Shown in pieces: positions 1-64,000 of a stretch of DNA of 64,000 bases. This DNA comes from Acuticoccus yangtzensis (GTDB lineage: Bacteria > Pseudomonadota > Alphaproteobacteria > Rhizobiales > Amorphaceae). Below the pieces are notes generated by a model. It made no database searches. It was not told the origin of the DNA and worked only from the letters and a program-made list of their open reading frames with translations. The stretch's first letter is position 1, and each line of letters begins with the position of its first letter. The stretch is from the NCBI RefSeq assembly GCF_001927245.1, contig NZ_MJUX01000001.1, positions 310,001 to 374,000 on the forward strand, in the 5' to 3' direction. The position numbers and the translations under genes are program-made.

Positions 1-1067
1 GACTCGGACGACCCGCCGACCTTCATGCCTTCCGAACAGCCGACGAGGCCGATGATGAGGGCCATGAAGGGCGCCTTGGCGATGCCGATCCAGAACTCGA
101 GCGGCGTCACCACCTCGTTCAGCCGGTTGAGGAAGACGTCCGGCGAGATGCCGAGCGACGACCACGAAATCAGCATCGCGCCGACGATGGCGGCGATGTC
201 CGACAGGAAGGCGAGGATGGGCATCGCCAGCATCAGCGCCATGAGGCGCGGCACGACGAGGACCTCGACGGGGTCGAGGCCGAGGGTGGTGAGGGCGTCC
301 ACCTCCTCGCGCATCCTCATGGCGCCGATTTCGGCGGTGAAGGCCGAGCCGGAGCGGCCGGCGACGAGGATCGCCGCGAGCAGCACGCCGAGTTCGCGCA
401 GGATGAGGATGCCCGACATGTCGACCACGAAGATCGTGGCGCCGAAGGAGGAGAGATAGAAGCCGCCCTGCTGCGCCACGATGAGGCCGACGAGGAAGCT
501 CATCAGCATGACGATCGGCACCGCGCCGCGGCAGGAGCGGTCGAAGTTGGCGAGGACGGAGGTCAGGCGGAGGCGGCGGAAATGGGTGAACAGGGTGGCG
601 AGCCGCCAGCCGAACACGCCGAGCATCGACAGAAGGGCGAGGAGGTCGTGGCCCACCTCCACCGTCGTCTTTCCGACGCTGTTGAAGGTGCGCACGATGG
701 CGTAGGGCTGGCGCGGACGGTCGAGCATGCGCGGGATGTGCGCCTCGATCTCCTCCAGCAGGAATTCGACCCGCGGGCTGGCGTCGGTCAGCTCGACCCG
801 GTGGCCGGTGAACTCGGCGCGGGCCCGCTCGCGGTGGATGATCCAGGCGCCGGCGGTGTCGGCCATGAAGACGCCGGAGAGGTCGAACACGATGTCCGCC
901 GCCCCGGTACCGCGGCCGCCGAGCGCCTTGTCGAGCGCCGCGACGGCGCGCTCCGCCGCGTCGGCGGTGCTGACGGTCCAGCTCCCGGCGAAGGTGGCGG
1001 TGACTTTGTCGCCGTCCCGGTGGGTCTTCACCGTCGGCGTCGGGGATGGGGCGTGCGCGTCCATCAT
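1..1067 (-). CDS. MlaE/YrbE-type ABC transporter permease with N-terminal STAS domain (partial)
   Basis: Inner-membrane permease of the MlaE family, which moves phospholipids or other lipids between the inner and outer membrane together with an MlaF ATPase and an MlaD partner. The reading frame starts at ATG 1067 (a second ATG lies at 1064) and runs without a stop off the left edge of the window, so at least 355 residues are seen and the C-terminus is missing. Residues of about 15-110 look like a STAS domain (MlaB-like) fused to the permease, a common arrangement in alphaproteobacteria. The permease part shows the family signature AGRSGSAFTAEIGAM followed by RMREEVDALTTLG, and several hydrophobic segments. 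The ATPase and MlaD genes would be expected further left. The family call is firm; the exact lipid substrate cannot be read. Confidence 0.88.
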   Translation of the reverse strand, partial: MMDAHAPSPTPTVKTHRDGDKVTATFAGSWTVSTADAAERAVAALDKALGGRGTGAADIVFDLSGVFMADTAGAWIIHRERARAEFTGHRVELTDASPRVEFLLEEIEAHIPRMLDRPRQPYAIVRTFNSVGKTTVEVGHDLLALLSMLGVFGWRLATLFTHFRRLRLTSVLANFDRSCRGAVPIVMLMSFLVGLIVAQQGGFYLSSFGATIFVVDMSGILILRELGVLLAAILVAGRSGSAFTAEIGAMRMREEVDALTTLGLDPVEVLVVPRLMALMLAMPILAFLSDIAAIVGAMLISWSSLGISPDVFLNRLNEVVTPLEFWIGIAKAPFMALIIGLVGCSEGMKVGGSSE

Positions 1068-1226
1068 CTCGTCTTTTGCGTGGTCGCTTTAGGTGGTAGC
1101 TCCAACACGCGGTTTCGTCATCAGGCGAAGGGTCGCGCGGGGCCATATGGCACCCTGCGGGGTCCGTGTTGCATCATGTCGGCAACACGTGAAAAGTCCG
1201 CATCTATCGAGAAGGAAGCCGTGCTT

Positions 1227-2237
1227 ATGGAACTCGAACGGCCTTACCTGTTGTTTCTGGGCGACGTTCCGGACGCCCTGGCCGCCAAAACCAGCCTCGG
1301 CATCGTCGACTGGCGGCGCGATTGGTGCGTCGGCCAATGGCGGCTGCCTGGATGCAAGGCGGACGCGAAACTTCCCGAGATGAACGCGACCGACGCCGCC
1401 GCCCAGGGCGCCAAGACGATGGTGGTCGGCGTCGTCAATGCAGGCGGCGTGCTCCCGGACCATTGGGTGACGTCGATCATCGAGGCGCTGGAAGCCGGGC
1501 TCGACATCGCGTCGGGTCTCCACAAGCCGCTCGCCTCCGTTCCCGCGATCGCCGAAGCCGCCGCCAAGACCGGCCAGCGGCTGATCGACGTGCGCCTGTC
1601 CAAGCAGTCCTTCGACACCGGCAAGGGCACCAAGCGGCCCGGCAAGCGCCTGCTGACGGTGGGCACGGACTGTTCGGTCGGCAAGAAATATACGGCACTG
1701 GCGCTGGAAGCCGGCATGAACGCCAAGGGCTTCAACGCCACCTTCTGCGCCACGGGACAGACGGGCGTCTTCATCTCCGGCCGCGGCGTGGCGATCGACG
1801 CGGTGGTGGCCGACTTCATTTCCGGCGCCGCCGAATGGCTGACGCCGGCGACCGAGCCGGACGCCTGGCAGATCGTCGAGGGACAGGGCTCGCTCTTCCA
1901 CCCGTCCTTCGCGGGCGTGTCGCTCGGCCTCTTGCACGGCGCTCAGCCGGACGCCTTCGTGGTCTGTCACGAGCCGACGCGCACGACGATGCGCGGCGTG
2001 AAGACCCCGCTACCGTCGATCGCCGAGGTGATCGAGGCCAACATCGCCATGGGCAAGCTCACCAACCCGGACATCCACGCGGTCGGCATCGCGGTGAACA
2101 CGGCGGCGCTGGAGGACGGTGCGGCGCGGGCGCTGCTCTACGAGCTGGCCACCGAGCACAACCTTCCGACCATCGACCCGGTGCGCTTCGGCGTGGAGCC
2201 GATCGTCGACGCGCTGGCGGCGGAGTATCTCGCGTGA
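1227..2237 (+). CDS. dgcN: D-glutamate N-acetyltransferase DgcN (DUF1611 family)
   Basis: Predicted 336-residue member of the DUF1611 family, whose characterised member DgcN acetylates D-glutamate to N-acetyl-D-glutamate in the bacterial D-glutamate degradation route. The protein has a P-loop-like motif GTDCSVGKKYT at about residues 146-156 and a following CATGQTGVFISGRGVAID stretch, both typical of this family. ATG 1227 is chosen because GAAGGAAG lies about 8 bases upstream and homologues begin close to MELERPYLLFLGD; an upstream in-frame ATG near 1176 is possible. The stop overlaps the start of the next gene, which encodes the partner enzyme DgcA, and this pairing is the best support for the call. 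It could act on a related acyl-amino acid instead. Confidence 0.85.
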   Translation: MELERPYLLFLGDVPDALAAKTSLGIVDWRRDWCVGQWRLPGCKADAKLPEMNATDAAAQGAKTMVVGVVNAGGVLPDHWVTSIIEALEAGLDIASGLHKPLASVPAIAEAAAKTGQRLIDVRLSKQSFDTGKGTKRPGKRLLTVGTDCSVGKKYTALALEAGMNAKGFNATFCATGQTGVFISGRGVAIDAVVADFISGAAEWLTPATEPDAWQIVEGQGSLFHPSFAGVSLGLLHGAQPDAFVVCHEPTRTTMRGVKTPLPSIAEVIEANIAMGKLTNPDIHAVGIAVNTAALEDGAARALLYELATEHNLPTIDPVRFGVEPIVDALAAEYLA

Positions 2238-3214
2238 TGCGCCTGACCGCACGGGCGGAGGACTTCCCCATCGCCGGCGTCTTCTCCATCGCGCGCGAGA
2301 GGCGGACCGTGAGCCGCGTCGTTGTGGCGGAGATCTCGGACGGCACCCATACGGGGCGCGGCGAGGCGGTGCCCTATCCGCGCTACGGCGAGTCCGTCGA
2401 GGGTGTGCTGGCCGACATCATGGCGCTGGCGCCGCAGGTGGCGGACGGGCTGACCCGCGAGGCGCTGCAGGAGGCGATGAAGGCGGGCGCGGCGCGCAAC
2501 GCGATCGACCTCGCCTTCTGGGACCTCGAGGCCAAGCAGACCGGCGTTCGCGTCGCCGACCGGATCGGCCGGACGATGGCGCCGGTGACGACCGCCTACA
2601 CCATCGGCCTCGGCGAGCCGGACGAGATGGCGGAGGCCGCGAAGGCCGCCGGTGAGCGTCCTCTCCTGAAGATCAAGCTCGGCCGGCCGAACGGCGACCC
2701 GGAGCGCATCGCCGCGGTGCGTGCCGCGGTGCCGGGCGCGACGCTCATCGTCGACGCCAACGAGGGCTGGAGCGAGAACAACGTTCTCATCAACATGTCC
2801 GCCTGCGCCGCGGCGAAGGTGGCGCTGATCGAGCAGCCGCTGCCGGCCGCGCGCGACGGTGTGCTGGCGACGATCTCGCACCCGGTGCCGGTGTGCGCGG
2901 ACGAGAGCGCGCACACGTCGAAAGAGTTGGCGGCGCTGGCGAGCAAGTACGATGCGGTGAACATCAAGCTCGACAAGACGGGCGGGCTGACCGAGGCGCT
3001 GAAGACCTATGCCGAGGCCGAGCGGCTGGGGCTAAAGATCATGGTCGGCTGCATGGTGACGACCTCGCTCGGCATCGCGCCCGCCATGCTGCTGGCGCCG
3101 GGCGCCGACTTCGCCGACGTGGACGGCCCGCTGATGCTCGCCCGCGACCGCGAGCCGGGTCTCGTCTATGAAGGCTCGGTGGTCTCCCCGCCCACGGCGG
3201 AGCTTTGGGGCTGA
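2237..3214 (+). CDS. dgcA: N-acetyl-D-glutamate racemase DgcA (dipeptide-epimerase-like, enolase superfamily)
   Basis: Predicted 325-residue enolase-superfamily enzyme related to L-Ala-D/L-Glu epimerase. In the DgcN-DgcA pathway it converts N-acetyl-D-glutamate to N-acetyl-L-glutamate, which is then deacetylated to L-glutamate. Catalytic landmarks are visible in order: the KIKLG lysine motif, metal ligands in VDANEGW, IEQPLP and CADES, and the second lysine in NIKLDKTGG. The length is normal for the family. The ATG at 2237 overlaps the dgcN stop (ATGA), so the pair should be translationally coupled. An ordinary muropeptide epimerase is the alternative; the neighbour favours DgcA. A strong hairpin follows at 3227-3249. 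Confidence 0.85.
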   Translation: MRLTARAEDFPIAGVFSIARERRTVSRVVVAEISDGTHTGRGEAVPYPRYGESVEGVLADIMALAPQVADGLTREALQEAMKAGAARNAIDLAFWDLEAKQTGVRVADRIGRTMAPVTTAYTIGLGEPDEMAEAAKAAGERPLLKIKLGRPNGDPERIAAVRAAVPGATLIVDANEGWSENNVLINMSACAAAKVALIEQPLPAARDGVLATISHPVPVCADESAHTSKELAALASKYDAVNIKLDKTGGLTEALKTYAEAERLGLKIMVGCMVTTSLGIAPAMLLAPGADFADVDGPLMLARDREPGLVYEGSVVSPPTAELWG

Positions 3215-3226
3215 GGCAGGCCCACC

Positions 3227-3249
3227 CCTGACCGGCCCGGCCGGTCAGG
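3227..3249. terminator. Perfect 10-bp hairpin between convergent genes
   Basis: Left arm CCTGACCGGC (3227-3236), three-base loop, right arm GCCGGTCAGG (3240-3249). It lies between dgcA (ends 3214) and the convergent dehydratase gene (ends 3277) and probably terminates transcription in both directions, although no clear T-run follows. The right arm merges with a 16-bp tandem repeat. Confidence 0.6.
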
Positions 3250-3288
3250 TATCCAGCGAGTCAGAAATCCAGCCAGTCACGCGTCCAG
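3241..3288. repeat. 16-bp tandem repeat x3 spanning the dehydratase stop codon
   Basis: Three successive 16-base units (3241-3256, 3257-3272, 3273-3288) share the pattern c.agtca....tccag on the + strand. The third unit contains the stop codon of the minus-strand dehydratase gene (tca at 3277-3279) and its last codons, so the 3' end of the gene has been tandemly duplicated downstream. Units agree at most positions but are not identical, so the duplication is not recent. Confidence 0.7.
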
Positions 3289-4263
3289 CGCACGGATGAG
3301 GGTCGCGGGGTCGACGTTGCCGCCGGACAGGACCACGACCACCGTCTCGCCCTCGACGTCCACCAGGCCGCCCAGGAGCGCGGCTAAGGCGATGGCGCCG
3401 CCCGGCTCGGTGACGAGCTTCAACTCGTGGAAGGCGAAGGCCATCGCGCGGTAGATCAGCTCGTCCGGCACGGCGACGCCGGGCTTGGCGAGCCGCGCCA
3501 TCACCGGAAACGTCAATTCGCCCGGCTGCTGCGACATCAGCGCGTCGGCGATGGAGCCGGTGCGCGCGGTGTTGGTCTCGCGCTGGCCGCTGACGAGGGA
3601 GCGGGTGGTATCGTCGAACCCTTCAGGCTCCACCGGCTGGCAGATCGCCGTGGGCATGCGCGTCTTGATCGCCGTGGCGATGCCGGACAGCAGCCCGCCG
3701 CCGGACACCGGCACCATGACGCGGTCGGGCGTCACGCCCAGCGCGGCGAGGTCCTCGGCGATCTCGAGTCCGACGGTGCCCTGACCCGCCATCACGCCGG
3801 GATCATCGTAGGGCGAGACGAAGGTGGACCCGGTTTCCGCCGCGATGCCGTTGGCGATGGCGACGCGGTCGTCATTCTCGCGATGGTAGCTGACGACCTT
3901 GGCGCCGGACCTCTTGGTGCGCTCGACTTTGATGGCCGGCGCGTCGTGCGGCATGACGATGGTCGCCGGAATGCCTGCGACGCGCGCCGCCTCGGCCACC
4001 CCTTGGGCATGGTTGCCGGAGGAGCAGGCGACGACGCCGCGCTGGCGCGTCCCGTCCGGAATGCGGGCGATGGCGTTGGTGGCGCCGCGGATCTTGAACG
4101 ACCCGGTGCGCTGCAGGCATTCGGGCTTGATGTAGACCCGCGCCCCGACGGCACTGTCCAGCACCGTGGACGACATCATCGGCGTGCGGACGATCCGGCC
4201 CATGAGACGGCTCGCGGCCGCCTCGATGTCGGCATCGGTTATCGCGACTTGAGGCTCATCCAT
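3277..4263 (-). CDS. Threonine/serine dehydratase-like PLP enzyme (fold type II)
   Basis: Predicted 328-residue enzyme of the threonine ammonia-lyase/serine racemase family, which deaminates threonine or serine (or racemises serine) with pyridoxal phosphate. The PLP lysine is K57 in GSFKIRGA, followed by SSGNHAQG and the glycine-rich phosphate loop SGGGLLSG. There is no C-terminal ACT domain, so it is the short catabolic type rather than IlvA biosynthetic threonine deaminase. ATG 4263 is chosen because the family begins near here; it overlaps the upstream phosphoesterase gene by 8 bases, which indicates one operon. The related ectoine-pathway protein EutB is an alternative, but no ectoine genes are nearby. 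The stop codon lies inside a 16-bp tandem repeat. Confidence 0.85.
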   Translation of the reverse strand: MDEPQVAITDADIEAAASRLMGRIVRTPMMSSTVLDSAVGARVYIKPECLQRTGSFKIRGATNAIARIPDGTRQRGVVACSSGNHAQGVAEAARVAGIPATIVMPHDAPAIKVERTKRSGAKVVSYHRENDDRVAIANGIAAETGSTFVSPYDDPGVMAGQGTVGLEIAEDLAALGVTPDRVMVPVSGGGLLSGIATAIKTRMPTAICQPVEPEGFDDTTRSLVSGQRETNTARTGSIADALMSQQPGELTFPVMARLAKPGVAVPDELIYRAMAFAFHELKLVTEPGGAIALAALLGGLVDVEGETVVVVLSGGNVDPATLIRALDA

Positions 4264-5092
4264 CGTTCGCCACCGGCTCGTTGTTCTCAAACAGGACGGG
4301 CGTCCCGTATCGCTCAACATAGCCGATATGTGACACGGCGCGCCCATTTTCGACGATATGCACACCGTAGGCCGGGGGCTCCATCGCCAGCCCCATCGGA
4401 ACGGTCTCGTCGAGCGCCATGGAGACCTGATGCGCCACGCCCGGAATCGCCATCACCGGAACGCCGCTGACCTCGGAGACGATGGTCCGGTGGACGTGGC
4501 CGCAGACGATGCGCAGCACGTTCTCGTGCCGCGCCAGCACCTTGGCGAAGGCGCGCGCGTCGTTGAGGCCGATCGCGTCCATGAAGCCGATCCCGCTTTC
4601 GAACGGCGGGTGGTGCATGGCGATGAGCGTCGGCCCCGCGGTCTTCAGCGTGGCGTCGAGCCAGGCGAGCTGCGCCTCGCCGAGTTCCCCGTGGTGGACG
4701 TTCTCGGCGATCTGGTCGACCGACGTGTCGAGAGCGATGAGGGTGACGCCGGCGACGGTGTGGGCGTGGCACGCCTTGCCGGGCACAGGCTCGTCCGCGA
4801 ATCCGGGGAAGGCCGCGAAGGCGGCGCGCAGGGTCGCCGTGGAATCGTGGTTGCCGGGGATCGCGATCACCGGGGCGCCGAAGCGCGCCAGCAGCATCGC
4901 CGCCCGGTTGTACGCATCCTCTTCGCCGAGGTCGGTGACGTCGCCGGTGACGATGACGGCGTCGATCTCGCTGTGGCGCTGGTTGATCGCGTCGATGGCG
5001 TCGACCAGGAAGCGGTCGGTGTCGATGCGTCCTAGCGTCAAAATGCCGGGAGGGCGCAAATGAAGATCGGTGATTTGTACGAAGACCGCCAT
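4256..5092 (-). CDS. Calcineurin-like metallophosphoesterase (CpdA/GpdQ-like)
   Basis: Predicted 278-residue class III cyclic nucleotide phosphodiesterase-like enzyme. All metal-binding motifs are present in order: D9 and H11 in QITDLHL, GDVTD, GNHDS, the histidine in MHHPPFE, and GHVHR. Such proteins cleave cAMP (CpdA) or glycerophosphodiesters (GpdQ), and the sequence alone does not separate them. It ends inside the start of the dehydratase gene (8-base overlap), so the two are co-transcribed, with no obvious biochemical link. The 155 bases between it and the divergent GT39 gene at 5248 must hold both promoters; no clear promoter boxes are seen there. Confidence 0.85.
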   Translation of the reverse strand: MAVFVQITDLHLRPPGILTLGRIDTDRFLVDAIDAINQRHSEIDAVIVTGDVTDLGEEDAYNRAAMLLARFGAPVIAIPGNHDSTATLRAAFAAFPGFADEPVPGKACHAHTVAGVTLIALDTSVDQIAENVHHGELGEAQLAWLDATLKTAGPTLIAMHHPPFESGIGFMDAIGLNDARAFAKVLARHENVLRIVCGHVHRTIVSEVSGVPVMAIPGVAHQVSMALDETVPMGLAMEPPAYGVHIVENGRAVSHIGYVERYGTPVLFENNEPVANDG

Positions 5093-5247
5093 GGGCCGGG
5101 CTCTAGCAGGCGGCCGCGGTGGATGCTACTGCCCCGGCGAGCAACGCTTGTGGAGTGTTGCTCCAACGCCCGCCTCGGGCGCGCCCGCTGGGACGGTGCC
5201 CGTGCTATCGGAGCCCGTCCCCGCTCCGTTCCTCGTAAGGCCATTCC

Positions 5248-6933
5248 ATGTCGACCTTGAATAGAGTGCACCCGCAGGACGGGTCCATGATCGGCCTGTG
5301 GGCCGCCCTCGCGCTGGTCCTCCTGGTGCTCGTCTCATTCGTGCCGGGCCAGTCGAGCGTTCCGCCGCTGGACCGGGACGAGCCGCGCTACACCCAGGCC
5401 ACCAAGCAGATGGTGGAAACGGGCGACTATGTGCGCATCCGCTTCCAGGAGGCGCCGCGGCACAAGAAGCCGATCGGCATCCACTGGCTGCAGGCGGGCG
5501 CGGTGGCGCTGTCGGGCGACGGGGCGGAGGCGCCGCTGTGGGTCTACCGCATCCCCTCTCTGCTCGGGGCGATCGCCGCGGTGGGTCTGTCGATCTGGAC
5601 GGCGCGGGCCTTCCTGCCGCTCGGCGCCGCAACAGTTGTCGGCGGCCTCGTCGGCGCGATGGTGATCCTCGGCGTGGAAGCGCGGCTTGCGAAGACCGAC
5701 GCGGTGCTCCTCGCCACGGTGCTTCTGATGCAAGGAGCGCTGGCGCGGGTGTGGCTCGACAAGGCGAAAGGCTGGGCGGCCCCCCTCACCTTCTGGATCG
5801 GCCTGGCGCTCGGCATCCTCGTCAAAGGGCCGATCGCGCCGATGGTGGCGGTGTTCACCGTCGCCGTTCTGATGTGGCTGGACGACCGGCGGCTGTTCGG
5901 GCGCCTGAGGCCGCTGGCGGGGCTCGTCATCCTGGCCGCCATCTGCCTGCCGTGGTTCGTGGCGATCTGGCGGGCGACGGACGGCGCTTTCTTCACCACC
6001 GCGCTCGGCACCGACTTCCTCGGCAAGGCGGCTACGGGTCAAGAGGGGCACTGGGCGCCGCCTTTGACGCACCTCGCCTTCTTCTTTGCGGTGGCGTGGC
6101 CGATGGCGCCGTTCGCCATCGCCAGCCTCGCCGGGTTCTGGAAGGAGCGCGGCGCGGCGCTCCTCTTCGCGGCGGCCTGGGTCATCCCCGGCTGGATCGT
6201 GTTCGAGGCGACGCCCACCAAGCTGCCGCACTACACGCTGCCGCTGCTGCCGGGGATCGCGCTCGCCAGCGTCGCCGTCCTCGCCACCACCACGCCGCCG
6301 GTGCTGCTGCGCCGCCTCGCGGCCCTCGCCCTCGGCCTCGCCCCGGTGGGGATGGTGGCCGCCGCGCTCGCCGCGCCCTCGGCGGTGGCCTACGCGGTGG
6401 GACAGCCGCTCGACATCGCCGCCCACCTCGTGACGCTGGCGACGCCGATCGGCCTCGCCGCTGCGGCGATCGGCGCCTATGGCGGCGTCTGCCTGTGGCG
6501 CGGTGTCCCGGCGCTGTCGGCCAGGGTGGCGGGATCGGCCATCGCCTCCGCGGCGGTCGCGCAGATGGTGGTGTGGGGGATGATCGTCCCCAACATCAAG
6601 CCGCTGTGGGTGAGCCCGGCGCTGGTTGCGGCGGCCGAGGAAGTCTCAGGCTGCCCCCATCCGCGCCTTGCCAGCGTCGGCGGGTTCAACGAGCCGAGCA
6701 TGATCTTCCTCGCCGGAACGGACACGATGTTGACCGGCCCCGAAGAGGCGGTGGCGCTGGCGGCGGCACAGGACTGCGTCGTCATCGTCTCGCGCGAGCG
6801 CACGACGCCGGCGGTGCGCGAGGCGGCCGCTGCGGCGGGGGTGACGCTCGCCGAGCCAACGGTGGTGGAGGGCTTCAACATCTCCAAGGGCGACCCGGTG
6901 CGGCTGACGCTTTTCGTGCGCACTGCCCCATAA
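5248..6933 (+). CDS. GT39/ArnT-like polyprenyl-phosphate-sugar glycosyltransferase
   Basis: Predicted 561-residue polytopic membrane glycosyltransferase of the GT-C fold (ArnT/PMT family). These enzymes take a sugar from a polyprenyl-phosphate carrier on the periplasmic side and attach it to lipid A, core sugar or protein. A first membrane segment at residues 13-30 is followed by the acidic catalytic motif DRDEPRYTQATKQM in the first periplasmic loop and HKKPIGIHWLQ, both characteristic of ArnT and the rhizobial Rgt galacturonosyltransferases. About 12 hydrophobic segments follow. The next two genes encode a GT2 polyprenyl-phosphate-sugar synthase and a small LAB_N protein, a set consistent with making, handling and using one lipid-linked sugar. 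The sugar itself cannot be read. Confidence 0.86.
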   Translation: MSTLNRVHPQDGSMIGLWAALALVLLVLVSFVPGQSSVPPLDRDEPRYTQATKQMVETGDYVRIRFQEAPRHKKPIGIHWLQAGAVALSGDGAEAPLWVYRIPSLLGAIAAVGLSIWTARAFLPLGAATVVGGLVGAMVILGVEARLAKTDAVLLATVLLMQGALARVWLDKAKGWAAPLTFWIGLALGILVKGPIAPMVAVFTVAVLMWLDDRRLFGRLRPLAGLVILAAICLPWFVAIWRATDGAFFTTALGTDFLGKAATGQEGHWAPPLTHLAFFFAVAWPMAPFAIASLAGFWKERGAALLFAAAWVIPGWIVFEATPTKLPHYTLPLLPGIALASVAVLATTTPPVLLRRLAALALGLAPVGMVAAALAAPSAVAYAVGQPLDIAAHLVTLATPIGLAAAAIGAYGGVCLWRGVPALSARVAGSAIASAAVAQMVVWGMIVPNIKPLWVSPALVAAAEEVSGCPHPRLASVGGFNEPSMIFLAGTDTMLTGPEEAVALAAAQDCVVIVSRERTTPAVREAAAAAGVTLAEPTVVEGFNISKGDPVRLTLFVRTAP

Positions 6934-7077
6934 AGCGGCACGCCGCGGGCACAGGTTGCCCGCGCTCAATACAGACATGATCGAAGCGTGCACTTGTCGC
7001 ACGGGACAACTGCCTCTAGAGACGGCGCTTGCCGCACCGCCTCTTCGAGCGGCCCGCCACCTCCCCCGGACCGTGCC

Positions 7078-7842
7078 ATGACCTCCCGCGCCGAGACCTC
7101 GAGTGCCATCGCCGACCCTGTCGTGTCGATCCTGATTCCCGCCAAGGACGAAGCGGGCGCGATCGCGGACGTGCTGCGCGAGATCGCCGCCTCGTCGCTC
7201 GCCGAGCCGTGCGAGATGATCGTCATCGACGACGGGTCCGGCGACGGCACGGCGGAGGCGGCGCTGTCGTCCGGCCTTCCCAATGTGCGGGTGCTGCAGC
7301 ACGCCGTGTCGGGCGGCAAGTCGCGGGCGATCCGCGCGGGGGCGATGGCGGCGCGCGGGCGTATCCTCGTCACCGTCGACGGAGACGGACAGAACGATCC
7401 GAAATTCCTCGCCGCTCTGGTGGCGCCGCTTCTGGCCGATCCGGCGATCGGCGTCGTCGCCGGGCAGCGCACGCGGCGGCACGACGGCTGGCGCAAGAAG
7501 CTCGTCTCCAAGATCGCCAACCGGATGCGCCGGGCGATGCTGGCCGACGACACGCGCGACACCGCCTGCGGCCTGAAGGCCATGCGGCGCGACGCTTATC
7601 TGACGATCCCCTTTTTCGACAACAATCACCGCTTCTACCCCGCCCTCTTCATGCGCGAGGGGTGGAAGGTCGGCCATGTGGACGTCGCCGACAGGCCGCG
7701 CGTCCACGGCCAATCCAAGTATGGCGTGCTCGACCGTGCCCTCGTGGGGCTGCCGGACCTTCTCGGCATGTGGTGGCTGCGGCGGCGCGCCAAATCGCGG
7801 CCGGAGGCGCGCGAAGTGTATCAGGAGAGCGTAAATGGCTGA
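7078..7842 (+). CDS. GT2 polyprenyl-phosphate sugar synthase (DPM1/ArnC/RgtE-like)
   Basis: Predicted 254-residue cytoplasmic GT2 transferase that probably loads a nucleotide-activated sugar onto a polyprenyl phosphate. It starts with the typical VSILIPAKDEAGAI nucleotide-binding strand, then VIDDGSGDGT and VTVDGDGQNDP, which carry the metal-binding Asp residues. It lacks the two C-terminal membrane segments of ArnC, as do dolichol-phosphate-mannose synthase and rhizobial RgtE. ATG 7078 fits the family start; earlier in-frame codons would add a low-complexity extension. It overlaps the next gene by 8 bases and follows the GT39 gene by 144 bases. Confidence 0.86.
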   Translation: MTSRAETSSAIADPVVSILIPAKDEAGAIADVLREIAASSLAEPCEMIVIDDGSGDGTAEAALSSGLPNVRVLQHAVSGGKSRAIRAGAMAARGRILVTVDGDGQNDPKFLAALVAPLLADPAIGVVAGQRTRRHDGWRKKLVSKIANRMRRAMLADDTRDTACGLKAMRRDAYLTIPFFDNNHRFYPALFMREGWKVGHVDVADRPRVHGQSKYGVLDRALVGLPDLLGMWWLRRRAKSRPEAREVYQESVNG

Positions 7843-8167
7843 TGTGTGGTCGGGCCTCGGAACGTGGCTTCACGAGGTCTTCGTCGAGCAGTTCGACGTG
7901 TGGATCGCCATCGGCTTCTTCGCCCAGGCGATGTTTTCGGCGCGGTTCATCATCCAGTGGATCGCCTCCGAGCGGGCGGGGCGATCGGTGGTGCCGGTGG
8001 CCTTCTGGTTCTTCTCCATCGCCGGCGGCGGCATCCTATTCGTCTACGCTCTGGCGCGGCAGGACCCGGTCTTCATCGCCGGTCAGGGCACCGGCCTTCT
8101 CATCTATGCGCGCAATCTTTGGCTGATCTTCCGCGAGCGTAAAGGCGCGCTGACGGACGCCGGCTGA
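7835..8167 (+). CDS. LAB_N-domain small membrane protein
   Basis: Predicted 110-residue protein matching the lipid-A-disaccharide-synthase N-terminal (LAB_N) domain, a small membrane module found alone next to GT2 and GT39 genes. Three hydrophobic segments are visible, with motifs WIAIGFFAQAMFSARFIIQW and YARNLWLIFRE. The ATG at 7835 overlaps the GT2 stop by 8 bases, so it is translationally coupled. Its role in such trios is thought to be carriage or flipping of the lipid-linked sugar, but this is inference. A hairpin at 8170-8197 follows directly. Confidence 0.85.
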   Translation: MADVWSGLGTWLHEVFVEQFDVWIAIGFFAQAMFSARFIIQWIASERAGRSVVPVAFWFFSIAGGGILFVYALARQDPVFIAGQGTGLLIYARNLWLIFRERKGALTDAG

Positions 8168-8169
8168 GG

Positions 8170-8197
8170 CGGTCCGGCCCCCTGGGGAGCCGGACCG
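8170..8197. terminator. Bidirectional terminator-like hairpin
   Basis: CGGTCCGGC (8170-8178) pairs with GCCGGACCG (8189-8197), and the loop contains cccc/gggg that can extend the stem. It lies between the LAB_N gene (ends 8167) and the convergent metC gene (ends 8204), where both transcripts must end. Confidence 0.6.
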
Positions 8198-8203
8198 GGC
8201 GCA

Positions 8204-9376
8204 TCAAAGGTGCGCCATCGCCTGGTCGAGGTCGGCGATGAGGTCGTCCGGGTCCTCGAGGCCGATGTTGAGGCGCACCAGCGGTTCGTCCTCGGGCCAC
8301 CGCGTCGCGCTGCGCGCCGCGTTGACTTTGGGCATGGTGGCGAGGCTCTCGAACCCGCCCCAGGACGCGCCGATGCCGAAGATCTCCAGGCTGTCGACGA
8401 AGCGCATGATCTCCTCCTCGGTGCGGCCTTTGAAGGTGATCGCGAAGAGGCCCGAGGCGCCGGTGAAGTCGCGCTTCCACAGGGCGTGACCGGGCGCGCC
8501 GGGGAGCGCCGGATAAAGGACGCGGCCGACGCGGCGGTCGGCGTCCAGCCATTCGGCCACCTTGCGGGCGCTGTGCTCCACCTGCGCCATGCGCGGCTTC
8601 AGCGACCTGATGCCGCGCATCACCGCATAGACGTCGTCCGGGCCGACATTCTCGCCGAAGTCCGAGACCATCTTGCGCACGTTGGCGATGGCCTGGCCGT
8701 TGCCGGAGATGGTGCCGAAGAGCAGGTCCGAGTGACCTGAGAGATATTTCGTCGCGGCATGGATGGAGAGGTCCACCCCATGCTCCAGCGGGCGGAAGAA
8801 GAGCGGGGTCGCCCACGTATTGTCGATCATCGACACCGCCCCGGCGGCTTTGGCTTTGGCGGCGAGGAAGGGAATGTCGCTCATCTCGAAGGTGAGCGAG
8901 CCCGGCGCTTCGAGGAAGACCGCGGCGGCGCCCTTGGCGAGTTCGGCCTCGTAGGCGGCATGATCAAGCGGGTCGAAATAGACGATTTCGACGCCGAAAC
9001 GGGTCAAAAAGCTGTCGGAAAAGCGGCGGGTCGGCATGTAGACGTTGTCGGTCACCAGCGCGCGGTCGCCGGCTTTCACCGCCGAAGCGAGGGCGATGGT
9101 GCAGGCCGACAGCCCGCTCGACGTCAGTGCCGTTCCCTCCGATCCTTCCAGCGCGTTCATGAGGTCGCACAGGGCGTCCGTCGTCGGCGTGCCGTGGATT
9201 CCATAGGTGTAGCGCTGGGTGCGGCTGCGGTTGGCGGCGACGCTCGGAAACAGCACCGTCGAGGCGTGAACGACCGGCGGATTGATGAAGCCGTGGAACG
9301 CCGACGGGTCCCGGCCGGCATGCGACAGCGTAGTCGCAACGCGGCGCGGCGGCCGGCTGGGGGTCTCGTCATCCAT
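8204..9376 (-). CDS. metC: Cystathionine beta-lyase
   Basis: Predicted 390-residue Cys/Met-metabolism PLP enzyme that splits cystathionine into homocysteine, pyruvate and ammonia, the last step of transsulfuration to homocysteine. The PLP lysine is K210 in SIHAATKYLSGH. Upstream are RYTYGIHGTPTTDALCD, ALTSSGLSAC and SMIDNTWATPLFF, which form the cofactor site. The GIHGTPTT motif and overall pattern match alphaproteobacterial MetC rather than cystathionine gamma-synthase or O-acetylhomoserine sulfhydrylase, though these relatives are close. The gene is divergent from aapJ with 166 bases between the starts. Confidence 0.88.
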   Translation of the reverse strand: MDDETPSRPPRRVATTLSHAGRDPSAFHGFINPPVVHASTVLFPSVAANRSRTQRYTYGIHGTPTTDALCDLMNALEGSEGTALTSSGLSACTIALASAVKAGDRALVTDNVYMPTRRFSDSFLTRFGVEIVYFDPLDHAAYEAELAKGAAAVFLEAPGSLTFEMSDIPFLAAKAKAAGAVSMIDNTWATPLFFRPLEHGVDLSIHAATKYLSGHSDLLFGTISGNGQAIANVRKMVSDFGENVGPDDVYAVMRGIRSLKPRMAQVEHSARKVAEWLDADRRVGRVLYPALPGAPGHALWKRDFTGASGLFAITFKGRTEEEIMRFVDSLEIFGIGASWGGFESLATMPKVNAARSATRWPEDEPLVRLNIGLEDPDDLIADLDQAMAHL

Positions 9377-9396
9377 ATTAATTTCCCTTCAGGGCG

Positions 9397-9426
9397 TTGG
9401 CAGTGGGATCGCACCGTGACTATGCT
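9397..9426 (+). promoter_or_regulatory. Candidate promoter of aapJQMP
   Basis: TTGGCA (9397-9402) and TATGCT (9421-9426) are separated by 18 bases and point toward aapJ, leaving an untranslated leader of about 110 bases. These boxes resemble a housekeeping promoter, but this is the only support. Confidence 0.35.
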
Positions 9427-9542
9427 GCGCAATTGCTATGCAGGCGTGCGATATGGGCATGTCTCCGATCGGCACGTGCTTTGCAATAGCAACAAGAACG
9501 GCCCCACCAGGTCGTCGCGTTTCTGAGGAGAGAGCGAAAGAC

Positions 9543-10562
9543 ATGAATTTCAACAAGTTGGCGATTGCAGCCGGTTTGGCTGGCGTATGCGTTGCCAGTG
9601 GCGCGCATGCTGCGACCCTTGACGATGTGAAGGCCCGCGGCCAGTTGCGCTGCGGCATCAACACCGGCATCCCCGGTTTCGCCTTCACCGACAGTGCAGG
9701 CAATTGGCAGGGCTTCGACGTTGCCCTGTGCAAGGCCGTCGCTGCGGCGATCTTCGGCGAGCCGAACGTGGAATATGTCTCGCTGACGGGCAAAACCCGC
9801 TTCACGGCCCTGGCGTCGGGCGAAGTGGACATGTTGTCGCGCAACACCACGTGGACCTACTCGCGCGACACGGACCTGAAGCTCGATTTCGCCGGCGTGA
9901 ACTACTACGACGGCCAGGGCTTCATCGTCTCCAAGGAGCTCGGGGTCGCCTCGGCGAGCGAGCTTGATGGCGCGACCATCTGCATCCAGACCGGCACCAC
10001 CACCGAGCTGAATCTGGCTGACTATTTCCGCGCCAACAACATGAGCTATGAGCCGGTCCCGATCGAGACCGAGACCGAGGCGAAGGAAAAGTTCCTCGCC
10101 AACGCCTGCGACGTCTACACCACGGACGCCTCGGGTCTGGCCGCCACGCGTTCGTCCTATCCGAACCCCGGCGACTACATGATCCTTCCGGAGATCATCT
10201 CCAAAGAGCCGCTTGGCCCGGCCGTGCGCCATGGCGACTCCGAGTGGGGCGACATCGTGCGCTGGTCGCTCAACGCGCTGATCGTCGCGGAAGAGAAGGG
10301 CATCACCGCCGAGAACGTCAAAGAGATGGCGTCCGCCGCCGGTGACGATCCGGAAGTGAACCGCCTGCTCGGCACCGAAGGCGAGTATGGCGCCATGATG
10401 GGCCTCGACCAGGATTGGGCCGTCAACGCCATCGCCGCCACCGGCAACTATGGCGAGATCTTCGACACCTTCCTCGGGCCGGACACGGAGATCGGCCTCG
10501 AGCGTGGCCTGAACGCGCTCTACACGGACGGCGGCATCCTCTACGCCCCGCCCTTCCGCTAA
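9543..10562 (+). CDS. aapJ: General L-amino-acid ABC transporter, periplasmic binding protein
   Basis: Predicted 339-residue solute-binding protein of the family 3 polar amino-acid type. A signal peptide is clear (residues 1-23, ending GAHAA), followed by the typical start of the mature protein VKARGQLRCGINTGIPGF and DSAGNWQGFDVALCKAVAAA. The order binding protein, two permeases, ATPase and the sequences all match the rhizobial AapJQMP general amino-acid permease, which imports a broad range of L-amino acids. ATG 9543 has GAGGAG about 12 bases upstream and gives a complete signal peptide. A strong terminator-like hairpin follows the stop, which should keep aapJ mRNA in excess over the permease genes. 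Confidence 0.93.
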   Translation: MNFNKLAIAAGLAGVCVASGAHAATLDDVKARGQLRCGINTGIPGFAFTDSAGNWQGFDVALCKAVAAAIFGEPNVEYVSLTGKTRFTALASGEVDMLSRNTTWTYSRDTDLKLDFAGVNYYDGQGFIVSKELGVASASELDGATICIQTGTTTELNLADYFRANNMSYEPVPIETETEAKEKFLANACDVYTTDASGLAATRSSYPNPGDYMILPEIISKEPLGPAVRHGDSEWGDIVRWSLNALIVAEEKGITAENVKEMASAAGDDPEVNRLLGTEGEYGAMMGLDQDWAVNAIAATGNYGEIFDTFLGPDTEIGLERGLNALYTDGGILYAPPFR

Positions 10563-10573
10563 GCTCTACGGTC

Positions 10574-10612
10574 GCCGGGCGTGGACCTCAGGTCCGCGCC
10601 CGGCTCATTTTT
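10574..10612 (+). terminator. Attenuator hairpin with T-tail between aapJ and aapQ
   Basis: GCCGGGCG (10574-10581), a mismatch, GGACC (10583-10587), loop TCA, GGTCC (10591-10595), a mismatch, CGCCCGGC (10597-10604), then TCATTTTT. This is a near-perfect intrinsic terminator inside the operon. Partial readthrough would give more binding protein than membrane subunits, as usual for ABC importers. Confidence 0.8.
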
Positions 10613-10622
10613 GGAGACCGGT

Positions 10623-11819
10623 ATGGCCGTAGCCGCCAGCACAGAGACGCCCGCCTTCCGCTTCGAAATGTTATGGCGCGACGAGCGCTACAGGTCCCTC
10701 ACCATCCAGGCGATCGCCATGATTGTGCTGATGCTGGGCCTCACATGGCTCGTCAACAACGCCATCGAAAATCTCGCCGCCCTCGGGAAGACCTTCGATT
10801 TCGGCTTCCTGTCCCAGCCCGCGAACTATGACATCAACCAGCAGCTGATCGACTATACGAGCCGCTCGTCCAACGCGCGGGCCGCCCTCGTCGGCATCCT
10901 CAACACGCTGCTCGTCGCCTTCCTCGGCTGTGTCACCGCCACCATCATCGGCATTGCCGCCGGTGTGGCGCGCCTGTCCAACAACTGGCTCGTCGCCCGC
11001 CTGATGACGGTCTATGTCGAGGCCTTCCGCAACGTTCCGCTGCTCATCTGGATCCTGCTGACGGCCTCCATCGTCAACACGTCGCTGCCCTCCCCGCGCG
11101 ACTATCGCGGGCTCGACACCGGGCCGGTCGTGGTCACCAACCGCGGCATCTACATTCCGCAGCCCAATTTCGGCGAAGGGTCGCTGATCCTTCTCATCAT
11201 CTTCGCGCTGTCGATCGCCGCCATCTTCATGGTGCGCGCCTGGGCCAAGCGCCGCCAGGAATCGACGGGCGAACAGGCCCCGGTCTTCCTCATCGGCCTC
11301 GGCCTTCTCATCGTTCCCTCGCTCATCGCCTTCTTCCTGCTCGGCCGGCCGATCTCGCTGACCCTGCCGGAGCTCGCGGGCTTCAACTTCCAGGGCGGCA
11401 TTCAGCTTCGCGACTCCCTCATCGCCCTGTGGGTCGCCCTCTCGCTCTATACCGGCGCCTTCATCGCCGAGATCGTGCGCGCGGGCATCCTGTCGGTCAG
11501 CAAGGGGCAGTCGGAGGCCGCCTTCGCGCTGGGGCTGCGGCCGAACCGGGCGATGAACCTCGTCATCCTGCCGCAGGCGCTGAGGGTGATCATTCCGCCC
11601 CTCATCAGCCAATTCCTGAACCTGACGAAGAATTCCTCGCTGGCGATCGCCGTCGGCTACATGGACGCGACCGGCACGCTGGGCGGCATCACGCTGAACC
11701 AGACCGGGCGCGAGATGGAGTGCATCCTCCTCTTGATGGGCTTCTACCTCATCGTGTCACTGTCCATTTCGGCGGTGATGAACCTCTACAACAACCGCGT
11801 CCGCCTGGTGGAGCGCTGA
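10623..11819 (+). CDS. aapQ: General L-amino-acid ABC transporter, permease AapQ
   Basis: Predicted 398-residue inner-membrane permease of the HisM/GlnP type, long because of an insert between the first and second membrane segments, as in AapQ and the E. coli YhdX relatives. The ATPase-coupling EAA loop is seen as SEAAFALGLRPNRAMNLVIL, followed by LRVIIPPLISQFLNLTKNSSL. About eight hydrophobic segments are present. ATG 10623 has GGAGACC just upstream. aapM starts 3 bases after the stop. Confidence 0.92.
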   Translation: MAVAASTETPAFRFEMLWRDERYRSLTIQAIAMIVLMLGLTWLVNNAIENLAALGKTFDFGFLSQPANYDINQQLIDYTSRSSNARAALVGILNTLLVAFLGCVTATIIGIAAGVARLSNNWLVARLMTVYVEAFRNVPLLIWILLTASIVNTSLPSPRDYRGLDTGPVVVTNRGIYIPQPNFGEGSLILLIIFALSIAAIFMVRAWAKRRQESTGEQAPVFLIGLGLLIVPSLIAFFLLGRPISLTLPELAGFNFQGGIQLRDSLIALWVALSLYTGAFIAEIVRAGILSVSKGQSEAAFALGLRPNRAMNLVILPQALRVIIPPLISQFLNLTKNSSLAIAVGYMDATGTLGGITLNQTGREMECILLLMGFYLIVSLSISAVMNLYNNRVRLVER

Positions 11820-11822
11820 GCC

Positions 11823-13127
11823 ATGAGCGACACCCACGCCGAGACCGTCGCCTACGTCGCCAAGACGCAGTACGATCCTCAGCCGCCGCCGGTCGCCTCC
11901 TCCGGCGTGCTCGGCTGGCTGACGCAGAACCTGTTCTCGTCCATCTCCAATACGATCGTCACGGTGCTCGCCATCGCGCTGATCATCTACATGCTGCCCG
12001 GCATGATCGAGTGGGCGGTGCTGCACTCGGTCTGGAACGCCGAGAGCATTCGCGAGTGCCGCGAGATCATCACCAACGCCTTCGGCGAAGGGGCCACCGG
12101 CGCCTGCTGGGCGGTGATCCACGAGCGCTTCGGCCAGTTCATGTACGGCTATTATCCGCCGAGCCTCAGGTGGCGGCCGGACCTTGCGGCGGTGCTCCTC
12201 ATCGTCGCCATGGTGCCGGTGCTGTTCCGCACCATGCGCCCTCTCGCGGTGGCGATGGGGGTTCTCCTCGCCGCCAAGGCTCTCTTCGCCGTCTATGCCG
12301 AGTTGACGGGCGGCAATGCCGAACTCGTCGGCCCGACCACCATCGCGGCGGTGATCTTCGGCGTCCTCGCCCTCGTCTTCGGCAGCGAGAAGACGCGCCC
12401 CTACTGGCTGTGGCTGACCTTCGCCTATCCGGTCGCCGCCTACTTCCTCCTGTGGGGCGGGCTCGGGCTGGAGACGGTGGAATCCTCCCGATTCGGCGGC
12501 TTCCTGCTCACCGCGGTGATCGGCGTCACCGGCATCGCCGGATCGTTGCCGCTCGGCATCCTTCTGGCGCTCGGCCGCCGGTCGAACCTGCCCATCCTGA
12601 AGGCGATCTGCACGATCTTCATCGAGTTCATCCGCGGTGTGCCGCTGATCACGCTCTTGTTCGTCGCCTCCACGCTGCTGAACTACTTCCTGCCGCCCGG
12701 CACCAACTTCAACATCGTGCTGCGCGTGCTCATCATGGTGACGCTGTTCGCGTCGGCCTACATGGCCGAGGTGATCCGCGGCGGCCTCGCGGCGCTGCCG
12801 AAGGGCCAATATGAGGCGGCCGACGCGCTCGGCCTCGACTATTGGCAGTCGATGCGCCTCATCATCCTGCCGCAGGCGCTCAAAATCTCGATCCCCGGCA
12901 TCGTCAACACCTTCATCGGCCTGTTCAAGGACACGACGCTGGTGTCGATCATCGCCCTGCAGGACCCGCTGGGGCTGATGAAGCCGATCCTGTCGAACTC
13001 GACGTGGAACGGCATCGTCTGGGAGCTCTACATCTTCATCGCCTTCATGTTCTTCATCTGCTGCTTTGCGATGAGCCGGTATTCCATGTTCCTGGAGACC
13101 CGGCTGCGCGCGGCGGATCGACGCTAA
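11823..13127 (+). CDS. aapM: General L-amino-acid ABC transporter, permease AapM
   Basis: Predicted 434-residue second permease, also of the long AapM type, with several extra membrane segments in the first half. The EAA loop appears as YEAADALGLDYWQSMRLIIL, followed by LKISIPGIVNTFIGLFKDT. It forms a heterodimer with AapQ through which AapJ-delivered amino acids pass. It starts 3 bases after aapQ and ends 9 bases before aapP, so all three are translated from one message. Confidence 0.92.
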   Translation: MSDTHAETVAYVAKTQYDPQPPPVASSGVLGWLTQNLFSSISNTIVTVLAIALIIYMLPGMIEWAVLHSVWNAESIRECREIITNAFGEGATGACWAVIHERFGQFMYGYYPPSLRWRPDLAAVLLIVAMVPVLFRTMRPLAVAMGVLLAAKALFAVYAELTGGNAELVGPTTIAAVIFGVLALVFGSEKTRPYWLWLTFAYPVAAYFLLWGGLGLETVESSRFGGFLLTAVIGVTGIAGSLPLGILLALGRRSNLPILKAICTIFIEFIRGVPLITLLFVASTLLNYFLPPGTNFNIVLRVLIMVTLFASAYMAEVIRGGLAALPKGQYEAADALGLDYWQSMRLIILPQALKISIPGIVNTFIGLFKDTTLVSIIALQDPLGLMKPILSNSTWNGIVWELYIFIAFMFFICCFAMSRYSMFLETRLRAADRR

Positions 13128-13136
13128 GGAGCCGTC

Positions 13137-13928
<792 letters not shown>

Positions 13929-13987
13929 AGATCCTCGCCGACTGGAGACGGGGGGCGCCGCGCCCCCTTCACGTCGCCGGAACAAAA

Positions 13988-14021
13988 GAAGGGGCGCCAC
14001 CCGTCAGGATGGCGCCCCTTC
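13988..14021. terminator. Bidirectional terminator after aapP
   Basis: A perfect 12-bp stem GAAGGGGCGCCA (13988-13999) and TGGCGCCCCTTC (14010-14021) with a 10-base loop, followed by TCTC on the + strand and preceded by AAAAG. It lies between aapP and the convergent coiled-coil gene that ends at 14157. Confidence 0.75.
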
Positions 14022-14156
14022 TCTCATGAAGCGCAACGGCCATTGCGCTCTTACCGGCTGCGACAGACCGCGCGCAGCTCGGGGGTTCTCAGGGCCGGCA
14101 CGTCCCCGCCTGCGCGTCCCGGCTCGTCCGATCGCGCCGGCGGGCGCCGCGGAAGG

Positions 14157-15311
14157 TCAGCTCTTGGCGGGCTTCGGCGCGGCGGGGGTGGCGGCGGGCT
14201 TGGTGTCGCCCGGAACCGGGATCTCGAACCGCTGCGACAGGAGGTCTTGGCGCGCTTTGATCTCACGGTTCTGCTCGATGATCATCGCCAGCGCGTTGCG
14301 CAGCTCGGCGACGTCGGCGGGCGTGCGGTCACCGTCCTCGGCGGCCGCGGAGCCGGCACCGTCCAAAGCGCCGCTCACACGGGCGGCAAAATCGTCCACC
14401 TTCTGCAGATGGCGGCCCATTTCGGCCACGGACGCGCTGACCGCACCGGTAAGCTCCGACAGCTCGCTGCGACGCGCACCCTCGGCCTTCTCCAGCGCTT
14501 CCAGGCGCTGCGCCAGCGCGGCCGTGGCGGGCCCGCCTTTCCCGCCACCTGAACCCGGCTCGGCCGACAGCGCCTTGCGCAAATCGGCCATCTCGCGCCG
14601 AGCGGTCTCGTTGGCGGTCTTCAGCGCGGCCACTTCGCCGGCGAGCGCGGGCGTGCCGTCCGTTCCCCCGTCCTTCATGCGCTCGTCCAGCGCCGCGGTG
14701 ATCATCTCCTTGATGCGCGGCAGAAGGCGCTCGTTGATCGCGGCGTTGAAGGTCTCGATGCGCAGATATTGATCGAGCGCGGGCGGTGTCGCGGAGGGCG
14801 TGCCCGCGGGCGCCTCGCCGAGCTGCGCCTCGAGGAGGCCGATGCGCTCGTTCAGCGCGTGCTCCAACTTGGCGATCTGCGCGCCGCGGGCGGCCTTCTC
14901 GCGGTTGATCAGCGCATCGACGCTGGGGCCGAAGGGACGGTTCTCGGGAAAGGGCGGCGTGGTGCGGGCCGGGCCACCGGTTTCGGCGCGGTGGCTGACC
15001 GGCTGCGGCAGGCGGTTGGCGCCGGTCGGCGAAAAGGAGACCTCCTCCGTCCGCTGCCCCGGCCGCGCAGGACGCTCCGGCGCGGCGACCGGCGTGCGGC
15101 CGATCGTGCGCAGACCCAAGAGCAGCACCAGCGCGGTGACGCCGGTGAGGCCGTAGAAGGCGGTCTGGATGTCGTCCGCCTCGGCGATGTAGCCCATGTA
15201 GGCCGCCCAGGCGCCGAACAGCACCAGGAATATGTTGCCAGGCCACGGCCAGAGCCCTTGGAAAGTCTCGCGGCGGACGCTGCGCTTGCGGGCCGTGTCG
15301 CTCCTGACCAT
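14157..15311 (-). CDS. Membrane-anchored coiled-coil protein of unknown function
   Basis: Predicted 384-residue protein not recognised as a named family. Two hydrophobic segments lie near the N-terminus (about residues 20-37 and 48-66), followed by a Pro/Arg-rich linker and then long heptad-like helices (about residues 130-360) rich in Ala, Glu, Leu, Lys and Arg, which should form coiled coils. The tail is Pro/Ala/Lys-rich. ATG 15311 is chosen because the basic MVRSDTARKR start and first membrane segment follow at once; longer in-frame starts up to 15539 add an improbable Ala/Arg-rich extension. Its layout suggests a cytoplasmic scaffold or envelope-organising protein, but that is only inference. 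It stands alone, divergent from the glycosyltransferase at 15741. Confidence 0.75.
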   Translation of the reverse strand: MVRSDTARKRSVRRETFQGLWPWPGNIFLVLFGAWAAYMGYIAEADDIQTAFYGLTGVTALVLLLGLRTIGRTPVAAPERPARPGQRTEEVSFSPTGANRLPQPVSHRAETGGPARTTPPFPENRPFGPSVDALINREKAARGAQIAKLEHALNERIGLLEAQLGEAPAGTPSATPPALDQYLRIETFNAAINERLLPRIKEMITAALDERMKDGGTDGTPALAGEVAALKTANETARREMADLRKALSAEPGSGGGKGGPATAALAQRLEALEKAEGARRSELSELTGAVSASVAEMGRHLQKVDDFAARVSGALDGAGSAAAEDGDRTPADVAELRNALAMIIEQNREIKARQDLLSQRFEIPVPGDTKPAATPAAPKPAKS

Positions 15312-15740
15312 GGACGCTCCTGCCTGTTCGACGTGTGTTACGCTGCTGGAAGGTTTACCCGCACACGTGTCACCAAACAACGCAGCCGTCCGTGCATTGG
15401 CCGCCAATCCACCGGCGCAGATCCGGAGCGCCGATAGGTTCGCTCTTGCCAACGGTGCCGTTCGATAAGCATAGTGATCGCTTCCCGGTTGCCTTTCCCT
15501 CAGCACCCGATCAAGAGTGGACTGGCAAGGGCTCCGCACTCCCCATCGCGGGGATATTGCGTGCGTACGGCTTTGCCACCAAGTGTGTCGAACGATGTCA
15601 AGCCGGATTTCGTCGTGCTAGATCTGCAACCCGCCGTGTGACATCGGGCGGGTGATATCGGATGGACGCAAGCGTCGACCGCCGGGCGAGGTCGCGCGCT
15701 GCAAACCAAGAACGCGGGCCGGGGAAGGAGATCAGCATCC
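15312..15740. other. Intergenic region between divergent genes (429 bases)
   Basis: No coding frame here looks real. The stretch must hold both promoters. Weak boxes TTGCCA (15446-15451) and CATAGT (15470-15475) with an 18-base spacer point toward the glycosyltransferase. A perfect 7-bp inverted repeat, ACCCGCC (15629-15635) and GGCGGGT (15647-15653), lies about 90 bases before its start and could be an operator. Confidence 0.4.
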
Positions 15741-17177
15741 GTGCAAGGGCGTGATACGACACCGCCTTTCACATCGACCATGCGATCCGCCGAGACATCG
15801 GCCGGAGCGACGACGGCCGTCTCGCCTCTGGCCTCGATCGGCGCCATCGGCAGCCCTTCGCGCAAACTTCAGATGGGGACGAAGAACCTCTCCCTCGATC
15901 CCGTCTGGTCGCAGCCGCCGATCACCGATATCGAATTCGCCCTCCTGCGCAACGCCGCCCTGCCGGAAATCGCCCGCACCAACGGGCTCGACCACGAGAT
16001 CGTGATCGTCGACCCTTCGACCAGCCCGGCCGAACCCGCTCACGACGATCTGTGCACGCGCATCTGCGAATGTGCCAAGCGCCTCAGCCTGCGCACCATC
16101 GTCATCGGCCATCGCGACAGCCGCGAGTTCGGCGGCGGCGGATTTTCCCGCGCGCTGGCGGAGATCGCGGCGATGCCCGACGCGCAACAGGCCGAGGCGT
16201 TCGCCCAGCTTCGCGAGCGGGTGAGCTGGGTCATCTCGGCCACGCGCTTCAGCCGCAAGCGCCACCTCTTCTTCCCAGTCTGCGATGCCTCGCTCTACGC
16301 CATCGTCGTGGAGCTTCTGGCGCAGCAGCCTGCCGCCTCGCGTCCCTTCGTGCACCTGGCCACGTGGTGGGATGCGGAGACCATGCCCAATCGCCAGCGG
16401 TTCGCCGCGCTGGAGCGGATCGGCTCGGCCATCCACCAGCTCAACAGCGAGCGGACGTCGACCTTCCTCTACGCCTGGACGCGCCCGCTGGCCCAACGCC
16501 TGAGCCAAGCCTTCGGCATCCCCGTCGTGCCGCTGGACACCCCGCCCGAAATCGCCCTGGCCGCGCCGACGGATGCTGCCCCCGGCCGCTTCACCCTCGG
16601 CTATTTCAGCGCCCCCACGGCGAAGAACGGCTTCCACAATCTGCCCGCGGTCATCCGCGCGGTGAATGCGGCGATGCCCAACCCGCGCCAGGTGCGCTTC
16701 GTGGTGCAGGTCCGGCCGAACCCGTCCGGGGCGCCGCTGCCGGACGACGTTCTGACCACGCGCGCCGCGCTCGCCGCCCTGCCCGAACGCAACGTGTCGC
16801 TGATCGACGACTATCTTAGCCGCAGCGTCTACCTTTCCGCGCTGCAGCAGGTGGACGCGGTCCTGCTGCCGGTGGAGGGGCTGGCCGAGCACCACTCCGT
16901 GCTCGCACTTCATGCGATGGCGGCCGGCAAGGTGGTCCTCACCCTCGGCGGGACCACGTTCGCGGGGACGGTGCGCAACCGCGTCGTCTCGTGCCCGTCG
17001 GTCGAAGCGCTGGGGGATGCGGTGCGGCGGTTGGCGGAGGATCCGAACGCCAGCCGCACCGCCGCACGGCTCGCGCGCACGACCTATTGGTCGTCGGTGC
17101 GCCCGTCACGCCTCTTCGCGCAGCTTCTCTATGGACCGCTGATCATCGGCGGTGCGGAGGGCGGCAGCTCCGTCTGA
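15741..17177 (+). CDS. GT-B fold glycosyltransferase (GT1/GT4-like)
   Basis: Predicted 478-residue protein whose second half reads like a GT4-type nucleotide-sugar domain: GRFTLGYFSAPTAKNGFHN, a linker, then VDAVLLPVEGLAEHHSVLALH, where the Glu-X7-Glu-like region and the following MAAGKVVLT match the donor site. The N-terminal half is divergent and not recognised. GTG 15741 is chosen because AAGGAG lies 10 bases upstream; ATG 15780 or 15873 are alternatives that would remove a Ser/Thr/Ala-rich leader. The next gene along makes GDP-mannose, so a mannosyl- or fucosyltransferase role in a surface glycan is possible but unproven. Membrane segments are not seen. Confidence 0.7.
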   Translation: MQGRDTTPPFTSTMRSAETSAGATTAVSPLASIGAIGSPSRKLQMGTKNLSLDPVWSQPPITDIEFALLRNAALPEIARTNGLDHEIVIVDPSTSPAEPAHDDLCTRICECAKRLSLRTIVIGHRDSREFGGGGFSRALAEIAAMPDAQQAEAFAQLRERVSWVISATRFSRKRHLFFPVCDASLYAIVVELLAQQPAASRPFVHLATWWDAETMPNRQRFAALERIGSAIHQLNSERTSTFLYAWTRPLAQRLSQAFGIPVVPLDTPPEIALAAPTDAAPGRFTLGYFSAPTAKNGFHNLPAVIRAVNAAMPNPRQVRFVVQVRPNPSGAPLPDDVLTTRAALAALPERNVSLIDDYLSRSVYLSALQQVDAVLLPVEGLAEHHSVLALHAMAAGKVVLTLGGTTFAGTVRNRVVSCPSVEALGDAVRRLAEDPNASRTAARLARTTYWSSVRPSRLFAQLLYGPLIIGGAEGGSSV

Positions 17178-17210
17178 GCCGCCGGGGGCGGCCGCGCGGG
17201 ACCCCGTAAG

Positions 17211-17358
17211 GCCGCAAGGTGCGGCCCTACTCGTCAGGAAGGGGAGAGCCGCGAAGTGCGGCCCCACTCGTCCGGCGGGGAAGAGCCGCAAGGTGCGGCC
17301 CCACTCGTCCGGCGGGGGAGAGCCGCTAGGTGCGGCCCCACTCGTCCTGAAGGCGGAC
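17211..17358. repeat. 37-bp tandem repeat x4 overlapping the manC 3' end
   Basis: Four units of exactly 37 bases: 17211-17247, 17248-17284, 17285-17321 and 17322-17358. Each begins with a small hairpin, GCCGC-N5-GCGGC, followed by a conserved c(c/t)actcgtc core and a purine-rich end. The last unit contains the final codons and the stop of the minus-strand ManC gene (cta at 17326-17328). In the other three units this triplet reads caa or gaa, so the stop is not conserved in the copies. There are no unique spacers, so this is not a CRISPR array. Confidence 0.85.
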
Positions 17359-18738
17359 GATGTCGTCCTCGCCCAGATAGGACCCCGTCTGCACCTCGAT
17401 CACCTCCAGCATGATGCGGCCGGGGTTGGCGAGACGGTGCACGCAGCCGAGCGGCAGATAGGTGGACTGGTTCTCCGACAGGGTGATCACCTTGTCGTCG
17501 ATCGTCACCTCGGCGGTGCCGCGCACCACCACCCAGTGCTCGGCCCGGTGATAATGCTTCTGCAATGACAGCCGCTTACCCGGCGATACGAACAGGTGCT
17601 TCACCTGGAAGCGCGGCCCGTTCATGATCGACGTGTAGCCGCCCCACGGCCGGTTCACCGTCGGCGAGACGTCCAGAATGTCGTTCCGGCGGCGCTCCTT
17701 CAGCAGCGTCACCACCTTCTTGACGTCCTGCGACCGCTCCAGCGGGCAGACGAGGATGGCGTCCTCCACAGCGACCACGGCCATCTTGTCGAGGCCGAGG
17801 GCCACGACGTCCCGCTCACCGGCGACGATGAGGGAATCGGTGGTGTCCAGCGTGATGGCCTTGCCGCGCACCGCGTTGCCGGCCTCGTCCTTCTCCAGGC
17901 TGTCCCAATAGGCGTGCCAGGAGCCGACGTCCGACCAGCGGCAGGAGATCGGCGCGACGACGGCTTTGTCCGTACGCTCGAACAGGGCGTAGTCGATCGA
18001 AATGTCCGGCGCACCGGCCCAGGCGGCGGCGCCGAGATTGACGAGACCGGGCTCGCCCCCCGCAGCGTCCACCGCCGCGACGGCGGCGGCCACCACATCC
18101 GGCGCATGGGCCTTCAATTCGTCCAGCAGGGCCTTGGCGCTGAAAGCGAAGAAGCCTGCGTTCCAATAATAGCCGCCGGCGGCGACCATGCGCGCCGCCT
18201 CGTCCGCGGGCGGCTTCTCGACGAAGCTCGCCACGGGCCGGACCATCGCGTCACCTGCGCCGGCCTCGATATAGCCGTAGCCGGTTTCGGGGTGCGTCGG
18301 CATCACGCCGAAGGTGACCATCTTCCCTTCGCGCGCAGCCTGGACGGCAGCGTCGACGGTCTTGAAGTAGCCTTCGTCGGTCTGCACCAGATGGTCGGAC
18401 GGCAGCACGAAGAGGATCGCCTCGGGGTCTTCGCGCAGCAGCACCTCGGCCGCCGCGGCGATGGCCGGTGCCGTGTTGCGGCTCGACGGCTCGATGACCA
18501 CGTGCGCATCGCCGACGCCGATGCCCTTCAACCCGTCGTCCACCTGGAAGCGGTCGTTCTCGCCGCAAACGATCACCGGATGGCCGATGCCGTCGAGGCC
18601 GAGGTGGCGCTCGACCGTCTTCTGGAAGAGGCTGTGCTCCCCGTGCATCGGAAGGAACTGCTTGGGCTTATCGGCGCGCGACATCGGCCAGAGCCGGGTC
18701 CCTTTTCCGCCGGCCAGAATCACGGGGTAGACGGTCAT
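17326..18738 (-). CDS. manC: Mannose-1-phosphate guanylyltransferase/mannose-6-phosphate isomerase
   Basis: Predicted 470-residue bifunctional enzyme of the ManC/AlgA/XanB type. The N-terminal part (about 1-340) makes GDP-mannose from mannose-1-phosphate and GTP and shows the nucleotidyltransferase signature LAGGKGTRLWPMSRADKPKQ and VEKPP. The C-terminal cupin part (about 345-470) isomerises fructose-6-phosphate to mannose-6-phosphate and shows RPWGGY, KHLFVSPGKRLSLQKHYHRA and the metal-binding EHWVV. GDP-mannose feeds surface polysaccharides. The length is normal. The stop codon falls inside the last unit of a 37-bp tandem repeat. No phosphomannomutase gene is in the window. Confidence 0.93.
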   Translation of the reverse strand: MTVYPVILAGGKGTRLWPMSRADKPKQFLPMHGEHSLFQKTVERHLGLDGIGHPVIVCGENDRFQVDDGLKGIGVGDAHVVIEPSSRNTAPAIAAAAEVLLREDPEAILFVLPSDHLVQTDEGYFKTVDAAVQAAREGKMVTFGVMPTHPETGYGYIEAGAGDAMVRPVASFVEKPPADEAARMVAAGGYYWNAGFFAFSAKALLDELKAHAPDVVAAAVAAVDAAGGEPGLVNLGAAAWAGAPDISIDYALFERTDKAVVAPISCRWSDVGSWHAYWDSLEKDEAGNAVRGKAITLDTTDSLIVAGERDVVALGLDKMAVVAVEDAILVCPLERSQDVKKVVTLLKERRRNDILDVSPTVNRPWGGYTSIMNGPRFQVKHLFVSPGKRLSLQKHYHRAEHWVVVRGTAEVTIDDKVITLSENQSTYLPLGCVHRLANPGRIMLEVIEVQTGSYLGEDDIVRLQDEWGRT

Positions 18739-18956
18739 TCAGGTGAACCTCCTCAGAGTCGGTTGTCCCTAGCAAAGTCCGCAAAAAGGGCCAACAGTGG
18801 GCCGCGGCCCTTTCGCCGGCGCATACCAACCATTCCACCCCTTTAAATATGGCGCTGTTTACGTGTAAGGCGGATCACCTTCCCGGTGGCGGGTGACCTG
18901 TCCGCCGCCGTTTCATCCCACCCAGGTCGATCAGACCCTGTTCGGAGCGTTCTTAA

Positions 18957-20117
18957 ATGGCGAAGATCATCGTCCTCGGCGGTGACGGCTTTTGTGGCTG
19001 GCCCACGAGCCTTCACCTCTCGAAACGGGGTCACGAGGTCATCATCGTCGACAATCTCTCCCGCCGGAAGATCGACGTCGAACTGGAGGTGGAATCGCTC
19101 ACGCCGATCCGCCACCTGTCGGAGCGTTTGGCCGCCTGGAAAGACGTCAGCGGCCAGACCATCCGTCACCTGAATTTCACGGTGGGTGAGAATTATCATC
19201 GCCTGCTTTCCCTCATCATCGAGGAGCAGCCGGACGCGATCGTCCACTTCGCCGAGCAGCGCGCCGCGCCGTACTCGATGAAGTCGGCGATGCACAAGCG
19301 CTATACAGTGCGCAACAACCTGACGGCGACGCATGACGTGCTGTGCGCGATCGTGGAATCGGGGGTGGACGTGCATCTCGTCCACCTCGGCACCATGGGC
19401 GTCTACGGTTACGGCACCGCGGGCATGAAGATCCCTGAGGGTTACCTGCAGATCAAGGTGGACACCGAGAACGGGCTGACCGACCAGGAAATCCTGTACC
19501 CGGCCAACCCCGGCTCGATCTACCACATGACGAAGACGCAGGATCAGCTCTTCTTCCATTACTACAACAAGAACGACAAGGTGAAGATCACGGACCTTCA
19601 CCAGGGCATCGTGTGGGGCACGCAGACGGACGAAACCTCGTCCGACGACCGGCTCATCAACCGGTTCGACTATGACGGCGACTACGGCACGGTGCTGAAC
19701 CGCTTCCTGATGCAGGCGGCGGTGAATTATCCGCTGACGGTTCACGGCACGGGCGGGCAGACGCGCGCCTTCATCCACATCAAGGACACGTGCAAGTGCG
19801 TGGAGCTCGCCATCGAGAATCCGCCGCAGGCCGGTGAGCGCGTGAACATCCTCAACCAGATGACCGAGACGCACCGCATCCGCGATCTGGCGCAGATGAT
19901 CGCGACGCAGACGGGTGTCGAGATCGCCTACCTCGACAATCCGCGCAACGAGGCGGCGGAGAACGAGCTGCACGTGGCGCACGACCGCTTCCTGCACCTC
20001 GGCCTGGAGCCGATCACGCTGGAGAAGGGGCTGATGGCGGAGGTGACGGACATCGCCCGCCGCTACGCCGACCGCTGCGACCGCACGAAGATCCCCTGCG
20101 TTTCGCTCTGGCGCTGA
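18957..20117 (+). CDS. sqdB: UDP-sulfoquinovose synthase-like NAD-dependent epimerase/dehydratase
   Basis: Predicted 386-residue extended short-chain dehydrogenase. It closely resembles SqdB/SQD1, which adds sulfite to a UDP-glucose-derived intermediate to make UDP-sulfoquinovose, the head group of the sulfolipid SQDG. Visible SqdB features are [15 protein letters not shown] at the NAD site, [10 protein letters not shown] (catalytic Thr), the Tyr-X3-Lys pair in [24 protein letters not shown] and [10 protein letters not shown]. The usual partners sqdA, sqdC and sqdD are not adjacent, so either they lie elsewhere or the enzyme serves a surface glycan. ATG 18957 gives the family-typical start [11 protein letters not shown]. 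The divergent neighbour is manC. Confidence 0.82.
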
Positions 20118-20226
20118 GCGCGACAGCGGCGCCGGCGGGGCGCTGAACCGAGCCGGGGCGCCGCGGCTCCCGGCGTCTTCGGTACGGCCGGGGCCTTCCC
20201 GGCACGGCGGCCGCGGGCCTTGCCGG

Positions 20227-21576
20227 TCAACCGCTCCGGCGCGGCAGGCTCAGCGTCGGCCGGGCGGCGGCGATGAGGATCACGGCCGCCGCGCCGACGA
20301 GGGCGAAGTAGATCCGGTCCGGCGGCAACGGGAAGACGATGAATTTGCCGAAGATCGACAGGGCGATCACCACCATCGCCATGTGAACGGGTGTGGGCAG
20401 CGCCGGACCGCAGACGGCGAGCCTCGCCCAGCCGAGCATCACCAGCCCGGCGATCGGGATCCAGCGCCCGAAGTCCAGGCTCGCCCCCACCTGCTCGACC
20501 AGCGTGGAGAGGTAGACGCCGACGCTGAAGGGCGGCGCGAAGTCGGTCATGTCGACCTGAAGCTCGATGACGCTGAACCACAGATGCGGCCACCAGCCGG
20601 GATAGTCGGCCCCCGCACTGGCGACGGCCGCGAGCGCGCAGCCTGCGGCGAAACCCGCCGCCGCCGCGATGCGCCCGCGCCCGAAATAAAGGCTCGCCAG
20701 CAGCAGCGCGAAGAGGACGATGAGCTTGTCCGCCCTGAGGAGCACGCCGAGCGCGAGCACCGCCGCCGCCAGCGCGAACCGGCCGCGCGACAGGATGAGC
20801 AGCCCCGCGATGGTGGGCACCGAGGAGATCGCGTCCGGCTGGGTGGAGAGGCAGACCGAGAAGAGGCCCGCCACCATCAGCGCGAAGCCCGCGAAGGGGA
20901 GCGCGCCGACCGCCCCGCCGGTGGCCATGAAGGCGAGCACGCTGACGCCGATCAGCGCGACGGCACCGGCGTTGATGAGCGCCGCGGCGCGCACGGGATC
21001 GGTCACCTGCATCACCGTGCCGAGCAGCCAGTTGTAGCCGGCCTTCACCCGGTACATGCCGAGCTGCGAGACGAACGCGGCCGGGTCCTCCCACATCGCC
21101 TGCCGGTAGGGGCTGGAGAGGCGCAGATCGAACCACGCCCGCTCGGGCGACCGCGCTTGGACGGCGGCGTAGGCGGCGGCGTGAAGGTCTTCGGCGCTCT
21201 GCCCGTCCTCCTCCAGCACCGCGGCGGTGTAGGCGAGAAGGTCGAAGTCGATCCGCGGGACGAAGACGGCGGCGAGCGCGGTGGCGGCGAAGAGCGCGGC
21301 GAAGATGAGGACCGCGAGCGCGTTCCAGTACCGCCGCGCCAGCCGGGCCAGCGTGACGAGGAGCGTGCGCACGACGGGGATGGCCGCGACGGGGGGCAGC
21401 CCGCGCCCCTCCCCCGCGGTCCGGTCCGGTGCGGTGCGGCCTGCTTCGGTCCCGCCCGATGCGGTCCCGCCCGGTGCGGTGCGGCCTGCGTCTTCTGCCG
21501 CGGCGCCGTCTTGCGCGGCGGCGCCCGCCAGAGGCTTCGCTGCGCCGTGCGGTGCTTCGGCCCGCATGGGGGTCAC
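20227..21576 (-). CDS. Polytopic membrane protein, candidate GT-C glycosyltransferase
   Basis: Predicted 449-residue protein with a low-complexity Gly/Thr/Ala-rich cytoplasmic start (about residues 1-65, coded by imperfect repeats of gcggtcccgcccg type) and then about ten hydrophobic segments. A first external loop after membrane segment 1 carries IDFDLLAYTAAVLEEDGQS, with acidic residues placed as in GT-C transferases, which use polyprenyl-phosphate sugars. It does not match a family I can name. It is last in a six-gene operon and its ATG overlaps the aminotransferase stop (ATGA). Its position suggests it transfers the lipid-linked sugar made by the upstream genes; that is inference from context. 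Confidence 0.72.
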   Translation of the reverse strand: MTPMRAEAPHGAAKPLAGAAAQDGAAAEDAGRTAPGGTASGGTEAGRTAPDRTAGEGRGLPPVAAIPVVRTLLVTLARLARRYWNALAVLIFAALFAATALAAVFVPRIDFDLLAYTAAVLEEDGQSAEDLHAAAYAAVQARSPERAWFDLRLSSPYRQAMWEDPAAFVSQLGMYRVKAGYNWLLGTVMQVTDPVRAAALINAGAVALIGVSVLAFMATGGAVGALPFAGFALMVAGLFSVCLSTQPDAISSVPTIAGLLILSRGRFALAAAVLALGVLLRADKLIVLFALLLASLYFGRGRIAAAAGFAAGCALAAVASAGADYPGWWPHLWFSVIELQVDMTDFAPPFSVGVYLSTLVEQVGASLDFGRWIPIAGLVMLGWARLAVCGPALPTPVHMAMVVIALSIFGKFIVFPLPPDRIYFALVGAAAVILIAAARPTLSLPRRSG

Positions 21577-23030
21577 ACCGCGGCCGCGGCCTGGGCGGGC
21601 GCAGCGTCCCGCCCGCCGCCCGCCTTGGAGGCGACGAACCCTTTCACAAGGCTGACGACGCCGCGCCCGAGGATGGTGTCCAGTGCATCGGCCAGCCGGT
21701 CCACCTCCGCCTTGCCCACGATCAGCGGCGGCTCCAGGCGGATGACGTTGCGGTTATACTCGGTGAAGGCGACGAGGATGTCCGCCTCGCGCAGGAGCGC
21801 CGCGCCGAGGAAGCCGGCGAGCGAGCCTTTCAGCTTGTCGTCCATCACCGCCAGCAGCGGGCGCACGACCATCGGCATCGTGCGCGAGAAGTCGTGCAGC
21901 TCCAGCCCGACCATCAGCCCGTGCCCGCGCACCTCCTTGATGATGGAGGGATATTTCTCCTGCAGCGCGGTCAGCCGGGCGAGCATGTAGGCGCCCATCT
22001 CGGCCGCGTTGTCGATCAGCCCTTCGTCGTAGAGGATGTTGAGGCCCTCGATGGCGGTGATCGACGCCTCGCCGATACCGCCGAAGGTGGCGGGGCCGTG
22101 GATCAACGCATCCTTCGGCTTGCCATAGGCCTTCATGTAGATGCCGCGCCGGGCGATCATCGCGGCCATGGCGCACTTGCCGCCGCCCAGGGATTTGGCG
22201 AGCGCGGTGATGTCCGGCACCACGCCGTGATGCTCGAACGCATAGAACCGGCCGGTGCGCCCGAGGCCGCACTGCACCTCGTCCGCCACCCAGATGAGGC
22301 CGCGCTCGTCGCACAATGCGCGAAGGCCCTGCCAGAACGCGGTCGGCGCGCCGATGATGCCGCCGCCCCCCTGCACCGTCTCCAGGCAGACGACGCCGAT
22401 GTCGGGATCGGCGTCCACGGCGGCGCGGATCGCCGCGAGATCGCCGAAGGGGACGCGCACGGTGTTCTCCACCACGCGGAAATCGCCCCGGTAGAGCGGC
22501 GAATCGGTGACCGACAACACGCCCTTGGTTTTGCCGTGGAAGGCATTCTGGGCGTAGATCGTCTTGACGTTCTTCTTGCCGGACGCGCGCTCGGCGAGCT
22601 TGATGGCCGCCTCCATCGCCTCCGAGCCGGACGAGCCGAGGAACACCATGTCGAGGTCGCCGGGCGAGATGCGGGCGAGATTGGCCGCCAGCGCCGCCGC
22701 GTATTGGGAGAGGAAGGCCATGGCGATCTCGTGCCGCTCCTCGTCCTGGAAGCGTTTACGGGCGGCGAGGATGCGCGGATGGTTGTGACCGAAGGCGAGG
22801 CTGCCGAAGCCGCCGAAGAAGTCGAGGATCTGCCGGCCGTTCTGGTCGACATAATACATGCCGCGCGCGCTCTCGACCTTCACCTTGTCGAAGCCGAGCA
22901 GCTTCATGAAATGGAGCTGGCCGGGGTTGAGGTGGGCCTTGAAGAGGTCGGCCATCTCGCCAACGCCGAGCGCCTTGGCGTCCTCCACGGTGAGAAGGTC
23001 CGGCTTGGCGATCGGGTGTGTCGGGGTCAT
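21573..23030 (-). CDS. Class III aminotransferase (PLP)
   Basis: Predicted 485-residue fold-type I, class III aminotransferase. Cofactor residues are visible: GSSGSEAMEAA for phosphate binding, D250 in VADEVQCGLGRTG, and the Schiff-base lysine K279 in ITALAKSLGGGK. It resembles acetylornithine/diaminobutyrate-type enzymes, but its operon partners are sugar-lipid enzymes, so the amino acceptor may be a keto-sugar or a head-group precursor. ATG 23030 fits homologous starts; longer in-frame starts add an Arg-rich extension that overlaps the intergenic gap. The C-terminal tail (about 465-485) is Ala/Gly-rich. It begins 56 bases after the SDR gene and overlaps the last gene by 4 bases. Confidence 0.85.
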   Translation of the reverse strand: MTPTHPIAKPDLLTVEDAKALGVGEMADLFKAHLNPGQLHFMKLLGFDKVKVESARGMYYVDQNGRQILDFFGGFGSLAFGHNHPRILAARKRFQDEERHEIAMAFLSQYAAALAANLARISPGDLDMVFLGSSGSEAMEAAIKLAERASGKKNVKTIYAQNAFHGKTKGVLSVTDSPLYRGDFRVVENTVRVPFGDLAAIRAAVDADPDIGVVCLETVQGGGGIIGAPTAFWQGLRALCDERGLIWVADEVQCGLGRTGRFYAFEHHGVVPDITALAKSLGGGKCAMAAMIARRGIYMKAYGKPKDALIHGPATFGGIGEASITAIEGLNILYDEGLIDNAAEMGAYMLARLTALQEKYPSIIKEVRGHGLMVGLELHDFSRTMPMVVRPLLAVMDDKLKGSLAGFLGAALLREADILVAFTEYNRNVIRLEPPLIVGKAEVDRLADALDTILGRGVVSLVKGFVASKAGGGRDAAPAQAAAAV

Positions 23031-23086
23031 CTCGGCGGACAAGGTGGCAACTCCACAACGGGTGAAGGACGGGTCGGACGGCGGGT

Positions 23087-24091
23087 TCAGGCGGGCAGGA
23101 TCTCGGCGCTCGCCTTCTCCGGCACGGGGTGGCCACGATACTCGGCATAAGCGGCGTTCAACATGGCGCTGTCGTCGTGGCGGGCGCGCCAGCCGAGATC
23201 GGTCTCGATCGCGGTGGTGTCGCGCACGCAATATTCATCGGCGATGAGATATTGCTCCGGATCCATGATCGGCAGGTTGACCCGGTCGAATGCGGCCAGC
23301 GTCAGCTTTACCAGCGGCCCCGGCGTCGGCACCAGCACGGAGCGCGATCCGGCCGCCTTGATGAGACTGCCGAGCAGAGCGCGCACCGACGGCGGGTTCT
23401 TGGAGCCGAGATTGTAGGCCGCGTTCGGGCACTGATACTTCGCCGCCAGATAGGACGCCTGGGCGCAGTCGTAGACCGAGACGAACTGGTAGGGGTGCTT
23501 GCCCGAACCGATCATCGGCACCGGCAGATTGGCGTCGATCAGCTTGAACAGCTTCGCGAGAATGCCGAGACGCCCCGGCCCGATGATCAGGCGCGGGCGC
23601 ATGATGGTGATCATCATCCCCTCGGCCCGCATCGCCTCGCACCGCTCCTCGATGGCGAGCTTGGAGGCGCCATATTCGCCCAGCGGCGCGCGCGGGTGAC
23701 TTTCCGTCTGCGGGTTCTCCACCGTGTGACCGTAGATCATGTCGGTGGTGAACTGGATGAAGTGGTGGGCGCCCGACGCGCGCATCTGGTCCAGCACGTT
23801 GGACGCGCCGGTGAAGTTGGTGGGCCAGAAGAACGCATGCCGGTCGCGCCGCTTCTGCAGCGGCGACAGCATCTTGGCGGCGAGGTTGTGGACGATATCG
23901 TCGGGCCCGAAGGGGATCCGCCGCACCGCGTCCGCATCGCGAATGTCGCAGGTGATGTGCGTCGCATCGGCATAATGGGGCAGGTCGGACCGGGTCACGT
24001 CGACCACGACGACCTCGGCCCCGTCGGCGAGCAGCAGCGGGGCGAGGTGGCGGCCGACGAAGCCGTCACCGCCGATGAGGATGTGCTTCAT
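23087..24091 (-). CDS. NAD(P)-dependent sugar epimerase/dehydratase (extended SDR)
   Basis: Predicted 334-residue extended SDR. The Rossmann motif is IGGDGFVGRHLAP at the start, the catalytic Thr lies in QFTTDMIYGHT, and the Tyr-X3-Lys pair is YGASK. This fits nucleotide-sugar or lipid-linked sugar epimerases and reductases. In the operon it could play the part that DprE2 plays in mycobacterial decaprenyl-phosphate-arabinose synthesis, although DprE2 is a classical rather than an extended SDR, so this is a hypothesis. ATG 24091 overlaps the stop of the SMR gene (ATGA). Confidence 0.85.
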   Translation of the reverse strand: MKHILIGGDGFVGRHLAPLLLADGAEVVVVDVTRSDLPHYADATHITCDIRDADAVRRIPFGPDDIVHNLAAKMLSPLQKRRDRHAFFWPTNFTGASNVLDQMRASGAHHFIQFTTDMIYGHTVENPQTESHPRAPLGEYGASKLAIEERCEAMRAEGMMITIMRPRLIIGPGRLGILAKLFKLIDANLPVPMIGSGKHPYQFVSVYDCAQASYLAAKYQCPNAAYNLGSKNPPSVRALLGSLIKAAGSRSVLVPTPGPLVKLTLAAFDRVNLPIMDPEQYLIADEYCVRDTTAIETDLGWRARHDDSAMLNAAYAEYRGHPVPEKASAEILPA

Positions 24092-24519
24092 GAGGAACGC
24101 CCTTCGATGGTGGTTGCCGCACCGGCGGCCGCTGCCCCCTGCTCGCCGCCTTCGCCGCCTTGGGCGATCAGCACCGTCCCGGCGCAGATCAGCGCGATCC
24201 CGGCGACGCGCAATGCGTTGAGGTTCTCGCCGAACATGAGCCAGGCGGCGACCGCGACGGCGACGTAGGCCAGCGACAAAAAGGGATAGGCGAAGGAGAG
24301 CTCCACCTTGGACAACACGTAGAGGTGGGACGCCATGGAGATGACGAAGGTCACCAGGCCGGCGAACACCCACGGGTGAAAGACGATGCCGAGGAGCTTG
24401 ACGACGAGGTTGCCCCCGCCGAGGTCGATCCCGCCCATGGAGAGCATTCCCTGCTTGAGCATCATCTGGGCTGCGGCGTTGGTGAACACCGTGAACAGGA
24501 TGAAGGGCAGCATGGTCAT
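24088..24519 (-). CDS. Small EamA/SMR-type transporter, candidate lipid-sugar flippase
   Basis: Predicted 143-residue protein with four hydrophobic helices in the first 120 residues and motifs of the drug/metabolite transporter superfamily (SFAYPFLSLAYVAVAVAAW, ALRVAGIALICAGTVLIA). Small members such as ArnE/ArnF flip polyprenyl-phosphate-aminoarabinose. Placed between a DprE1-like and an SDR gene, it probably flips the lipid-linked sugar to the periplasm, the job done by the GtrA-like Rv3789 in mycobacteria. Both ends overlap neighbouring genes by 4 bases. Confidence 0.8.
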   Translation of the reverse strand: MTMLPFILFTVFTNAAAQMMLKQGMLSMGGIDLGGGNLVVKLLGIVFHPWVFAGLVTFVISMASHLYVLSKVELSFAYPFLSLAYVAVAVAAWLMFGENLNALRVAGIALICAGTVLIAQGGEGGEQGAAAAGAATTIEGRSS

Positions 24520-25910
24520 GCAGCGTCAGCCTCGGAGCGTGAGAGGGCGAGCGCGGTGCGCCGCCAGAAATCGGACACGATGTGCGGGTCGCGCACCGCC
24601 TCCACCAGCCGCCAATCGGGCATGGACTGGTCGAAGGCGGCCGCCGACATGCGCCGGTCTTTGTAGGGGTTGATGGCGCCCCCGGCCTGGAGCGTCACGC
24701 GGTCCAGCGCGTCGAGGAGCGCGAGGGTTGCCGGGCCCTTGTCGGGAAAGTCCAGGGTCAGCGTGACGCCGGAGCGGGCGAAGGAGATGATGGCGGGCGA
24801 CTGGTTCGCGCCGAGCCGCTTCAGCACCGTCAGAAACGAGGCGTGGCCGTGGTTGTGGGCGAGCCGCAGCATCTCCCTCACCGCCTCTTGGGCGTGGGCG
24901 TGGGGCAGGACCGACTGGTGCTGGTGGAGCCCGCGCGGCCCATAAAGGCGGTTCCAGTGGCCGACCGCGTCGAGCGGGAAGAAGAAGGCCGAGGCGGGCA
25001 CCACCTTCGTTTCGCCGCCGCGCGGCACGCGGGCGTGGTAGAGCGCGTTGAAGGCGCCGAGCGTGAGGCGGTTGAGGAGGCTGACCGGCGGCGTCACCGG
25101 CACCGTGAGGCGTCGGCGCGTGCGGCCGCCGGGCGCCTCGCCCTTCGCATGGTCGCCGGTGATGAGGTGGCCGCGGCCGAGCCGGTCGCCCGTCGCCAGG
25201 CTGTCGATCCACGCGACGGCATATTCGTGCGCCGCGTCCGCCTCCTCGGCGCGGGCGAAATAGTCGGCGAGGCCGGAGAGGCGCACGGTGGCCTGGCGCA
25301 CCGCCTGGGAGGCGACGGGCATCAGCCGCACCGCCGCGCGCTCGATGATCCCGGTCATCCCCATTCCGCCGACCGTGGCGGCGAAGAGCGGCTCGCCCGG
25401 CGCCAGCTCGTGGCGATAGCCGTCCGACCGGCGCAGGGTGAGCGCCTCCACATGGGCGCCGAAGCTGCCGCGCCGGTGGTGGTTCTTGCCGTGAATGTCG
25501 TTGGCGATCGCCCCGCCGAGGGTGGCGAACTGCGTCCCCGGCACCACAGGCAGCATGAACCGCGGCGCCACGTGGGCCATCAGCGCGCCGAGGCTGACCC
25601 CCGCGTCGGCGACGACGAGGCCGGTCGACGGATCGAAATCGTGGATGCGGGCGCCGGGCCGCGCATCCAGCAGCGGGCCGTCGGCCAAGGTGCAACTGTC
25701 GCCATAGGAACGGCCGGCGCCGAACGGGAGCGCCAGGCCCGGCAGAGGAAAGTGCACGGCCGGAACGGCACGGGAGGCATCGCCCGGCCCCGGCAGCCCC
25801 CAGGGCTGGAAGCGTGCCGCCTCGCCCTCTCGCCGCGGTGCGGGGGCGGCGCGGCCCTCAGCGGCGGACGAGGTGCCCGCCGCCGCGCGGGACAGCGCGC
25901 GATCAGACAA
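24516..25910 (-). CDS. DprE1-like FAD-dependent oxidoreductase
   Basis: Predicted 464-residue VAO-type FAD enzyme related to DprE1, which oxidises the 2-hydroxyl of decaprenyl-phosphoryl-ribose. The FAD-binding region shows FGAGRSYGDSCTLADG near the start, then VVPGTQFATLGGAIANDIHG and KNHHRRGSFGAHV, the histidine-bearing stretch typical of the DprE1 group. The C-terminal half carries a substrate-cap region with CDLTL-like strand LTLDFPDKGP and NPYKDRRM. The Ala/Arg-rich first 35 residues look like a non-conserved extension. Its start overlaps the UbiA-like gene by 8 bases, the same partner as in mycobacteria, which supports a pentose-lipid role. Confidence 0.86.
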   Translation of the reverse strand: MSDRALSRAAAGTSSAAEGRAAPAPRREGEAARFQPWGLPGPGDASRAVPAVHFPLPGLALPFGAGRSYGDSCTLADGPLLDARPGARIHDFDPSTGLVVADAGVSLGALMAHVAPRFMLPVVPGTQFATLGGAIANDIHGKNHHRRGSFGAHVEALTLRRSDGYRHELAPGEPLFAATVGGMGMTGIIERAAVRLMPVASQAVRQATVRLSGLADYFARAEEADAAHEYAVAWIDSLATGDRLGRGHLITGDHAKGEAPGGRTRRRLTVPVTPPVSLLNRLTLGAFNALYHARVPRGGETKVVPASAFFFPLDAVGHWNRLYGPRGLHQHQSVLPHAHAQEAVREMLRLAHNHGHASFLTVLKRLGANQSPAIISFARSGVTLTLDFPDKGPATLALLDALDRVTLQAGGAINPYKDRRMSAAAFDQSMPDWRLVEAVRDPHIVSDFWRRTALALSRSEADAA

Positions 25911-27591
25911 CGTGCGCCACCAGATAGATCAGCGCCGTCAGGCCGAAGGTCACCTGCGAGCGCCAATCGGTCAGCGCGAACCACACGGGGTCCTCCTGAA
26001 GCTCGCGCCGCCGCGCCAGGATCCAGATCCGCGCCAAGGCGTAGAGCATCAGCGGGCAGATCGGCCACATCAGCCACGGATGGGTCACTTCGTCGAGCGT
26101 CACCGGAGCGCGGATATAAAGCGCCAACACGACGACGGCGGAGAAGCTGGAGCACACGCCCATCAGCGCCAGGGTCTCGAGGTCGACGTAGCGGTAGCCG
26201 CGGCCGGTGCTGGCGCGGTCCGCCGTCTCGCCGACCTCGGCGAGCTCCGTGTAGCGCTTGGCGAGCGCCAGAGAGAGGAAGAAGAAGAGCGAGAAGGAGA
26301 GCAGCCAATAGCTGACCTCGATGCCGAGTGCCGCCCCGCCGGCCATGATGCGCAGCGTGTGCAGCCCGGAGACCGTCAGCACGTCGAGCAGCAGCATCCG
26401 CTTCACGGCGATCGAATAGCTGAGCGTGACGACGATGTAGCAGGCGAGCAGCGCCTGGAACGCGAACGGGAGCATGGCGGCGAGCGCCGCACCGGCGGCA
26501 AAGACCGCCAACCCGAGCCCGGCCCCCTGCCGGATCGACAGCCGCCCCGCCGCCAACGGCCTGAGGCACTTGGAGGCGTGACGCCTGTCGGACTGAAGGT
26601 CGAGAAGATCGTTGACCACATAGGTGGCCGAGGCGACCAGCGAGAACGCCAGGAACGCGACGATGGAGTGGGCGATGTCCGCGACGCCCGCCCGGTCGAT
26701 CGTGAGGGCGAGAGGCACGAAGAGGAACGCATTCTTCAGCCACTGATGAACCCGTAGCGCCTTCACGACCTCGCGCAGGCCCGGCCGATCCCGATGGATC
26801 GTCTCGCCCTTGTGGCGGCGGTCGGTCGATGCTCCGCGGCGCGCGGCGTCCAGCAGGACCGGGTCGCGGCCGAGATAATCGAACACCGTCCCGCCGTGGA
26901 GGGCGGCGTCGGCGGCGATGGCCTCGCGCATAGCGCAGCGGTCCAGCGGCGTTTCGGCGGTGGAGGCGATGACGGCATCGAACAGGCCGAGATGATCGGC
27001 GAAGGCGCCCGCAAGCGCGGCGTCCGCGTGGGTCACGAAGACGACGCGGCGACCCGCGGCGCGCGCATCGGCGATCCGGGTCAGAGCCGCCTCGTTCAAC
27101 GGCAGCAACGCCATGTCGAGGCTTGCGCGGGAGGCCAGTTCCGCGCGCGCCTGGCCCGCCACAATCCAAAGGGGAAGGCGCCACAACGCCTTGGGATTGT
27201 GGCGCATGGCGCCGAGGACGCTTTCCAACGTGAGATCGGTGGCGAGGATGGCGCCGTGCCCGTCAACATAAAGGGGTGTGCCGGCGCCAGCACCGGCCAC
27301 GGCCTCGGGACTTGCCGCGACGTCGGGACTTGCAGCGGCGCCGGGGCCTGCAGCGGCGCCGGGGCCTGCAGCGGCGCCGGGGCCTGCAGCGGCGCCCTGA
27401 TGTGCCGCGGTGTCCGCACCGGCCACGGCTCCAGCTCCTGCGCCGCGCATCGTGGCCGGCGCCGGAGGGGGCGCAGGCGATGGCGCAGCGCGGGAGGACA
27501 CCGCCGTGCGCTCACCAATCTCCACAGCAGCGCGAATCGCAATCGTCTCCATGCGCACGTTCATCCCTTTGCGGCAGGTGATGGCGACCAT
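25903..27591 (-). CDS. UbiA-family prenyltransferase with degenerate N-terminal HAD domain
   Basis: Predicted 562-residue fusion. The C-terminal part (about 275-562) is a membrane UbiA prenyltransferase of the decaprenyl-phosphate phosphoribosyltransferase type, with the Asp-rich motif NDLLDLQSDRRHASK and about eight membrane helices. The N-terminal part (about 105-265) aligns with the HAD-like domain often fused to these enzymes, but motif I reads DGHGA (110-114) where a working HAD has DxDGT, and the last acidic motif is reduced, so it is probably catalytically dead. Residues 33-105 are Ala/Gly/Pro-rich, coded partly by an 18-bp repeat. The start is uncertain: ATG 27591, 27564 or 27552 are all possible. 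It is first in the operon, so the product committed here is probably polyprenyl-phosphoryl-phosphoribose. Confidence 0.82.
   Translation of the reverse strand: MVAITCRKGMNVRMETIAIRAAVEIGERTAVSSRAAPSPAPPPAPATMRGAGAGAVAGADTAAHQGAAAGPGAAAGPGAAAGPGAAASPDVAASPEAVAGAGAGTPLYVDGHGAILATDLTLESVLGAMRHNPKALWRLPLWIVAGQARAELASRASLDMALLPLNEAALTRIADARAAGRRVVFVTHADAALAGAFADHLGLFDAVIASTAETPLDRCAMREAIAADAALHGGTVFDYLGRDPVLLDAARRGASTDRRHKGETIHRDRPGLREVVKALRVHQWLKNAFLFVPLALTIDRAGVADIAHSIVAFLAFSLVASATYVVNDLLDLQSDRRHASKCLRPLAAGRLSIRQGAGLGLAVFAAGAALAAMLPFAFQALLACYIVVTLSYSIAVKRMLLLDVLTVSGLHTLRIMAGGAALGIEVSYWLLSFSLFFFLSLALAKRYTELAEVGETADRASTGRGYRYVDLETLALMGVCSSFSAVVVLALYIRAPVTLDEVTHPWLMWPICPLMLYALARIWILARRRELQEDPVWFALTDWRSQVTFGLTALIYLVAHVV
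27331..27396. repeat. 18-bp tandem repeat inside the UbiA-HAD gene
   Basis: Unit TGCAGCGGCGCCGGGGCC is present three full times (27331-27384) plus 12 bases. Being a multiple of three it keeps the frame and encodes a GPGAAA-type hexapeptide in the linker before the HAD-like domain. The copies are identical, so copy number may vary between strains. Confidence 0.85.
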
Positions 27592-27673
27592 GGGGCTCCG
27601 GACGGTCCCACACCGTCCCGTCCGCCGCCCGCGACGGTCTCAAACCCAACCGGCCGCTTCCGCCTCACGTTCC

Positions 27674-27688
27674 CTATTCGGGGAATAG
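27674..27688. promoter_or_regulatory. Short dyad upstream of the UbiA gene
   Basis: CTATTC (27674-27679) and GAATAG (27683-27688) are a perfect inverted repeat with a 3-base gap, 83 bases before the presumed start at 27591. It may be part of a regulator site or a leader hairpin. Confidence 0.35.
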
Positions 27689-27697
27689 TGAACAAGT

Positions 27698-27744
27698 CAT
27701 TTCTCGTACAGGAATATGGCATACCTGCAAAAACACGAGAAATG
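27698..27744. promoter_or_regulatory. 10-bp inverted repeat with inner dyad upstream of the UbiA operon
   Basis: CATTTCTCGT (27698-27707) and ACGAGAAATG (27735-27744) are perfect reverse complements. Inside lies CAGG/CCTG (27709-27712, 27725-27728), so the RNA could form an extended hairpin. It stands in an unusually AT-rich leader region for this genome. It could be an operator or a regulatory leader structure. Confidence 0.5.
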
Positions 27745-27799
27745 CGCGCCAAAAGTGCAAGGACTGGACGCAACAATACATGCTCTTGTGTACCAGATA

Positions 27800-27825
27800 T
27801 CAAGATGATTTGCAAAACGTCTTGA
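27800..27825. promoter_or_regulatory. 26-bp near-perfect palindrome, probable operator
   Basis: TCAAGA (27800-27805), a TTTGCAAA centre, and TCTTGA (27820-27825) form a 26-base palindrome with 22 of 26 positions symmetric. It lies between the end of echA (27932) and the UbiA gene start, in the AT-rich promoter region of 27592-27931, where no coding frame is convincing. A dimeric repressor or activator of the six-gene operon is the likely ligand. Confidence 0.5.
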
Positions 27826-27931
27826 CTTCGCCGCAGCAACCTTGGCGCAGCGCACACGTGAAGGCCGACGCTGCCGTTCAGCCCGGCACAACCGCTGTCG
27901 ATGTTGGCGAATTCCGGGTGCGGGCCCGGCC

Positions 27932-28717
27932 TCAGGTCCGGCCGAACGCGGGCGGCCGCTTGGCGCGGAAGGCGGCGACGCCCTCGGCGAAGTCCGGGTG
28001 GCGCCCCGCTTCGCTCTGCCAGGCCGCCTCGCGCTGCAACGTCTCCTCGAAGGTGCTTTCGCTCGCCGCCCACGCCGCACGCCGAATCAACCGGAGCGCG
28101 AGGCGCGGCCCCGCCGCCAGCCGTGCGGCGATGTCGAGTGCCACCGGTTCGACGTCGCCGTCGTCGACGAGGCGGGTGACGAGCCCCCATTCATGCGCCG
28201 TCTCGGCCGGGAGTTTTTCGGCGAGGAGCATCATTTCCATCGCCCTCACCCGGCCGACCGCGCGGGTGAGCATGACGCTGGCCCCGCCGTCCGGCACCAG
28301 GCCGATGCGCGCGAACGCTTCCAGGAAATAAGCCGAGCGGCCGGCGACGATGATGTCCCCGGACATGGCGAGGGAGGCCCCGATGCCGGCCGCCGCGCCC
28401 CGCACCGCCGTCACGAAGGGGACGCCGAGATCACGGATCGTGAGCATCAACGGATTGTAGGTGCGTTCCAGAACAGCGCCGAGGTCTTCGCCCGGCCGGC
28501 CGAGCCCCGCCTCGCCGGAGAGTTTGGCGCCGGAGGAGAAGGCCCGCTCGCCGCCGGTCAAGACGACCGCGCCGGCGGTGCGTTCGGCGTCCTTCAGCGC
28601 CGCGATGAGCCCGGCGCCGATGTCCTCGGTCAGCGCGTTCATGGACGCCGCGTCGTCGAGCCGCAACACGGTCACGTCGCCGACCCGCTCGACGCTGAGC
28701 CCTTCGATGCCTGACAT
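27932..28717 (-). CDS. Enoyl-CoA hydratase/isomerase family protein
   Basis: Predicted 261-residue crotonase-fold enzyme. The oxyanion-hole motifs are FSSGAKLS and GAAAGIGASLAMSGDIIVA, and FARIGLVPDGGAS carries an Asp where hydratases have the second catalytic Glu, a pattern seen in PaaG-type isomerases. It may hydrate or isomerise an acyl-CoA in branched-chain amino-acid, fatty-acid or aromatic degradation, or act as the methylglutaconyl-CoA hydratase missing from the liu operon nearby. GAGGAA lies 7 bases before ATG 28717, and a perfect palindrome that resembles a TetR operator sits 20 bases upstream. Confidence 0.85.
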   Translation of the reverse strand: MSGIEGLSVERVGDVTVLRLDDAASMNALTEDIGAGLIAALKDAERTAGAVVLTGGERAFSSGAKLSGEAGLGRPGEDLGAVLERTYNPLMLTIRDLGVPFVTAVRGAAAGIGASLAMSGDIIVAGRSAYFLEAFARIGLVPDGGASVMLTRAVGRVRAMEMMLLAEKLPAETAHEWGLVTRLVDDGDVEPVALDIAARLAAGPRLALRLIRRAAWAASESTFEETLQREAAWQSEAGRHPDFAEGVAAFRAKRPPAFGRT

Positions 28718-28736
28718 TGGACATTCCTCGCCACGA

Positions 28737-28754
28737 TTTAACTATTCAGTTAAA
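28737..28754. promoter_or_regulatory. TetR-type operator upstream of the enoyl-CoA hydratase gene
   Basis: TTTAACT-N4-AGTTAAA, a perfect 18-base palindrome, 20 bases before the echA start. The inner 14 bases agree at 10 positions with a stretch at 29678-29691 upstream of the adjacent TetR gene, so one regulator may control both. Confidence 0.6.
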
Positions 28755-28867
28755 GTCATAGGCGGGGGCGCGCCGTCTGCCAATGGCGACAAGCGCGCCG
28801 AACGACGGGCTGACGGGGGCGGCGCGGCCGACCCGGCGGGGCGGCTGTCGCTCGTCACGCTTCTGGG

Positions 28868-28890
28868 GGACCGGCCTTTGGTCGGCCGGG
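28868..28890 (-). terminator. Hairpin after the TetR gene
   Basis: CCGGCC (28871-28876) and GGCCGG (28884-28889) around a 7-base loop lie directly after the TetR stop at 28893. A T-run is missing, so termination is only suggested. Confidence 0.35.
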
Positions 28891-28892
28891 CG

Positions 28893-29561
28893 TCAGTCGC
28901 TCAGCGGAGCGTCGCACACGAGGAGGCCGCCCATGATCAGGTCGATCACCTGGCGGGTGTAGGCGCGGCGCAGCGCGTCGTCGATCTCTTCGACGCCGTG
29001 GACATAACGCAGCACATAGCGGGCGGAGAAGATCTGATCGCAAGCGCCGATGATGGTGAAATAGAGGAACTTGGCATCGACGGGCTTGAACTCGCCTGCG
29101 GCCACGCCGTCCGCCACCATCTGCTCGTAGGCCTCGATGATCGGCGCGCAGTAGGAGAGCGCGATCTCGCGGGCGGCGGGCTCGTTCGCGTCGCGCATCA
29201 CCGCCATCAACAGGCGGTTGAGGTAGGGGCGATAGAAGTACATCCGGATCAGGCCGGAGAGATGGTACTTCATCTTCTGGGTGGGGCGCACCTCGGTCTG
29301 CATGAGGTCACGCAATTGCGCGACCGCATTCGACAGATCGCGCTCGAGCAACGCCAGGACGAGACCGCGCTTATTGCCGAAATAATATTTCACCAATGCA
29401 GCGTTGACCTTCGCCGTCTGGGCGATGTCGCTGAGGGACACGTCGATCGTGTCGCGGGTGCGCATGAGGGTGCTGGCCGCTTCCAGCAACTTGTCGCGCG
29501 TCGTCGAGGGTGCGCCATCGGCTTCGATGGCGGCACCTGCGCCGAACTCGTCGGCAGCCAT
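28893..29561 (-). CDS. TetR-family transcriptional regulator
   Basis: Predicted 222-residue repressor. The N-terminal helix-turn-helix (about residues 20-65) shows TTRDKLLEAASTLM, SLSDIAQTAKVNAALVKYYF and GNKRGLVLALLERD, typical of TetR; the C-terminal ligand domain is variable. ATG 29561 is preferred because GGAGAG stands about 11 bases upstream; a GTG at 29579 is the alternative. It is upstream of and in the same direction as echA, and a possible operator lies at 29678-29691. The ligand is likely an acyl-CoA, judging from the neighbours. Confidence 0.87.
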   Translation of the reverse strand: MAADEFGAGAAIEADGAPSTTRDKLLEAASTLMRTRDTIDVSLSDIAQTAKVNAALVKYYFGNKRGLVLALLERDLSNAVAQLRDLMQTEVRPTQKMKYHLSGLIRMYFYRPYLNRLLMAVMRDANEPAAREIALSYCAPIIEAYEQMVADGVAAGEFKPVDAKFLYFTIIGACDQIFSARYVLRYVHGVEEIDDALRRAYTRQVIDLIMGGLLVCDAPLSD

Positions 29562-30316
29562 ATGATCGTAACTCTCCACGCCTTTAAACTCGCATTTTGT
29601 CGCCCCGGACGCAACGCATCCAGGGGGCCGTAGGCTGCGGGGCAGGCAGGCGAAAACGTCATATTCCAGCGATCGCTAATTGTTCAGCGAAGGCCGTTAA
29701 ATGATGGATTGACACGCCGCATTCAAAGTGGTGAAGAATTGCCACAACAGCGGCTTCAGATCGCTGGGCACGACCGGCCGGGGGGCCGGCGCTCTTGAAG
29801 GAAACGGCCGTATCTGGGGACGTGGCTGCGACGGACGGCTGTCGCTCGGCGCTTGGCGCGCCGGGGTACAGGCGACGTGTCGCACGGCTCGAGGATGGCA
29901 AGGAGCGCGTTCGGGTGGAGACGCACCCGCGAACGCCAGTGGCGGACGGACGACGTCCATCAGCTGCGCCTCGGCCTCCGGAAAGGGCCGAGGCGCAGCA
30001 CGCCCGCTAAAACTTCCCCGCACCCCTTGATCAGCGCATTACACGGTCGCGTTAAGGTTCGCACCGCGGTGAGAGCCGTACCTTGCGCTGCATGCCTCCA
30101 ATCGATTCCGCGTTGTTGCCGCAATGAAGGCGGCCGTGCGCTGCGCCGCCGCTGGCTCGAAGACGGGGCGTCCCGCTCATGACGGCCGGCCGCAACACCC
30201 GGACGAATATCACTATACGGGCAGATGACCGCCAAAAACGCGCGCCGCTAATTCGTCTATCGCCTTCACCCAACGAGCCGCGTGAGATGAGTCAGGCCGC
30301 GCCGAACTGACAGGCA

Positions 30317-30510
30317 GCGCCGGACGGACCGGCAACGTCGAGCGCGGCAGGCAGCGCCGGAGCTGGCAAGGAGCGCTCGACGCGGCGCAGCAAGCCGGAC
30401 CGGCCAGGAGTGCTCGACGCGGCACACCGCGCCGGACCGGCAAGGAGCGCTCGACGGGGCACACCGCGCCGGACACGGAACGCCGCGCCGGAGCGCCGGA
30501 CACCGCGCAA
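30317..30510. repeat. Degenerate ~37-bp tandem repeat, four to five units
   Basis: Units start at 30317, 30354, 30392, 30429 and 30466 (lengths 37, 38, 37, 37 and a broken last unit). Each opens with g(c/a)gccgga(c/g), mostly forming GCCGG-A-CCGGC, then a ggagcgctcgacg core. The array lies downstream of the small Cys-motif gene. The sequence is unrelated to the array at 17211-17358, but the period is the same. Confidence 0.7.
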
Positions 30511-30515
30511 CCCAC

Positions 30516-30557
30516 GCGAGGCGGGCGAGAGCGGGTCGGGGCCCGCTCCCGCCTCGC
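30516..30557 (-). terminator. Strong two-part hairpin after the small gene
   Basis: GCGAGGCGGG (30516-30525) pairs with CCCGCCTCGC (30548-30557), and AGCGGG (30530-30535) with CCCGCT (30542-30547), leaving a 4-base bulge. It begins 6 bases after the stop of the gene at 30563 on the minus strand. There is no T-run. Confidence 0.5.
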
Positions 30558-30562
30558 AGCCA

Positions 30563-30754
30563 TTACTGGACCGTGTCGGTCCGCGGGGAGATGAGCAGCC
30601 GCCAGGCAAGGTCGCTCTCCCCCAGCGCCTTGTGACAGTGCGGACATTCCGCGCCCCCACTCCGTCCGGCCCGCGGCGCCAACCGGCTGGCCTGAACAAA
30701 GATGAGCTTCCCCTTCTCGTCGTGACAGGTTTGCAGTGCGCCAAGGTCGGGCAC
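30563..30754 (-). CDS. Small 63-residue protein with CPHC motif, unknown function
   Basis: Starts with GTG 30754, preceded by a perfect AAGGAG 6-7 bases upstream, and is followed by a strong hairpin at 30516-30557, so it has the marks of a real small gene. The product carries a cysteine and histidine near the N-terminus (TCHDEKGKLIFVQASRL) and a CPHC pair at about residues 37-40 (ECPHCHKALGESDLAWRLL), which may bind zinc. Hydrophobic segments are absent. I do not recognise the family. It stands isolated in a repeat-rich gap between catabolic genes. Confidence 0.6.
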   Translation of the reverse strand: MPDLGALQTCHDEKGKLIFVQASRLAPRAGRSGGAECPHCHKALGESDLAWRLLISPRTDTVQ

Positions 30755-31423
30755 AGGTGTCTCCTTCGCGGGTAGAGGGCGCCCCGCAACACGAACATGA
30801 CGGCGTGCGGGGCCCTGGCTGTGAGGATCGTCGCGCTAATCCGGATGAATTGAAAAGCACTTCACATAACGACCGATCTTTTGCCATATTTCGGCGCCAC
30901 GGCACGGTCTCGCCTCGAAACGTCCGCGCCATCTCGACGCCTCCGCCGGTGTCGACCGCGAAACATCTCGATACCGCCAAGTTATCGCAGCGTAGCCTCA
31001 AATATTTATGACAGATGCCGCAGTATCATGCGGCGCGGCGTGAAAGAAAGTTGACAACGGCCGGCGGAACGAGCCGCAGCATGTCTCGAAACGGCGACCG
31101 CCAACGGCGGCCTTCAAGAACATACCCAGCCGGACACGAACCCGATCGATGGAACGTCACACCATACGCCCCAAAAGCAACATAAATACATATCGTGCGG
31201 AGGTGCAATAGTGGCCGAGCAAACTTATCTGGCATGCCATGCTTGATCGAACACGTGAAATTTCACAGGCCATTAAGCCGCTTTTTTACATCACATGAAT
31301 GAATGCAAGGCGATCTGCGGCCTTCACCGGACCCTCTACGCGGGCGAACCAAGTGAAACCTATTGCATTGAGGCAATAACTGGAACGAGAGCTTGGAATG
31401 CCATCGCCCGGCGCGTTGCGACT
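30755..31423. other. Intergenic region, 669 bases, AT-richer than its surroundings
   Basis: No credible coding frame, tRNA or repeat is seen. Parts (30840-31020 and 31180-31300) are clearly richer in A and T than the rest of the window, which can mark promoters, horizontally acquired remnants or decayed genes. Confidence 0.4.
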
Positions 31424-33100
31424 TTAGTCGGTGGCCGCCAATTCACGCAGACGTGAGCGGATGATCTTTCCCGTCGTCGTCAGCGGCATCGCCTCCAGGA
31501 AGACCACCGAACGCGGGTATTCGTGCGCCGCCAACCTCACCTTCACATGGGCGGCGATCTCGGCCGCCAGGGCGTCGCTCGGCTCGTAGCCCTGCGCCAA
31601 CGTCACATAGGCGGCGACGACCGATCCACGCAGCGCGTCCGGCTTACCGACGACGCCCGCCAACTCCACCGCGGGGTGGGAGATGAGGCAGTTCTCCACC
31701 TCTGCCGGACCGATCCGGTAGCCGGCCGAGCTGATCACGTCGTCATCACGCCCGACGAAGGTGATCCGCCCGTCCCGCGACACGCCGCGGTCGCCGGTGA
31801 GAAGCCAGCGCACCCCGTCCGCGGTGACGAATTTCTCAGCCGTCGCGGCGGGATTGTTCCAATAGGCGAGGAACATCACCGGGTCCGGTGCAGCCACCGC
31901 GATGGCCCCCTCCTCGCCGTCGGCAAGCGGCGCGCCCGTTACCGGATCGACCACCGCCACACGGTGTCCCGGCACCGCGCGGCCCATGACACCTGGCGTC
32001 ACCGGCTCCAGCGCGCTGCAGGAGGAGACGATCATGTTGCACTCGGTCTGGCCGTAGAACTCGTTGATGGTGGTGCCGAGCACGCGCTCACCCCAGGCGA
32101 TCAGCTCCGGGCTCAAGGTCTCCCCGCCGGACGCGACCGAGCGCAGGCGAAGGCCGAACCGCTCGGCGTCCGGCACAAGGCGCATCATCTTCAGCGCGGT
32201 CGGCGGCAGGAAGGCGTTGCGCACCCCCTGCTCGGCCATCAGCGCCAGCGCCGCCTCGCCGGTGAACTTGTCGAACCGGCACGCGACCACGGGAAGGCCG
32301 TGGTGGAGGGCGGGCATCAGAACGTCGAGCAGACCGCCGATCCACGCCCAGTCGGCCGGGGTCCAGATGAGATCGCCCGGCTGCGGCATCAGGTTGTGGC
32401 TGACCTCCACACCCGGCAGATGGCCGAGAAGCACCCGGTGGGCGTGCAGCGCCCCCTTGGGGTCGCCCGTGGTGCCGGAGGTGTAGATGAGGATCGCCGG
32501 ATCCTCCGCCAGCGTGTCCACCGGTGTGAAGTCGGCGCTCATCCCGGCGCAGGCGGCGGCGAAATCCTCCGCGCCGTCCCCCGCCCCGTCGACGGACAGC
32601 ACCGCGTCGAGTGCCGGAAGGTCGGCTCGGATGGCGGCGATGCGTGCCGCGCCCACGGCGTTGGTGATCACAGCGCGGGCGCCCGAATCGCGCAGCCTGT
32701 GGCGCAGCGCGTCGACGCCGAAGAGGGTGAAGAGCGGGATCGACACGCATCCCATCTTGGCCGAGGCGATGTGGCCGAGCGCCGTCTCCACGCACTGCGG
32801 CAGAAGAACGCCGATGCGGTCGCCGACATCACCGTCCGCGCCGCCCGCTCCGTCCCCGCCGCTGTGGCGGCCGATGCCGCGCGCCGCCAGTGCGTTGGCC
32901 AACCGGTTGGAGGCAGCCTTCAGCGCCGCGAAGGTGGTGATGGTCGCCCCGCCGCCCGGCCGCGCGTCGATGATCGCGGGGGCATCCGGTGTCGCCGCGG
33001 CCCAGCGGTCGCACACGTCAACGCCGATGTTGTAGCGCTCAGGGATCGCCCACCGGAAGGCGGCGTCCAGCTCTTCCCAGGTGGCAGCGGCCGGGAGCAC
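31424..33100 (-). CDS. AMP-binding acyl-CoA synthetase
   Basis: Predicted 558-residue member of the ANL superfamily, nearest to medium-chain/acetyl-CoA-type synthetases. Motifs: ILIYTSGTTGDPKGALH (phosphate loop), NEFYGQTECN, LLTGDRGVSRDGRITFVGRDDDVISSAG in part, and the terminal catalytic lysine in LPLTTTGKIIRS-like MPLTTTGKIIRSRL. It activates a carboxylic acid to its CoA thioester via an acyl-adenylate. It begins 3 bases after mccA in a leucine-degradation operon, so acetoacetate, isovalerate or another short branched acid is a likely substrate, inferred from context. Confidence 0.88.
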   Translation of the reverse strand: MLPAAATWEELDAAFRWAIPERYNIGVDVCDRWAAATPDAPAIIDARPGGGATITTFAALKAASNRLANALAARGIGRHSGGDGAGGADGDVGDRIGVLLPQCVETALGHIASAKMGCVSIPLFTLFGVDALRHRLRDSGARAVITNAVGAARIAAIRADLPALDAVLSVDGAGDGAEDFAAACAGMSADFTPVDTLAEDPAILIYTSGTTGDPKGALHAHRVLLGHLPGVEVSHNLMPQPGDLIWTPADWAWIGGLLDVLMPALHHGLPVVACRFDKFTGEAALALMAEQGVRNAFLPPTALKMMRLVPDAERFGLRLRSVASGGETLSPELIAWGERVLGTTINEFYGQTECNMIVSSCSALEPVTPGVMGRAVPGHRVAVVDPVTGAPLADGEEGAIAVAAPDPVMFLAYWNNPAATAEKFVTADGVRWLLTGDRGVSRDGRITFVGRDDDVISSAGYRIGPAEVENCLISHPAVELAGVVGKPDALRGSVVAAYVTLAQGYEPSDALAAEIAAHVKVRLAAHEYPRSVVFLEAMPLTTTGKIIRSRLRELAATD

Positions 33101-33103
33101 GGG

Positions 33104-35083
33104 TCACTCCTCCGGCTGAAGGGCGAGGAGGAGAGCGCCCTCCTCCACCTGGTCGCCCTCGGCCACCATCACCTCGGCCACGATGCCGTCGCGCGGGGCG
33201 GCCATGGTGTGCTCCATCTTCATCGCCTCCAGGACGACGAGGGCCTCACCCTTCTCCACCCGGTCACCGGCGGCGACTCGCACCGCGCGCACCGCCCCCG
33301 GCATGGGCGCCGCCACGCTGTCGCCGCCCGCGCCCTCCTCGGCATGGGCGGCCGCGCTGTAGGCGGCGAAGCGGAACGCGTGCGTTCCCAGGAAGACGGT
33401 GACGGCCGCCGCCTCGGCCGCGATGCCGGCGGGGAAGATGCGCCCGCCCGCGTCCAGCCGCAGCCGGTCCGGGTCCGCCGCGTCCACCACGCGCATGGTC
33501 ACCGGGCCGCCCGGCGTCTCGACGGTGAAGACGCCGCCCGACAGCGTCACCGGAACGTCGATCCGCCCGTCAGGCCCCTCGAAGCGGGCGGCCTGCCGCG
33601 CCCCGCCCCAGCTCCGGAAGCCGGTCAGCGCGCCGAACGGTCCGTCCGCCACGCGCGGGGCCAGATGGCCGAGCTGGGCGAGGGCGGCGACGGCGAGCGC
33701 TTCGCCCCCCGCCTCCACGGGCGCGGTCAACGCCGCTTGGTCACGGCCGATCAAGCCGGTGTCGACATCCCCCGCCGCGAACCCCGCATGGGCCGCGAGC
33801 CGCGCGAGGAAGGCGACGTTGGTCACGGACCCCGCCACGCGCGTCTCGGCCAGCGCGCGCGACAGGCGGTTCAGCGCGCTCTCCCGGTCCGGCCCCCAGA
33901 CGATCAGCTTGGCGATCATCGGGTCGTAGAACGGCGTGATGCGGTCGCCCTCGACGACGCCGGTGTCGATCCGCACCCCCTCGCCGGAGGGAAGGCGCAG
34001 CGTCGTCAGCGTGCCGGTGGCGGGCAGGAAGTCGCGCGCGGCGTCCTCGGCATAGATCCGCGCCTCGAAAGCGTGGCCGTGGATGCCGACGTCGGCCTGG
34101 GTGAAGGGGAGCGGCGCACCGTCCGCCACGGAAAGCTGCAGCGCCACGAGGTCGAGGCCGGTGATCAGCTCGGTCACCGGGTGCTCGACCTGCAGCCGCG
34201 TGTTCATCTCCATGAAATAGAAGCGGTCTTCGCGCAGACCTTCGGAAGCGTCGACGATGAATTCGATCGTCCCCGCCCCGACATAGCCGATCGCCTTGGC
34301 GGCGGTGACGGCAGCCTCGCCCATCGCCGCGCGCATGGCGGCAGGCATCCCCGGCGCGGGCGCTTCCTCGATCACCTTCTGGTGCCGCCGCTGCAGCGAG
34401 CAGTCGCGCTCGTTGAGGTGGACGATGTTGCCGTGACGGTCGCCGAACACCTGGATCTCGATGTGGCGCGGCTTCTCGATGTACTTTTCGATGAGGCAGT
34501 GGGGATCGCCGAAGGACGACGCGCCCTCGCGCTGCGCCCCCTCCAGCGCGGCGGCGAAGTCGGCCGCACGCTCGACCCGGCGCATGCCCTTGCCGCCGCC
34601 GCCCGCGCGCGCCTTGATGAGCACCGGGTAGCCGATGCGCTCCGCCTCGGCCGCCAGCGTCTCAACGTCCTGCGCCTCGCCGTGATAGCCCGGGACGACG
34701 GCGACGCCCGCCTCCTGCATCAGCTTCTTTGCCGCGTCCTTCAGACCCATCGCGCGGATGGCGGAGGCAGGCGGGCCGACGAAGGTGATCCCCGCCGCCT
34801 CCACCGCCTCCACGAAGGACGGATTCTCGGACAGGAAACCGTAGCCGGGGTGGATGGCGTCGGCCTCCGTCAGCTTGGCGGCGGCGATGATGCGCTCCGC
34901 CTTCAGGTAGCTTTCGGCGACCGCGGCGGGGCCGATCGCCACCGCCTCGTCGGCCATCTTGACGTGCAGCGCGTCCCGGTCCGCCTCGGAATAGACGGCG
35001 ACGGTGGCGATGCCGCGCTCGCGGGCCGAGCGGATGACGCGGCAGGCGATCTCGCCGCGGTTGGCGATGAGGAGCTTTTTCAT
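33104..35083 (-). CDS. mccA: Methylcrotonoyl-CoA carboxylase, biotin-carrying alpha subunit
   Basis: Predicted 659-residue subunit with a biotin carboxylase (about 1-445; KLLIANRGEIACRVIRSARE, the glycine-rich ATP loop ARAGGGGKGMRRV, EMNTRLQVEHPVTE) and a C-terminal biotinyl domain with K622 in LEAMKMEHT. It carboxylates 3-methylcrotonyl-CoA in leucine breakdown together with the carboxyltransferase encoded at 35439-37046. Acetyl- or propionyl-CoA carboxylase alpha subunits look alike, but the adjacent isovaleryl-CoA dehydrogenase points to MccA. Its ATG overlaps the preceding small gene by 4 bases. Confidence 0.88.
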   Translation of the reverse strand: MKKLLIANRGEIACRVIRSARERGIATVAVYSEADRDALHVKMADEAVAIGPAAVAESYLKAERIIAAAKLTEADAIHPGYGFLSENPSFVEAVEAAGITFVGPPASAIRAMGLKDAAKKLMQEAGVAVVPGYHGEAQDVETLAAEAERIGYPVLIKARAGGGGKGMRRVERAADFAAALEGAQREGASSFGDPHCLIEKYIEKPRHIEIQVFGDRHGNIVHLNERDCSLQRRHQKVIEEAPAPGMPAAMRAAMGEAAVTAAKAIGYVGAGTIEFIVDASEGLREDRFYFMEMNTRLQVEHPVTELITGLDLVALQLSVADGAPLPFTQADVGIHGHAFEARIYAEDAARDFLPATGTLTTLRLPSGEGVRIDTGVVEGDRITPFYDPMIAKLIVWGPDRESALNRLSRALAETRVAGSVTNVAFLARLAAHAGFAAGDVDTGLIGRDQAALTAPVEAGGEALAVAALAQLGHLAPRVADGPFGALTGFRSWGGARQAARFEGPDGRIDVPVTLSGGVFTVETPGGPVTMRVVDAADPDRLRLDAGGRIFPAGIAAEAAAVTVFLGTHAFRFAAYSAAAHAEEGAGGDSVAAPMPGAVRAVRVAAGDRVEKGEALVVLEAMKMEHTMAAPRDGIVAEVMVAEGDQVEEGALLLALQPEE

Positions 35084-35433
35084 GTCAGCCTGAAGGGGGT
35101 TCGGCCGGGGACGAGATGGATATGACGGCTCGGCGCGTCATGCTCGTTGATCAGGCCTTTGCGCAGTGTCGCGGTGGCGAAGATGTTCGAGTCGGCGATC
35201 AACCCGTCGGTCTCGAGCACGGCGCGCAGCCGCTCATAGGCCGCCTCGGCGCTTTTCGCCTCGATGATGATGCCGGCCCTCTTGTCCTTGGGCTCCGTGA
35301 ACTCGTTGAGCCAATCGGCATCGTCGTACGGCTCGATGGACCGCAGGACGCGGTCGAACAACCGCCTCAGCGCATCGTGAGGCATCCCGCCGCCGATCCA
35401 CTGAACGGTGATGATGAGTGTTTCGGGATACAT
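35080..35433 (-). CDS. 117-residue hypothetical protein inside the mcc operon
   Basis: Soluble predicted protein (117 residues) with no family I recognise. It begins MYPETLIITVQWIGGGMPHD and contains a conserved-looking C-terminal stretch KGLINEHDAPSRHIHLV. It starts 5 bases after mccB and overlaps mccA by 4 bases, so it is firmly part of the operon and likely to be translated at a similar rate to the carboxylase subunits. A role in assembly or regulation of the carboxylase is a guess from position only. The opposite-strand reading frame here is a shadow. Confidence 0.75.
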   Translation of the reverse strand: MYPETLIITVQWIGGGMPHDALRRLFDRVLRSIEPYDDADWLNEFTEPKDKRAGIIIEAKSAEAAYERLRAVLETDGLIADSNIFATATLRKGLINEHDAPSRHIHLVPGRTPFRLT

Positions 35434-35438
35434 CGCGC

Positions 35439-37046
35439 TCACATCCTGAACAGGCCGAACCGGGTGTCCGGGATCGGCGCGTTGAGGGTGGCGGCGAGGG
35501 ACAGGCCCAGCGTGTCGCGGGTCTTCACCGGGTCGACGATGCCGTCGTCCCACAGTCGCGCCGAGGCGTAGAGCGGGTGTGACTGGCGCTCGAACATGTC
35601 GATGGTGGGCTGCTTGAACGCGGCTTCCTCGGCGTCCGACCAGGTGCCGCCCTTCCGCTCGATCCCGTCGCGCTTGACGATGGCGAGGACGCGCGCGGCC
35701 TGCTCGCCGCCCATCACCGCGATGCGGCTGTTGGGCCAGGTCCACAGGAAACGCGGCTGGTAGGCCCGGCCGGCCATGCCGTAGTTGCCGGCGCCGTAGG
35801 ACCCACCGATCAGCATGGTGATCTTCGGCACGGCGGTGGTGGACACGGCGGTGACGAGCTTGGCGCCGTGCTTGGCGATGCCACCCGCCTCGTAGGCGCG
35901 GCCGACCATGAAGCCGGTGATGTTCTGCAGGAAGACCAGCGGGATCTTCTGCTGCGAGCAGAGTTCGACGAAGTGGGCGCCCTTCATCGCGCTTTCGGCG
36001 AAGAGCACGCCGTTGTTGGCGACGATGCCGACCGGAATGCCCCAGATGTGCGCGAAACCGCAGACGAGCGTGGTGCCGTAGCGGGCCTTGAACTCGTCGA
36101 AGCGCGAGCCGTCGACGACGCGGGCGATCACCTCGCGCACATCGAACGGCGTCTTGGGATCGGCGGGGACGATGCCCATGATCTCCGCCGGGTCGTAGGC
36201 CGGATCCTCGGGCACGGTGAAGGCGACCGTGGCGGGGCGCGGCTCGGCGCGGTTGGCGATGGCGCGGCGGGCGAGCTCCAGCGCGTGGAGGTCGTCGGTG
36301 GCGAGGTGATCGGCGACGCCGGAGAGGCGGGTGTGGACGTCGCCGCCGCCCAGATCCTCGGCGGTGACGATCTCGCCCGTCGCCGCGCGCACCAGAGGCG
36401 GCCCGGCGAGGAAGATGGTGCCCTGATCCTTGACGATGATGGTCTCGTCACTCATCGCCGGGACGTAGGCGCCGCCCGCGGTGCACGAGCCCATGACGAC
36501 GGCGATCTGCGCTATCCCCTTCGCCGACATCCTCGCCTGATTGTAGAAGATGCGGCCGAAGTGGTCGCGGTCGGGAAAGACCTCGTCCTGGTTGGGAAGG
36601 TTCGCCCCGCCCGAATCGACGAGGTAGACGCACGGCAGGCGGTTCTCCTCGGCGATCTCCTGGGCGCGCAGGTGCTTCTTCACGGTGACGGGGTAGTAGG
36701 TGCCGCCCTTCACCGTGGCATCGTTGGCGAGAACCATCACCTCGCGCCCCATGACGCGGCCGATGCCTGCGATGGCGCCCGCCGCCGGCACCTCGTTCTT
36801 GTACATGCCGTTGGCGGCGAAGAGGCCGATTTCCAGGAACGGCGATCCGGGGTCGAGGAGCCCCTGCACCCGGTCGCGCGGCAACAGTTTGCCGCGCTTC
36901 AGGTGACGTTCGCGCGCCGCCTCGCCGCCGCCCATCAGCGCGGCGTCGGCCACGGCGCGGGCAGTCTCGAACTGCGCTTCCATCGCCGCACGATTGGCGG
37001 CGAACGCCTCGGACCGGGGGGAGATGGACGAGGTCAGGATGGTCAT
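35439..37046 (-). CDS. mccB: Methylcrotonoyl-CoA carboxylase, carboxyltransferase beta subunit
   Basis: Predicted 535-residue carboxyltransferase, the normal length for MccB. Typical motifs are [53 protein letters not shown] and [16 protein letters not shown], which bind the acyl-CoA and biotin. With MccA it transfers CO2 from biotin to 3-methylcrotonyl-CoA, giving 3-methylglutaconyl-CoA. It begins 10 bases after the toxin gene vapC, so a toxin-antitoxin pair sits directly in front of it in the same transcriptional direction. Confidence 0.92.
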
Positions 37047-37056
37047 GGACGGAGGC

Positions 37057-37440
37057 TCATCGCGTGATCCTTATCTCCAGCCCCAACTCCAGCGAGAGCC
37101 AGGCGCGATCGGTCGTATAGACGGTGCCCTTCTGGGTGAGGGCGAGCGCAAGGCAAGCGCGGTCTCCGAGAGAAAGGCCGCGATGCCGGGTCTGACGCCG
37201 GAGTTGTCCGGCGAGAAGAGCCTGATCCCCATCGAAATCGACGGAGGTGATACTGAGTGCCAGGACGACCGAGCGCACGGCCGCGTCGTCCATCCCCATG
37301 TCGTCCAGCTTGCTGGCGATCTCGGCGACGTTGACGGTCGAGATTACCGCCGTTCCGTCCATGGCCTCGATGACCCCGTCCGCTCCCGGCTCGCTCCAGA
37401 GGTAGGCGAGAACGGCGGAACTATCGAGGACAGCGGTCAT
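37057..37440 (-). CDS. VapC-like PIN-domain toxin
   Basis: Predicted 127-residue PIN-domain ribonuclease. The acidic active site is visible: D6 in [15 protein letters not shown]40 in NVAEIAS, D93-94 region in [12 protein letters not shown], and D111 in TTDRAWLSL. VapC toxins cut tRNA or rRNA until bound by VapB. Its start overlaps the antitoxin stop (ATGA), and it ends 10 bases before mccB. The pair is probably functional, as all acidic residues are intact. Confidence 0.88.
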
Positions 37441-37943
37441 GTCCTCTGCGGATCCGCGAGGATGGACTCGGCCTCTTCGCGCGCGGCTTCCGCGCGGCGC
37501 TCGGCGATCAATTCATCGACCACCGAACGTCCGGCGAAGTCGCTTTCGGCGATCATGCGGCGAACTTTGTCGAGTGCGCCGCGCGCCGTCGACAAATGCA
37601 GTTCACCATCGCCGTCCACCCGCGCGATGAGATCCTCGGCTCCGCTCACCTTCATCGCCGCGAGGACGTGAGGCGGCAGCGTGACCACGCCGCCGGCGTC
37701 GACCGCGACCCGCTCCAGGCGGACGCCCTCGTCCGCCTCTCCCGCGGCCGGACCCGGCGCCACCGGGGGCGCTGCGCCCGGGCGTGTGGCGGCAAGAGGC
37801 TGCTGCAGCACGTTGTAGACGTGCTGATAGCGGATGCCGAGGTGGCGCGCGATGTCGGCGCGCGGGACTCCATGCGCGTGCAGAGCACGGATCTTCGCGG
37901 ACTTCGTCGGCAGACCGTGCGTGATCGAGTCGAGATCGGTCAT
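37437..37943 (-). CDS. VapB-like antitoxin with N-terminal HTH and C-terminal AbrB-type domain
   Basis: Predicted 168-residue antitoxin, longer than common VapB (70-90 residues). Residues 13-45 (KSAKIRALHAHGVPRADIA then RHLGIRYQHVYNVLQ) form a helix-turn-helix, a Pro/Ala linker follows, and residues 78-105 (VAVDAGGVVTLPPHVLAAM) are a swapped-hairpin AbrB domain; the C-terminal helix should cover the toxin. A palindrome just upstream (37955-37981) is the likely autoregulatory operator. It is placed 60 bases after the ivd stop, so the pair lies between ivd and mccB. Confidence 0.82.
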   Translation of the reverse strand: MTDLDSITHGLPTKSAKIRALHAHGVPRADIARHLGIRYQHVYNVLQQPLAATRPGAAPPVAPGPAAGEADEGVRLERVAVDAGGVVTLPPHVLAAMKVSGAEDLIARVDGDGELHLSTARGALDKVRRMIAESDFAGRSVVDELIAERRAEAAREEAESILADPQRT

Positions 37944-37954
37944 GGCAAATACCT

Positions 37955-37981
37955 ACCTACATACACAGCGGATATGTAGGT
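37955..37981. promoter_or_regulatory. Palindromic operator upstream of the antitoxin gene
   Basis: ACCTACAT (37955-37962) and ATGTAGGT (37974-37981) are perfect inverted repeats with an 11-base gap, 12 bases before the antitoxin ATG at 37943. An extra ACCT precedes the left arm. This is the expected place for toxin-antitoxin autoregulation. Confidence 0.65.
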
Positions 37982-38003
37982 GTATCCTCCTCGATCCGCA
38001 CCC

Positions 38004-39167
38004 TCAAGCGGTCTCCGCGAACAGTTCGCGGCCGATCAGCATGCGGCGGATTTCGGAGGTGCCGGCGCCGATCTCGTAGAGCTTGGCGTCGCGCAGGAGG
38101 CGGCCGGTCGGGTATTCGTTGATGTAGCCGTTGCCGCCGAGCGCCTGGATCGCCTCCAGCGCCATCTGCGTCGCCTTCTCGGCGGCGTAGAGGATGCAGC
38201 CGGCGGCGTCCTTGCGGCTCGTCTCGCCCCGGTCGCACGCGGCGGCCACCGCGTAGACGTAGGCGCGGCAGGCGTTCGTCGTCACATACATGTCGGCGAG
38301 CTTGCCCTGCATGAGCTGAAACTCGCCGATCGCCTGGCCGAACTGCTTGCGCTCGTGCACGTAGGGCACAACGACGTCGAGGCAGGCGGCCATGATGCCG
38401 AGCGGCCCCGCCGCCAACACCACACGCTCATAGTCGAGCCCGGACATGAGGACGCGCACGCCGCGCCCCTCCTCGCCCAGAATGTTCTCGAACGGCACTT
38501 CGCAGTCCTCGAACACCAGTTCGCAGGTGTTGGAGCCGCGCATGCCGAGCTTGTCGAGCTTCTGGGCGGTGGAGAACCCGGCCATGTCCTTCTCGATCAG
38601 GAAGGCGGTGATCCCCTTCGGCCCGGCGTCGGGATCGGTCTTGGCGTAGACGATGAGGGTCGACGCGTCCGGCCCGTTGGTGATCCACATCTTGGTGCCG
38701 TTGAGGATGAAGCGGTCGTTGCGCTTCTCGGCCCGCAGCTTCATCGACACCACGTCAGACCCCGCCCCGCTCTCGGACATGGCGAGGCTGCCGACATGCT
38801 CGCCCGTCATCAGCTTGGGGAGGTACTTCGCCTTCTGCTCGGGCGTGCCGTTGCGGCGGATCTGGTTGACGCACAGGTTGGAGTGGGCGCCGTAGGAGAG
38901 GCCGACCGAGGCCGAGGCGCGGCTGATCTCCTCGATCGCGACGCAATGGGCGAGGTAGCCCATGCCGGTGCCGCCGAGCTCCTCCTCCACCGTCAGGCCG
39001 AGGAGGCCGAGCTCGCCCATCTCGCGCCACAGCTCCATGGGGAACTCGTTGGTCGCGTCGATCTCGGCGGCGCGGGGGGCGATGCGCTCGCTCGCAAAGC
39101 GGCGCACCGTGTCGCGCAGCGCGTCGATCTCATCGCCGAGGGCGAAGTTCATGGACTTGTCGAACAT
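38004..39167 (-). CDS. ivd: Isovaleryl-CoA dehydrogenase
   Basis: Predicted 387-residue acyl-CoA dehydrogenase that oxidises isovaleryl-CoA to 3-methylcrotonyl-CoA in leucine degradation and passes electrons to ETF. It shows the family stretches [17 protein letters not shown] and [10 protein letters not shown], and the catalytic base E247 in [14 protein letters not shown], placed as in IVD rather than in medium-chain enzymes. The C-terminal [18 protein letters not shown] motif is complete. ATG 39167 shares one base with the stop of the upstream TetR gene (TGATG), so regulator and enzyme are cotranscribed. Confidence 0.93.
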
Positions 39168-39766
39168 CAGGTCCTCCCGGCGCCGGCTTCGAGGCCAACG
39201 CTCATTAGGGTCATCTCAACATAGATATCGGCCAGCGCACCAGTGGTGAGGCGCCCGCCCTCGCTGTACCAGGTGGTCACGCCCGTCAGCATGGCGATGA
39301 TGGCACGCGCGGTGATCGCGATGTCACGCACCTTGAAGCCGCCTTCGTCGATGCCGTCGGCGAGGATGGTGCGCAGCTCGTACTCGTAGCGGCGGCGCAT
39401 CTCGTTCACCGCCTCGAAGTAGCGCTCCTCCAGCGAGCGCAGCTCCATGTAGGCGATGAAGACCGCGTCCGTCTGGTCGACGTGGTAGGTGACGTGGAAG
39501 CGGGCGAAGGCGGCGAGACGGTCCGCCGCGGTCCCGTGGAACTGGCGCACCTGCGCCCAGGCCGCCAGAAGGCGCTCCATGTGCGCCATCATCAGGTCGC
39601 CGAGGATCGCCTGCTTGGACGGAAAGTGGTTGTAGATCGCGCTTTGGCGAATGCCGACAGCGGACGCGATGTCGCGCATGGAGACCGCGCCATAAGAGCG
39701 TTCGGCGATCAGCGCCTTGGCCGCATCGAGGATCGCGTCACGGGTATTTTGGCTTCGGTCGAGCAT
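39167..39766 (-). CDS. TetR-family regulator of the leucine-degradation operon
   Basis: Predicted 199-residue TetR repressor. The helix-turn-helix lies at residues 5-50 ([50 protein letters not shown]), and the C-terminal part has a TetR C-terminal ligand-binding look. ATG 39766 is preferred because a perfect palindrome at 39777-39794 lies just upstream and would otherwise be coding. As first gene of the ivd operon it probably represses its own promoter until an acyl-CoA binds, like LiuQ-type regulators. Confidence 0.88.
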
Positions 39767-39776
39767 GGTCCATTCC

Positions 39777-39794
39777 AATGAACGACCGTTCATT
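39777..39794. promoter_or_regulatory. Perfect TetR operator palindrome
   Basis: AATGAACG-AC-CGTTCATT, an 18-base perfect palindrome 11 bases before the TetR start. GAACG/CGTTC half-sites are common for TetR regulators of acyl-CoA metabolism. Confidence 0.7.
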
Positions 39795-39873
39795 CACGAC
39801 GTCAAGCGGCGAGTCAAGATTAATTGCACACAAATGATCTCGTGCCCTCGTTTCACAGGCCCTGAGGCGACCT

Positions 39874-39899
39874 TCGGACAGGATCGCGATCCCGTCCGA
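39874..39899. promoter_or_regulatory. 26-bp near-perfect palindrome upstream of the Liv-type operon
   Basis: TCGGACAGGATCG joined to CGATCCCGTCCGA, symmetric at 24 of 26 positions, lying 125 bases before the livG-like start and 107 bases from the divergent TetR gene. It is a different sequence from the TetR operator at 39777 and may bind another regulator of the transporter operon. Confidence 0.5.
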
Positions 39900-40023
39900 C
39901 ATTTGCCGTTGCGACCGGCGCGCTGGGGTGTGAGGATCGCCAACAATAAGCGGACCTGATATGCACGTCAGGGTTTTAGCGAGCCGAGAGCCCCGGAAAG
40001 AGGGCCGCGGCAGGGAGGGTGAG

Positions 40024-40845
40024 TTGACGCCAGACGAGCCGCTGCTCGAGGTGCGTGACGTGTCGCTGAGGTTCGGCGGCGTCAGGGCGCTGTCGAATGT
40101 GTCGTTCGCGGTGAGGAAGGGCGAGGTCTTTTCCATCATCGGCCCCAACGGCGCGGGCAAGACGTCGATGCTGAACTGCATCTCGGGACGCTACCGGCCG
40201 AGCGAGGGGGACATCCTCTACAAGGGCGCCTCGCTCATGCGCCGGTCGATCAACGACCGCGCGCGCCTCGGCATCGGCCGCACCTTCCAGAACCTCGCTC
40301 TGTTCGGCCACATGTCGGTGCTCGACAACATCCTGGTCGGGCGCCACCACATGATGAAGAACAACGTCGTCACCGGCATGGCCTACTGGGTCGGCGGGGC
40401 GCGGCGGGAGGAGTTGAAGGAGCGCCGCCGGGTCGAAGAGATCATCGACTTCCTGGAAATCGCCCACGTGCGGGGCGAACCTGCGGGCACCCTCTCCTAC
40501 GGTCTCAGGAAGCGGGTGGAGCTGGCACGGGCGATGGCGATCGAGCCGGACCTCATCCTGCTCGACGAGCCGATGGCGGGCATGAACCTCGAGGAGAAGG
40601 AGGACATGGCCCGCTACATCATCGCCCTGTCCGAAGAGTTCGGCATGACGACGATGATGATCGAGCACGACATGGGCGTCGTCATGGACCTGTCGGACCG
40701 GGTGATCGTTCTCGACTTCGGGCGGCGGATCGCCGGCGGCACCCCGGCCGAGGTGCTGGCGGACGAGCACGTGAAGAAGGCCTATCTCGGCGAGGAGGAC
40801 GAAGTGCTGGACGCGCTCGCCGCGGCCGAGATGGAGGGCGCATGA
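40024..40845 (+). CDS. Branched-chain/aromatic acid ABC transporter ATPase (LivG-like)
   Basis: Predicted 273-residue ABC ATPase of the LivG type: Walker A GPNGAGKTS, FQNLALFGHMSVLDNIL, signature-equivalent LSYGLRKRVELARAM, Walker B LILLDEPMAGMN, and MIEHDMGVVMDL. The signature reads LSYGLRKR instead of LSGGQQQR, a variation found in this subgroup. TTG 40024 is preferred, as GGAGGG lies about 7 bases upstream; ATG 39961 would add a basic 21-residue extension. It overlaps the next gene by 4 bases and begins a seven-gene operon. Confidence 0.87.
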   Translation: MTPDEPLLEVRDVSLRFGGVRALSNVSFAVRKGEVFSIIGPNGAGKTSMLNCISGRYRPSEGDILYKGASLMRRSINDRARLGIGRTFQNLALFGHMSVLDNILVGRHHMMKNNVVTGMAYWVGGARREELKERRRVEEIIDFLEIAHVRGEPAGTLSYGLRKRVELARAMAIEPDLILLDEPMAGMNLEEKEDMARYIIALSEEFGMTTMMIEHDMGVVMDLSDRVIVLDFGRRIAGGTPAEVLADEHVKKAYLGEEDEVLDALAAAEMEGA

Positions 40846-42854
40846 TGGCGGCCCTGTCGGCGAGCGGTGACCGGGTCGGCTGGGGCCCTCCCCCGGCCAC
40901 CGCGGGCGACGCGGACACGCTCCCCAAGCTCCTGGCGCGCAACGCAAAATCGCATCCCCATCAGGTGGCGCAGCGCGAGAAGGAGTTCGGCATATGGATC
41001 CCTTATGACTGGGCCGCTGTGGAAGACCACGTGTCGGCGATGGCCGCCGGGTTCGCCGCGCTCGGCCTCGGCTCCGGCGACGTCGTCGCGCTGATCGGCG
41101 ACAACCGGCCCGAATGGGTGTGGGGCGAGGTGGCGGCGCACGCCTGCGGCGCCATGTCGCTCGGCGTCTATCGCGACGCCTTGGAGGAGGAGATCCGCCA
41201 CCTCTTCGACCATGCCGCGCCGAAGATCGTGGTGGCCGAGGACGAAGAGCAGGTCGACAAGCTGCTCGCGCTGGGGGACGCGATCCCCTCGGTGACGGCG
41301 ATCGTCTACACCGACGATCGCGGCATGCGAAAATACGACGACCCGCGGCTGATCGCGTTGGCGGCGCTGGAGGAATCCGGCCGCGCCGCGCTCGCCGCCC
41401 ATCCCGGCCGGTGGAGCGAGATGGTGGCCGCCACCCGCGGCGAGGACGTCGCGATCCTGTGCACCACCTCCGGCACCACGTCGAACCCCAAGCTCGCCAT
41501 GTGGACGTCCGCGGCGCTGATCGGCCATGCCGAGACCTATCTCGCCGCCGATCCGCGCCAGCCGGGCGACGAGTATGTCGCCGTGCTGCCGCTCTCCTGG
41601 GTCATGGAGCAAATGTATTCGGTGGGCTGGAACATGCTCGCCCGCATGGTGGTCAACTTCGTCGAGGACGAGACGACGACGATGGCGGACCTGCGCGAGA
41701 TCGGCCCTCATTTCGTGCTGTTCTCGCCGCGCGTGTGGGAGGGCGTCGCCGCCGACATTCGCGCCCGCATCATGGACACCTCGCCCTGGAAGCGCGCCAT
41801 CTACGACTGGGCGGTGCCGCGCGGCATGGCGGCCGCCGGGGCCGGCAAGCGGGACGCTCTGGCCGACGCCTTCCTGTTCCGCCACCTGCGCGACAGGCTC
41901 GGCTTCTCGCACCTGAAGTCGGCCGCGACGGGGGGCGCGGCGATGGGGCCGGACACCTTCCGCTTCTTCGAGGCGATGGGCGTTCCCCTGAAGCAGCTCT
42001 ACGGCCAGACCGAGGCGCTGGGCGCCCACACCATCCACAAGGCCGGCGCGGTGGACAACGAGACGGTGGGCCTGCCGATGCCGGGCGTGACCTTGCAGAT
42101 CCGCGACCCGGACTCGGAGGGCCTCGGTGAGATCCTTGTGAAGCACCCCAACATGATGACGGGCTACTACCGCAATGCCGAGGCGAGCGCGGAGAGTTTC
42201 GACGCGGACGGCTGGTTCCAGACCGGCGACGCCGGCTACCTCAACCCGGCGGGCCAGCTCGTGGTGGTCGACCGCATCAAGGACCTCGCGACGACATCGC
42301 GGGGCGTGCGCTTCTCGCCCCAGTTCATCGAGAACAAGCTGAAGTTCTCCACCTACGTGGCCGAGGCGGTGATCCTGGGCAAGGACCGGCCTTATCTCGC
42401 AGCGATGATCTGCATCCGCTTCCCGATCCTCTCCAAATGGGCGGAGGAGCGGAAGATCTCCTTCACCACCTATTCCGACCTCGCCTCGCGCCCGGAGGTC
42501 TATGCCGTCCTGCGCGACGAGGTGGAGCGGGTGAACGCGACGCTCCCCGAACACCAGCGCATCGCCAAATTCCTCCTCCTCTACAAGGAGCTGGATGCGG
42601 ACGACGGCGAGCTGACGCGCACCAAGAAGGTCCGCCGCGGCGTCATTGCCGAAACCTATGGCGGCATCATCGAAACCATCTATTCCGGCGCCGACCACGT
42701 CGACATCGACACGGTGATCCGCTTCCAGGACGGCTCGAAGCAGCGCATCGTCACGCGCCTCGCCATCGAGACCCTGGGAAGCGCGACACCGCCGAGCGCG
42801 CCGCCGGGGACCGCGCAGGGCGCCGCCCGCACCGCACCGGAGGCCGCCGCATGA
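40842..42854 (+). CDS. Long-chain-type AMP-dependent acyl-CoA ligase
   Basis: Predicted 670-residue ANL ligase of the long-chain fatty-acid group, longer than FadD because of an internal cap region. Motifs: ILCTTSGTTSNPKLAMW (phosphate loop), LKQLYGQTEALG, WFQTGDAGYL and KDLATTSRGVRFSPQFIE. A ligase inside a Liv-type importer operon suggests that the imported acid is immediately CoA-activated. The ATG overlaps livG by 4 bases and the stop overlaps livH by 4 bases. The Ala/Pro-rich tail (about 645-670) is not conserved in the family. Confidence 0.88.
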   Translation: MMAALSASGDRVGWGPPPATAGDADTLPKLLARNAKSHPHQVAQREKEFGIWIPYDWAAVEDHVSAMAAGFAALGLGSGDVVALIGDNRPEWVWGEVAAHACGAMSLGVYRDALEEEIRHLFDHAAPKIVVAEDEEQVDKLLALGDAIPSVTAIVYTDDRGMRKYDDPRLIALAALEESGRAALAAHPGRWSEMVAATRGEDVAILCTTSGTTSNPKLAMWTSAALIGHAETYLAADPRQPGDEYVAVLPLSWVMEQMYSVGWNMLARMVVNFVEDETTTMADLREIGPHFVLFSPRVWEGVAADIRARIMDTSPWKRAIYDWAVPRGMAAAGAGKRDALADAFLFRHLRDRLGFSHLKSAATGGAAMGPDTFRFFEAMGVPLKQLYGQTEALGAHTIHKAGAVDNETVGLPMPGVTLQIRDPDSEGLGEILVKHPNMMTGYYRNAEASAESFDADGWFQTGDAGYLNPAGQLVVVDRIKDLATTSRGVRFSPQFIENKLKFSTYVAEAVILGKDRPYLAAMICIRFPILSKWAEERKISFTTYSDLASRPEVYAVLRDEVERVNATLPEHQRIAKFLLLYKELDADDGELTRTKKVRRGVIAETYGGIIETIYSGADHVDIDTVIRFQDGSKQRIVTRLAIETLGSATPPSAPPGTAQGAARTAPEAAA

Positions 42855-43744
42855 ACATCGAGCTTTTCGTTCAGCTTCTCGTCAACGGCGTCATCGTGGG
42901 GATGCTCTACGGCGTCGTCGCGATGTGTTTCGTGCTCATCTACAAGTCGACGCAGGTGGTGAACTTCGCGCAAGGCGAGTTCGTGGTCCTCGGCGCGTGG
43001 GTGTGCCTCTCCATGGTCATCAACATGGGCCTCCCCTTCTGGGCCGCCTTCATCTTCACCCTCGTCTTCATGATGGCGTTCGGCGTGCTGGTGCAGGTCG
43101 TCCTGCTGCGGCCTCTGGTGGGCGAACCCATCATCTCCATCATCATGGCGACCATCGGCCTCTCCATCTTCATGCAGGCGCTGATGAACTGGATCTGGGG
43201 CAACAACGCGGTGCGCTTTCCGGACGTGTTCGCGTCGGGCAGCGTCTCGATCGGCGGCCTCAACGTGGAGACCGCGTATCTGATGAGCCTCGTCTTGTCG
43301 CTCATCGTCATGGCGCTGTTCTTCTGGTTCTTCCGCTTCTCGCGCTGGGGGCTCGCCATGCGCGCGACCGCCTACAATCAGCAGGTGGCGCAGTCTCTCG
43401 GCGTGTCGGTCGGCCAGGTGTTCGCGATGGCGTGGGCGATCTCGGCCATCGTGTCGGGGATCGCGGGCGTCGTCATCGGCCTCGTCTCGGCGGTGTCGAA
43501 CTCGCTCGCCATCATCGGCATCAAGGTGTTCCCGGCGGTCATCGTCGGCGGGCTGGACTCCATCGTCGGCGCCATCGTCGGCGGGCTGACCATCGGCCTT
43601 CTGGAGAACATGGCCGAGTTCGCGGACGGGCAATATCTCCACTGGGGCAACATGTATCAGGTGGCGCCGTTCTACGTGCTCATCGTGATCCTGATGATCC
43701 GCCCCTACGGCCTGTTCGGCACGCCGGACATCGAGCGGGTCTGA
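42851..43744 (+). CDS. Branched-chain amino-acid-type ABC permease (LivH-like)
   Basis: Predicted 297-residue permease with about eight hydrophobic segments and the LivH marks NGVIVGMLYGVVAMCFVLIY, NFAQGEF, MRATAYNQQVAQSLGV (coupling loop) and GGLDSIVGAIVGGLTIGLLE. It forms the membrane channel with the LivM-like protein. ATG 42851 overlaps the ligase stop (ATGA), and livM follows after 3 bases. Confidence 0.92.
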   Translation: MNIELFVQLLVNGVIVGMLYGVVAMCFVLIYKSTQVVNFAQGEFVVLGAWVCLSMVINMGLPFWAAFIFTLVFMMAFGVLVQVVLLRPLVGEPIISIIMATIGLSIFMQALMNWIWGNNAVRFPDVFASGSVSIGGLNVETAYLMSLVLSLIVMALFFWFFRFSRWGLAMRATAYNQQVAQSLGVSVGQVFAMAWAISAIVSGIAGVVIGLVSAVSNSLAIIGIKVFPAVIVGGLDSIVGAIVGGLTIGLLENMAEFADGQYLHWGNMYQVAPFYVLIVILMIRPYGLFGTPDIERV

Positions 43745-43747
43745 CGC

Positions 43748-44809
43748 ATGGCGCACGTTCCCAATCCGCGCCCCGCGGGCGACTTCCGCACCTCCTACGC
43801 GGCCGACACCGCCCTCTTCCGCACGCGGCTCGAAGGCCGGTTGACGCTGCTTCTCGTCTTGGCCGCGCTGTCGGTCCCCTTGTGGGGGTCGAACTATCTC
43901 CTCAGCCAGATGATCCTCATCGGCATCTACGCCATCGCCGCCTTGGGGCTCAACGTCCTCACCGGGATGACGGGGCAGATCTCGCTCGGCCACGGCGCCT
44001 TCTTCGGCTTCGGCGCCTTCGCGTCCGCCTACTTTTCGTCGAAGGGCATCCCGGTGCTCATCGCGATGCCTCTGGCGGGGCTTCTGACAACCGCCGTCGG
44101 CATGATCTTCGGGATCCCTGCGGCACGGCTGAAGGGGCTTTACCTCGCCATCGCCACCCTCGCCTCGCAGTTCATCCTGCAGGATTTCTTCGCCCGCGCG
44201 GCGTGGTTCACGGGCGGCTCCTACGGTTCGCTCGCCGAGACCGCCTCGCTGTTCGGGCTGATGATCAACAACGACGCGCGCTACTTCTACCTCGTCCTCT
44301 TCTGGGTGGTGGTTTCGTTCCTGATGGTCTCCAACCTCGCCCGCACGCGCGACGGGCGGGCGCTGGTCGCGGTGCGCGACCACTACCTGTCGGCCGAGAT
44401 GATGGGCATCAATCTGACGCGCTACCGCATCATGTCGTTCGGCATCTCGTCCTTCTTCGCGGGGATCGCGGGCGCGCTCTACGGCCACTATCTGGGCTTC
44501 GTCTCGGCGGAGGGCTTCACCATCCTCCTCTCCATCGAATTCCTCGCCATGATCATCATCGGTGGGCTCGGCTCGGTGTCGGGGTCGCTCTTGGGGGCGG
44601 CGTTCATCCTGCTGTTGCCGCAGGTGATGGAGGTGTTCGCGGGGACGCTCGCCGGCATCTTCCCGTCGATCGCGCAAGGCTCGGCCTACATCAAGCAGAT
44701 GTCGGTGGGGGCTGCGATCATCCTGTTCCTCGTCCTGGAGCCGGAAGGGCTCATCCACCGCTGGCGGCTGATGCGCGCCTCCTGGAAGCTCTTCCCCTTC
44801 TCGCACTGA
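43748..44809 (+). CDS. Branched-chain amino-acid-type ABC permease (LivM-like)
   Basis: Predicted 353-residue permease with about ten hydrophobic segments; the family signature GMTGQISLGHGAFFGFGAFA and the coupling loop AVRDHYLSAEMMGINLTRYR are clear, and IIIGGLGSVSGSLLGA is at the end. The first 35 residues are hydrophilic. A GGCGGC/GCCGCC hairpin follows in the 74 bases before the binding-protein gene. Confidence 0.92.
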   Translation: MAHVPNPRPAGDFRTSYAADTALFRTRLEGRLTLLLVLAALSVPLWGSNYLLSQMILIGIYAIAALGLNVLTGMTGQISLGHGAFFGFGAFASAYFSSKGIPVLIAMPLAGLLTTAVGMIFGIPAARLKGLYLAIATLASQFILQDFFARAAWFTGGSYGSLAETASLFGLMINNDARYFYLVLFWVVVSFLMVSNLARTRDGRALVAVRDHYLSAEMMGINLTRYRIMSFGISSFFAGIAGALYGHYLGFVSAEGFTILLSIEFLAMIIIGGLGSVSGSLLGAAFILLLPQVMEVFAGTLAGIFPSIAQGSAYIKQMSVGAAIILFLVLEPEGLIHRWRLMRASWKLFPFSH

Positions 44810-44883
44810 CCGACCCTCTGGCGGCGAGCGGCCGCCGCCACGGGGCCAACCATAAAAGCCGCATCTTTTGAGGGAGTGACACG

Positions 44884-46116
44884 ATGAGACACACGGCTTT
44901 TGCCGCATTGGCGGCGACGCTTCTCGCCGCAACCGCCGCGCCCGCTCTGGCGCAGGACGAGGTGCTGGTCGGCCACCTCGCCGACTATACCGGCGCCACG
45001 TCCTTCGTCGGCAAGCAGTTCGCGCCGGGCGTTGCCGATGCGTTCAAGCAGATCAACGCCGACGGCGGCATCGACGGCACCATGGTCAACCTCGACACCG
45101 TGGACTACGCCTACAAGGTGCCCGAAGCGATCGCGCTCTATAAGCGGTGGGTCGGCAACGGCATGGTGGCGATGCAGGGCTGGGGCACCGCCGATACCGA
45201 GGCACTGATCTCCTTCGTCACGCGCGACGAGATCCCCAACGTGTCCGGCTCCTACTCGGCCCACCTGACCGATCCGACCGGCAAGAACCCGAACACCAAG
45301 CTTCCCGCGCCCTACAACTTCTTCTACGGCCCGTCCTACTCCGACGCGTGCCGCGCGCTCGCCCAGTGGGCGAAGAAGGACGCCGAGGCGAAGGGGATCG
45401 AAAACCCGACCTTCATCCACACCGGCGACAACCACCCCTATCCGAACGCGCCGAAAGAGGCGTGCAAGGCCTATGTCGAAGAGCTCGGCATGACCTATGC
45501 GCCGCCGGTGGTGGTGCCGCTGGCGCCGGGCGACTTCAAGGCGCAGTGCCTGACGATCAAGAATTCCGGCGCGCAGTACGTCTACATGGGCAATCTCGGC
45601 GGCTCGGTGGTCTCGCTGATCAAGAGCTGCAACACGGTGGGCGTCGAGGCGACCTACATGGGCAACCCCTGGGCCGGCGACTACCACACGGTCGAGGCGG
45701 CCGAGGCGCAGAACCTCATCTTCCCGTCCTCCACGCCCTTCTTCGGCGCCGACGTGCCGGGGATGGAGCTCGTCAAGACGATCCACGCCAACGGCGGCGG
45801 CCAGGTCGGCGAGCGGCCGACGCACCATTATATCCGCGCCGTCTGCTCGGCATACTACATGAAGGAGGCGATGGAGTGGGCCAAGGCCAACGGCGGGCTG
45901 ACCGGCAAGAACATCCGCGACGGCTTCTACCAGAAGACGGACTGGGTGCCGGAAGGGCTGGAGGGCGTGTGCGGCCCGGTGACCTGGTCGCCTGAGGACC
46001 ACCGCGGGCTGATGGAGATCACCATCAATTCCGGCTCCTTCGTGGACGGCAAGGCGGAGATCACCACAGTCGATCACGTGACGCTGGAGCGGCGCGACGA
46101 CTGGCTCGGCCAGTAA
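44884..46116 (+). CDS. Periplasmic binding protein of the Liv-type importer
   Basis: Predicted 410-residue family 5 periplasmic binding protein. A signal peptide is plain (residues 1-23, ending APALAQ). The mature protein begins DEVLVGHLADYTGATSFVG and has the two-lobe LivJ-like layout. Together with the two CoA ligases in the operon it more probably binds an aromatic or other carboxylic acid than leucine. AGGGAG stands 8 bases before ATG 44884. A stable hairpin at 46129-46153 follows the stop. Confidence 0.9.
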   Translation: MRHTAFAALAATLLAATAAPALAQDEVLVGHLADYTGATSFVGKQFAPGVADAFKQINADGGIDGTMVNLDTVDYAYKVPEAIALYKRWVGNGMVAMQGWGTADTEALISFVTRDEIPNVSGSYSAHLTDPTGKNPNTKLPAPYNFFYGPSYSDACRALAQWAKKDAEAKGIENPTFIHTGDNHPYPNAPKEACKAYVEELGMTYAPPVVVPLAPGDFKAQCLTIKNSGAQYVYMGNLGGSVVSLIKSCNTVGVEATYMGNPWAGDYHTVEAAEAQNLIFPSSTPFFGADVPGMELVKTIHANGGGQVGERPTHHYIRAVCSAYYMKEAMEWAKANGGLTGKNIRDGFYQKTDWVPEGLEGVCGPVTWSPEDHRGLMEITINSGSFVDGKAEITTVDHVTLERRDDWLGQ

Positions 46117-46128
46117 GCAGCGCCCTTC

Positions 46129-46153
46129 GCCGCGGCCGGCGGACGGCCGCGGC
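46129..46153 (+). terminator. Stable hairpin after the binding-protein gene
   Basis: GCCGCGGCC (46129-46137) and GGCCGCGGC (46145-46153) with a 7-base loop and no T-run. Located inside the operon, it more likely protects the upstream message or attenuates than fully terminates. Confidence 0.5.
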
Positions 46154-46176
46154 ACCCTCATGTCCGGGAGACGACG

Positions 46177-47007
<831 letters not shown>

Positions 47008-47014
47008 GGCTCCG

Positions 47015-48250
47015 ATGAGCGACTTTTTCGATGCGCGTGAGACCCGCGCCCCGGCCGAGCGCGAGGCGGCTTTGATGGAGGCGGTCCGCACCCAGGTGGC
47101 GAACGCGAAGGCGAACGCGCCTTATTATCGCGGCACGCTGGCGGACGTCGACCCGGCGTCGCTGACCGACCGTGCGGCGCTGGCGACCCTTCCCGTCCTC
47201 TACAAGTCCGACCTCGCCGATGTTCAGGCCGCGGCGCCGCCGCTGGGCGGCCTCGCCACCCGCCCGGCCTCGGCCTTCAAGCGGCTCTACCTCTCGCCGG
47301 GGCCGATCGCCGAGCCGGAGGCCGACGTGCCGCACTGGCGGATGGAGCGGGCGCTTTGGGCGGCGGGGTTTCGCGCCGGCGACATCGCCATGAACACCTT
47401 CGCCTATCACCTGACCCCGGCGGGGATGATGTTCGACCACGCTCTGGCGGGCATCGGCGCCACTGCCGTCCCGTCCGGCACAGGCAACACGCAGACCCAG
47501 GCGAGCGCGATCCCCAGGCTGGGGATCACCGCCTATGTGGGAACGCCCGATTTCCTGAAAGCGATCCTCGAGAAGGCCGCAGAGGGTGGCATCGACACCA
47601 CCACGATGGCGCGCGCCCTCGTCACCGGCGGCCCGCTTTTTCCCGCATTGCGCGAATTCTACGAGGCGCGCAACATCGCCGTGCGGCAGTGCTACGGCAC
47701 CGCCGAATTGGGGCTGATCGGCTACGAGACCACACCCGGCGCCGGCTTGGTGGTGGACGAGGACGTGCTGGTCGAGATCGTCACCCCCGGCACCGGCCGG
47801 CCGGTGGCGCCGGGCGCGGTCGGCGAGGTGGTGGTCACGACCTTCAACCCCGCCTATCCGTTGATCCGCTTCGCCACCGGGGACCTGTCGGCCGAGATCG
47901 CCGAGCCCTCGCCGTGCGGGCGCACCGCGATGCGGCTGAAAGGCTGGATGGGGCGCGCCGACCAGACGACCAAGGTGCGCGGCATGTTCGTCCACCCGCG
48001 CCAGGTCGCGGCGGTGGCGGCGCGTTTCCCGGCGATCGGCAAGGCGCGGCTGGTGGTGGACGAGGTGGACGGGTCCGACACGCTGCTTCTGAAGGCGGAG
48101 GTGGCGGCGCCGGGGCCGGACCTTGCCGCCGCCGTGGCCGATGCCGTCCGAGCCGAATGCCGCGTGCGGGGCGACGTCGCCTTCGTGGAGCCGGGCAGCC
48201 TGCCGGACGACGGGAAGGTGATCGACGACGTGCGCAAGATCGGCGGCTAG
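47015..48250 (+). CDS. PaaK-like aryl/acyl-CoA ligase
   Basis: Predicted 411-residue member of the phenylacetate-CoA ligase branch of the ANL superfamily. It shows YKSDLADVQAAAPP, LYLSPGPIAEP (variant phosphate loop), RQCYGTAELGLIGYE, IRFATGDLS and LKGWMGRADQTTKVRGMFV. The classical Ser/Thr/Gly-rich loop is replaced by LSPGPIAEP, as in other shortened PaaK relatives, so the chemistry may be modified. It is the last gene of the operon and gives a second activating ligase beside the transporter. Confidence 0.85.
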   Translation: MSDFFDARETRAPAEREAALMEAVRTQVANAKANAPYYRGTLADVDPASLTDRAALATLPVLYKSDLADVQAAAPPLGGLATRPASAFKRLYLSPGPIAEPEADVPHWRMERALWAAGFRAGDIAMNTFAYHLTPAGMMFDHALAGIGATAVPSGTGNTQTQASAIPRLGITAYVGTPDFLKAILEKAAEGGIDTTTMARALVTGGPLFPALREFYEARNIAVRQCYGTAELGLIGYETTPGAGLVVDEDVLVEIVTPGTGRPVAPGAVGEVVVTTFNPAYPLIRFATGDLSAEIAEPSPCGRTAMRLKGWMGRADQTTKVRGMFVHPRQVAAVAARFPAIGKARLVVDEVDGSDTLLLKAEVAAPGPDLAAAVADAVRAECRVRGDVAFVEPGSLPDDGKVIDDVRKIGG

Positions 48251-48696
48251 GGCGGGCCGAGGCGGCGGGCGGCGCGCAATACCGGGCGCGGACGATTTCT
48301 GCCACGCTGCGGCGTTCTCGTGGCGACTGCTCGGGCCGAACGGTGGTAGTAAAGTGCCGCTATGATCGCGTCTCGTTTGCCACCGAAGCTACGTCCGGAC
48401 CTTGCAACCGTTCAGGCCCGTCCGATCCTCGCCTTGACGGGACAGCACAACTATAGGACGGTCTTCACGTCCTCCCGCGGTTCGCCGGCTGCGGGAGCGC
48501 GTGCCGAGAGTGGTGCTGCCTGCTCTGCCGTCACACACCCCCGGCCAGATTGGGATCGTGTGTCACGATGATGTTTCCCACAGCCAACCCCGCAACACCG
48601 GCCTTCGTGCCGCGGCCCAGCGCAGAGCGGCTGGGCAAGCGGGCACAGACCGGCTCCTCGCGACCACCCGGCGGATCCGGCCATGGGCTGCTTCAC
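48251..48696. other. Leader region of the kai operon (446 bases)
   Basis: No convincing gene. Two hairpins follow each other: AGGACG/CGTCCT (48455-48460, 48468-48473) and CTCCCGC/GCGGGAG (48472-48478, 48491-48497). TTGACG (48434) and TATAGG (48452) stand only 12 bases apart and are not a normal promoter pair. The hairpins may end the transporter operon or act in the kai leader. Confidence 0.4.
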
Positions 48697-51327
48697 ATGT
48701 TTCGATCATTGACCATTACCACGCAACTCCTGATCGCGATGGTGGGCCTCGTTCTGGTCGCCTCCGCCTCGGTCGGCTTTTCCGTCTATTGGACGGTGGA
48801 GCGCGCCATTTTGCCGCTGGTCGCGCAACGGTTGGAGGGGGACGCCCGCCGCCTGGCCAACCAGCTCATCAGCAAAACCGGAACATATCAGGCCGATCTC
48901 AAGGCACAGGCCATCTCCCAGCCGCTGGCCAAATTCGTCGAAACGATGCGCAGCGGCAGTCCCGACCGCGCCTACGGCTGGACGATGGCCGAGTGGAAGT
49001 ACGCCATCGAACAGCAGTTTATCACCGAGCTGGCGGTCAAGCCGGATTATCTTCAGTTGCGCGTCATCGGTGCCGACGGTCGCGAGCTGATCCGCGTGGA
49101 CAAGGGCGAGGCCGGCCTTCCGCCCTCCGCCGTCCCGGCGGCCGGGCTGCAGGACAAGTCGCACCGCCCGTACATTCCGGCGACACTGTCGACCGAGAGC
49201 GGCAGCATCTACGTCTCGGCCATCGACCTCAACCGCGAGTTCGGTGCGGTCGAAGAGCCCTTCGTGCCGACCGTGCGCTTCGCGATGCCCATCGACGCGG
49301 CGGACGGCTCACGCTTCGGTCTCGTGATCCTGAACGTCGACATGCGCGAAAGCTTCGACGCGCTGCGCCGCGCCGTCCCGCCGGCCTCGGACCTCTACAT
49401 CATCAACGGTGAGGGCGACTATCTCGTCCATCCGGATCGGTCGCTGGAGTTCGGATTCGACCGCGGGGAACGCATCCTCTTTTCGCAGGATCAGCCGAAC
49501 CTCGCGGCCGCGATCGGCGAGGAGGCCAGCGGCAGCACCACCATGGAAACGGACGAGACACCCTTCCTCGCCCTCGCCTGGGTGGAGGCTGAAGTGTCGC
49601 GGAACCTGCCGCCGCTCAGCATCATCATGACGCGGCCGTTGCAGCTCAGCGTCGTTGCGCCACAGGTGCGCGAGACTGCCGGCCTCGTCGCGCTGATCGC
49701 CGCGGCGCTGGCCTCCATCGCCGTGGCGCTCGCCGCGCGGGCGATCGTGCGGCCCATCGTGGCGATGACGGCGGGTGTCGCCGATGCGAGTGCCGGCCGG
49801 CCGGTCAACCTGCCCACCGATCGCGGCGGCGAGATCGGCGTCCTCGCCCGCGCCCTCACCGATTATATCGAGCGCGAGCGGTTCGATACGGCGATCGTGA
49901 ACAGCTCCAACGACGCCATTCTGACCACCGACAGGGACGGGATCATCGTCCGCTGGAACCCCGCGGCGACCCTGCTCTTCGAGGTCGCGGAGGCCAATGC
50001 GGCCGGCCGTAAGGTGGAGGACGTGATCGCCCCGCCGGGCGCTGTCGAGGTCGAAAGCTGGTTCAAGTCGGCGACGGGGCCGGGCGGTACACTGGGAGCC
50101 GTGGAGATCTCGCGCGAGCGGCGGGACGGCAGCCTGAGCGACATCGCCCTCAGACCCTCGCCGGTGAGGGCGCCGGACGGGTCGATCCTCGGCCTGTCCA
50201 TCATCGCGCGCGACGTCACCGCGAGCCGCGAGGCGCAGGAGATGTTCCGTCTATCGGTGGAATATTCCCCCGCCGGGAACGTGCTGGTCGATGCGTCCGG
50301 CACGATCATCCTCGTCAACGCGCAGACCGAGGCGGTGTTCGGCTATCCGCGTGACGAATTGATCGGCCAGCCGGTGGACAAGCTGCTGCCTCCGGCCGCG
50401 CTCGGCCAGCACGCGACCTTCATGGCCGACTATCTGAAATCGCCGAGCCGCCGCGCCATGGGCAACGAGCGCGACGTCTTCGGCCGCCGCAAAACAGGCG
50501 AAATCGTGCCGATCGAAGTTGGCTTGACGCCGGTGCCGACCCGCAACGGCATGCTGGTACTGGCGGCGATCGTCGACCAGTCGGCCGCGCGCAAGGCGCA
50601 GCGCGACCTGAAGGCCCGGTCCGACGAGCTTGAGCGCTCGAACAAGGACTTGATGCAGTTCGCCTACGTCGCCTCGCACGACCTGCAGGAGCCGTTGCGC
50701 ATGGTCGCAAGCTTCACCCAGCTTCTGGCCGACCGCTATCAGGGCCAGCTCGACGAGCGGGCGGACAAATACATCCACTTCGCCGTGGACGGGGCGAAGC
50801 GGATGCAGTCGCTCATCAACGACCTGCTCGACTATTCCCGCGTCGGGGCGACGGCGCGCGAGCTGGAGCCGGTCGACATCGCCGACATCTGGACCCGCGT
50901 CGTTCGCGTCTCGGCAAAGACGATCCAATCGACGGAGGCCGTGATCGAAACGGGCGATTTGCCCGATCGCGTTCTGGGCGACAGCGAGCACCTTTCGCGC
51001 CTTCTCCAGAACCTCTTGTCCAACGCGCTGAAATTCCGCAGCGAGGCGCCGCCCCACGTCACCTTCGGCGCCGAGCGGACCGGCGAGACCTGGACGTTCA
51101 CGATGACGGACAACGGCATCGGCTTCGAGGCGCGCGACGGCACCCGCGTGTTCGAGATGTTCCAGCGCCTGAACGACCGTGGGCGCTACGAGGGCACCGG
51201 GCTCGGCCTCGCCATCGCCAAGCGCATCGTCGACCAGCACGGCGGGCGCATCTGGGTCGACAGCAAGCCCGGCCACGGCAGTGCCTTCCACTTCACACTT
51301 TCCCCCGTTGACGAAACGAGCGCATGA
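48697..51327 (+). CDS. Membrane sensor histidine kinase (extracellular sensor, HAMP, two PAS, HisKA, HATPase)
   Basis: Predicted 876-residue kinase. Membrane segments lie at about 7-30 and 330-352, enclosing a periplasmic sensor domain of about 300 residues (dCache/CHASE-like). A HAMP-like linker (about 350-390), two PAS domains (about 388-510 and 515-635), the phospho-acceptor H661 in YVASHDLQEPLR, and the ATP domain with NLLSNALKF, DNGIGFE and GTGLGLAIAKR follow. The HDLQEPLR box is the CikA/phytochrome-like kinase type. ATG 48697 gives a proper N-terminal membrane anchor. It overlaps the response-regulator gene by 4 bases and heads the kai operon. Confidence 0.9.
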   Translation: MFRSLTITTQLLIAMVGLVLVASASVGFSVYWTVERAILPLVAQRLEGDARRLANQLISKTGTYQADLKAQAISQPLAKFVETMRSGSPDRAYGWTMAEWKYAIEQQFITELAVKPDYLQLRVIGADGRELIRVDKGEAGLPPSAVPAAGLQDKSHRPYIPATLSTESGSIYVSAIDLNREFGAVEEPFVPTVRFAMPIDAADGSRFGLVILNVDMRESFDALRRAVPPASDLYIINGEGDYLVHPDRSLEFGFDRGERILFSQDQPNLAAAIGEEASGSTTMETDETPFLALAWVEAEVSRNLPPLSIIMTRPLQLSVVAPQVRETAGLVALIAAALASIAVALAARAIVRPIVAMTAGVADASAGRPVNLPTDRGGEIGVLARALTDYIERERFDTAIVNSSNDAILTTDRDGIIVRWNPAATLLFEVAEANAAGRKVEDVIAPPGAVEVESWFKSATGPGGTLGAVEISRERRDGSLSDIALRPSPVRAPDGSILGLSIIARDVTASREAQEMFRLSVEYSPAGNVLVDASGTIILVNAQTEAVFGYPRDELIGQPVDKLLPPAALGQHATFMADYLKSPSRRAMGNERDVFGRRKTGEIVPIEVGLTPVPTRNGMLVLAAIVDQSAARKAQRDLKARSDELERSNKDLMQFAYVASHDLQEPLRMVASFTQLLADRYQGQLDERADKYIHFAVDGAKRMQSLINDLLDYSRVGATARELEPVDIADIWTRVVRVSAKTIQSTEAVIETGDLPDRVLGDSEHLSRLLQNLLSNALKFRSEAPPHVTFGAERTGETWTFTMTDNGIGFEARDGTRVFEMFQRLNDRGRYEGTGLGLAIAKRIVDQHGGRIWVDSKPGHGSAFHFTLSPVDETSA

Positions 51328-51770
51328 GCCATCCGATCAAAGTCCTTCTCGTCGAAGACAACCCTGCGGACGTGGAGCTGACGCTCGAGGCTCTCGGCAG
51401 CGGGAAGCTCCGTGTCGATCTCGACGTGGTGACCGACGGGGCGGCAGCGCTCGACTACCTGAACCGGACCGGGTCCTATCGCGGTCAGGCGGCTCCCAAC
51501 ATGATCATCCTGGACCTCAACGTTCCGCGAGTCAGCGGGCGTGATGTTCTGGCATTTGTAAAGTCGAACGAACATCTCAAACGCGTCCCCATTGTCATTC
51601 TCACCTCGTCTGCGGCAGAAACGGATGTCGCTCAGAGCTACGACCTCGGCGCGAACTGCTACGTCACGAAGCCGCTCGATTTCGGCGCTTTCCAAAACAT
51701 CGTGACATCGCTAGAAACGTTTTGGTTTACCGTTGTTTGCCTACCGACCGTGGACAAGGACGCATCATAG
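51324..51770 (+). CDS. Single-domain response regulator (Rcp1-like)
   Basis: Predicted 148-residue stand-alone receiver. Intact residues: E11-D12 in LLVEDNPADVE, phospho-acceptor D64 in MIILDLNVPRVSG, T/S in VILTSSA, and K in YVTKPLDF. The pattern NPADVELT and the long loop around LNRTGSYRG match the Rcp1/CheY-like regulators paired with phytochrome-type kinases. It is the likely partner of the kinase encoded just upstream. Its stop shares one base with the GTG of the next gene (TAGTG). Confidence 0.92.
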   Translation: MSHPIKVLLVEDNPADVELTLEALGSGKLRVDLDVVTDGAAALDYLNRTGSYRGQAAPNMIILDLNVPRVSGRDVLAFVKSNEHLKRVPIVILTSSAAETDVAQSYDLGANCYVTKPLDFGAFQNIVTSLETFWFTVVCLPTVDKDAS

Positions 51771-52585
51771 TGCCGGATAAGGTCGTCCGACGTGTCTTAC
51801 ATATCGAGCAAAATGTTGCCGATATCGAGATCGTGCGTGAATTCCTGGAAGACGATCCCGCCTCGCCGGAGGTTTATCACGTTGATCATGTAGGCGAATT
51901 GGACGATGCCATCGGCAAGCTTCAATCCGACCTTTATGATGCCGTTCTGCTGCACCTGCGTCTGGCCGCCGAAGGGGTGGCCGCGGTGCGCAAGACGGCC
52001 GCGCAGGTGCCTGTCATCGTGATCACCGGGTTCGACGACGAGACCCGCGGCCTCGAGGCGATCGATTCGGGCGCCCAGGACTATCTGTTCAAGAACGACC
52101 TGACCGCGCGCGGGCTGCGGCGGGCCATCGGCTACGCGATCAGCCGCAAGCGCGAGGCCGAAGTCCGCGTGCTGGGCGAAACCCTCACCCGCTTTCGCGA
52201 GCTCGCCTCCGAAGCGTCGACCACGTCGGTCACCGCGCGGGCGATGGGGGTCGGACCGTTGAAGGACTCCACGCCGGAGCTTTTCGACGAGGCGGTCGGC
52301 TTTTACGCGCGCCTCATGAAGCGTTACGTTATGGCTCCACGAAGTGAACATACGGAGCCGCGGGATGGCATGGAACGGTTGATCACGCGTCTCGGCGACA
52401 TGGGGGCCGGCCCCAAGGACATGATCGACCTGCACGCGAGTGCCCTCGAGGAAGTTTTGCACACCGAGCGCAAGGCGGAAACCAACATCATGATCGTGGA
52501 GGGGCGCCTCTTCGCGCTGGAGATGATGGGATTACTTGTCAATTATTATCGTCTCGGCCACCGACGCCTGACGTGGGGGCGCTGA
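51770..52585 (+). CDS. Pseudo-receiver protein with KaiA/RsbU-like C-terminal domain (candidate KaiA-like)
   Basis: Predicted 271-residue protein. Residues 5-125 form a receiver fold ([34 protein letters not shown]), but the phospho-acceptor position is H62 in DAVLLHLRL, and the acidic pair is E13-Q14, so it cannot be phosphorylated normally. A helical linker (about 118-150) leads to a four-helix-like domain (about 165-271) with [32 protein letters not shown] and [17 protein letters not shown], the pattern of RsbU N-terminal and KaiA C-terminal domains. This is the KaiA domain plan. GTG 51770 is coupled to the upstream stop and the stop shares a base with kaiB. It may set KaiC phosphorylation, or be a signalling adaptor. 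Confidence 0.8.
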
Positions 52586-52884
52586 TGCGGTACCGACTGC
52601 GCCTTTTCATCACCGGCCGAACCCCGTTCTCGCAACGTGCGATTGCCAATCTGCATGAAATTTGCGAGCATGAATTGAAAGGCCGCTGCGACGTCGAGAT
52701 CATCGACGTGCTCGAAAATCCCGCTGCAGCGGAGGAAGACAAAATTTTGGCGACACCGACGCTCGTCCGCAAGCTTCCGGAACCCGTCCGAAAGATCATC
52801 GGCGACCTCAGCGATCTTGAGAAAGTCTATATCGGGCTCGACGTGACTCCCTCCGGTTCTTCGACCGTGCGCAGCGGGCAATGA
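52585..52884 (+). CDS. kaiB: Circadian clock protein KaiB
   Basis: Predicted 99-residue KaiB, a thioredoxin-like protein that switches fold and binds phosphorylated KaiC. The sequence [20 protein letters not shown] and [19 protein letters not shown], then [17 protein letters not shown] match KaiB along its whole length. ATG 52585 shares one base with the preceding stop (TGATG) and kaiC starts one base after the kaiB stop, so all three are made together. Confidence 0.95.
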
Positions 52885-52885
52885 C

Positions 52886-54409
52886 GTGACGACACCCAAG
52901 CTCCTCAAAAAACTCGAAACGGGCATTGCCGGCCTCGACGAAATCGCCAACGGAGGGCTGCCGCACGGCCGCTCGACGTTGATCGCCGGCACCGCCGGCA
53001 GCGGCAAGACCGTCATGGCCCTGCAGTTCCTCTACTGCGGCATTACCGACTACGACGAAAACGGCGTCCTCGTGACCTTCGAGGAAACACCGGCCGACAT
53101 GATGGCCAACGTGGCCTCCTTCGGCTGGAACCTCGAAGCCTTGGTGGAGGCCGGCAAACTCGCGATCGTGGACGCCGCGCCCGACCCGTCGGAAGACATC
53201 ATCGAAGCCGGCGGGCACGACCTCGCGGCGCTGATGGCGCGGATCGAACGGGCCGTGCGCAAGGTGGGCGCTCAGCGCGTCATCCTCGACGCGGTCGGCG
53301 CCCTCTTCCCGCAATTCTCCGACGCGCTCCTCGTCCGGCGCGAGCTGCAACGCATCCTCGCCGGGCTGCGCCTCCTCGGCGTCACCACCATCATCAATCT
53401 GGAACGCACCGAGGACGAAGGCCCGGTCGGCCGCTTCGGCGTCGAGGAGTTCGTCGCCGACAACGTGCTTCTGGTGCGCAACCGGCTCGACATGGAAAAG
53501 CGCCGCCGCACCATCGAAATTCTGAAGTTCCGCGGGGCCACCCACCAGAAGGGCGAATATCCCTTCACGATCGACGAGCTCGACGGCGTCACCGTCCTGC
53601 CGCTCTCGGCCACCAGCCTGCAGCAGTCGTCGTCGGACCTGCGCCACTCGTCCGGCGTGCCGGAGCTCGACGAGATGTGCGGCGGCGGCATCTACCGCGA
53701 TTCCATCATCCTCGTCTCCGGCGCCACCGGCACCGGCAAGACGCTGATGGTGACAGAATACGTCAAAGCCGCGATCACCGCCGGCCAGCGCGTCCTCCTC
53801 ATCGGCGCGGAGGAAAGCCGCGACCAGCTCGGCCGCAACGCCAAAGCCTGGGGCGCCGACTTCGACAAAGCCGAAGAGGACGGCCTCCTCAAGGTCATCT
53901 GCCGCTATCCCGAGGTCATGGGCCTCGAAGATCACCTGCTGCAGATGAAGCGCGACATCCGCGAGTTCAAACCCACCCGCATCGCCGTCGACTCGCTGTC
54001 CGCCTTCGAGCGCGTCTCATCGGTCAAGTCGTTCCGTGAATTCGTCATCGGAATCACGGGATTTATCAAAGAACAGCAAATTACGGGTCTGTTCACCAAC
54101 ACCACGTCGATGTTGATCGGCGGCGAATCCATCACCGAAACTCATATTTCGACGATTACTGACTCCATCATTCTTTTGCGCTATGTGGAGCTGTTCGGCG
54201 AGATGCGGCGCGGCCTCACCGTCCTCAAGATGCGCGGAACCTGGCACGAAAAGGAGATTCGCGAATACGTGATCGACGGCAACGGCATGTCGATCAAAGG
54301 CCCGTTCAAAGGCGTCCACGGCATCCTGTCCGGCATGCCGACCTACAGCTTCACGACCGAGGCCGAACGTATGGAAACGATGTTCAACATTGAAAGAGGG
54401 TCGAGCTGA
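52886..54409 (+). CDS. kaiC: Circadian clock ATPase/autokinase KaiC
   Basis: Predicted 507-residue double-RecA ATPase. The CI half has Walker A GTAGSGKT (35-42) and catalytic E66-E67 in VTFEETPADM; the CII half has GATGTGKT (279-286) and E309-E310 in LIGAEESRDQL. The phosphorylation pair S422-T423 lies in ETHISTITDSIIL, equal to S431/T432 of Synechococcus KaiC. The C-terminal A-loop region (about 475-485, GVHGILSGMP) and tail are present, so a KaiA-like partner could bind. The length equals true KaiC, not the single-domain RadA-like relatives. The GTG start follows kaiB by one base. Confidence 0.95.
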   Translation: MTTPKLLKKLETGIAGLDEIANGGLPHGRSTLIAGTAGSGKTVMALQFLYCGITDYDENGVLVTFEETPADMMANVASFGWNLEALVEAGKLAIVDAAPDPSEDIIEAGGHDLAALMARIERAVRKVGAQRVILDAVGALFPQFSDALLVRRELQRILAGLRLLGVTTIINLERTEDEGPVGRFGVEEFVADNVLLVRNRLDMEKRRRTIEILKFRGATHQKGEYPFTIDELDGVTVLPLSATSLQQSSSDLRHSSGVPELDEMCGGGIYRDSIILVSGATGTGKTLMVTEYVKAAITAGQRVLLIGAEESRDQLGRNAKAWGADFDKAEEDGLLKVICRYPEVMGLEDHLLQMKRDIREFKPTRIAVDSLSAFERVSSVKSFREFVIGITGFIKEQQITGLFTNTTSMLIGGESITETHISTITDSIILLRYVELFGEMRRGLTVLKMRGTWHEKEIREYVIDGNGMSIKGPFKGVHGILSGMPTYSFTTEAERMETMFNIERGSS

Positions 54410-54443
54410 GCCAAGGCCGCTCGCAGCCCCCCGGGTCCAACGC

Positions 54444-56261
54444 GTGTATCCCACTGACGACAGCAAGAGTCTCCTTCTCGTCGAAGACAACCCGGCCGAC
54501 GCGGCCCTCACCGCCGCCCTCCTCGAGGGGGCCGACGTCTCGTTCGAGATCCTGATCGCCAGCTCGCTGGAGCAGGCGCTCACGCTCCTGGCCGAACACG
54601 ACATCGACGCGGTCGTCCTCGACCTGAACCTGCCCGATTCACGCGGCGTCGACACCCTGCGCAGCGTGCGAACCGCCCACCACGACGTGGCCATCGTCGT
54701 CGTGTCCGGCGCCAACCCGCCGGGACTGCGGGCCGAAGTGCTGGCCGAGGGCGCTCAGGACTACATCTGGAAGAACGAGCCGGACGCCAACTTCCTCGCC
54801 CGCTGCATCCTCTACGCCGTGGAGCGGCACCGCGCCCAGGAGGCCCACCGCAGCGTCCGCCAGCTTCTCGACGCGAACCCGGACGCGATGATCGTCGTCG
54901 ACGGGGACGGAATCGTGCGCTACGTCAACCGCGCCGCCGAAGAGCTGATCGACCAGGGGTCCAACCTCCTCGGCGAATGGCTCGGCTTCTCGTCGGGCGA
55001 GCGGCTGACCGAGATCCAGATCCTCAACGGCGGCAAGCCGCGCACGTGCGAAATGAAGGTCGCCGACATCGAGTGGCAGGGCCAGCGCGCCACCCTCGCC
55101 GCCATCCGCGACGTCACCGAGAACCGCCTCCTCGCCGAACAGGTGCGCGCCGCCCAGAAGATGGAAGCGCTCGGCATGCTGGCCGGCGGCGTCGCCCACG
55201 ACTTCAACAACCTCCTCGTCGTCATCATGGGCAACCTCGAATTCCTACGCGAGGACATCGCCGACGAAGAGCAACTCACCATGCTGTCGCGCATCGAGAC
55301 CGCGACCGAGCGCGCCCGCACGCTGACGCGCCAGCTCCTCGCCATGTCGCGCCGCCAGCCCTCGCACCCCATCGTGGTGCGCCCGAACGACCTCATCATC
55401 AAAAGCTACACGATGCTGCGGCCGAGCTTCCCGAAGGACATCGACCTCGCCTTCATCCCGGCCGAGAACATCTGGAACGTGCGGATCGACCCGTCCGAAT
55501 TCGACCAGGTGCTGATGAACCTCGCCTTCAATGCCAAGCACGCTCTGCCGCGCGGCGGGCGGGTGCAGGTGGATGTCGCCAACGTCACCGTGCGCGAGCC
55601 GATCGGCAGCGTCATGCCGGGCGACTATGTGCGCGTGCGCGTGTCGGACAACGGAACAGGCATTACGCCCGAACACCTGGAGCGGATCTTCGAGCCCTTC
55701 TTCTCCACCAAGGTCGCCGGGACCGGGACGGGGCTCGGCCTTGCCATCTGCCAGGGCATCGCGCGCAAGGCGGGGGGTGACATCATCGTCAACTCCACGC
55801 TCGGCGAGGGGAGCACCTTCACCATCCTTCTGCCGCGCACGCACGACTCGGTGACGACGCCGGAGAACGCGGCGAGCCTGCCTCAGGTGGTGGGCGACGA
55901 GACCATCCTCGTGGTGGAGGACGATGCTGCGGTGGCCGGTTCCATCCAGCATGCGCTGCAGATGCGCGGCTTCCGCACCATCCACGTGGACGATGGCGAG
56001 AAGGCGACGCGCGTCCTCAGCGACACCAACCAGGACATCGACCTCGTCCTCAGCGACGTGGTGATGCCGCGCATGGGCGGGGTGGAGCTGGCGCGCTGGA
56101 TGACCGAGAATCGCCCCGAAATGAAGGTGCTTCTCGCCACCGGCTATGCCGACAATGTCGACGCCCTGCGCGCCGAGAACAACCCGATGCGCGAATTTCT
56201 GTTCAAGCCCTTCGCCCCCACCGACCTCATCGCGACCGTGCGCATGATGCTGGACCGCTGA
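54444..56261 (+). CDS. Hybrid histidine kinase (receiver, PAS, HisKA, HATPase, receiver)
   Basis: Predicted 605-residue cytoplasmic kinase without membrane segments. First receiver (about 8-125) with D60 in AVVLDLNLPD; PAS (about 145-245); HisKA with GGVAHDFNNLLVVIMGN; ATP domain with NLAFNAKHALP, DNGTGI, GTGLGLAICQG; second receiver with D in LVLSDVVMPRMGG near residue 535. The AHDFNNLL box is the HWE-unlike, NtrB/CckA-type group. GTG 54444 is chosen because the first receiver begins at once; TTG 54390 would add 18 residues and overlap kaiC by 20 bases. It is the likely output or input kinase of the kai operon. Confidence 0.88.
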   Translation: MYPTDDSKSLLLVEDNPADAALTAALLEGADVSFEILIASSLEQALTLLAEHDIDAVVLDLNLPDSRGVDTLRSVRTAHHDVAIVVVSGANPPGLRAEVLAEGAQDYIWKNEPDANFLARCILYAVERHRAQEAHRSVRQLLDANPDAMIVVDGDGIVRYVNRAAEELIDQGSNLLGEWLGFSSGERLTEIQILNGGKPRTCEMKVADIEWQGQRATLAAIRDVTENRLLAEQVRAAQKMEALGMLAGGVAHDFNNLLVVIMGNLEFLREDIADEEQLTMLSRIETATERARTLTRQLLAMSRRQPSHPIVVRPNDLIIKSYTMLRPSFPKDIDLAFIPAENIWNVRIDPSEFDQVLMNLAFNAKHALPRGGRVQVDVANVTVREPIGSVMPGDYVRVRVSDNGTGITPEHLERIFEPFFSTKVAGTGTGLGLAICQGIARKAGGDIIVNSTLGEGSTFTILLPRTHDSVTTPENAASLPQVVGDETILVVEDDAAVAGSIQHALQMRGFRTIHVDDGEKATRVLSDTNQDIDLVLSDVVMPRMGGVELARWMTENRPEMKVLLATGYADNVDALRAENNPMREFLFKPFAPTDLIATVRMMLDR

Positions 56262-56310
56262 AGAAACCGCTGGAGGCTGGTGAGGAGGGCAAGCGCGGAG
56301 GACGGGGACT

Positions 56311-56332
56311 GAGGACGGGCGCACCCGCCCTC
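56311..56332. terminator. Hairpin between convergent hybrid kinase and gpmI genes
   Basis: GAGGACGGG (56311-56319) pairs with CCCGCCCTC (56324-56332) with one mismatch and a 4-base loop, in the 79 bases between two convergent stops. Confidence 0.5.
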
Positions 56333-56340
56333 TCCTGCCG

Positions 56341-57861
56341 TCAGTCGGCGAAGGTCGCCAGGCAGCGCCCCGTCATCGCCTCCGGCTGCGCGATCCCCAT
56401 CAGGGCGAGCAGGGTCGGGGCGAGGTCGGCGAGGCGCCCGTTCGCCATGGTCGCCTTGCGCGGCGAGACCAGCACCACAGGCACGTCGTTCAGAGTGTGC
56501 GCGGTGTGCGGGCCGCCGGTCTCGGGGTCCACCATCATCTCGCAATTGCCGTGGTCGGCGGTGAAGATCAGCGCGCCGCCCTTGGCCTCGATCGCATCGG
56601 CGATCCGGCCGAGGCTCCCGTCCACCGTCTCCACCGCCTTGATCGCCGCGGCGAGGCTGCCGGTGTGACCCACCATGTCCGGGTTGGCGAAGTTGACGAC
56701 GATGAGGTCGTAGGCGTCCGAGGCGATCGCCTTCAGCACGGCCTCTGTCAGCTCCGGCGCCGACATTTCCGGCTGCAGGTCGTACGTCGTCACCTTCGGC
56801 GAGGGCACCATGGTGCGGTCCTCCCCCTCGAACGGCGCCTCCAGCCCGCCGTTGAGGAAGTAGGTGACGTGCGGATATTTCTCCGTCTCGGCGAGGTGGA
56901 TCTGGTGCTTGCCCGCGGCGGCGACGGTCTCGGCGAGGCCGTCACGCAGGTTCTGCGGCTCGAACAGCACCTTGAAGCGCGCCGACAATTCCTTGCTGTA
57001 GGACACCATGCCGACGAGGCTCGCCCACTGCGGCGCGGCGCCCCTGTCGAAGCCGGTGAAGTCCGGGTCGGTCAGCGCGGTCAGGATCTCACGCGCGCGG
57101 TCGGAGCGGAAGTTGAAGCACACGAGCGCGTCGCCGTCCGCCACGCCGGCATAATCCCCGATCACCGTGGGGAGCACGAACTCGTCGGTAGTCCCCTCGG
57201 CCTGCGCGGCCTCCACGGCGGCCACCGCGCTCGCCGCTTGCGGCCCCTCGGCCGAAACGATGGCGCGGTAGGCCTTCTCCACACGCTCCCAGCGGTTGTC
57301 GCGGTCCATGGCATAATAGCGCCCGCTGACGGTGCCGATGGTGGCGCCCTGCGGCAGCTCCGCCGCCACGCTCGTCAGGAAGCCCACCGCCGAATCGGGG
57401 GCGGTGTCGCGCCCGTCGGTGAAGGCGTGGAGGACGGAGGGGACGCCCGCCTCGGCGAGCGCCTTGGCGACGGCGACGGCGTGCCGCTGATGGCTGTGCA
57501 CCCCGCCGTCCGACACAAGGCCGACGATGTGGCAGCGCCCGCCCGACGCCTTCAGCGCGTCCGCCAGCCCGGTTGCGGCGAGGCGCTCGGCGAGGTCGCC
57601 GGAGGTGATCGCTTCGTCGATGCGCGGCAGCTCCTGCATCACCACGCGCCCGGCGCCGATGTTGAGGTGGCCCACCTCAGAGTTGCCCATCTGCCCTTCC
57701 GGCAGGCCGACGTCGGGCCCGCATGTCTTCAGGAAGGCGTGCGGGTTCGCGGCATAGAGCCGGTCGAAGTTGGGGGTGTCGGCCTGGAGGACGGCGTTGG
57801 CCTCGCGCTCTTCGCGCCAGCCCCAACCGTCCAGGATCATCAGCATCACCGGAACAGGCAT
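56341..57861 (-). CDS. gpmI: 2,3-Bisphosphoglycerate-independent phosphoglycerate mutase
   Basis: Predicted 506-residue metal-dependent mutase that interconverts 3- and 2-phosphoglycerate in glycolysis. The alkaline-phosphatase-fold landmarks are D11 in MLMILDGWGWREE, the phosphoserine S61 in GQMGNSEVGHLNIGAGRVV, VSDGGVHSHQRH, HAFTDGRDT, NFANPDMVGHTG and FTADHGNCEMM. The length is standard. The start shares a bidirectional promoter region of about 170 bases with the efflux adaptor gene at 58033. Confidence 0.95.
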   Translation of the reverse strand: MPVPVMLMILDGWGWREEREANAVLQADTPNFDRLYAANPHAFLKTCGPDVGLPEGQMGNSEVGHLNIGAGRVVMQELPRIDEAITSGDLAERLAATGLADALKASGGRCHIVGLVSDGGVHSHQRHAVAVAKALAEAGVPSVLHAFTDGRDTAPDSAVGFLTSVAAELPQGATIGTVSGRYYAMDRDNRWERVEKAYRAIVSAEGPQAASAVAAVEAAQAEGTTDEFVLPTVIGDYAGVADGDALVCFNFRSDRAREILTALTDPDFTGFDRGAAPQWASLVGMVSYSKELSARFKVLFEPQNLRDGLAETVAAAGKHQIHLAETEKYPHVTYFLNGGLEAPFEGEDRTMVPSPKVTTYDLQPEMSAPELTEAVLKAIASDAYDLIVVNFANPDMVGHTGSLAAAIKAVETVDGSLGRIADAIEAKGGALIFTADHGNCEMMVDPETGGPHTAHTLNDVPVVLVSPRKATMANGRLADLAPTLLALMGIAQPEAMTGRCLATFAD

Positions 57862-58032
57862 TGTGTCTCCATCGCTCGCTCTCCCCCGCGATTAGGCCAA
57901 GGGCGCGACGCCTTCCACCTGTTTTGACACAGCATGGCAGCGTCACGGATTTGGAATTTGCGGTTCAAGGAATTACCTAAGCACCATCGCGGCGACATCC
58001 ACCGCCGACTTTCACGCTTCACGGAGACGAGT

Positions 58033-59445
58033 ATGTTGAGGTCTGCAGCGCGGATCCTCACTGTGGCGACTGCGATCAGCCTGATTGCGGTCAGCGCTGC
58101 CGAAGCCCAACGCAGCCGGCGCAGTTCGCAGAGCGAGGACACCCCCGCCCCCGCCGCGGCGGCGCCCGAAAAGGCGGCACCCGCCGAACAGGCGGCGCCC
58201 GCGGCCCCCCCTGCCCCGGCCGTCACCTTCGTGACGCTTCAGCCGCAGGACATCACGCTGACGACTCTGCTGCCCGGCCGCGTGGTGGCATCGGGCGTTG
58301 CCGAGGTGCGCCCGCAGGTGGACGGTATCATCACCGAGCGCCTGTTCGACGAAGGCGCCGACGTGAAGATCGGCGATCCGATGTACCGGATCGCGCCGGA
58401 GACCTACGAGGCGCGTGTGGCCGCGGCGCGCGCGGCTGTGGCGCAGGCCCAGGCCACCTTCAACCAGGCCGAGAACGACGCCACCCGCAACGACCGCCTG
58501 CGCCAGCGCGGCGTGATCAGCGAGCAGCAGCTCGAGACCGCGGTCGCCACGCGCGAGACGGCCGACGCGGCCCTCCAGGTCGCCCAGGCCCAGCTCCTGC
58601 AGGCGGAGATCGACCTCGACCGGACCACCATCACGGCGCAGCTTTCGGGCGTCGTCGGCCGCTCCTTCGCCACGCAAGGTTCGCTGGTGACGGCGGGACA
58701 GGCGACGGCGCTCGCGGTCATCCGCACGATCGACCCGGTCTATGTGGACGTGACCCAGTCGGCGGCCGAGCTTCTGGAGTTCCGCCGCGGCATGCTGCAG
58801 GAGCGGCTGAAAGGGGCGGACACCTCCGTGGCGCTCACCCTGGCCGACGGCACCGTGTACGAGAAGCGGGGCGAGCTGACCGCCGCCGAGCCTTACGTGA
58901 ACGAGAGCACCGGCGTGGTGACGCTGCGCCTCACGTTCGAAAACCCCAACCGGCTGCTGCTCCCCGGCATGTATGTGCAGGTGCAGATGCCGCAGGGGCA
59001 GGTGGACAACGTTGTGCTCGCCCCGCAGGAGGGGGTGACGCGCAACCGCCGCGGTCAGCCGATCGCCTACATCGTCAACGGCGAGAACGTGATCGAGGAG
59101 CGTGAGCTGGTGACGGCGGGGACGCGCGGCAATGCGTGGATCATCACCGACGGTCTGTCGGGCGGGGACCGCATCGTCGTCGCCGGACTGCAGCGGATCC
59201 GCCCCGGCGTGACGGTGCGGCCTGAGGAGCGCCCGGCGGCCGAGGCCGAGCCTCCGGTGGCCGGTTCCGCAGCGCCCGAGGCGCCCATCGCCCCGGACTC
59301 GGCCCCGAAGGGCGAGGACGCCGCCAGCACGGACAGCACCAAGGTCGCGCCTGATGCGGCGGCGCACGATGCGTCTGCGACGAGCGTGACCGCGGCGGCT
59401 GTCCCGGCGGAAAAGCCGGCCGCCGTGTCGACCGCCGCGAACTGA
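58033..59445 (+). CDS. RND-type efflux periplasmic adaptor (AcrA/HlyD family)
   Basis: Predicted 470-residue membrane-fusion protein. A signal peptide (residues 1-26, ending SAAEAQ) is followed by a Pro/Ala linker, and then the adaptor core: VDGIITERLFDEGADVKIGDPMYRI in two lipoyl-like halves, a hairpin with AQAQATFNQAENDATRN, and GVVGRSFATQGSLVTAGQ, DPVYVDV, NPNRLLLPGMYVQV. The Ala/Pro-rich 60-residue C-terminal tail is unusual. No RND pump or outer-membrane factor gene follows; a tRNA and the gcv genes do. It may serve a pump encoded elsewhere. ATG 58033 starts the signal peptide. Confidence 0.9.
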   Translation: MLRSAARILTVATAISLIAVSAAEAQRSRRSSQSEDTPAPAAAAPEKAAPAEQAAPAAPPAPAVTFVTLQPQDITLTTLLPGRVVASGVAEVRPQVDGIITERLFDEGADVKIGDPMYRIAPETYEARVAAARAAVAQAQATFNQAENDATRNDRLRQRGVISEQQLETAVATRETADAALQVAQAQLLQAEIDLDRTTITAQLSGVVGRSFATQGSLVTAGQATALAVIRTIDPVYVDVTQSAAELLEFRRGMLQERLKGADTSVALTLADGTVYEKRGELTAAEPYVNESTGVVTLRLTFENPNRLLLPGMYVQVQMPQGQVDNVVLAPQEGVTRNRRGQPIAYIVNGENVIEERELVTAGTRGNAWIITDGLSGGDRIVVAGLQRIRPGVTVRPEERPAAEAEPPVAGSAAPEAPIAPDSAPKGEDAASTDSTKVAPDAAAHDASATSVTAAAVPAEKPAAVSTAAN

Positions 59446-59460
59446 ACCCGCGCTTTCACA

Positions 59461-59514
59461 CCGCGCCGCGAGCCGGTCGGCCGATGCAGGCCGGCTTCGT
59501 CATCTGCGGCGCGG
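59461..59514 (+). terminator. Nested hairpin after the adaptor gene
   Basis: Outer stem CCGCGCCGC (59461-59469) with GCGGCGCGG (59506-59514); inner stem AGCCGG (59471-59476) with CCGGCT (59491-59496). It starts 15 bases after the adaptor stop and probably ends that transcript before the tRNA promoter. Confidence 0.55.
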
Positions 59515-59607
59515 CGAACTCGGCAGGGCCGCCGAGGCGGGATGTGGAAAAATCCGCTCCGCCGCCGGAAAAATCGGATTTCGTTTTCGCGAAGGCCGAT
59601 TTCCCCC

Positions 59608-59636
59608 TTGGCAGACGGTGTGAGAGCGGCTAGATA
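59608..59636 (+). promoter_or_regulatory. Promoter of tRNA-Glu
   Basis: TTGGCA (59608-59613), a 17-base spacer, and TAGATA (59631-59636), placed 16 bases before the tRNA. Spacing and boxes fit a strong housekeeping promoter. Confidence 0.65.
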
Positions 59637-59652
59637 CCCCTCCACAGCGTTT

Positions 59653-59727
59653 GCGCCCATCGTCTAGCGGTCAGGACGTCGCCCTCTCACGGCGAAAACA
59701 GGGGTTCGATTCCCCTTGGGCGTGCCA
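59653..59727 (+). tRNA. tRNA-Glu (anticodon CTC)
   Basis: A 75-base cloverleaf. Acceptor arms GCGCCCA and TGGGCGT pair (the first pair is G-U), the anticodon stem TCGCC/GGCGA encloses the loop CTCTCAC with anticodon CTC, and the T-arm is GGGG-TTCGATT-CCCC. The D-arm region TCTAGCGGTCAGGA is typical of tRNA-Glu. CCA is encoded at the 3' end (59725-59727). It stands alone with its own promoter. Confidence 0.93.
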
Positions 59728-60147
59728 TCAACATGGCCTTCCCGCGCAGGCTTCTCCCCACACTTCCCCGCCAATACAGGCCCCCGATACACCACGCAGC
59801 GTATCCGCAGGTCCGCGTCGCCTCAGCCTGACCGCTGGAGCCTGCCGTCGCCCCAATCCCTTGGCGGAGATGGTGGTGCCTTGCCAAGGAGCCGCAGGCC
59901 GGCTTTAGCCGCTTGTCCTTGGCAAGGTGCCGCCATCTCTGCCATGCGGTGCAGGGTGATGGCAGGGTCCAGTGGTCAGGCGGGCCTGACCGTAGGAGGG
60001 TCCCGAGCCCGCCGGAGGCTGGGGCGCTGCCGGGCGCTGGGGCGCTGCCGAGGGCTGGGGCGCCTCCAGAGACCGAAGGCCCCGCCCCACGAAAAAGGCG
60101 CCGCACGGTCCCCCGCACGGTGCCTCGTCCTCATCGCAGCGCGAGCC
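59728..60147. other. Structured intergenic region between tRNA-Glu and gcvPB (420 bases)
   Basis: No believable gene. It contains a long imperfect inverted repeat (59866-59940), a perfect hairpin GGTCAGG-CGGG-CCTGACC (59974-59991) and a 17-19-bp GC-rich tandem repeat around gctggggcgctgcc (60017-60069, three units). The region may end the gcv transcript and may also carry REP-like elements. Confidence 0.5.
59866..59940. repeat. Long imperfect inverted repeat, 25-base arms
   Basis: Arms 59866-59890 and 59916-59940. The inner 12 bases (TGCCAAGGA side and TCCTTGGCAAGG) are perfectly complementary and the outer part agrees at most positions, several differences being G-U compatible. The 25-base loop contains another small dyad (GGCT-TT-AGCC). 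It resembles a REP/MITE-like or RNA-structural element. Confidence 0.6.
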
Positions 60148-61674
60148 TTATTCGGCGGCGTCCAGCACCGGCTGGGGCGCCTCGTAGGTCAGCACGGGCT
60201 TGCGTGCGCCCTTCGTCTCGTCCAGGCGGCGGCGGGGGGCGTAGCGGGGCGCCTCGGTAAACCGCTCGGTGTCACCGCGCTTGGCGGCCATGGCGAGGTC
60301 GCGCAGGGCGGCGATGAAGATGTCCAGCGAGGCGAGGCTTTCGGACTCGGTCGGCTCGATCAGCATCGCGCCGGGCACCACAAGCGGGAAGTACATCGTC
60401 ATCGGGTGGAAGCCCTCGTCGATCATCGCCTTGGCGAAGTCGAGCGTGGTGATGCCGGTGTCCTTCAGGAAGCGGTCGTCGAACAGCACCTCGTGCATCG
60501 CGGGACGGTCCGGGAAGGCGACGCTCATCAGGTCCGCCAGGGAGGCCTTGATGTAGTTCGCCGACAGGACCGCATCCTCGGACGCCTGCTTCAGCCCGTC
60601 GGAGCCGTGGCTCATCATGTAGGCCATGGCGCGGACGTACATGCCCATCTGGCCGTGGAAGGCGGTGAGCCGGCCGAACGGCATTTCGCCCCCAGCCGCG
60701 TCCTCGACCCGCTCGACCAGCTCGTCGCCGCGGAAGAATGGCACCGGCGCGAACGGGGCCAGCCGCTCCGACAGCACCACGGGGCCCGAGCCCGGACCGC
60801 CGCCGCCATGGGGCGTCGAGAAGGTCTTGTGCAGGTTGATGTGCATGGCGTCGACGCCGATGGAGCCCGGCTTCACCTTACCGACGATGGCGTTGAAGTT
60901 CGCCCCGTCGCCGTAGAAGTAGGCGCCGGCCTCGTGGATGGCGTCGGCGATGGCGGCGGCCTCAGGCTCGAACAGGCCGCAGGTGTTGGGGTTGGTCAGC
61001 ATGATCGCCGCGACGTGCGGCCCCAGCTTCTCCTTCACCGCTTCGACCGACACCGTGCCGTCCGCGCGCGCCTTGATCCCCTCGACCTTGTAGCCGAGCG
61101 CGGCGGCGGTCGCGGGGTTCGTACCGTGGGCCGATTCGGGGACCAGCACCGTGCCGCGCGTTTCGCCCTTGGCGGCGATGGCGGCGCGGATGGCCATCAT
61201 GCCGGCGAGCTCACCCTGGGCGCCCGCCTTGGGCGACAGGGCGACGGCCTTCATGTCGGTCATCTTCAGGAGCCAGGACGACAGCGTCTTCATCAGCTCC
61301 AGCGCGCCCGGCACGGTGGACAGCGGCTGCAGCGGATGGATGTCGCCGAAGCCCGGCAGACGCGCCATCTTCTCGTTCAGGCGCGGGTTGTGCTTCATCG
61401 TGCACGAGCCGAGCGGGTAGAGGCCGAGGTCGATGGCGTAGTTCTGCCGCGACAGGCGCACATAATGGCGCATCGTTTCGGGCTCGGTGAGGCCCGGCAG
61501 GTCGATGGGGGTCTTGCGCCCCAGCGCGCCGAGGCGGGAGGTGTGGGCGGCCGGCTCCGGCACGTCGACGCCGGTCTGGCCGTTGTGGCCCACCTCGAAG
61601 ATCAGCGGCTCCTGGATGCGCAGCGCCTGGTTTCCGGTGAAGGTCTTGCTCGCGGCCATCTCGTTCTCACCCAT
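60148..61674 (-). CDS. gcvPB: Glycine dehydrogenase (decarboxylating) subunit 2
   Basis: Predicted 508-residue PLP subunit of the glycine cleavage P-protein. The Schiff-base lysine is K283 in HINLHKTFSTPHGGGGPG, and YPLGSCTMKHNPRLNE and ESAHGTNPATAAALGY are typical. With GcvPA it decarboxylates glycine and passes the aminomethyl group to lipoyl-GcvH. The start at 61674 follows the gcvPA stop by 3 bases; a second ATG 15 bases inside (MAASKTF) is possible. It is the last gene of the operon. Confidence 0.95.
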   Translation of the reverse strand: MGENEMAASKTFTGNQALRIQEPLIFEVGHNGQTGVDVPEPAAHTSRLGALGRKTPIDLPGLTEPETMRHYVRLSRQNYAIDLGLYPLGSCTMKHNPRLNEKMARLPGFGDIHPLQPLSTVPGALELMKTLSSWLLKMTDMKAVALSPKAGAQGELAGMMAIRAAIAAKGETRGTVLVPESAHGTNPATAAALGYKVEGIKARADGTVSVEAVKEKLGPHVAAIMLTNPNTCGLFEPEAAAIADAIHEAGAYFYGDGANFNAIVGKVKPGSIGVDAMHINLHKTFSTPHGGGGPGSGPVVLSERLAPFAPVPFFRGDELVERVEDAAGGEMPFGRLTAFHGQMGMYVRAMAYMMSHGSDGLKQASEDAVLSANYIKASLADLMSVAFPDRPAMHEVLFDDRFLKDTGITTLDFAKAMIDEGFHPMTMYFPLVVPGAMLIEPTESESLASLDIFIAALRDLAMAAKRGDTERFTEAPRYAPRRRLDETKGARKPVLTYEAPQPVLDAAE

Positions 61675-61677
61675 GGC

Positions 61678-63003
61678 TCAGCCCTCCAGCGCGCCGACGA
61701 GGGCGGCGATGTCGTCGTCGGTGGTCAGTTCGGTGGCGGCGACCACGATGAGGTCGCCCGGCGCCGACGGGTCGAGGCGCGACACCGGAAGCCCGGCGAT
61801 GATCCCCTCGGACGCCGCCTTCTCCACACGCGCGGCAGCGTCGCCCTTCACGCGCACGGTGAACTCGTTGAAGAAGGTCTCGTTCAGCACCTCCACCCCG
61901 GCGCGCGCCAGGGCGTCGGCGGTGGCGCAGGCGCGCTCGTGGTTCAGCGCGGCGAGGCGCGAAAGGCCCTTCTCGCCCAGCAGCGTCATGTGGATGGTGA
62001 AGGCGAGCGCGCAGAGGCCAGAGTTGGTGCAGATGTTCGACGTCGCCTTGTCGCGCCGGATGTGCTGCTCGCGGGTCGACAGCGTCAGCGCGAAGCCGCG
62101 CTTGCCGTCCGCATCGGTCGTCTCGCCGGAGAGGCGGCCCGGCATCTGCCGCACGTGCTTCTTTGTCGTGGCGAACAGGCCCACATAAGGCCCGCCGAAA
62201 TTGAGGGAGTTGCCGATGCCCTGGCCCTCACCCACCACGATGTCGGCGCCCATGGCCCCCGGCGGCTCGATCGCGCCCAGCGCCACAGGCTCGGTGAACA
62301 CGGAGACAAGGAGCGCGCCCGCCTCGTGCGCCGCCTTGGCGATGGGGCGAAGGTCGACGAGGTGGCCATAAAAGGACGGCGATTGGACGACCACGCAGGC
62401 GGTGTCCTTGTCGATCCGCGCCACGATGTCCTCGGTGCCCGTCCAGTCGGCGGGCGCCATGTCGAACGTTACGCCGGTGGAGACGGTGGCGATCACGTCG
62501 CGGTATTGCGGGTGGATGCCGCCGGACACCACGGCCTTGCCGCGCTTGGTCAGGCGGGCGGCCATCATCACCGCCTCGGCGGCGGCGGTGGAGCCGTCGT
62601 ACATCGAGGCGTTGGCGACCTCCATGCCGGTGAGGCGCGCCACCTGGGTCTGGAACTCGAACAGCACCTGCAGCGTGCCCTGGCTGATCTCGGCCTGATA
62701 GGGCGTGTAGGAGGTCAGGAACTCCGAGCGCTGGATGAGGTGGTCCACCGTCGCCGGGACGTGGTGGCGGTAGGCCCCCGCGCCCAGGAAGAAGGGCCCG
62801 TCCCCCGCCGCGTGGTTCTTGCGCGCCATCGCCGACAGGGCACGCTCCACCGCGATCTCGGACTGGCCCGCTGGCAGATCCATCGGTTCGGTGAAGAGCT
62901 TGCCGGCGGGCACGTCGGCGAACAGGTCGTCGATCGCGCCGATGCCGATCTTTTTCAACATCAGCGCCCGGTCGTCAGCCGTCAGCGGATGATAACGCAT
63001 CAT
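61678..63003 (-). CDS. gcvPA: Glycine dehydrogenase (decarboxylating) subunit 1
   Basis: Predicted 441-residue N-terminal half-enzyme of the split P-protein. It shows [55 protein letters not shown] and [20 protein letters not shown]. The split gcvPA/gcvPB arrangement is found in Gram-positives, archaea and some alphaproteobacteria, whereas many proteobacteria have a single fused gcvP. AAGGAG lies directly before ATG 63003. The previous gene ends 6 bases upstream. Confidence 0.94.
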
Positions 63004-63009
63004 TACTCC

Positions 63010-63435
63010 TTAAGGGGTCGAGGCGAGAGGTGAGACCGTGCTGCCGATGGCGGCGGCGACGAGGCCGGAGTCGAAGATCTCCTCGAACTCCACGACCAGG
63101 CCGTTCTCCACGGTGAAGAAGTGGGCAAGGCGCGTGTCGATCCGCGCCCCGGTGGCGCGGCCGGTGCCGGCGAAGCGGCAAATGGCGGCGACCTTGCCGC
63201 CGTCCGCGGCGATCCAGACGCAGGCGAAGGATTCGATGGCGAAGGCGGTGGCGATCGCCTGGATGCGTTCCAGCACCGCCTCCCGCCCGACGAAGCGGCC
63301 GCAGAAGACCCCGGACTGGTTGCCCTCGTGGCAGGTGTGGCAGATGCCCTCGCCCATCACGGCGGCGAGGCTTTCCACATCTCCCGCCGCGTAGGCGTCA
63401 TAGACGGACAGGACCAATTCCTTGGGGGTCTGCAT
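63010..63435 (-). CDS. SnoaL-like/NTF2-fold protein
   Basis: Predicted 141-residue protein with an NTF2-like (SnoaL/ketosteroid-isomerase) fold: MQTPKELVLSVYDAYAAGD at the start, the central cone region FVGREAVLERIQAIATAF, and the C-terminal HFFTVENGLVVEFEEIFDS. Such folds serve as small isomerases, hydrolases or ligand binders, and the specific activity is unknown. A Cys/His-rich stretch ICHTCHEGNQSGVFCG is unusual for the family. It lies within the gcv operon, between the NUDIX and gcvPA genes. Confidence 0.82.
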   Translation of the reverse strand: MQTPKELVLSVYDAYAAGDVESLAAVMGEGICHTCHEGNQSGVFCGRFVGREAVLERIQAIATAFAIESFACVWIAADGGKVAAICRFAGTGRATGARIDTRLAHFFTVENGLVVEFEEIFDSGLVAAAIGSTVSPLASTP

Positions 63436-63449
63436 GCGAAATGTCCTTG

Positions 63450-63896
63450 TTAAATGATCATATGTTCCAACGGGTCGTAGCGGGCGAGCGGCACCGCGGC
63501 GAAGGCGATGGCGGGCAGGCTGTCGGGCTTGAAGCGGATCGCCCCGAACTCGTCCGGGGCGAAGAAGCGTCGATCGGTGACGATGCGGTCGGGGTCCTGC
63601 CAGGCGGGGTCGATCGCCCCGCCCGTCACGTCGGCGCGGAAGAACAGCTCCACCTGGTGAAAGCCGGTGTCCGCGTTGTGGAACTCGTTGACGAGGGCGA
63701 GGCCGCCGACCGCGACCGTGAGGCCGGTCTCCTCGAACACCTCGCGGGCGAGGTTCTCGGTGAGGCTCGCCCCCTTCTCCACACCGCCCCCCGGCGCGCA
63801 CCACAGATCGCTTTTCCCATCCGGGTAGGCGTTGACGAGGAGGAGCCGGCCCTCCTCGACGATGAGGGCGCGCACGGCGAGGCGGGGCGATGTCAC
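63450..63896 (-). CDS. NUDIX hydrolase
   Basis: Predicted 148-residue hydrolase with an intact Nudix box, GGGVEKGASLTENLAREV then FEETGL, that cleaves a nucleoside-diphosphate-linked substrate, for example damaged or sugar nucleotides. The substrate cannot be read. The GTG start at 63896 overlaps the gcvH stop (GTGA), so it is translationally coupled to gcvH, and it is followed by the SnoaL-like gene 14 bases on. Confidence 0.88.
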   Translation of the reverse strand: MTSPRLAVRALIVEEGRLLLVNAYPDGKSDLWCAPGGGVEKGASLTENLAREVFEETGLTVAVGGLALVNEFHNADTGFHQVELFFRADVTGGAIDPAWQDPDRIVTDRRFFAPDEFGAIRFKPDSLPAIAFAAVPLARYDPLEHMII

Positions 63897-64000
63897 GAGA
63901 TGGTCTTCAGGTACTCGTCATAGCCGGCCTGATCCATGAACTCGGACAGGTCGGCGGAGGCGGTCTTGATCTTGGCGAACCAGCCCGCGGCCTCGGGCGC
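63893..64000 (-). CDS. gcvH: Glycine cleavage system H protein (C-terminal part)
   Basis: Only the last 35 residues lie in the window, ending the frame at 63893; the rest, including the lipoyl lysine, is beyond the right edge. The seen part, AGWFAKIKTASADLSEFM and then DQAGYDEYLKTIS, matches the C-terminus of GcvH. gcvT is expected further right. Confidence 0.88.
   Translation of the reverse strand, partial: APEAAGWFAKIKTASADLSEFMDQAGYDEYLKTIS

Follow-up and report, generated by a model that had tools for sequence, protein, structure and literature searches.

Here, we characterized a KaiA-like gene located directly upstream of kaiB and kaiC in the marine heterotroph Acuticoccus yangtzensis, within a window of 64,000 nucleotides (contig NZ_MJUX01000001.1, positions 310,001-374,000). 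As judged from sequence profiles and predicted structure, the C-terminal domain of the encoded protein is a KaiA domain, it follows a receiver that lacks the phosphorylation residues, and the gene usually travels with kaiB and kaiC. It is probable, from these comparisons and models, that the protein is a KaiA3-type activator of the KaiC of the same operon, which would bind the KaiC tail and stimulate autophosphorylation. The system is of a known kind, since KaiA relatives outside cyanobacteria have already been published: KaiA3, a receiver joined to a KaiA-like domain and encoded before kaiB3, is described in the available text of Kobler et al. (2024, PMC11372060), which also cites a further survey by Geron et al., and kaiA was found in two non-cyanobacterial records as well, according to the available text of Dvornyk and Mei (2021, PMC8113500). 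What appears to be new here is a response regulator, sharing at least 40% identity with that of the window, upstream of the gene in 29 of 39 loci, a derived pseudo-receiver, and a KaiC tail that tracks the presence of the KaiA-domain gene.

The KaiA-like ORF (51770-52585, + strand, GTG start, 271 amino acids) is the third of six same-strand genes in a row, an order shared with three other genomes of the genus (G003, G004, and G005). The first gene encodes a sensor histidine kinase (48550-51327, +; a mechanical TTG start, so the true start may be further downstream) with a bacterial histidine kinase sensor domain, a weak HAMP match, two PAS domains, HisKA, and HATPase by Pfam. Homologues occupy the same place in G003, G004, G005, and G006, and the protein is a candidate for the kinase that feeds input into the operon. 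The second gene encodes a stand-alone response regulator (51324-51770, +) that keeps its phospho-acceptor Asp (IILDLN), and its stop codon overlaps the GTG of the KaiA-like gene by one base. The stop codon of the latter (52583-52585) in turn overlaps the ATG of kaiB (52585) by one base. The kaiB gene (52585-52884, +) matched Pfam KaiB (E 6.2e-28) and KaiB chains in the PDB, and kaiC (52886-54409, +) encodes 507 amino acids with a Ser422-Thr423 pair in HISTITD and no coiled-coil extension. The row closes with a hybrid histidine kinase (54444-56261, +; REC-PAS-HisKA-HATPase-REC), a possible output of the KaiABC set; its mechanical ORF begins at 54390, and the GTG at 54444 was chosen as the probable start because homologues align from there. 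Promoter and terminator scans gave signals not clearly above those of shuffled sequences. A photosynthetic reaction-centre gene (PF00124) was not found in the A. yangtzensis genome (5,043,263 bases, rated 96% complete), and the genome paper (PMC5747140) contains no mention of circadian, kai, or photosynth- words.

The ORF, Pfam, and AlphaFold2 data confirmed the architecture given in the initial annotation, namely a receiver with His62, a helical linker, a four-helix domain, and a one-base overlap with kaiB; the two patterns it had recorded ([11 protein letters not shown] and [16 protein letters not shown]) are both present. The full-length model (mean pLDDT 79, pTM 0.56) consists of a five-strand pseudo-receiver (residues ~5-110), a long helix (113-146), a segment with pLDDT below 50 (149-160), and a KaiA domain (~165-262) with helices at 169-188, 195-210, 215-232, and 235-261. 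Modelled in isolation, the domain reached a pLDDT of 84.8 and a pTM of 0.79, and Foldseek returned KaiA at all of ranks 1-9 (probability 1.00; TM by query 0.62-0.69) with E-values of 0.05-0.34 and no match at 0.001 or better. Superposition of the full-length model on full-length KaiA (4g86) covered both domains but was poor (rank 18, TM 0.31, rmsd 19). Structure prediction of the protein alone, a check proposed at the outset, thus gave a KaiA fold for the C-terminal domain, and the outcome that had been named as counter-evidence, a match to a histidine phosphotransfer domain or some other unrelated fold, did not occur. Two-component genes flank the gene on both sides, as might be expected if the domain were an output domain of a two-component system, such as a histidine-phosphotransfer domain, fused to a receiver. 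However, Pfam found no histidine-phosphotransfer match and none was named among the 50 fold matches listed; we disfavor this reading as exceedingly unlikely.

At the sequence level, the homology of the window protein to KaiA rests on its relatives and on the fold, since its own scores fail: Pfam KaiA (PF07688; gathering score 22.2 bits) did not match it at E up to 1 or any other protein in the A. yangtzensis genome, and a reverse profile built from three cyanobacterial KaiA sequences, which gave E 1e-4 to 0.009 for the top-scoring relatives, gave it 0.2 bits (E 2). Because the C-terminal fragment, searched against the PDB as a single sequence, returned nothing useful, a profile of relatives was required. 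A 15-sequence profile placed eight KaiA sequences as the first 8 of 16 PDB matches (E 0.0015-0.011, with the next at E 0.38), and an eight-sequence profile had eight KaiA among 17 matches, the best of these KaiA (E 0.033) being outranked by a ribosomal protein (E 0.024). A KaiA query on PDB sequences retrieved the same eight KaiA sequences, and profile-profile comparison of one pair gave E 1.4e-5 at a probability of only 58%. Pfam KaiA matched 2 of the 15 profile members, the better being a Rhodospirillales protein (E 0.0021, 18.7 bits) that falls below the cut-off. The position of Synechococcus KaiA H271, which we take to be important for KaiC, is Leu in the window protein, and only 10 of 39 proteins have His there. 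Four further residues, M241, D242, L265, and D267, for which the available text of PMC8113500 gives 100% conservation among cyanobacterial KaiA, correspond to L, E, A, and E (none identical), in a mapping read by eye from the 15-sequence-profile alignment, where E251 falls in a gap region. Its score with the reverse profile places the window protein with the more divergent members of the KaiA-like group. The original claim of a divergent KaiA homologue before kaiBC was nevertheless borne out for the C-terminal domain by the 15-sequence profile and the Foldseek ranks.

The initial annotation had also named the RsbU N-terminal family for profile searches. The profile of relatives finds KaiA; the window protein itself has no Pfam KaiA match, and its isolated C-terminal part has a weak match to RsbU_N (PF08673). 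The domain could accordingly be read as an RsbU-N-like signalling domain that binds another partner, such as a kinase or ATPase of the upstream two-component system, with its adjacency to kaiBC reflecting a shared regulon. RsbU_N, which has the same four-helix fold according to the available text of PMC11372060, was the sole Pfam family to which the C-terminal fragment, taken by itself, gave a match (E 0.16, 12.6 bits), and it matched 5 of the 15 profile members vs. 2 for KaiA. However, these matches (best E 0.058) are weaker than those to KaiA and below the curated cut-off of 25.5 bits, and no RsbU appeared among the 50 Foldseek matches listed, in which KaiA holds ranks 1-9. Pfam matched no phosphatase domain in the protein. 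Gene neighborhood and the KaiC tail, discussed below, bear on the same alternative, which we judge unlikely.

The receiver was matched by Pfam Response_reg over residues 10-109 (E 8.9e-9), and His62 occupies its phospho-acceptor position. The Asp and the acidic pair are kept in 36 of 39 receiver-KaiA proteins, the window's included in the total (these counts omit L070 of G235, at a contig end; L071, a PAS-PAS fusion; and the fragment L046). The three exceptions are the proteins of the window, G003, and G005, all from Acuticoccus, which have His at the acceptor position and Glu-Gln at the acidic pair, lack about four residues after strand 3 in the phosphorylation loop, and form one clade with support of 100/100. 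Since Asp is found in all the others, the pseudo-receiver looks to be a derived state local to these three proteins. In the available text of PMC11372060, aligned KaiA3 sequences keep the phospho-Asp intact in all species but Pleurocapsa and Microcystis; given these two exceptions, the Asp is a typical rather than a defining feature of KaiA3. The window protein differs in its acceptor, pocket, and loop. It also differs from the pseudo-receiver of KaiA, which lacks helix 4 according to the same text, in that its model keeps a helix (91-99) between strands 4 and 5.

Loss of the Asp, of one acidic-pocket residue, and of about four loop residues could also mean that the protein is a relic of KaiA3 or an inhibitor, a drifted protein that titrates KaiC or KaiB and does not stimulate phosphorylation; the protein is indeed only 63-66% identical where KaiC is 89-91% identical. 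However, comparison with G003 gave a dN of 0.28 and a dS of 1.7 (near saturation), and the gene as a whole is, by this estimate, under purifying selection. Moreover, the receiver (54% identity to G003 and 53% to G005) diverges faster than the KaiA domain (75 and 68%), and the RLFALEMMG helix is almost invariant in eight near relatives. We therefore consider a relic or inhibitor very unlikely. Of the seven other genomes of the genus that were searched, three (G003, G004, and G005) carry a clear orthologue (53-66% identity) beside kaiB; the protein is absent from G001, G002, and G007, and G006 has a distant one only. Because of the orthologues beside kaiB and the purifying selection, the ORF does not owe its existence to chance. 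Across 35 loci, KaiA and KaiC distances are correlated (Mantel r 0.65, 0 of 2000 permutations), which points to co-inheritance of the KaiA-like protein and KaiC and is consistent also with shared species history.

Another feature of the locus is the kind of KaiC it encodes. The window KaiC scored 681 bits against its best KaiC chain (8zn5); its scores were 589 bits with the Synechococcus chain 1tf7 and 354 bits with the Rhodobacter sphaeroides chain 8dba, and it has 24 residues from the Met of SGMPT to the end, vs. 27 by the same count in Synechococcus (chain 1u9i, 519 residues). In sequence, it is of the KaiC1/KaiC3 kind, with a Ser-Thr pair and no extension. The suggestion that the KaiA-like protein made an oscillator out of an hourglass KaiBC fits this locus poorly, since the window KaiC lacks the R. 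sphaeroides-type C-terminal extension and is thus not an hourglass KaiC2 to which a KaiA was added. The R. sphaeroides KaiBC hourglass (Pitsawong et al., 2023, PMC10076222) likewise pairs an alphaproteobacterial kaiB and kaiC. In contrast to the window, its locus has the order kaiC-kaiB and no KaiA-domain match within 6 kb, and its KaiC has Ser-Ser sites and a 92-residue tail, a coiled coil in the available text of that report. The starting assumption that kaiBC loci outside cyanobacteria have no KaiA held for the KaiC2-type loci examined (e.g., Cereibacter sphaeroides, 6 kb either side) but not more widely, as the available text of PMC11372060 lists KaiA3 orthologues in Rhodospirillum, Bradyrhizobium, Roseiflexus, Chloroflexus, and Chloroherpeton. 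Chloroflexus aggregans is the only one there for which kaiA3B3C3 synteny does not hold.

The tail of KaiC goes with the KaiA-domain gene. Among 29 KaiC encoded beside such a gene, 28 have tails of 18-29 residues (the exception, L071, has 13) and 25 carry the motif [LMIV]xx[ML]F (28 in a looser form); the Ser-Thr phosphosite pair is not universal, many being Ser-Ser. For comparison, 18 KaiA-less loci were taken and the KaiC C-terminus was obtained from 17. Five comparable KaiC (48.8-59.0% identical) from kaiB-kaiC loci with no KaiA-domain match nearby (L129, L130, and L138-L140) have tails of 4-14 residues and none has the motif; KaiA absence refers to whole genomes for L138-L140 (G367, G188, and G106) and to the surroundings for the plasmid loci. 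Twelve more distant KaiA-less KaiC (27-41% identity) have tails of 5-92 residues, ten of them at least 64. A Rhizobium locus (L131, KaiC 53% identical, no KaiA-domain match nearby) was left out because its KaiC frame stops at 444 residues, before the tail. The motif was picked after the tails had been inspected, and only L041 among the 12 KaiC2-like tails was scored for it, and the Fisher values ignore kinship; the association of a tail of canonical length with the KaiA-domain gene is thus a correlation with a post hoc motif. Such a tail would be expected if the KaiA-like protein grips it, and its link to the gene argues against an RsbU-N-like domain with another partner.

The KaiA-like domain was detected in at least 7 of 385 alphaproteobacterial genomes, including one weak and unconfirmed match; since up to 10 candidates were scored per genome, some weak members could have escaped detection. 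KaiB turned up in 19 of the 385, in 14 above its cut-off, and four genomes have both (G000, G041, G203, and G375), leaving 10 of the 14 KaiB genomes without a KaiA-domain protein among the candidates scored. G235 and G338 have a KaiA-domain protein without KaiB. Across the phylum, the domain occurred in 22 of 398 genomes; apart from that of the window and a second genome of its order, all of them (20) belong to other classes than the window's. Because these 20 span only 7 genera and 6 families, the 39 loci are far from independent. No relative was found in the viral contigs scanned, and the plasmids searched with a relative's KaiA domain gave no match. Two candidates were dropped: Paraburkholderia caribensis (L095) as a kinase-regulator-KaiA locus, its third protein being REC-PAS-HisKA_3-HATPase, and a weak C-terminal match in G249 (E 8.5e-4, 50 columns) whose surroundings match no window protein.

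In 36 of the 39 loci, kaiB and kaiC lie on the same strand within 1.5 kb, the misses being G006, G338, and L107 (at a contig end). A kinase like the window's lies upstream in 20 loci, with an upstream flank of only ~1 kb or less in 25. The survey thus supports the expected neighborhood in that the KaiA-like gene is usually beside kaiBC, but not in the sense that it always is. In G006 (L027:2713-6769) and G338 (L068:3400-8127), receiver-KaiA proteins sit behind a kinase and response regulator with no KaiB or full KaiC found. G235 is probably a third genome with such a protein (L070:205-879, cut by a contig end) and without these Kai partners. A KaiC query gave one short match in each of the three genomes, inside the second ATPase domain. 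Since the KaiA domain occurs there without KaiB and KaiC, it need not act on KaiC, an observation that favors the RsbU-N-like reading as far as G006 and G338 are concerned; the presence of kaiB and kaiC alongside in 36 loci speaks against it.

Additional kai sets were also observed. A second set of KaiA-like, KaiB, KaiC, and hybrid kinase genes, with no kinase/regulator pair, is present in A. yangtzensis, G003, and G005. In A. yangtzensis, it lies at L021:6591-11031 (contig C12, ~512.6-517.0 kb), its KaiA-like receiver keeps the Asp, and the gene just upstream presumably encodes a polyphosphate kinase 2, judging by motif. In G203 (L071:6436-9764), the KaiA domain ends a protein that also contains two PAS domains, and the gene precedes kaiB and a divergent kaiC with a Met-Thr phosphosite pair. 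A second KaiA-domain subtype occurs in another class of the phylum (L114-L117 and L120-L123), next to a kaiB present in one or two copies or following another kaiC, and L124 (G511) and L125 (G480) each contain two adjacent kaiABC sets. Two consecutive kaiB genes follow a KaiC2-like kaiC in four alphaproteobacterial genomes (L073, L075, L077, and L078), and a Rhodospirillales kaiABC locus has an additional kaiB 3' of the hybrid kinase (L044:7322-7651).

The window protein resembles KaiA3 (Sll0485 of Synechocystis PCC 6803) in its receiver and KaiA-like C-terminal domain, in a gene placed directly before kaiB with kaiC next, and in a partner KaiC without an extended C-terminus; we term it KaiA3-like on the strength of the published description. 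Like canonical KaiA of Synechococcus and Thermosynechococcus, it has a pseudo-receiver without the phospho-Asp, a linker, and a four-helix domain, and it is encoded before kaiB; unlike canonical KaiA, it scores below the Pfam cut-off and residues conserved in cyanobacterial KaiA are altered. With a 24-residue KaiC tail and a KaiA-domain gene present, the window does not hold a KaiC2-type hourglass. The upstream kinase/regulator pair has no counterpart in the available text of PMC11372060, which names no cognate kinase for KaiA3. No mention of such a pair or of Acuticoccus clocks was found in the literature searched, mostly outside subscription journals, nor any of KaiA-domain proteins without KaiBC in searches aimed at other topics.

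KaiA3 stimulates KaiC3 in vitro and takes part in a damped oscillator in vitro, according to the available text of PMC11372060. By analogy, the KaiA domain of the window protein would dimerize, grip the C-terminal tail of KaiC, and hold the A-loop out, promoting autophosphorylation at Ser422/Thr423, and KaiB on phosphorylated KaiC would oppose this action, presumably by sequestration. The upstream histidine kinase and response regulator would probably pass an environmental signal to the KaiA-like protein, and the hybrid kinase may serve as the output. The receiver could itself accept phosphate in most relatives; that of this Acuticoccus lineage cannot, so it would act as a ligand- or partner-binding pseudo-receiver. 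A self-sustained rhythm of such a set would be possible but is less likely than not. We think it rather improbable, though conceivable, that A. yangtzensis, a bacterium with no photosynthetic reaction centre, operates two KaiABC timers, the window's with a KaiA that became blind to phosphorylation independently of cyanobacterial KaiA and is fed by the kinase and regulator of its own operon, the other with a phosphorylatable KaiA, and that the kinase-regulator-KaiA module may once have stood apart from KaiBC, as it does in G006 and G338 unless these lost KaiBC, giving clock input a two-component origin.

KaiA3 provided a first handle on whether KaiA-driven clocks exist outside cyanobacteria. 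The locus described here is a testable set in a cultured type strain, comprising the three Kai proteins, a kinase and a response regulator as candidates for the input, and a further kinase as a candidate for the output, and natural Asp-bearing and His-bearing versions of KaiA exist in related species. Together with the link between the KaiC tail and the KaiA-domain gene, this makes both the origin of KaiA and the wiring of its input open to experiment.
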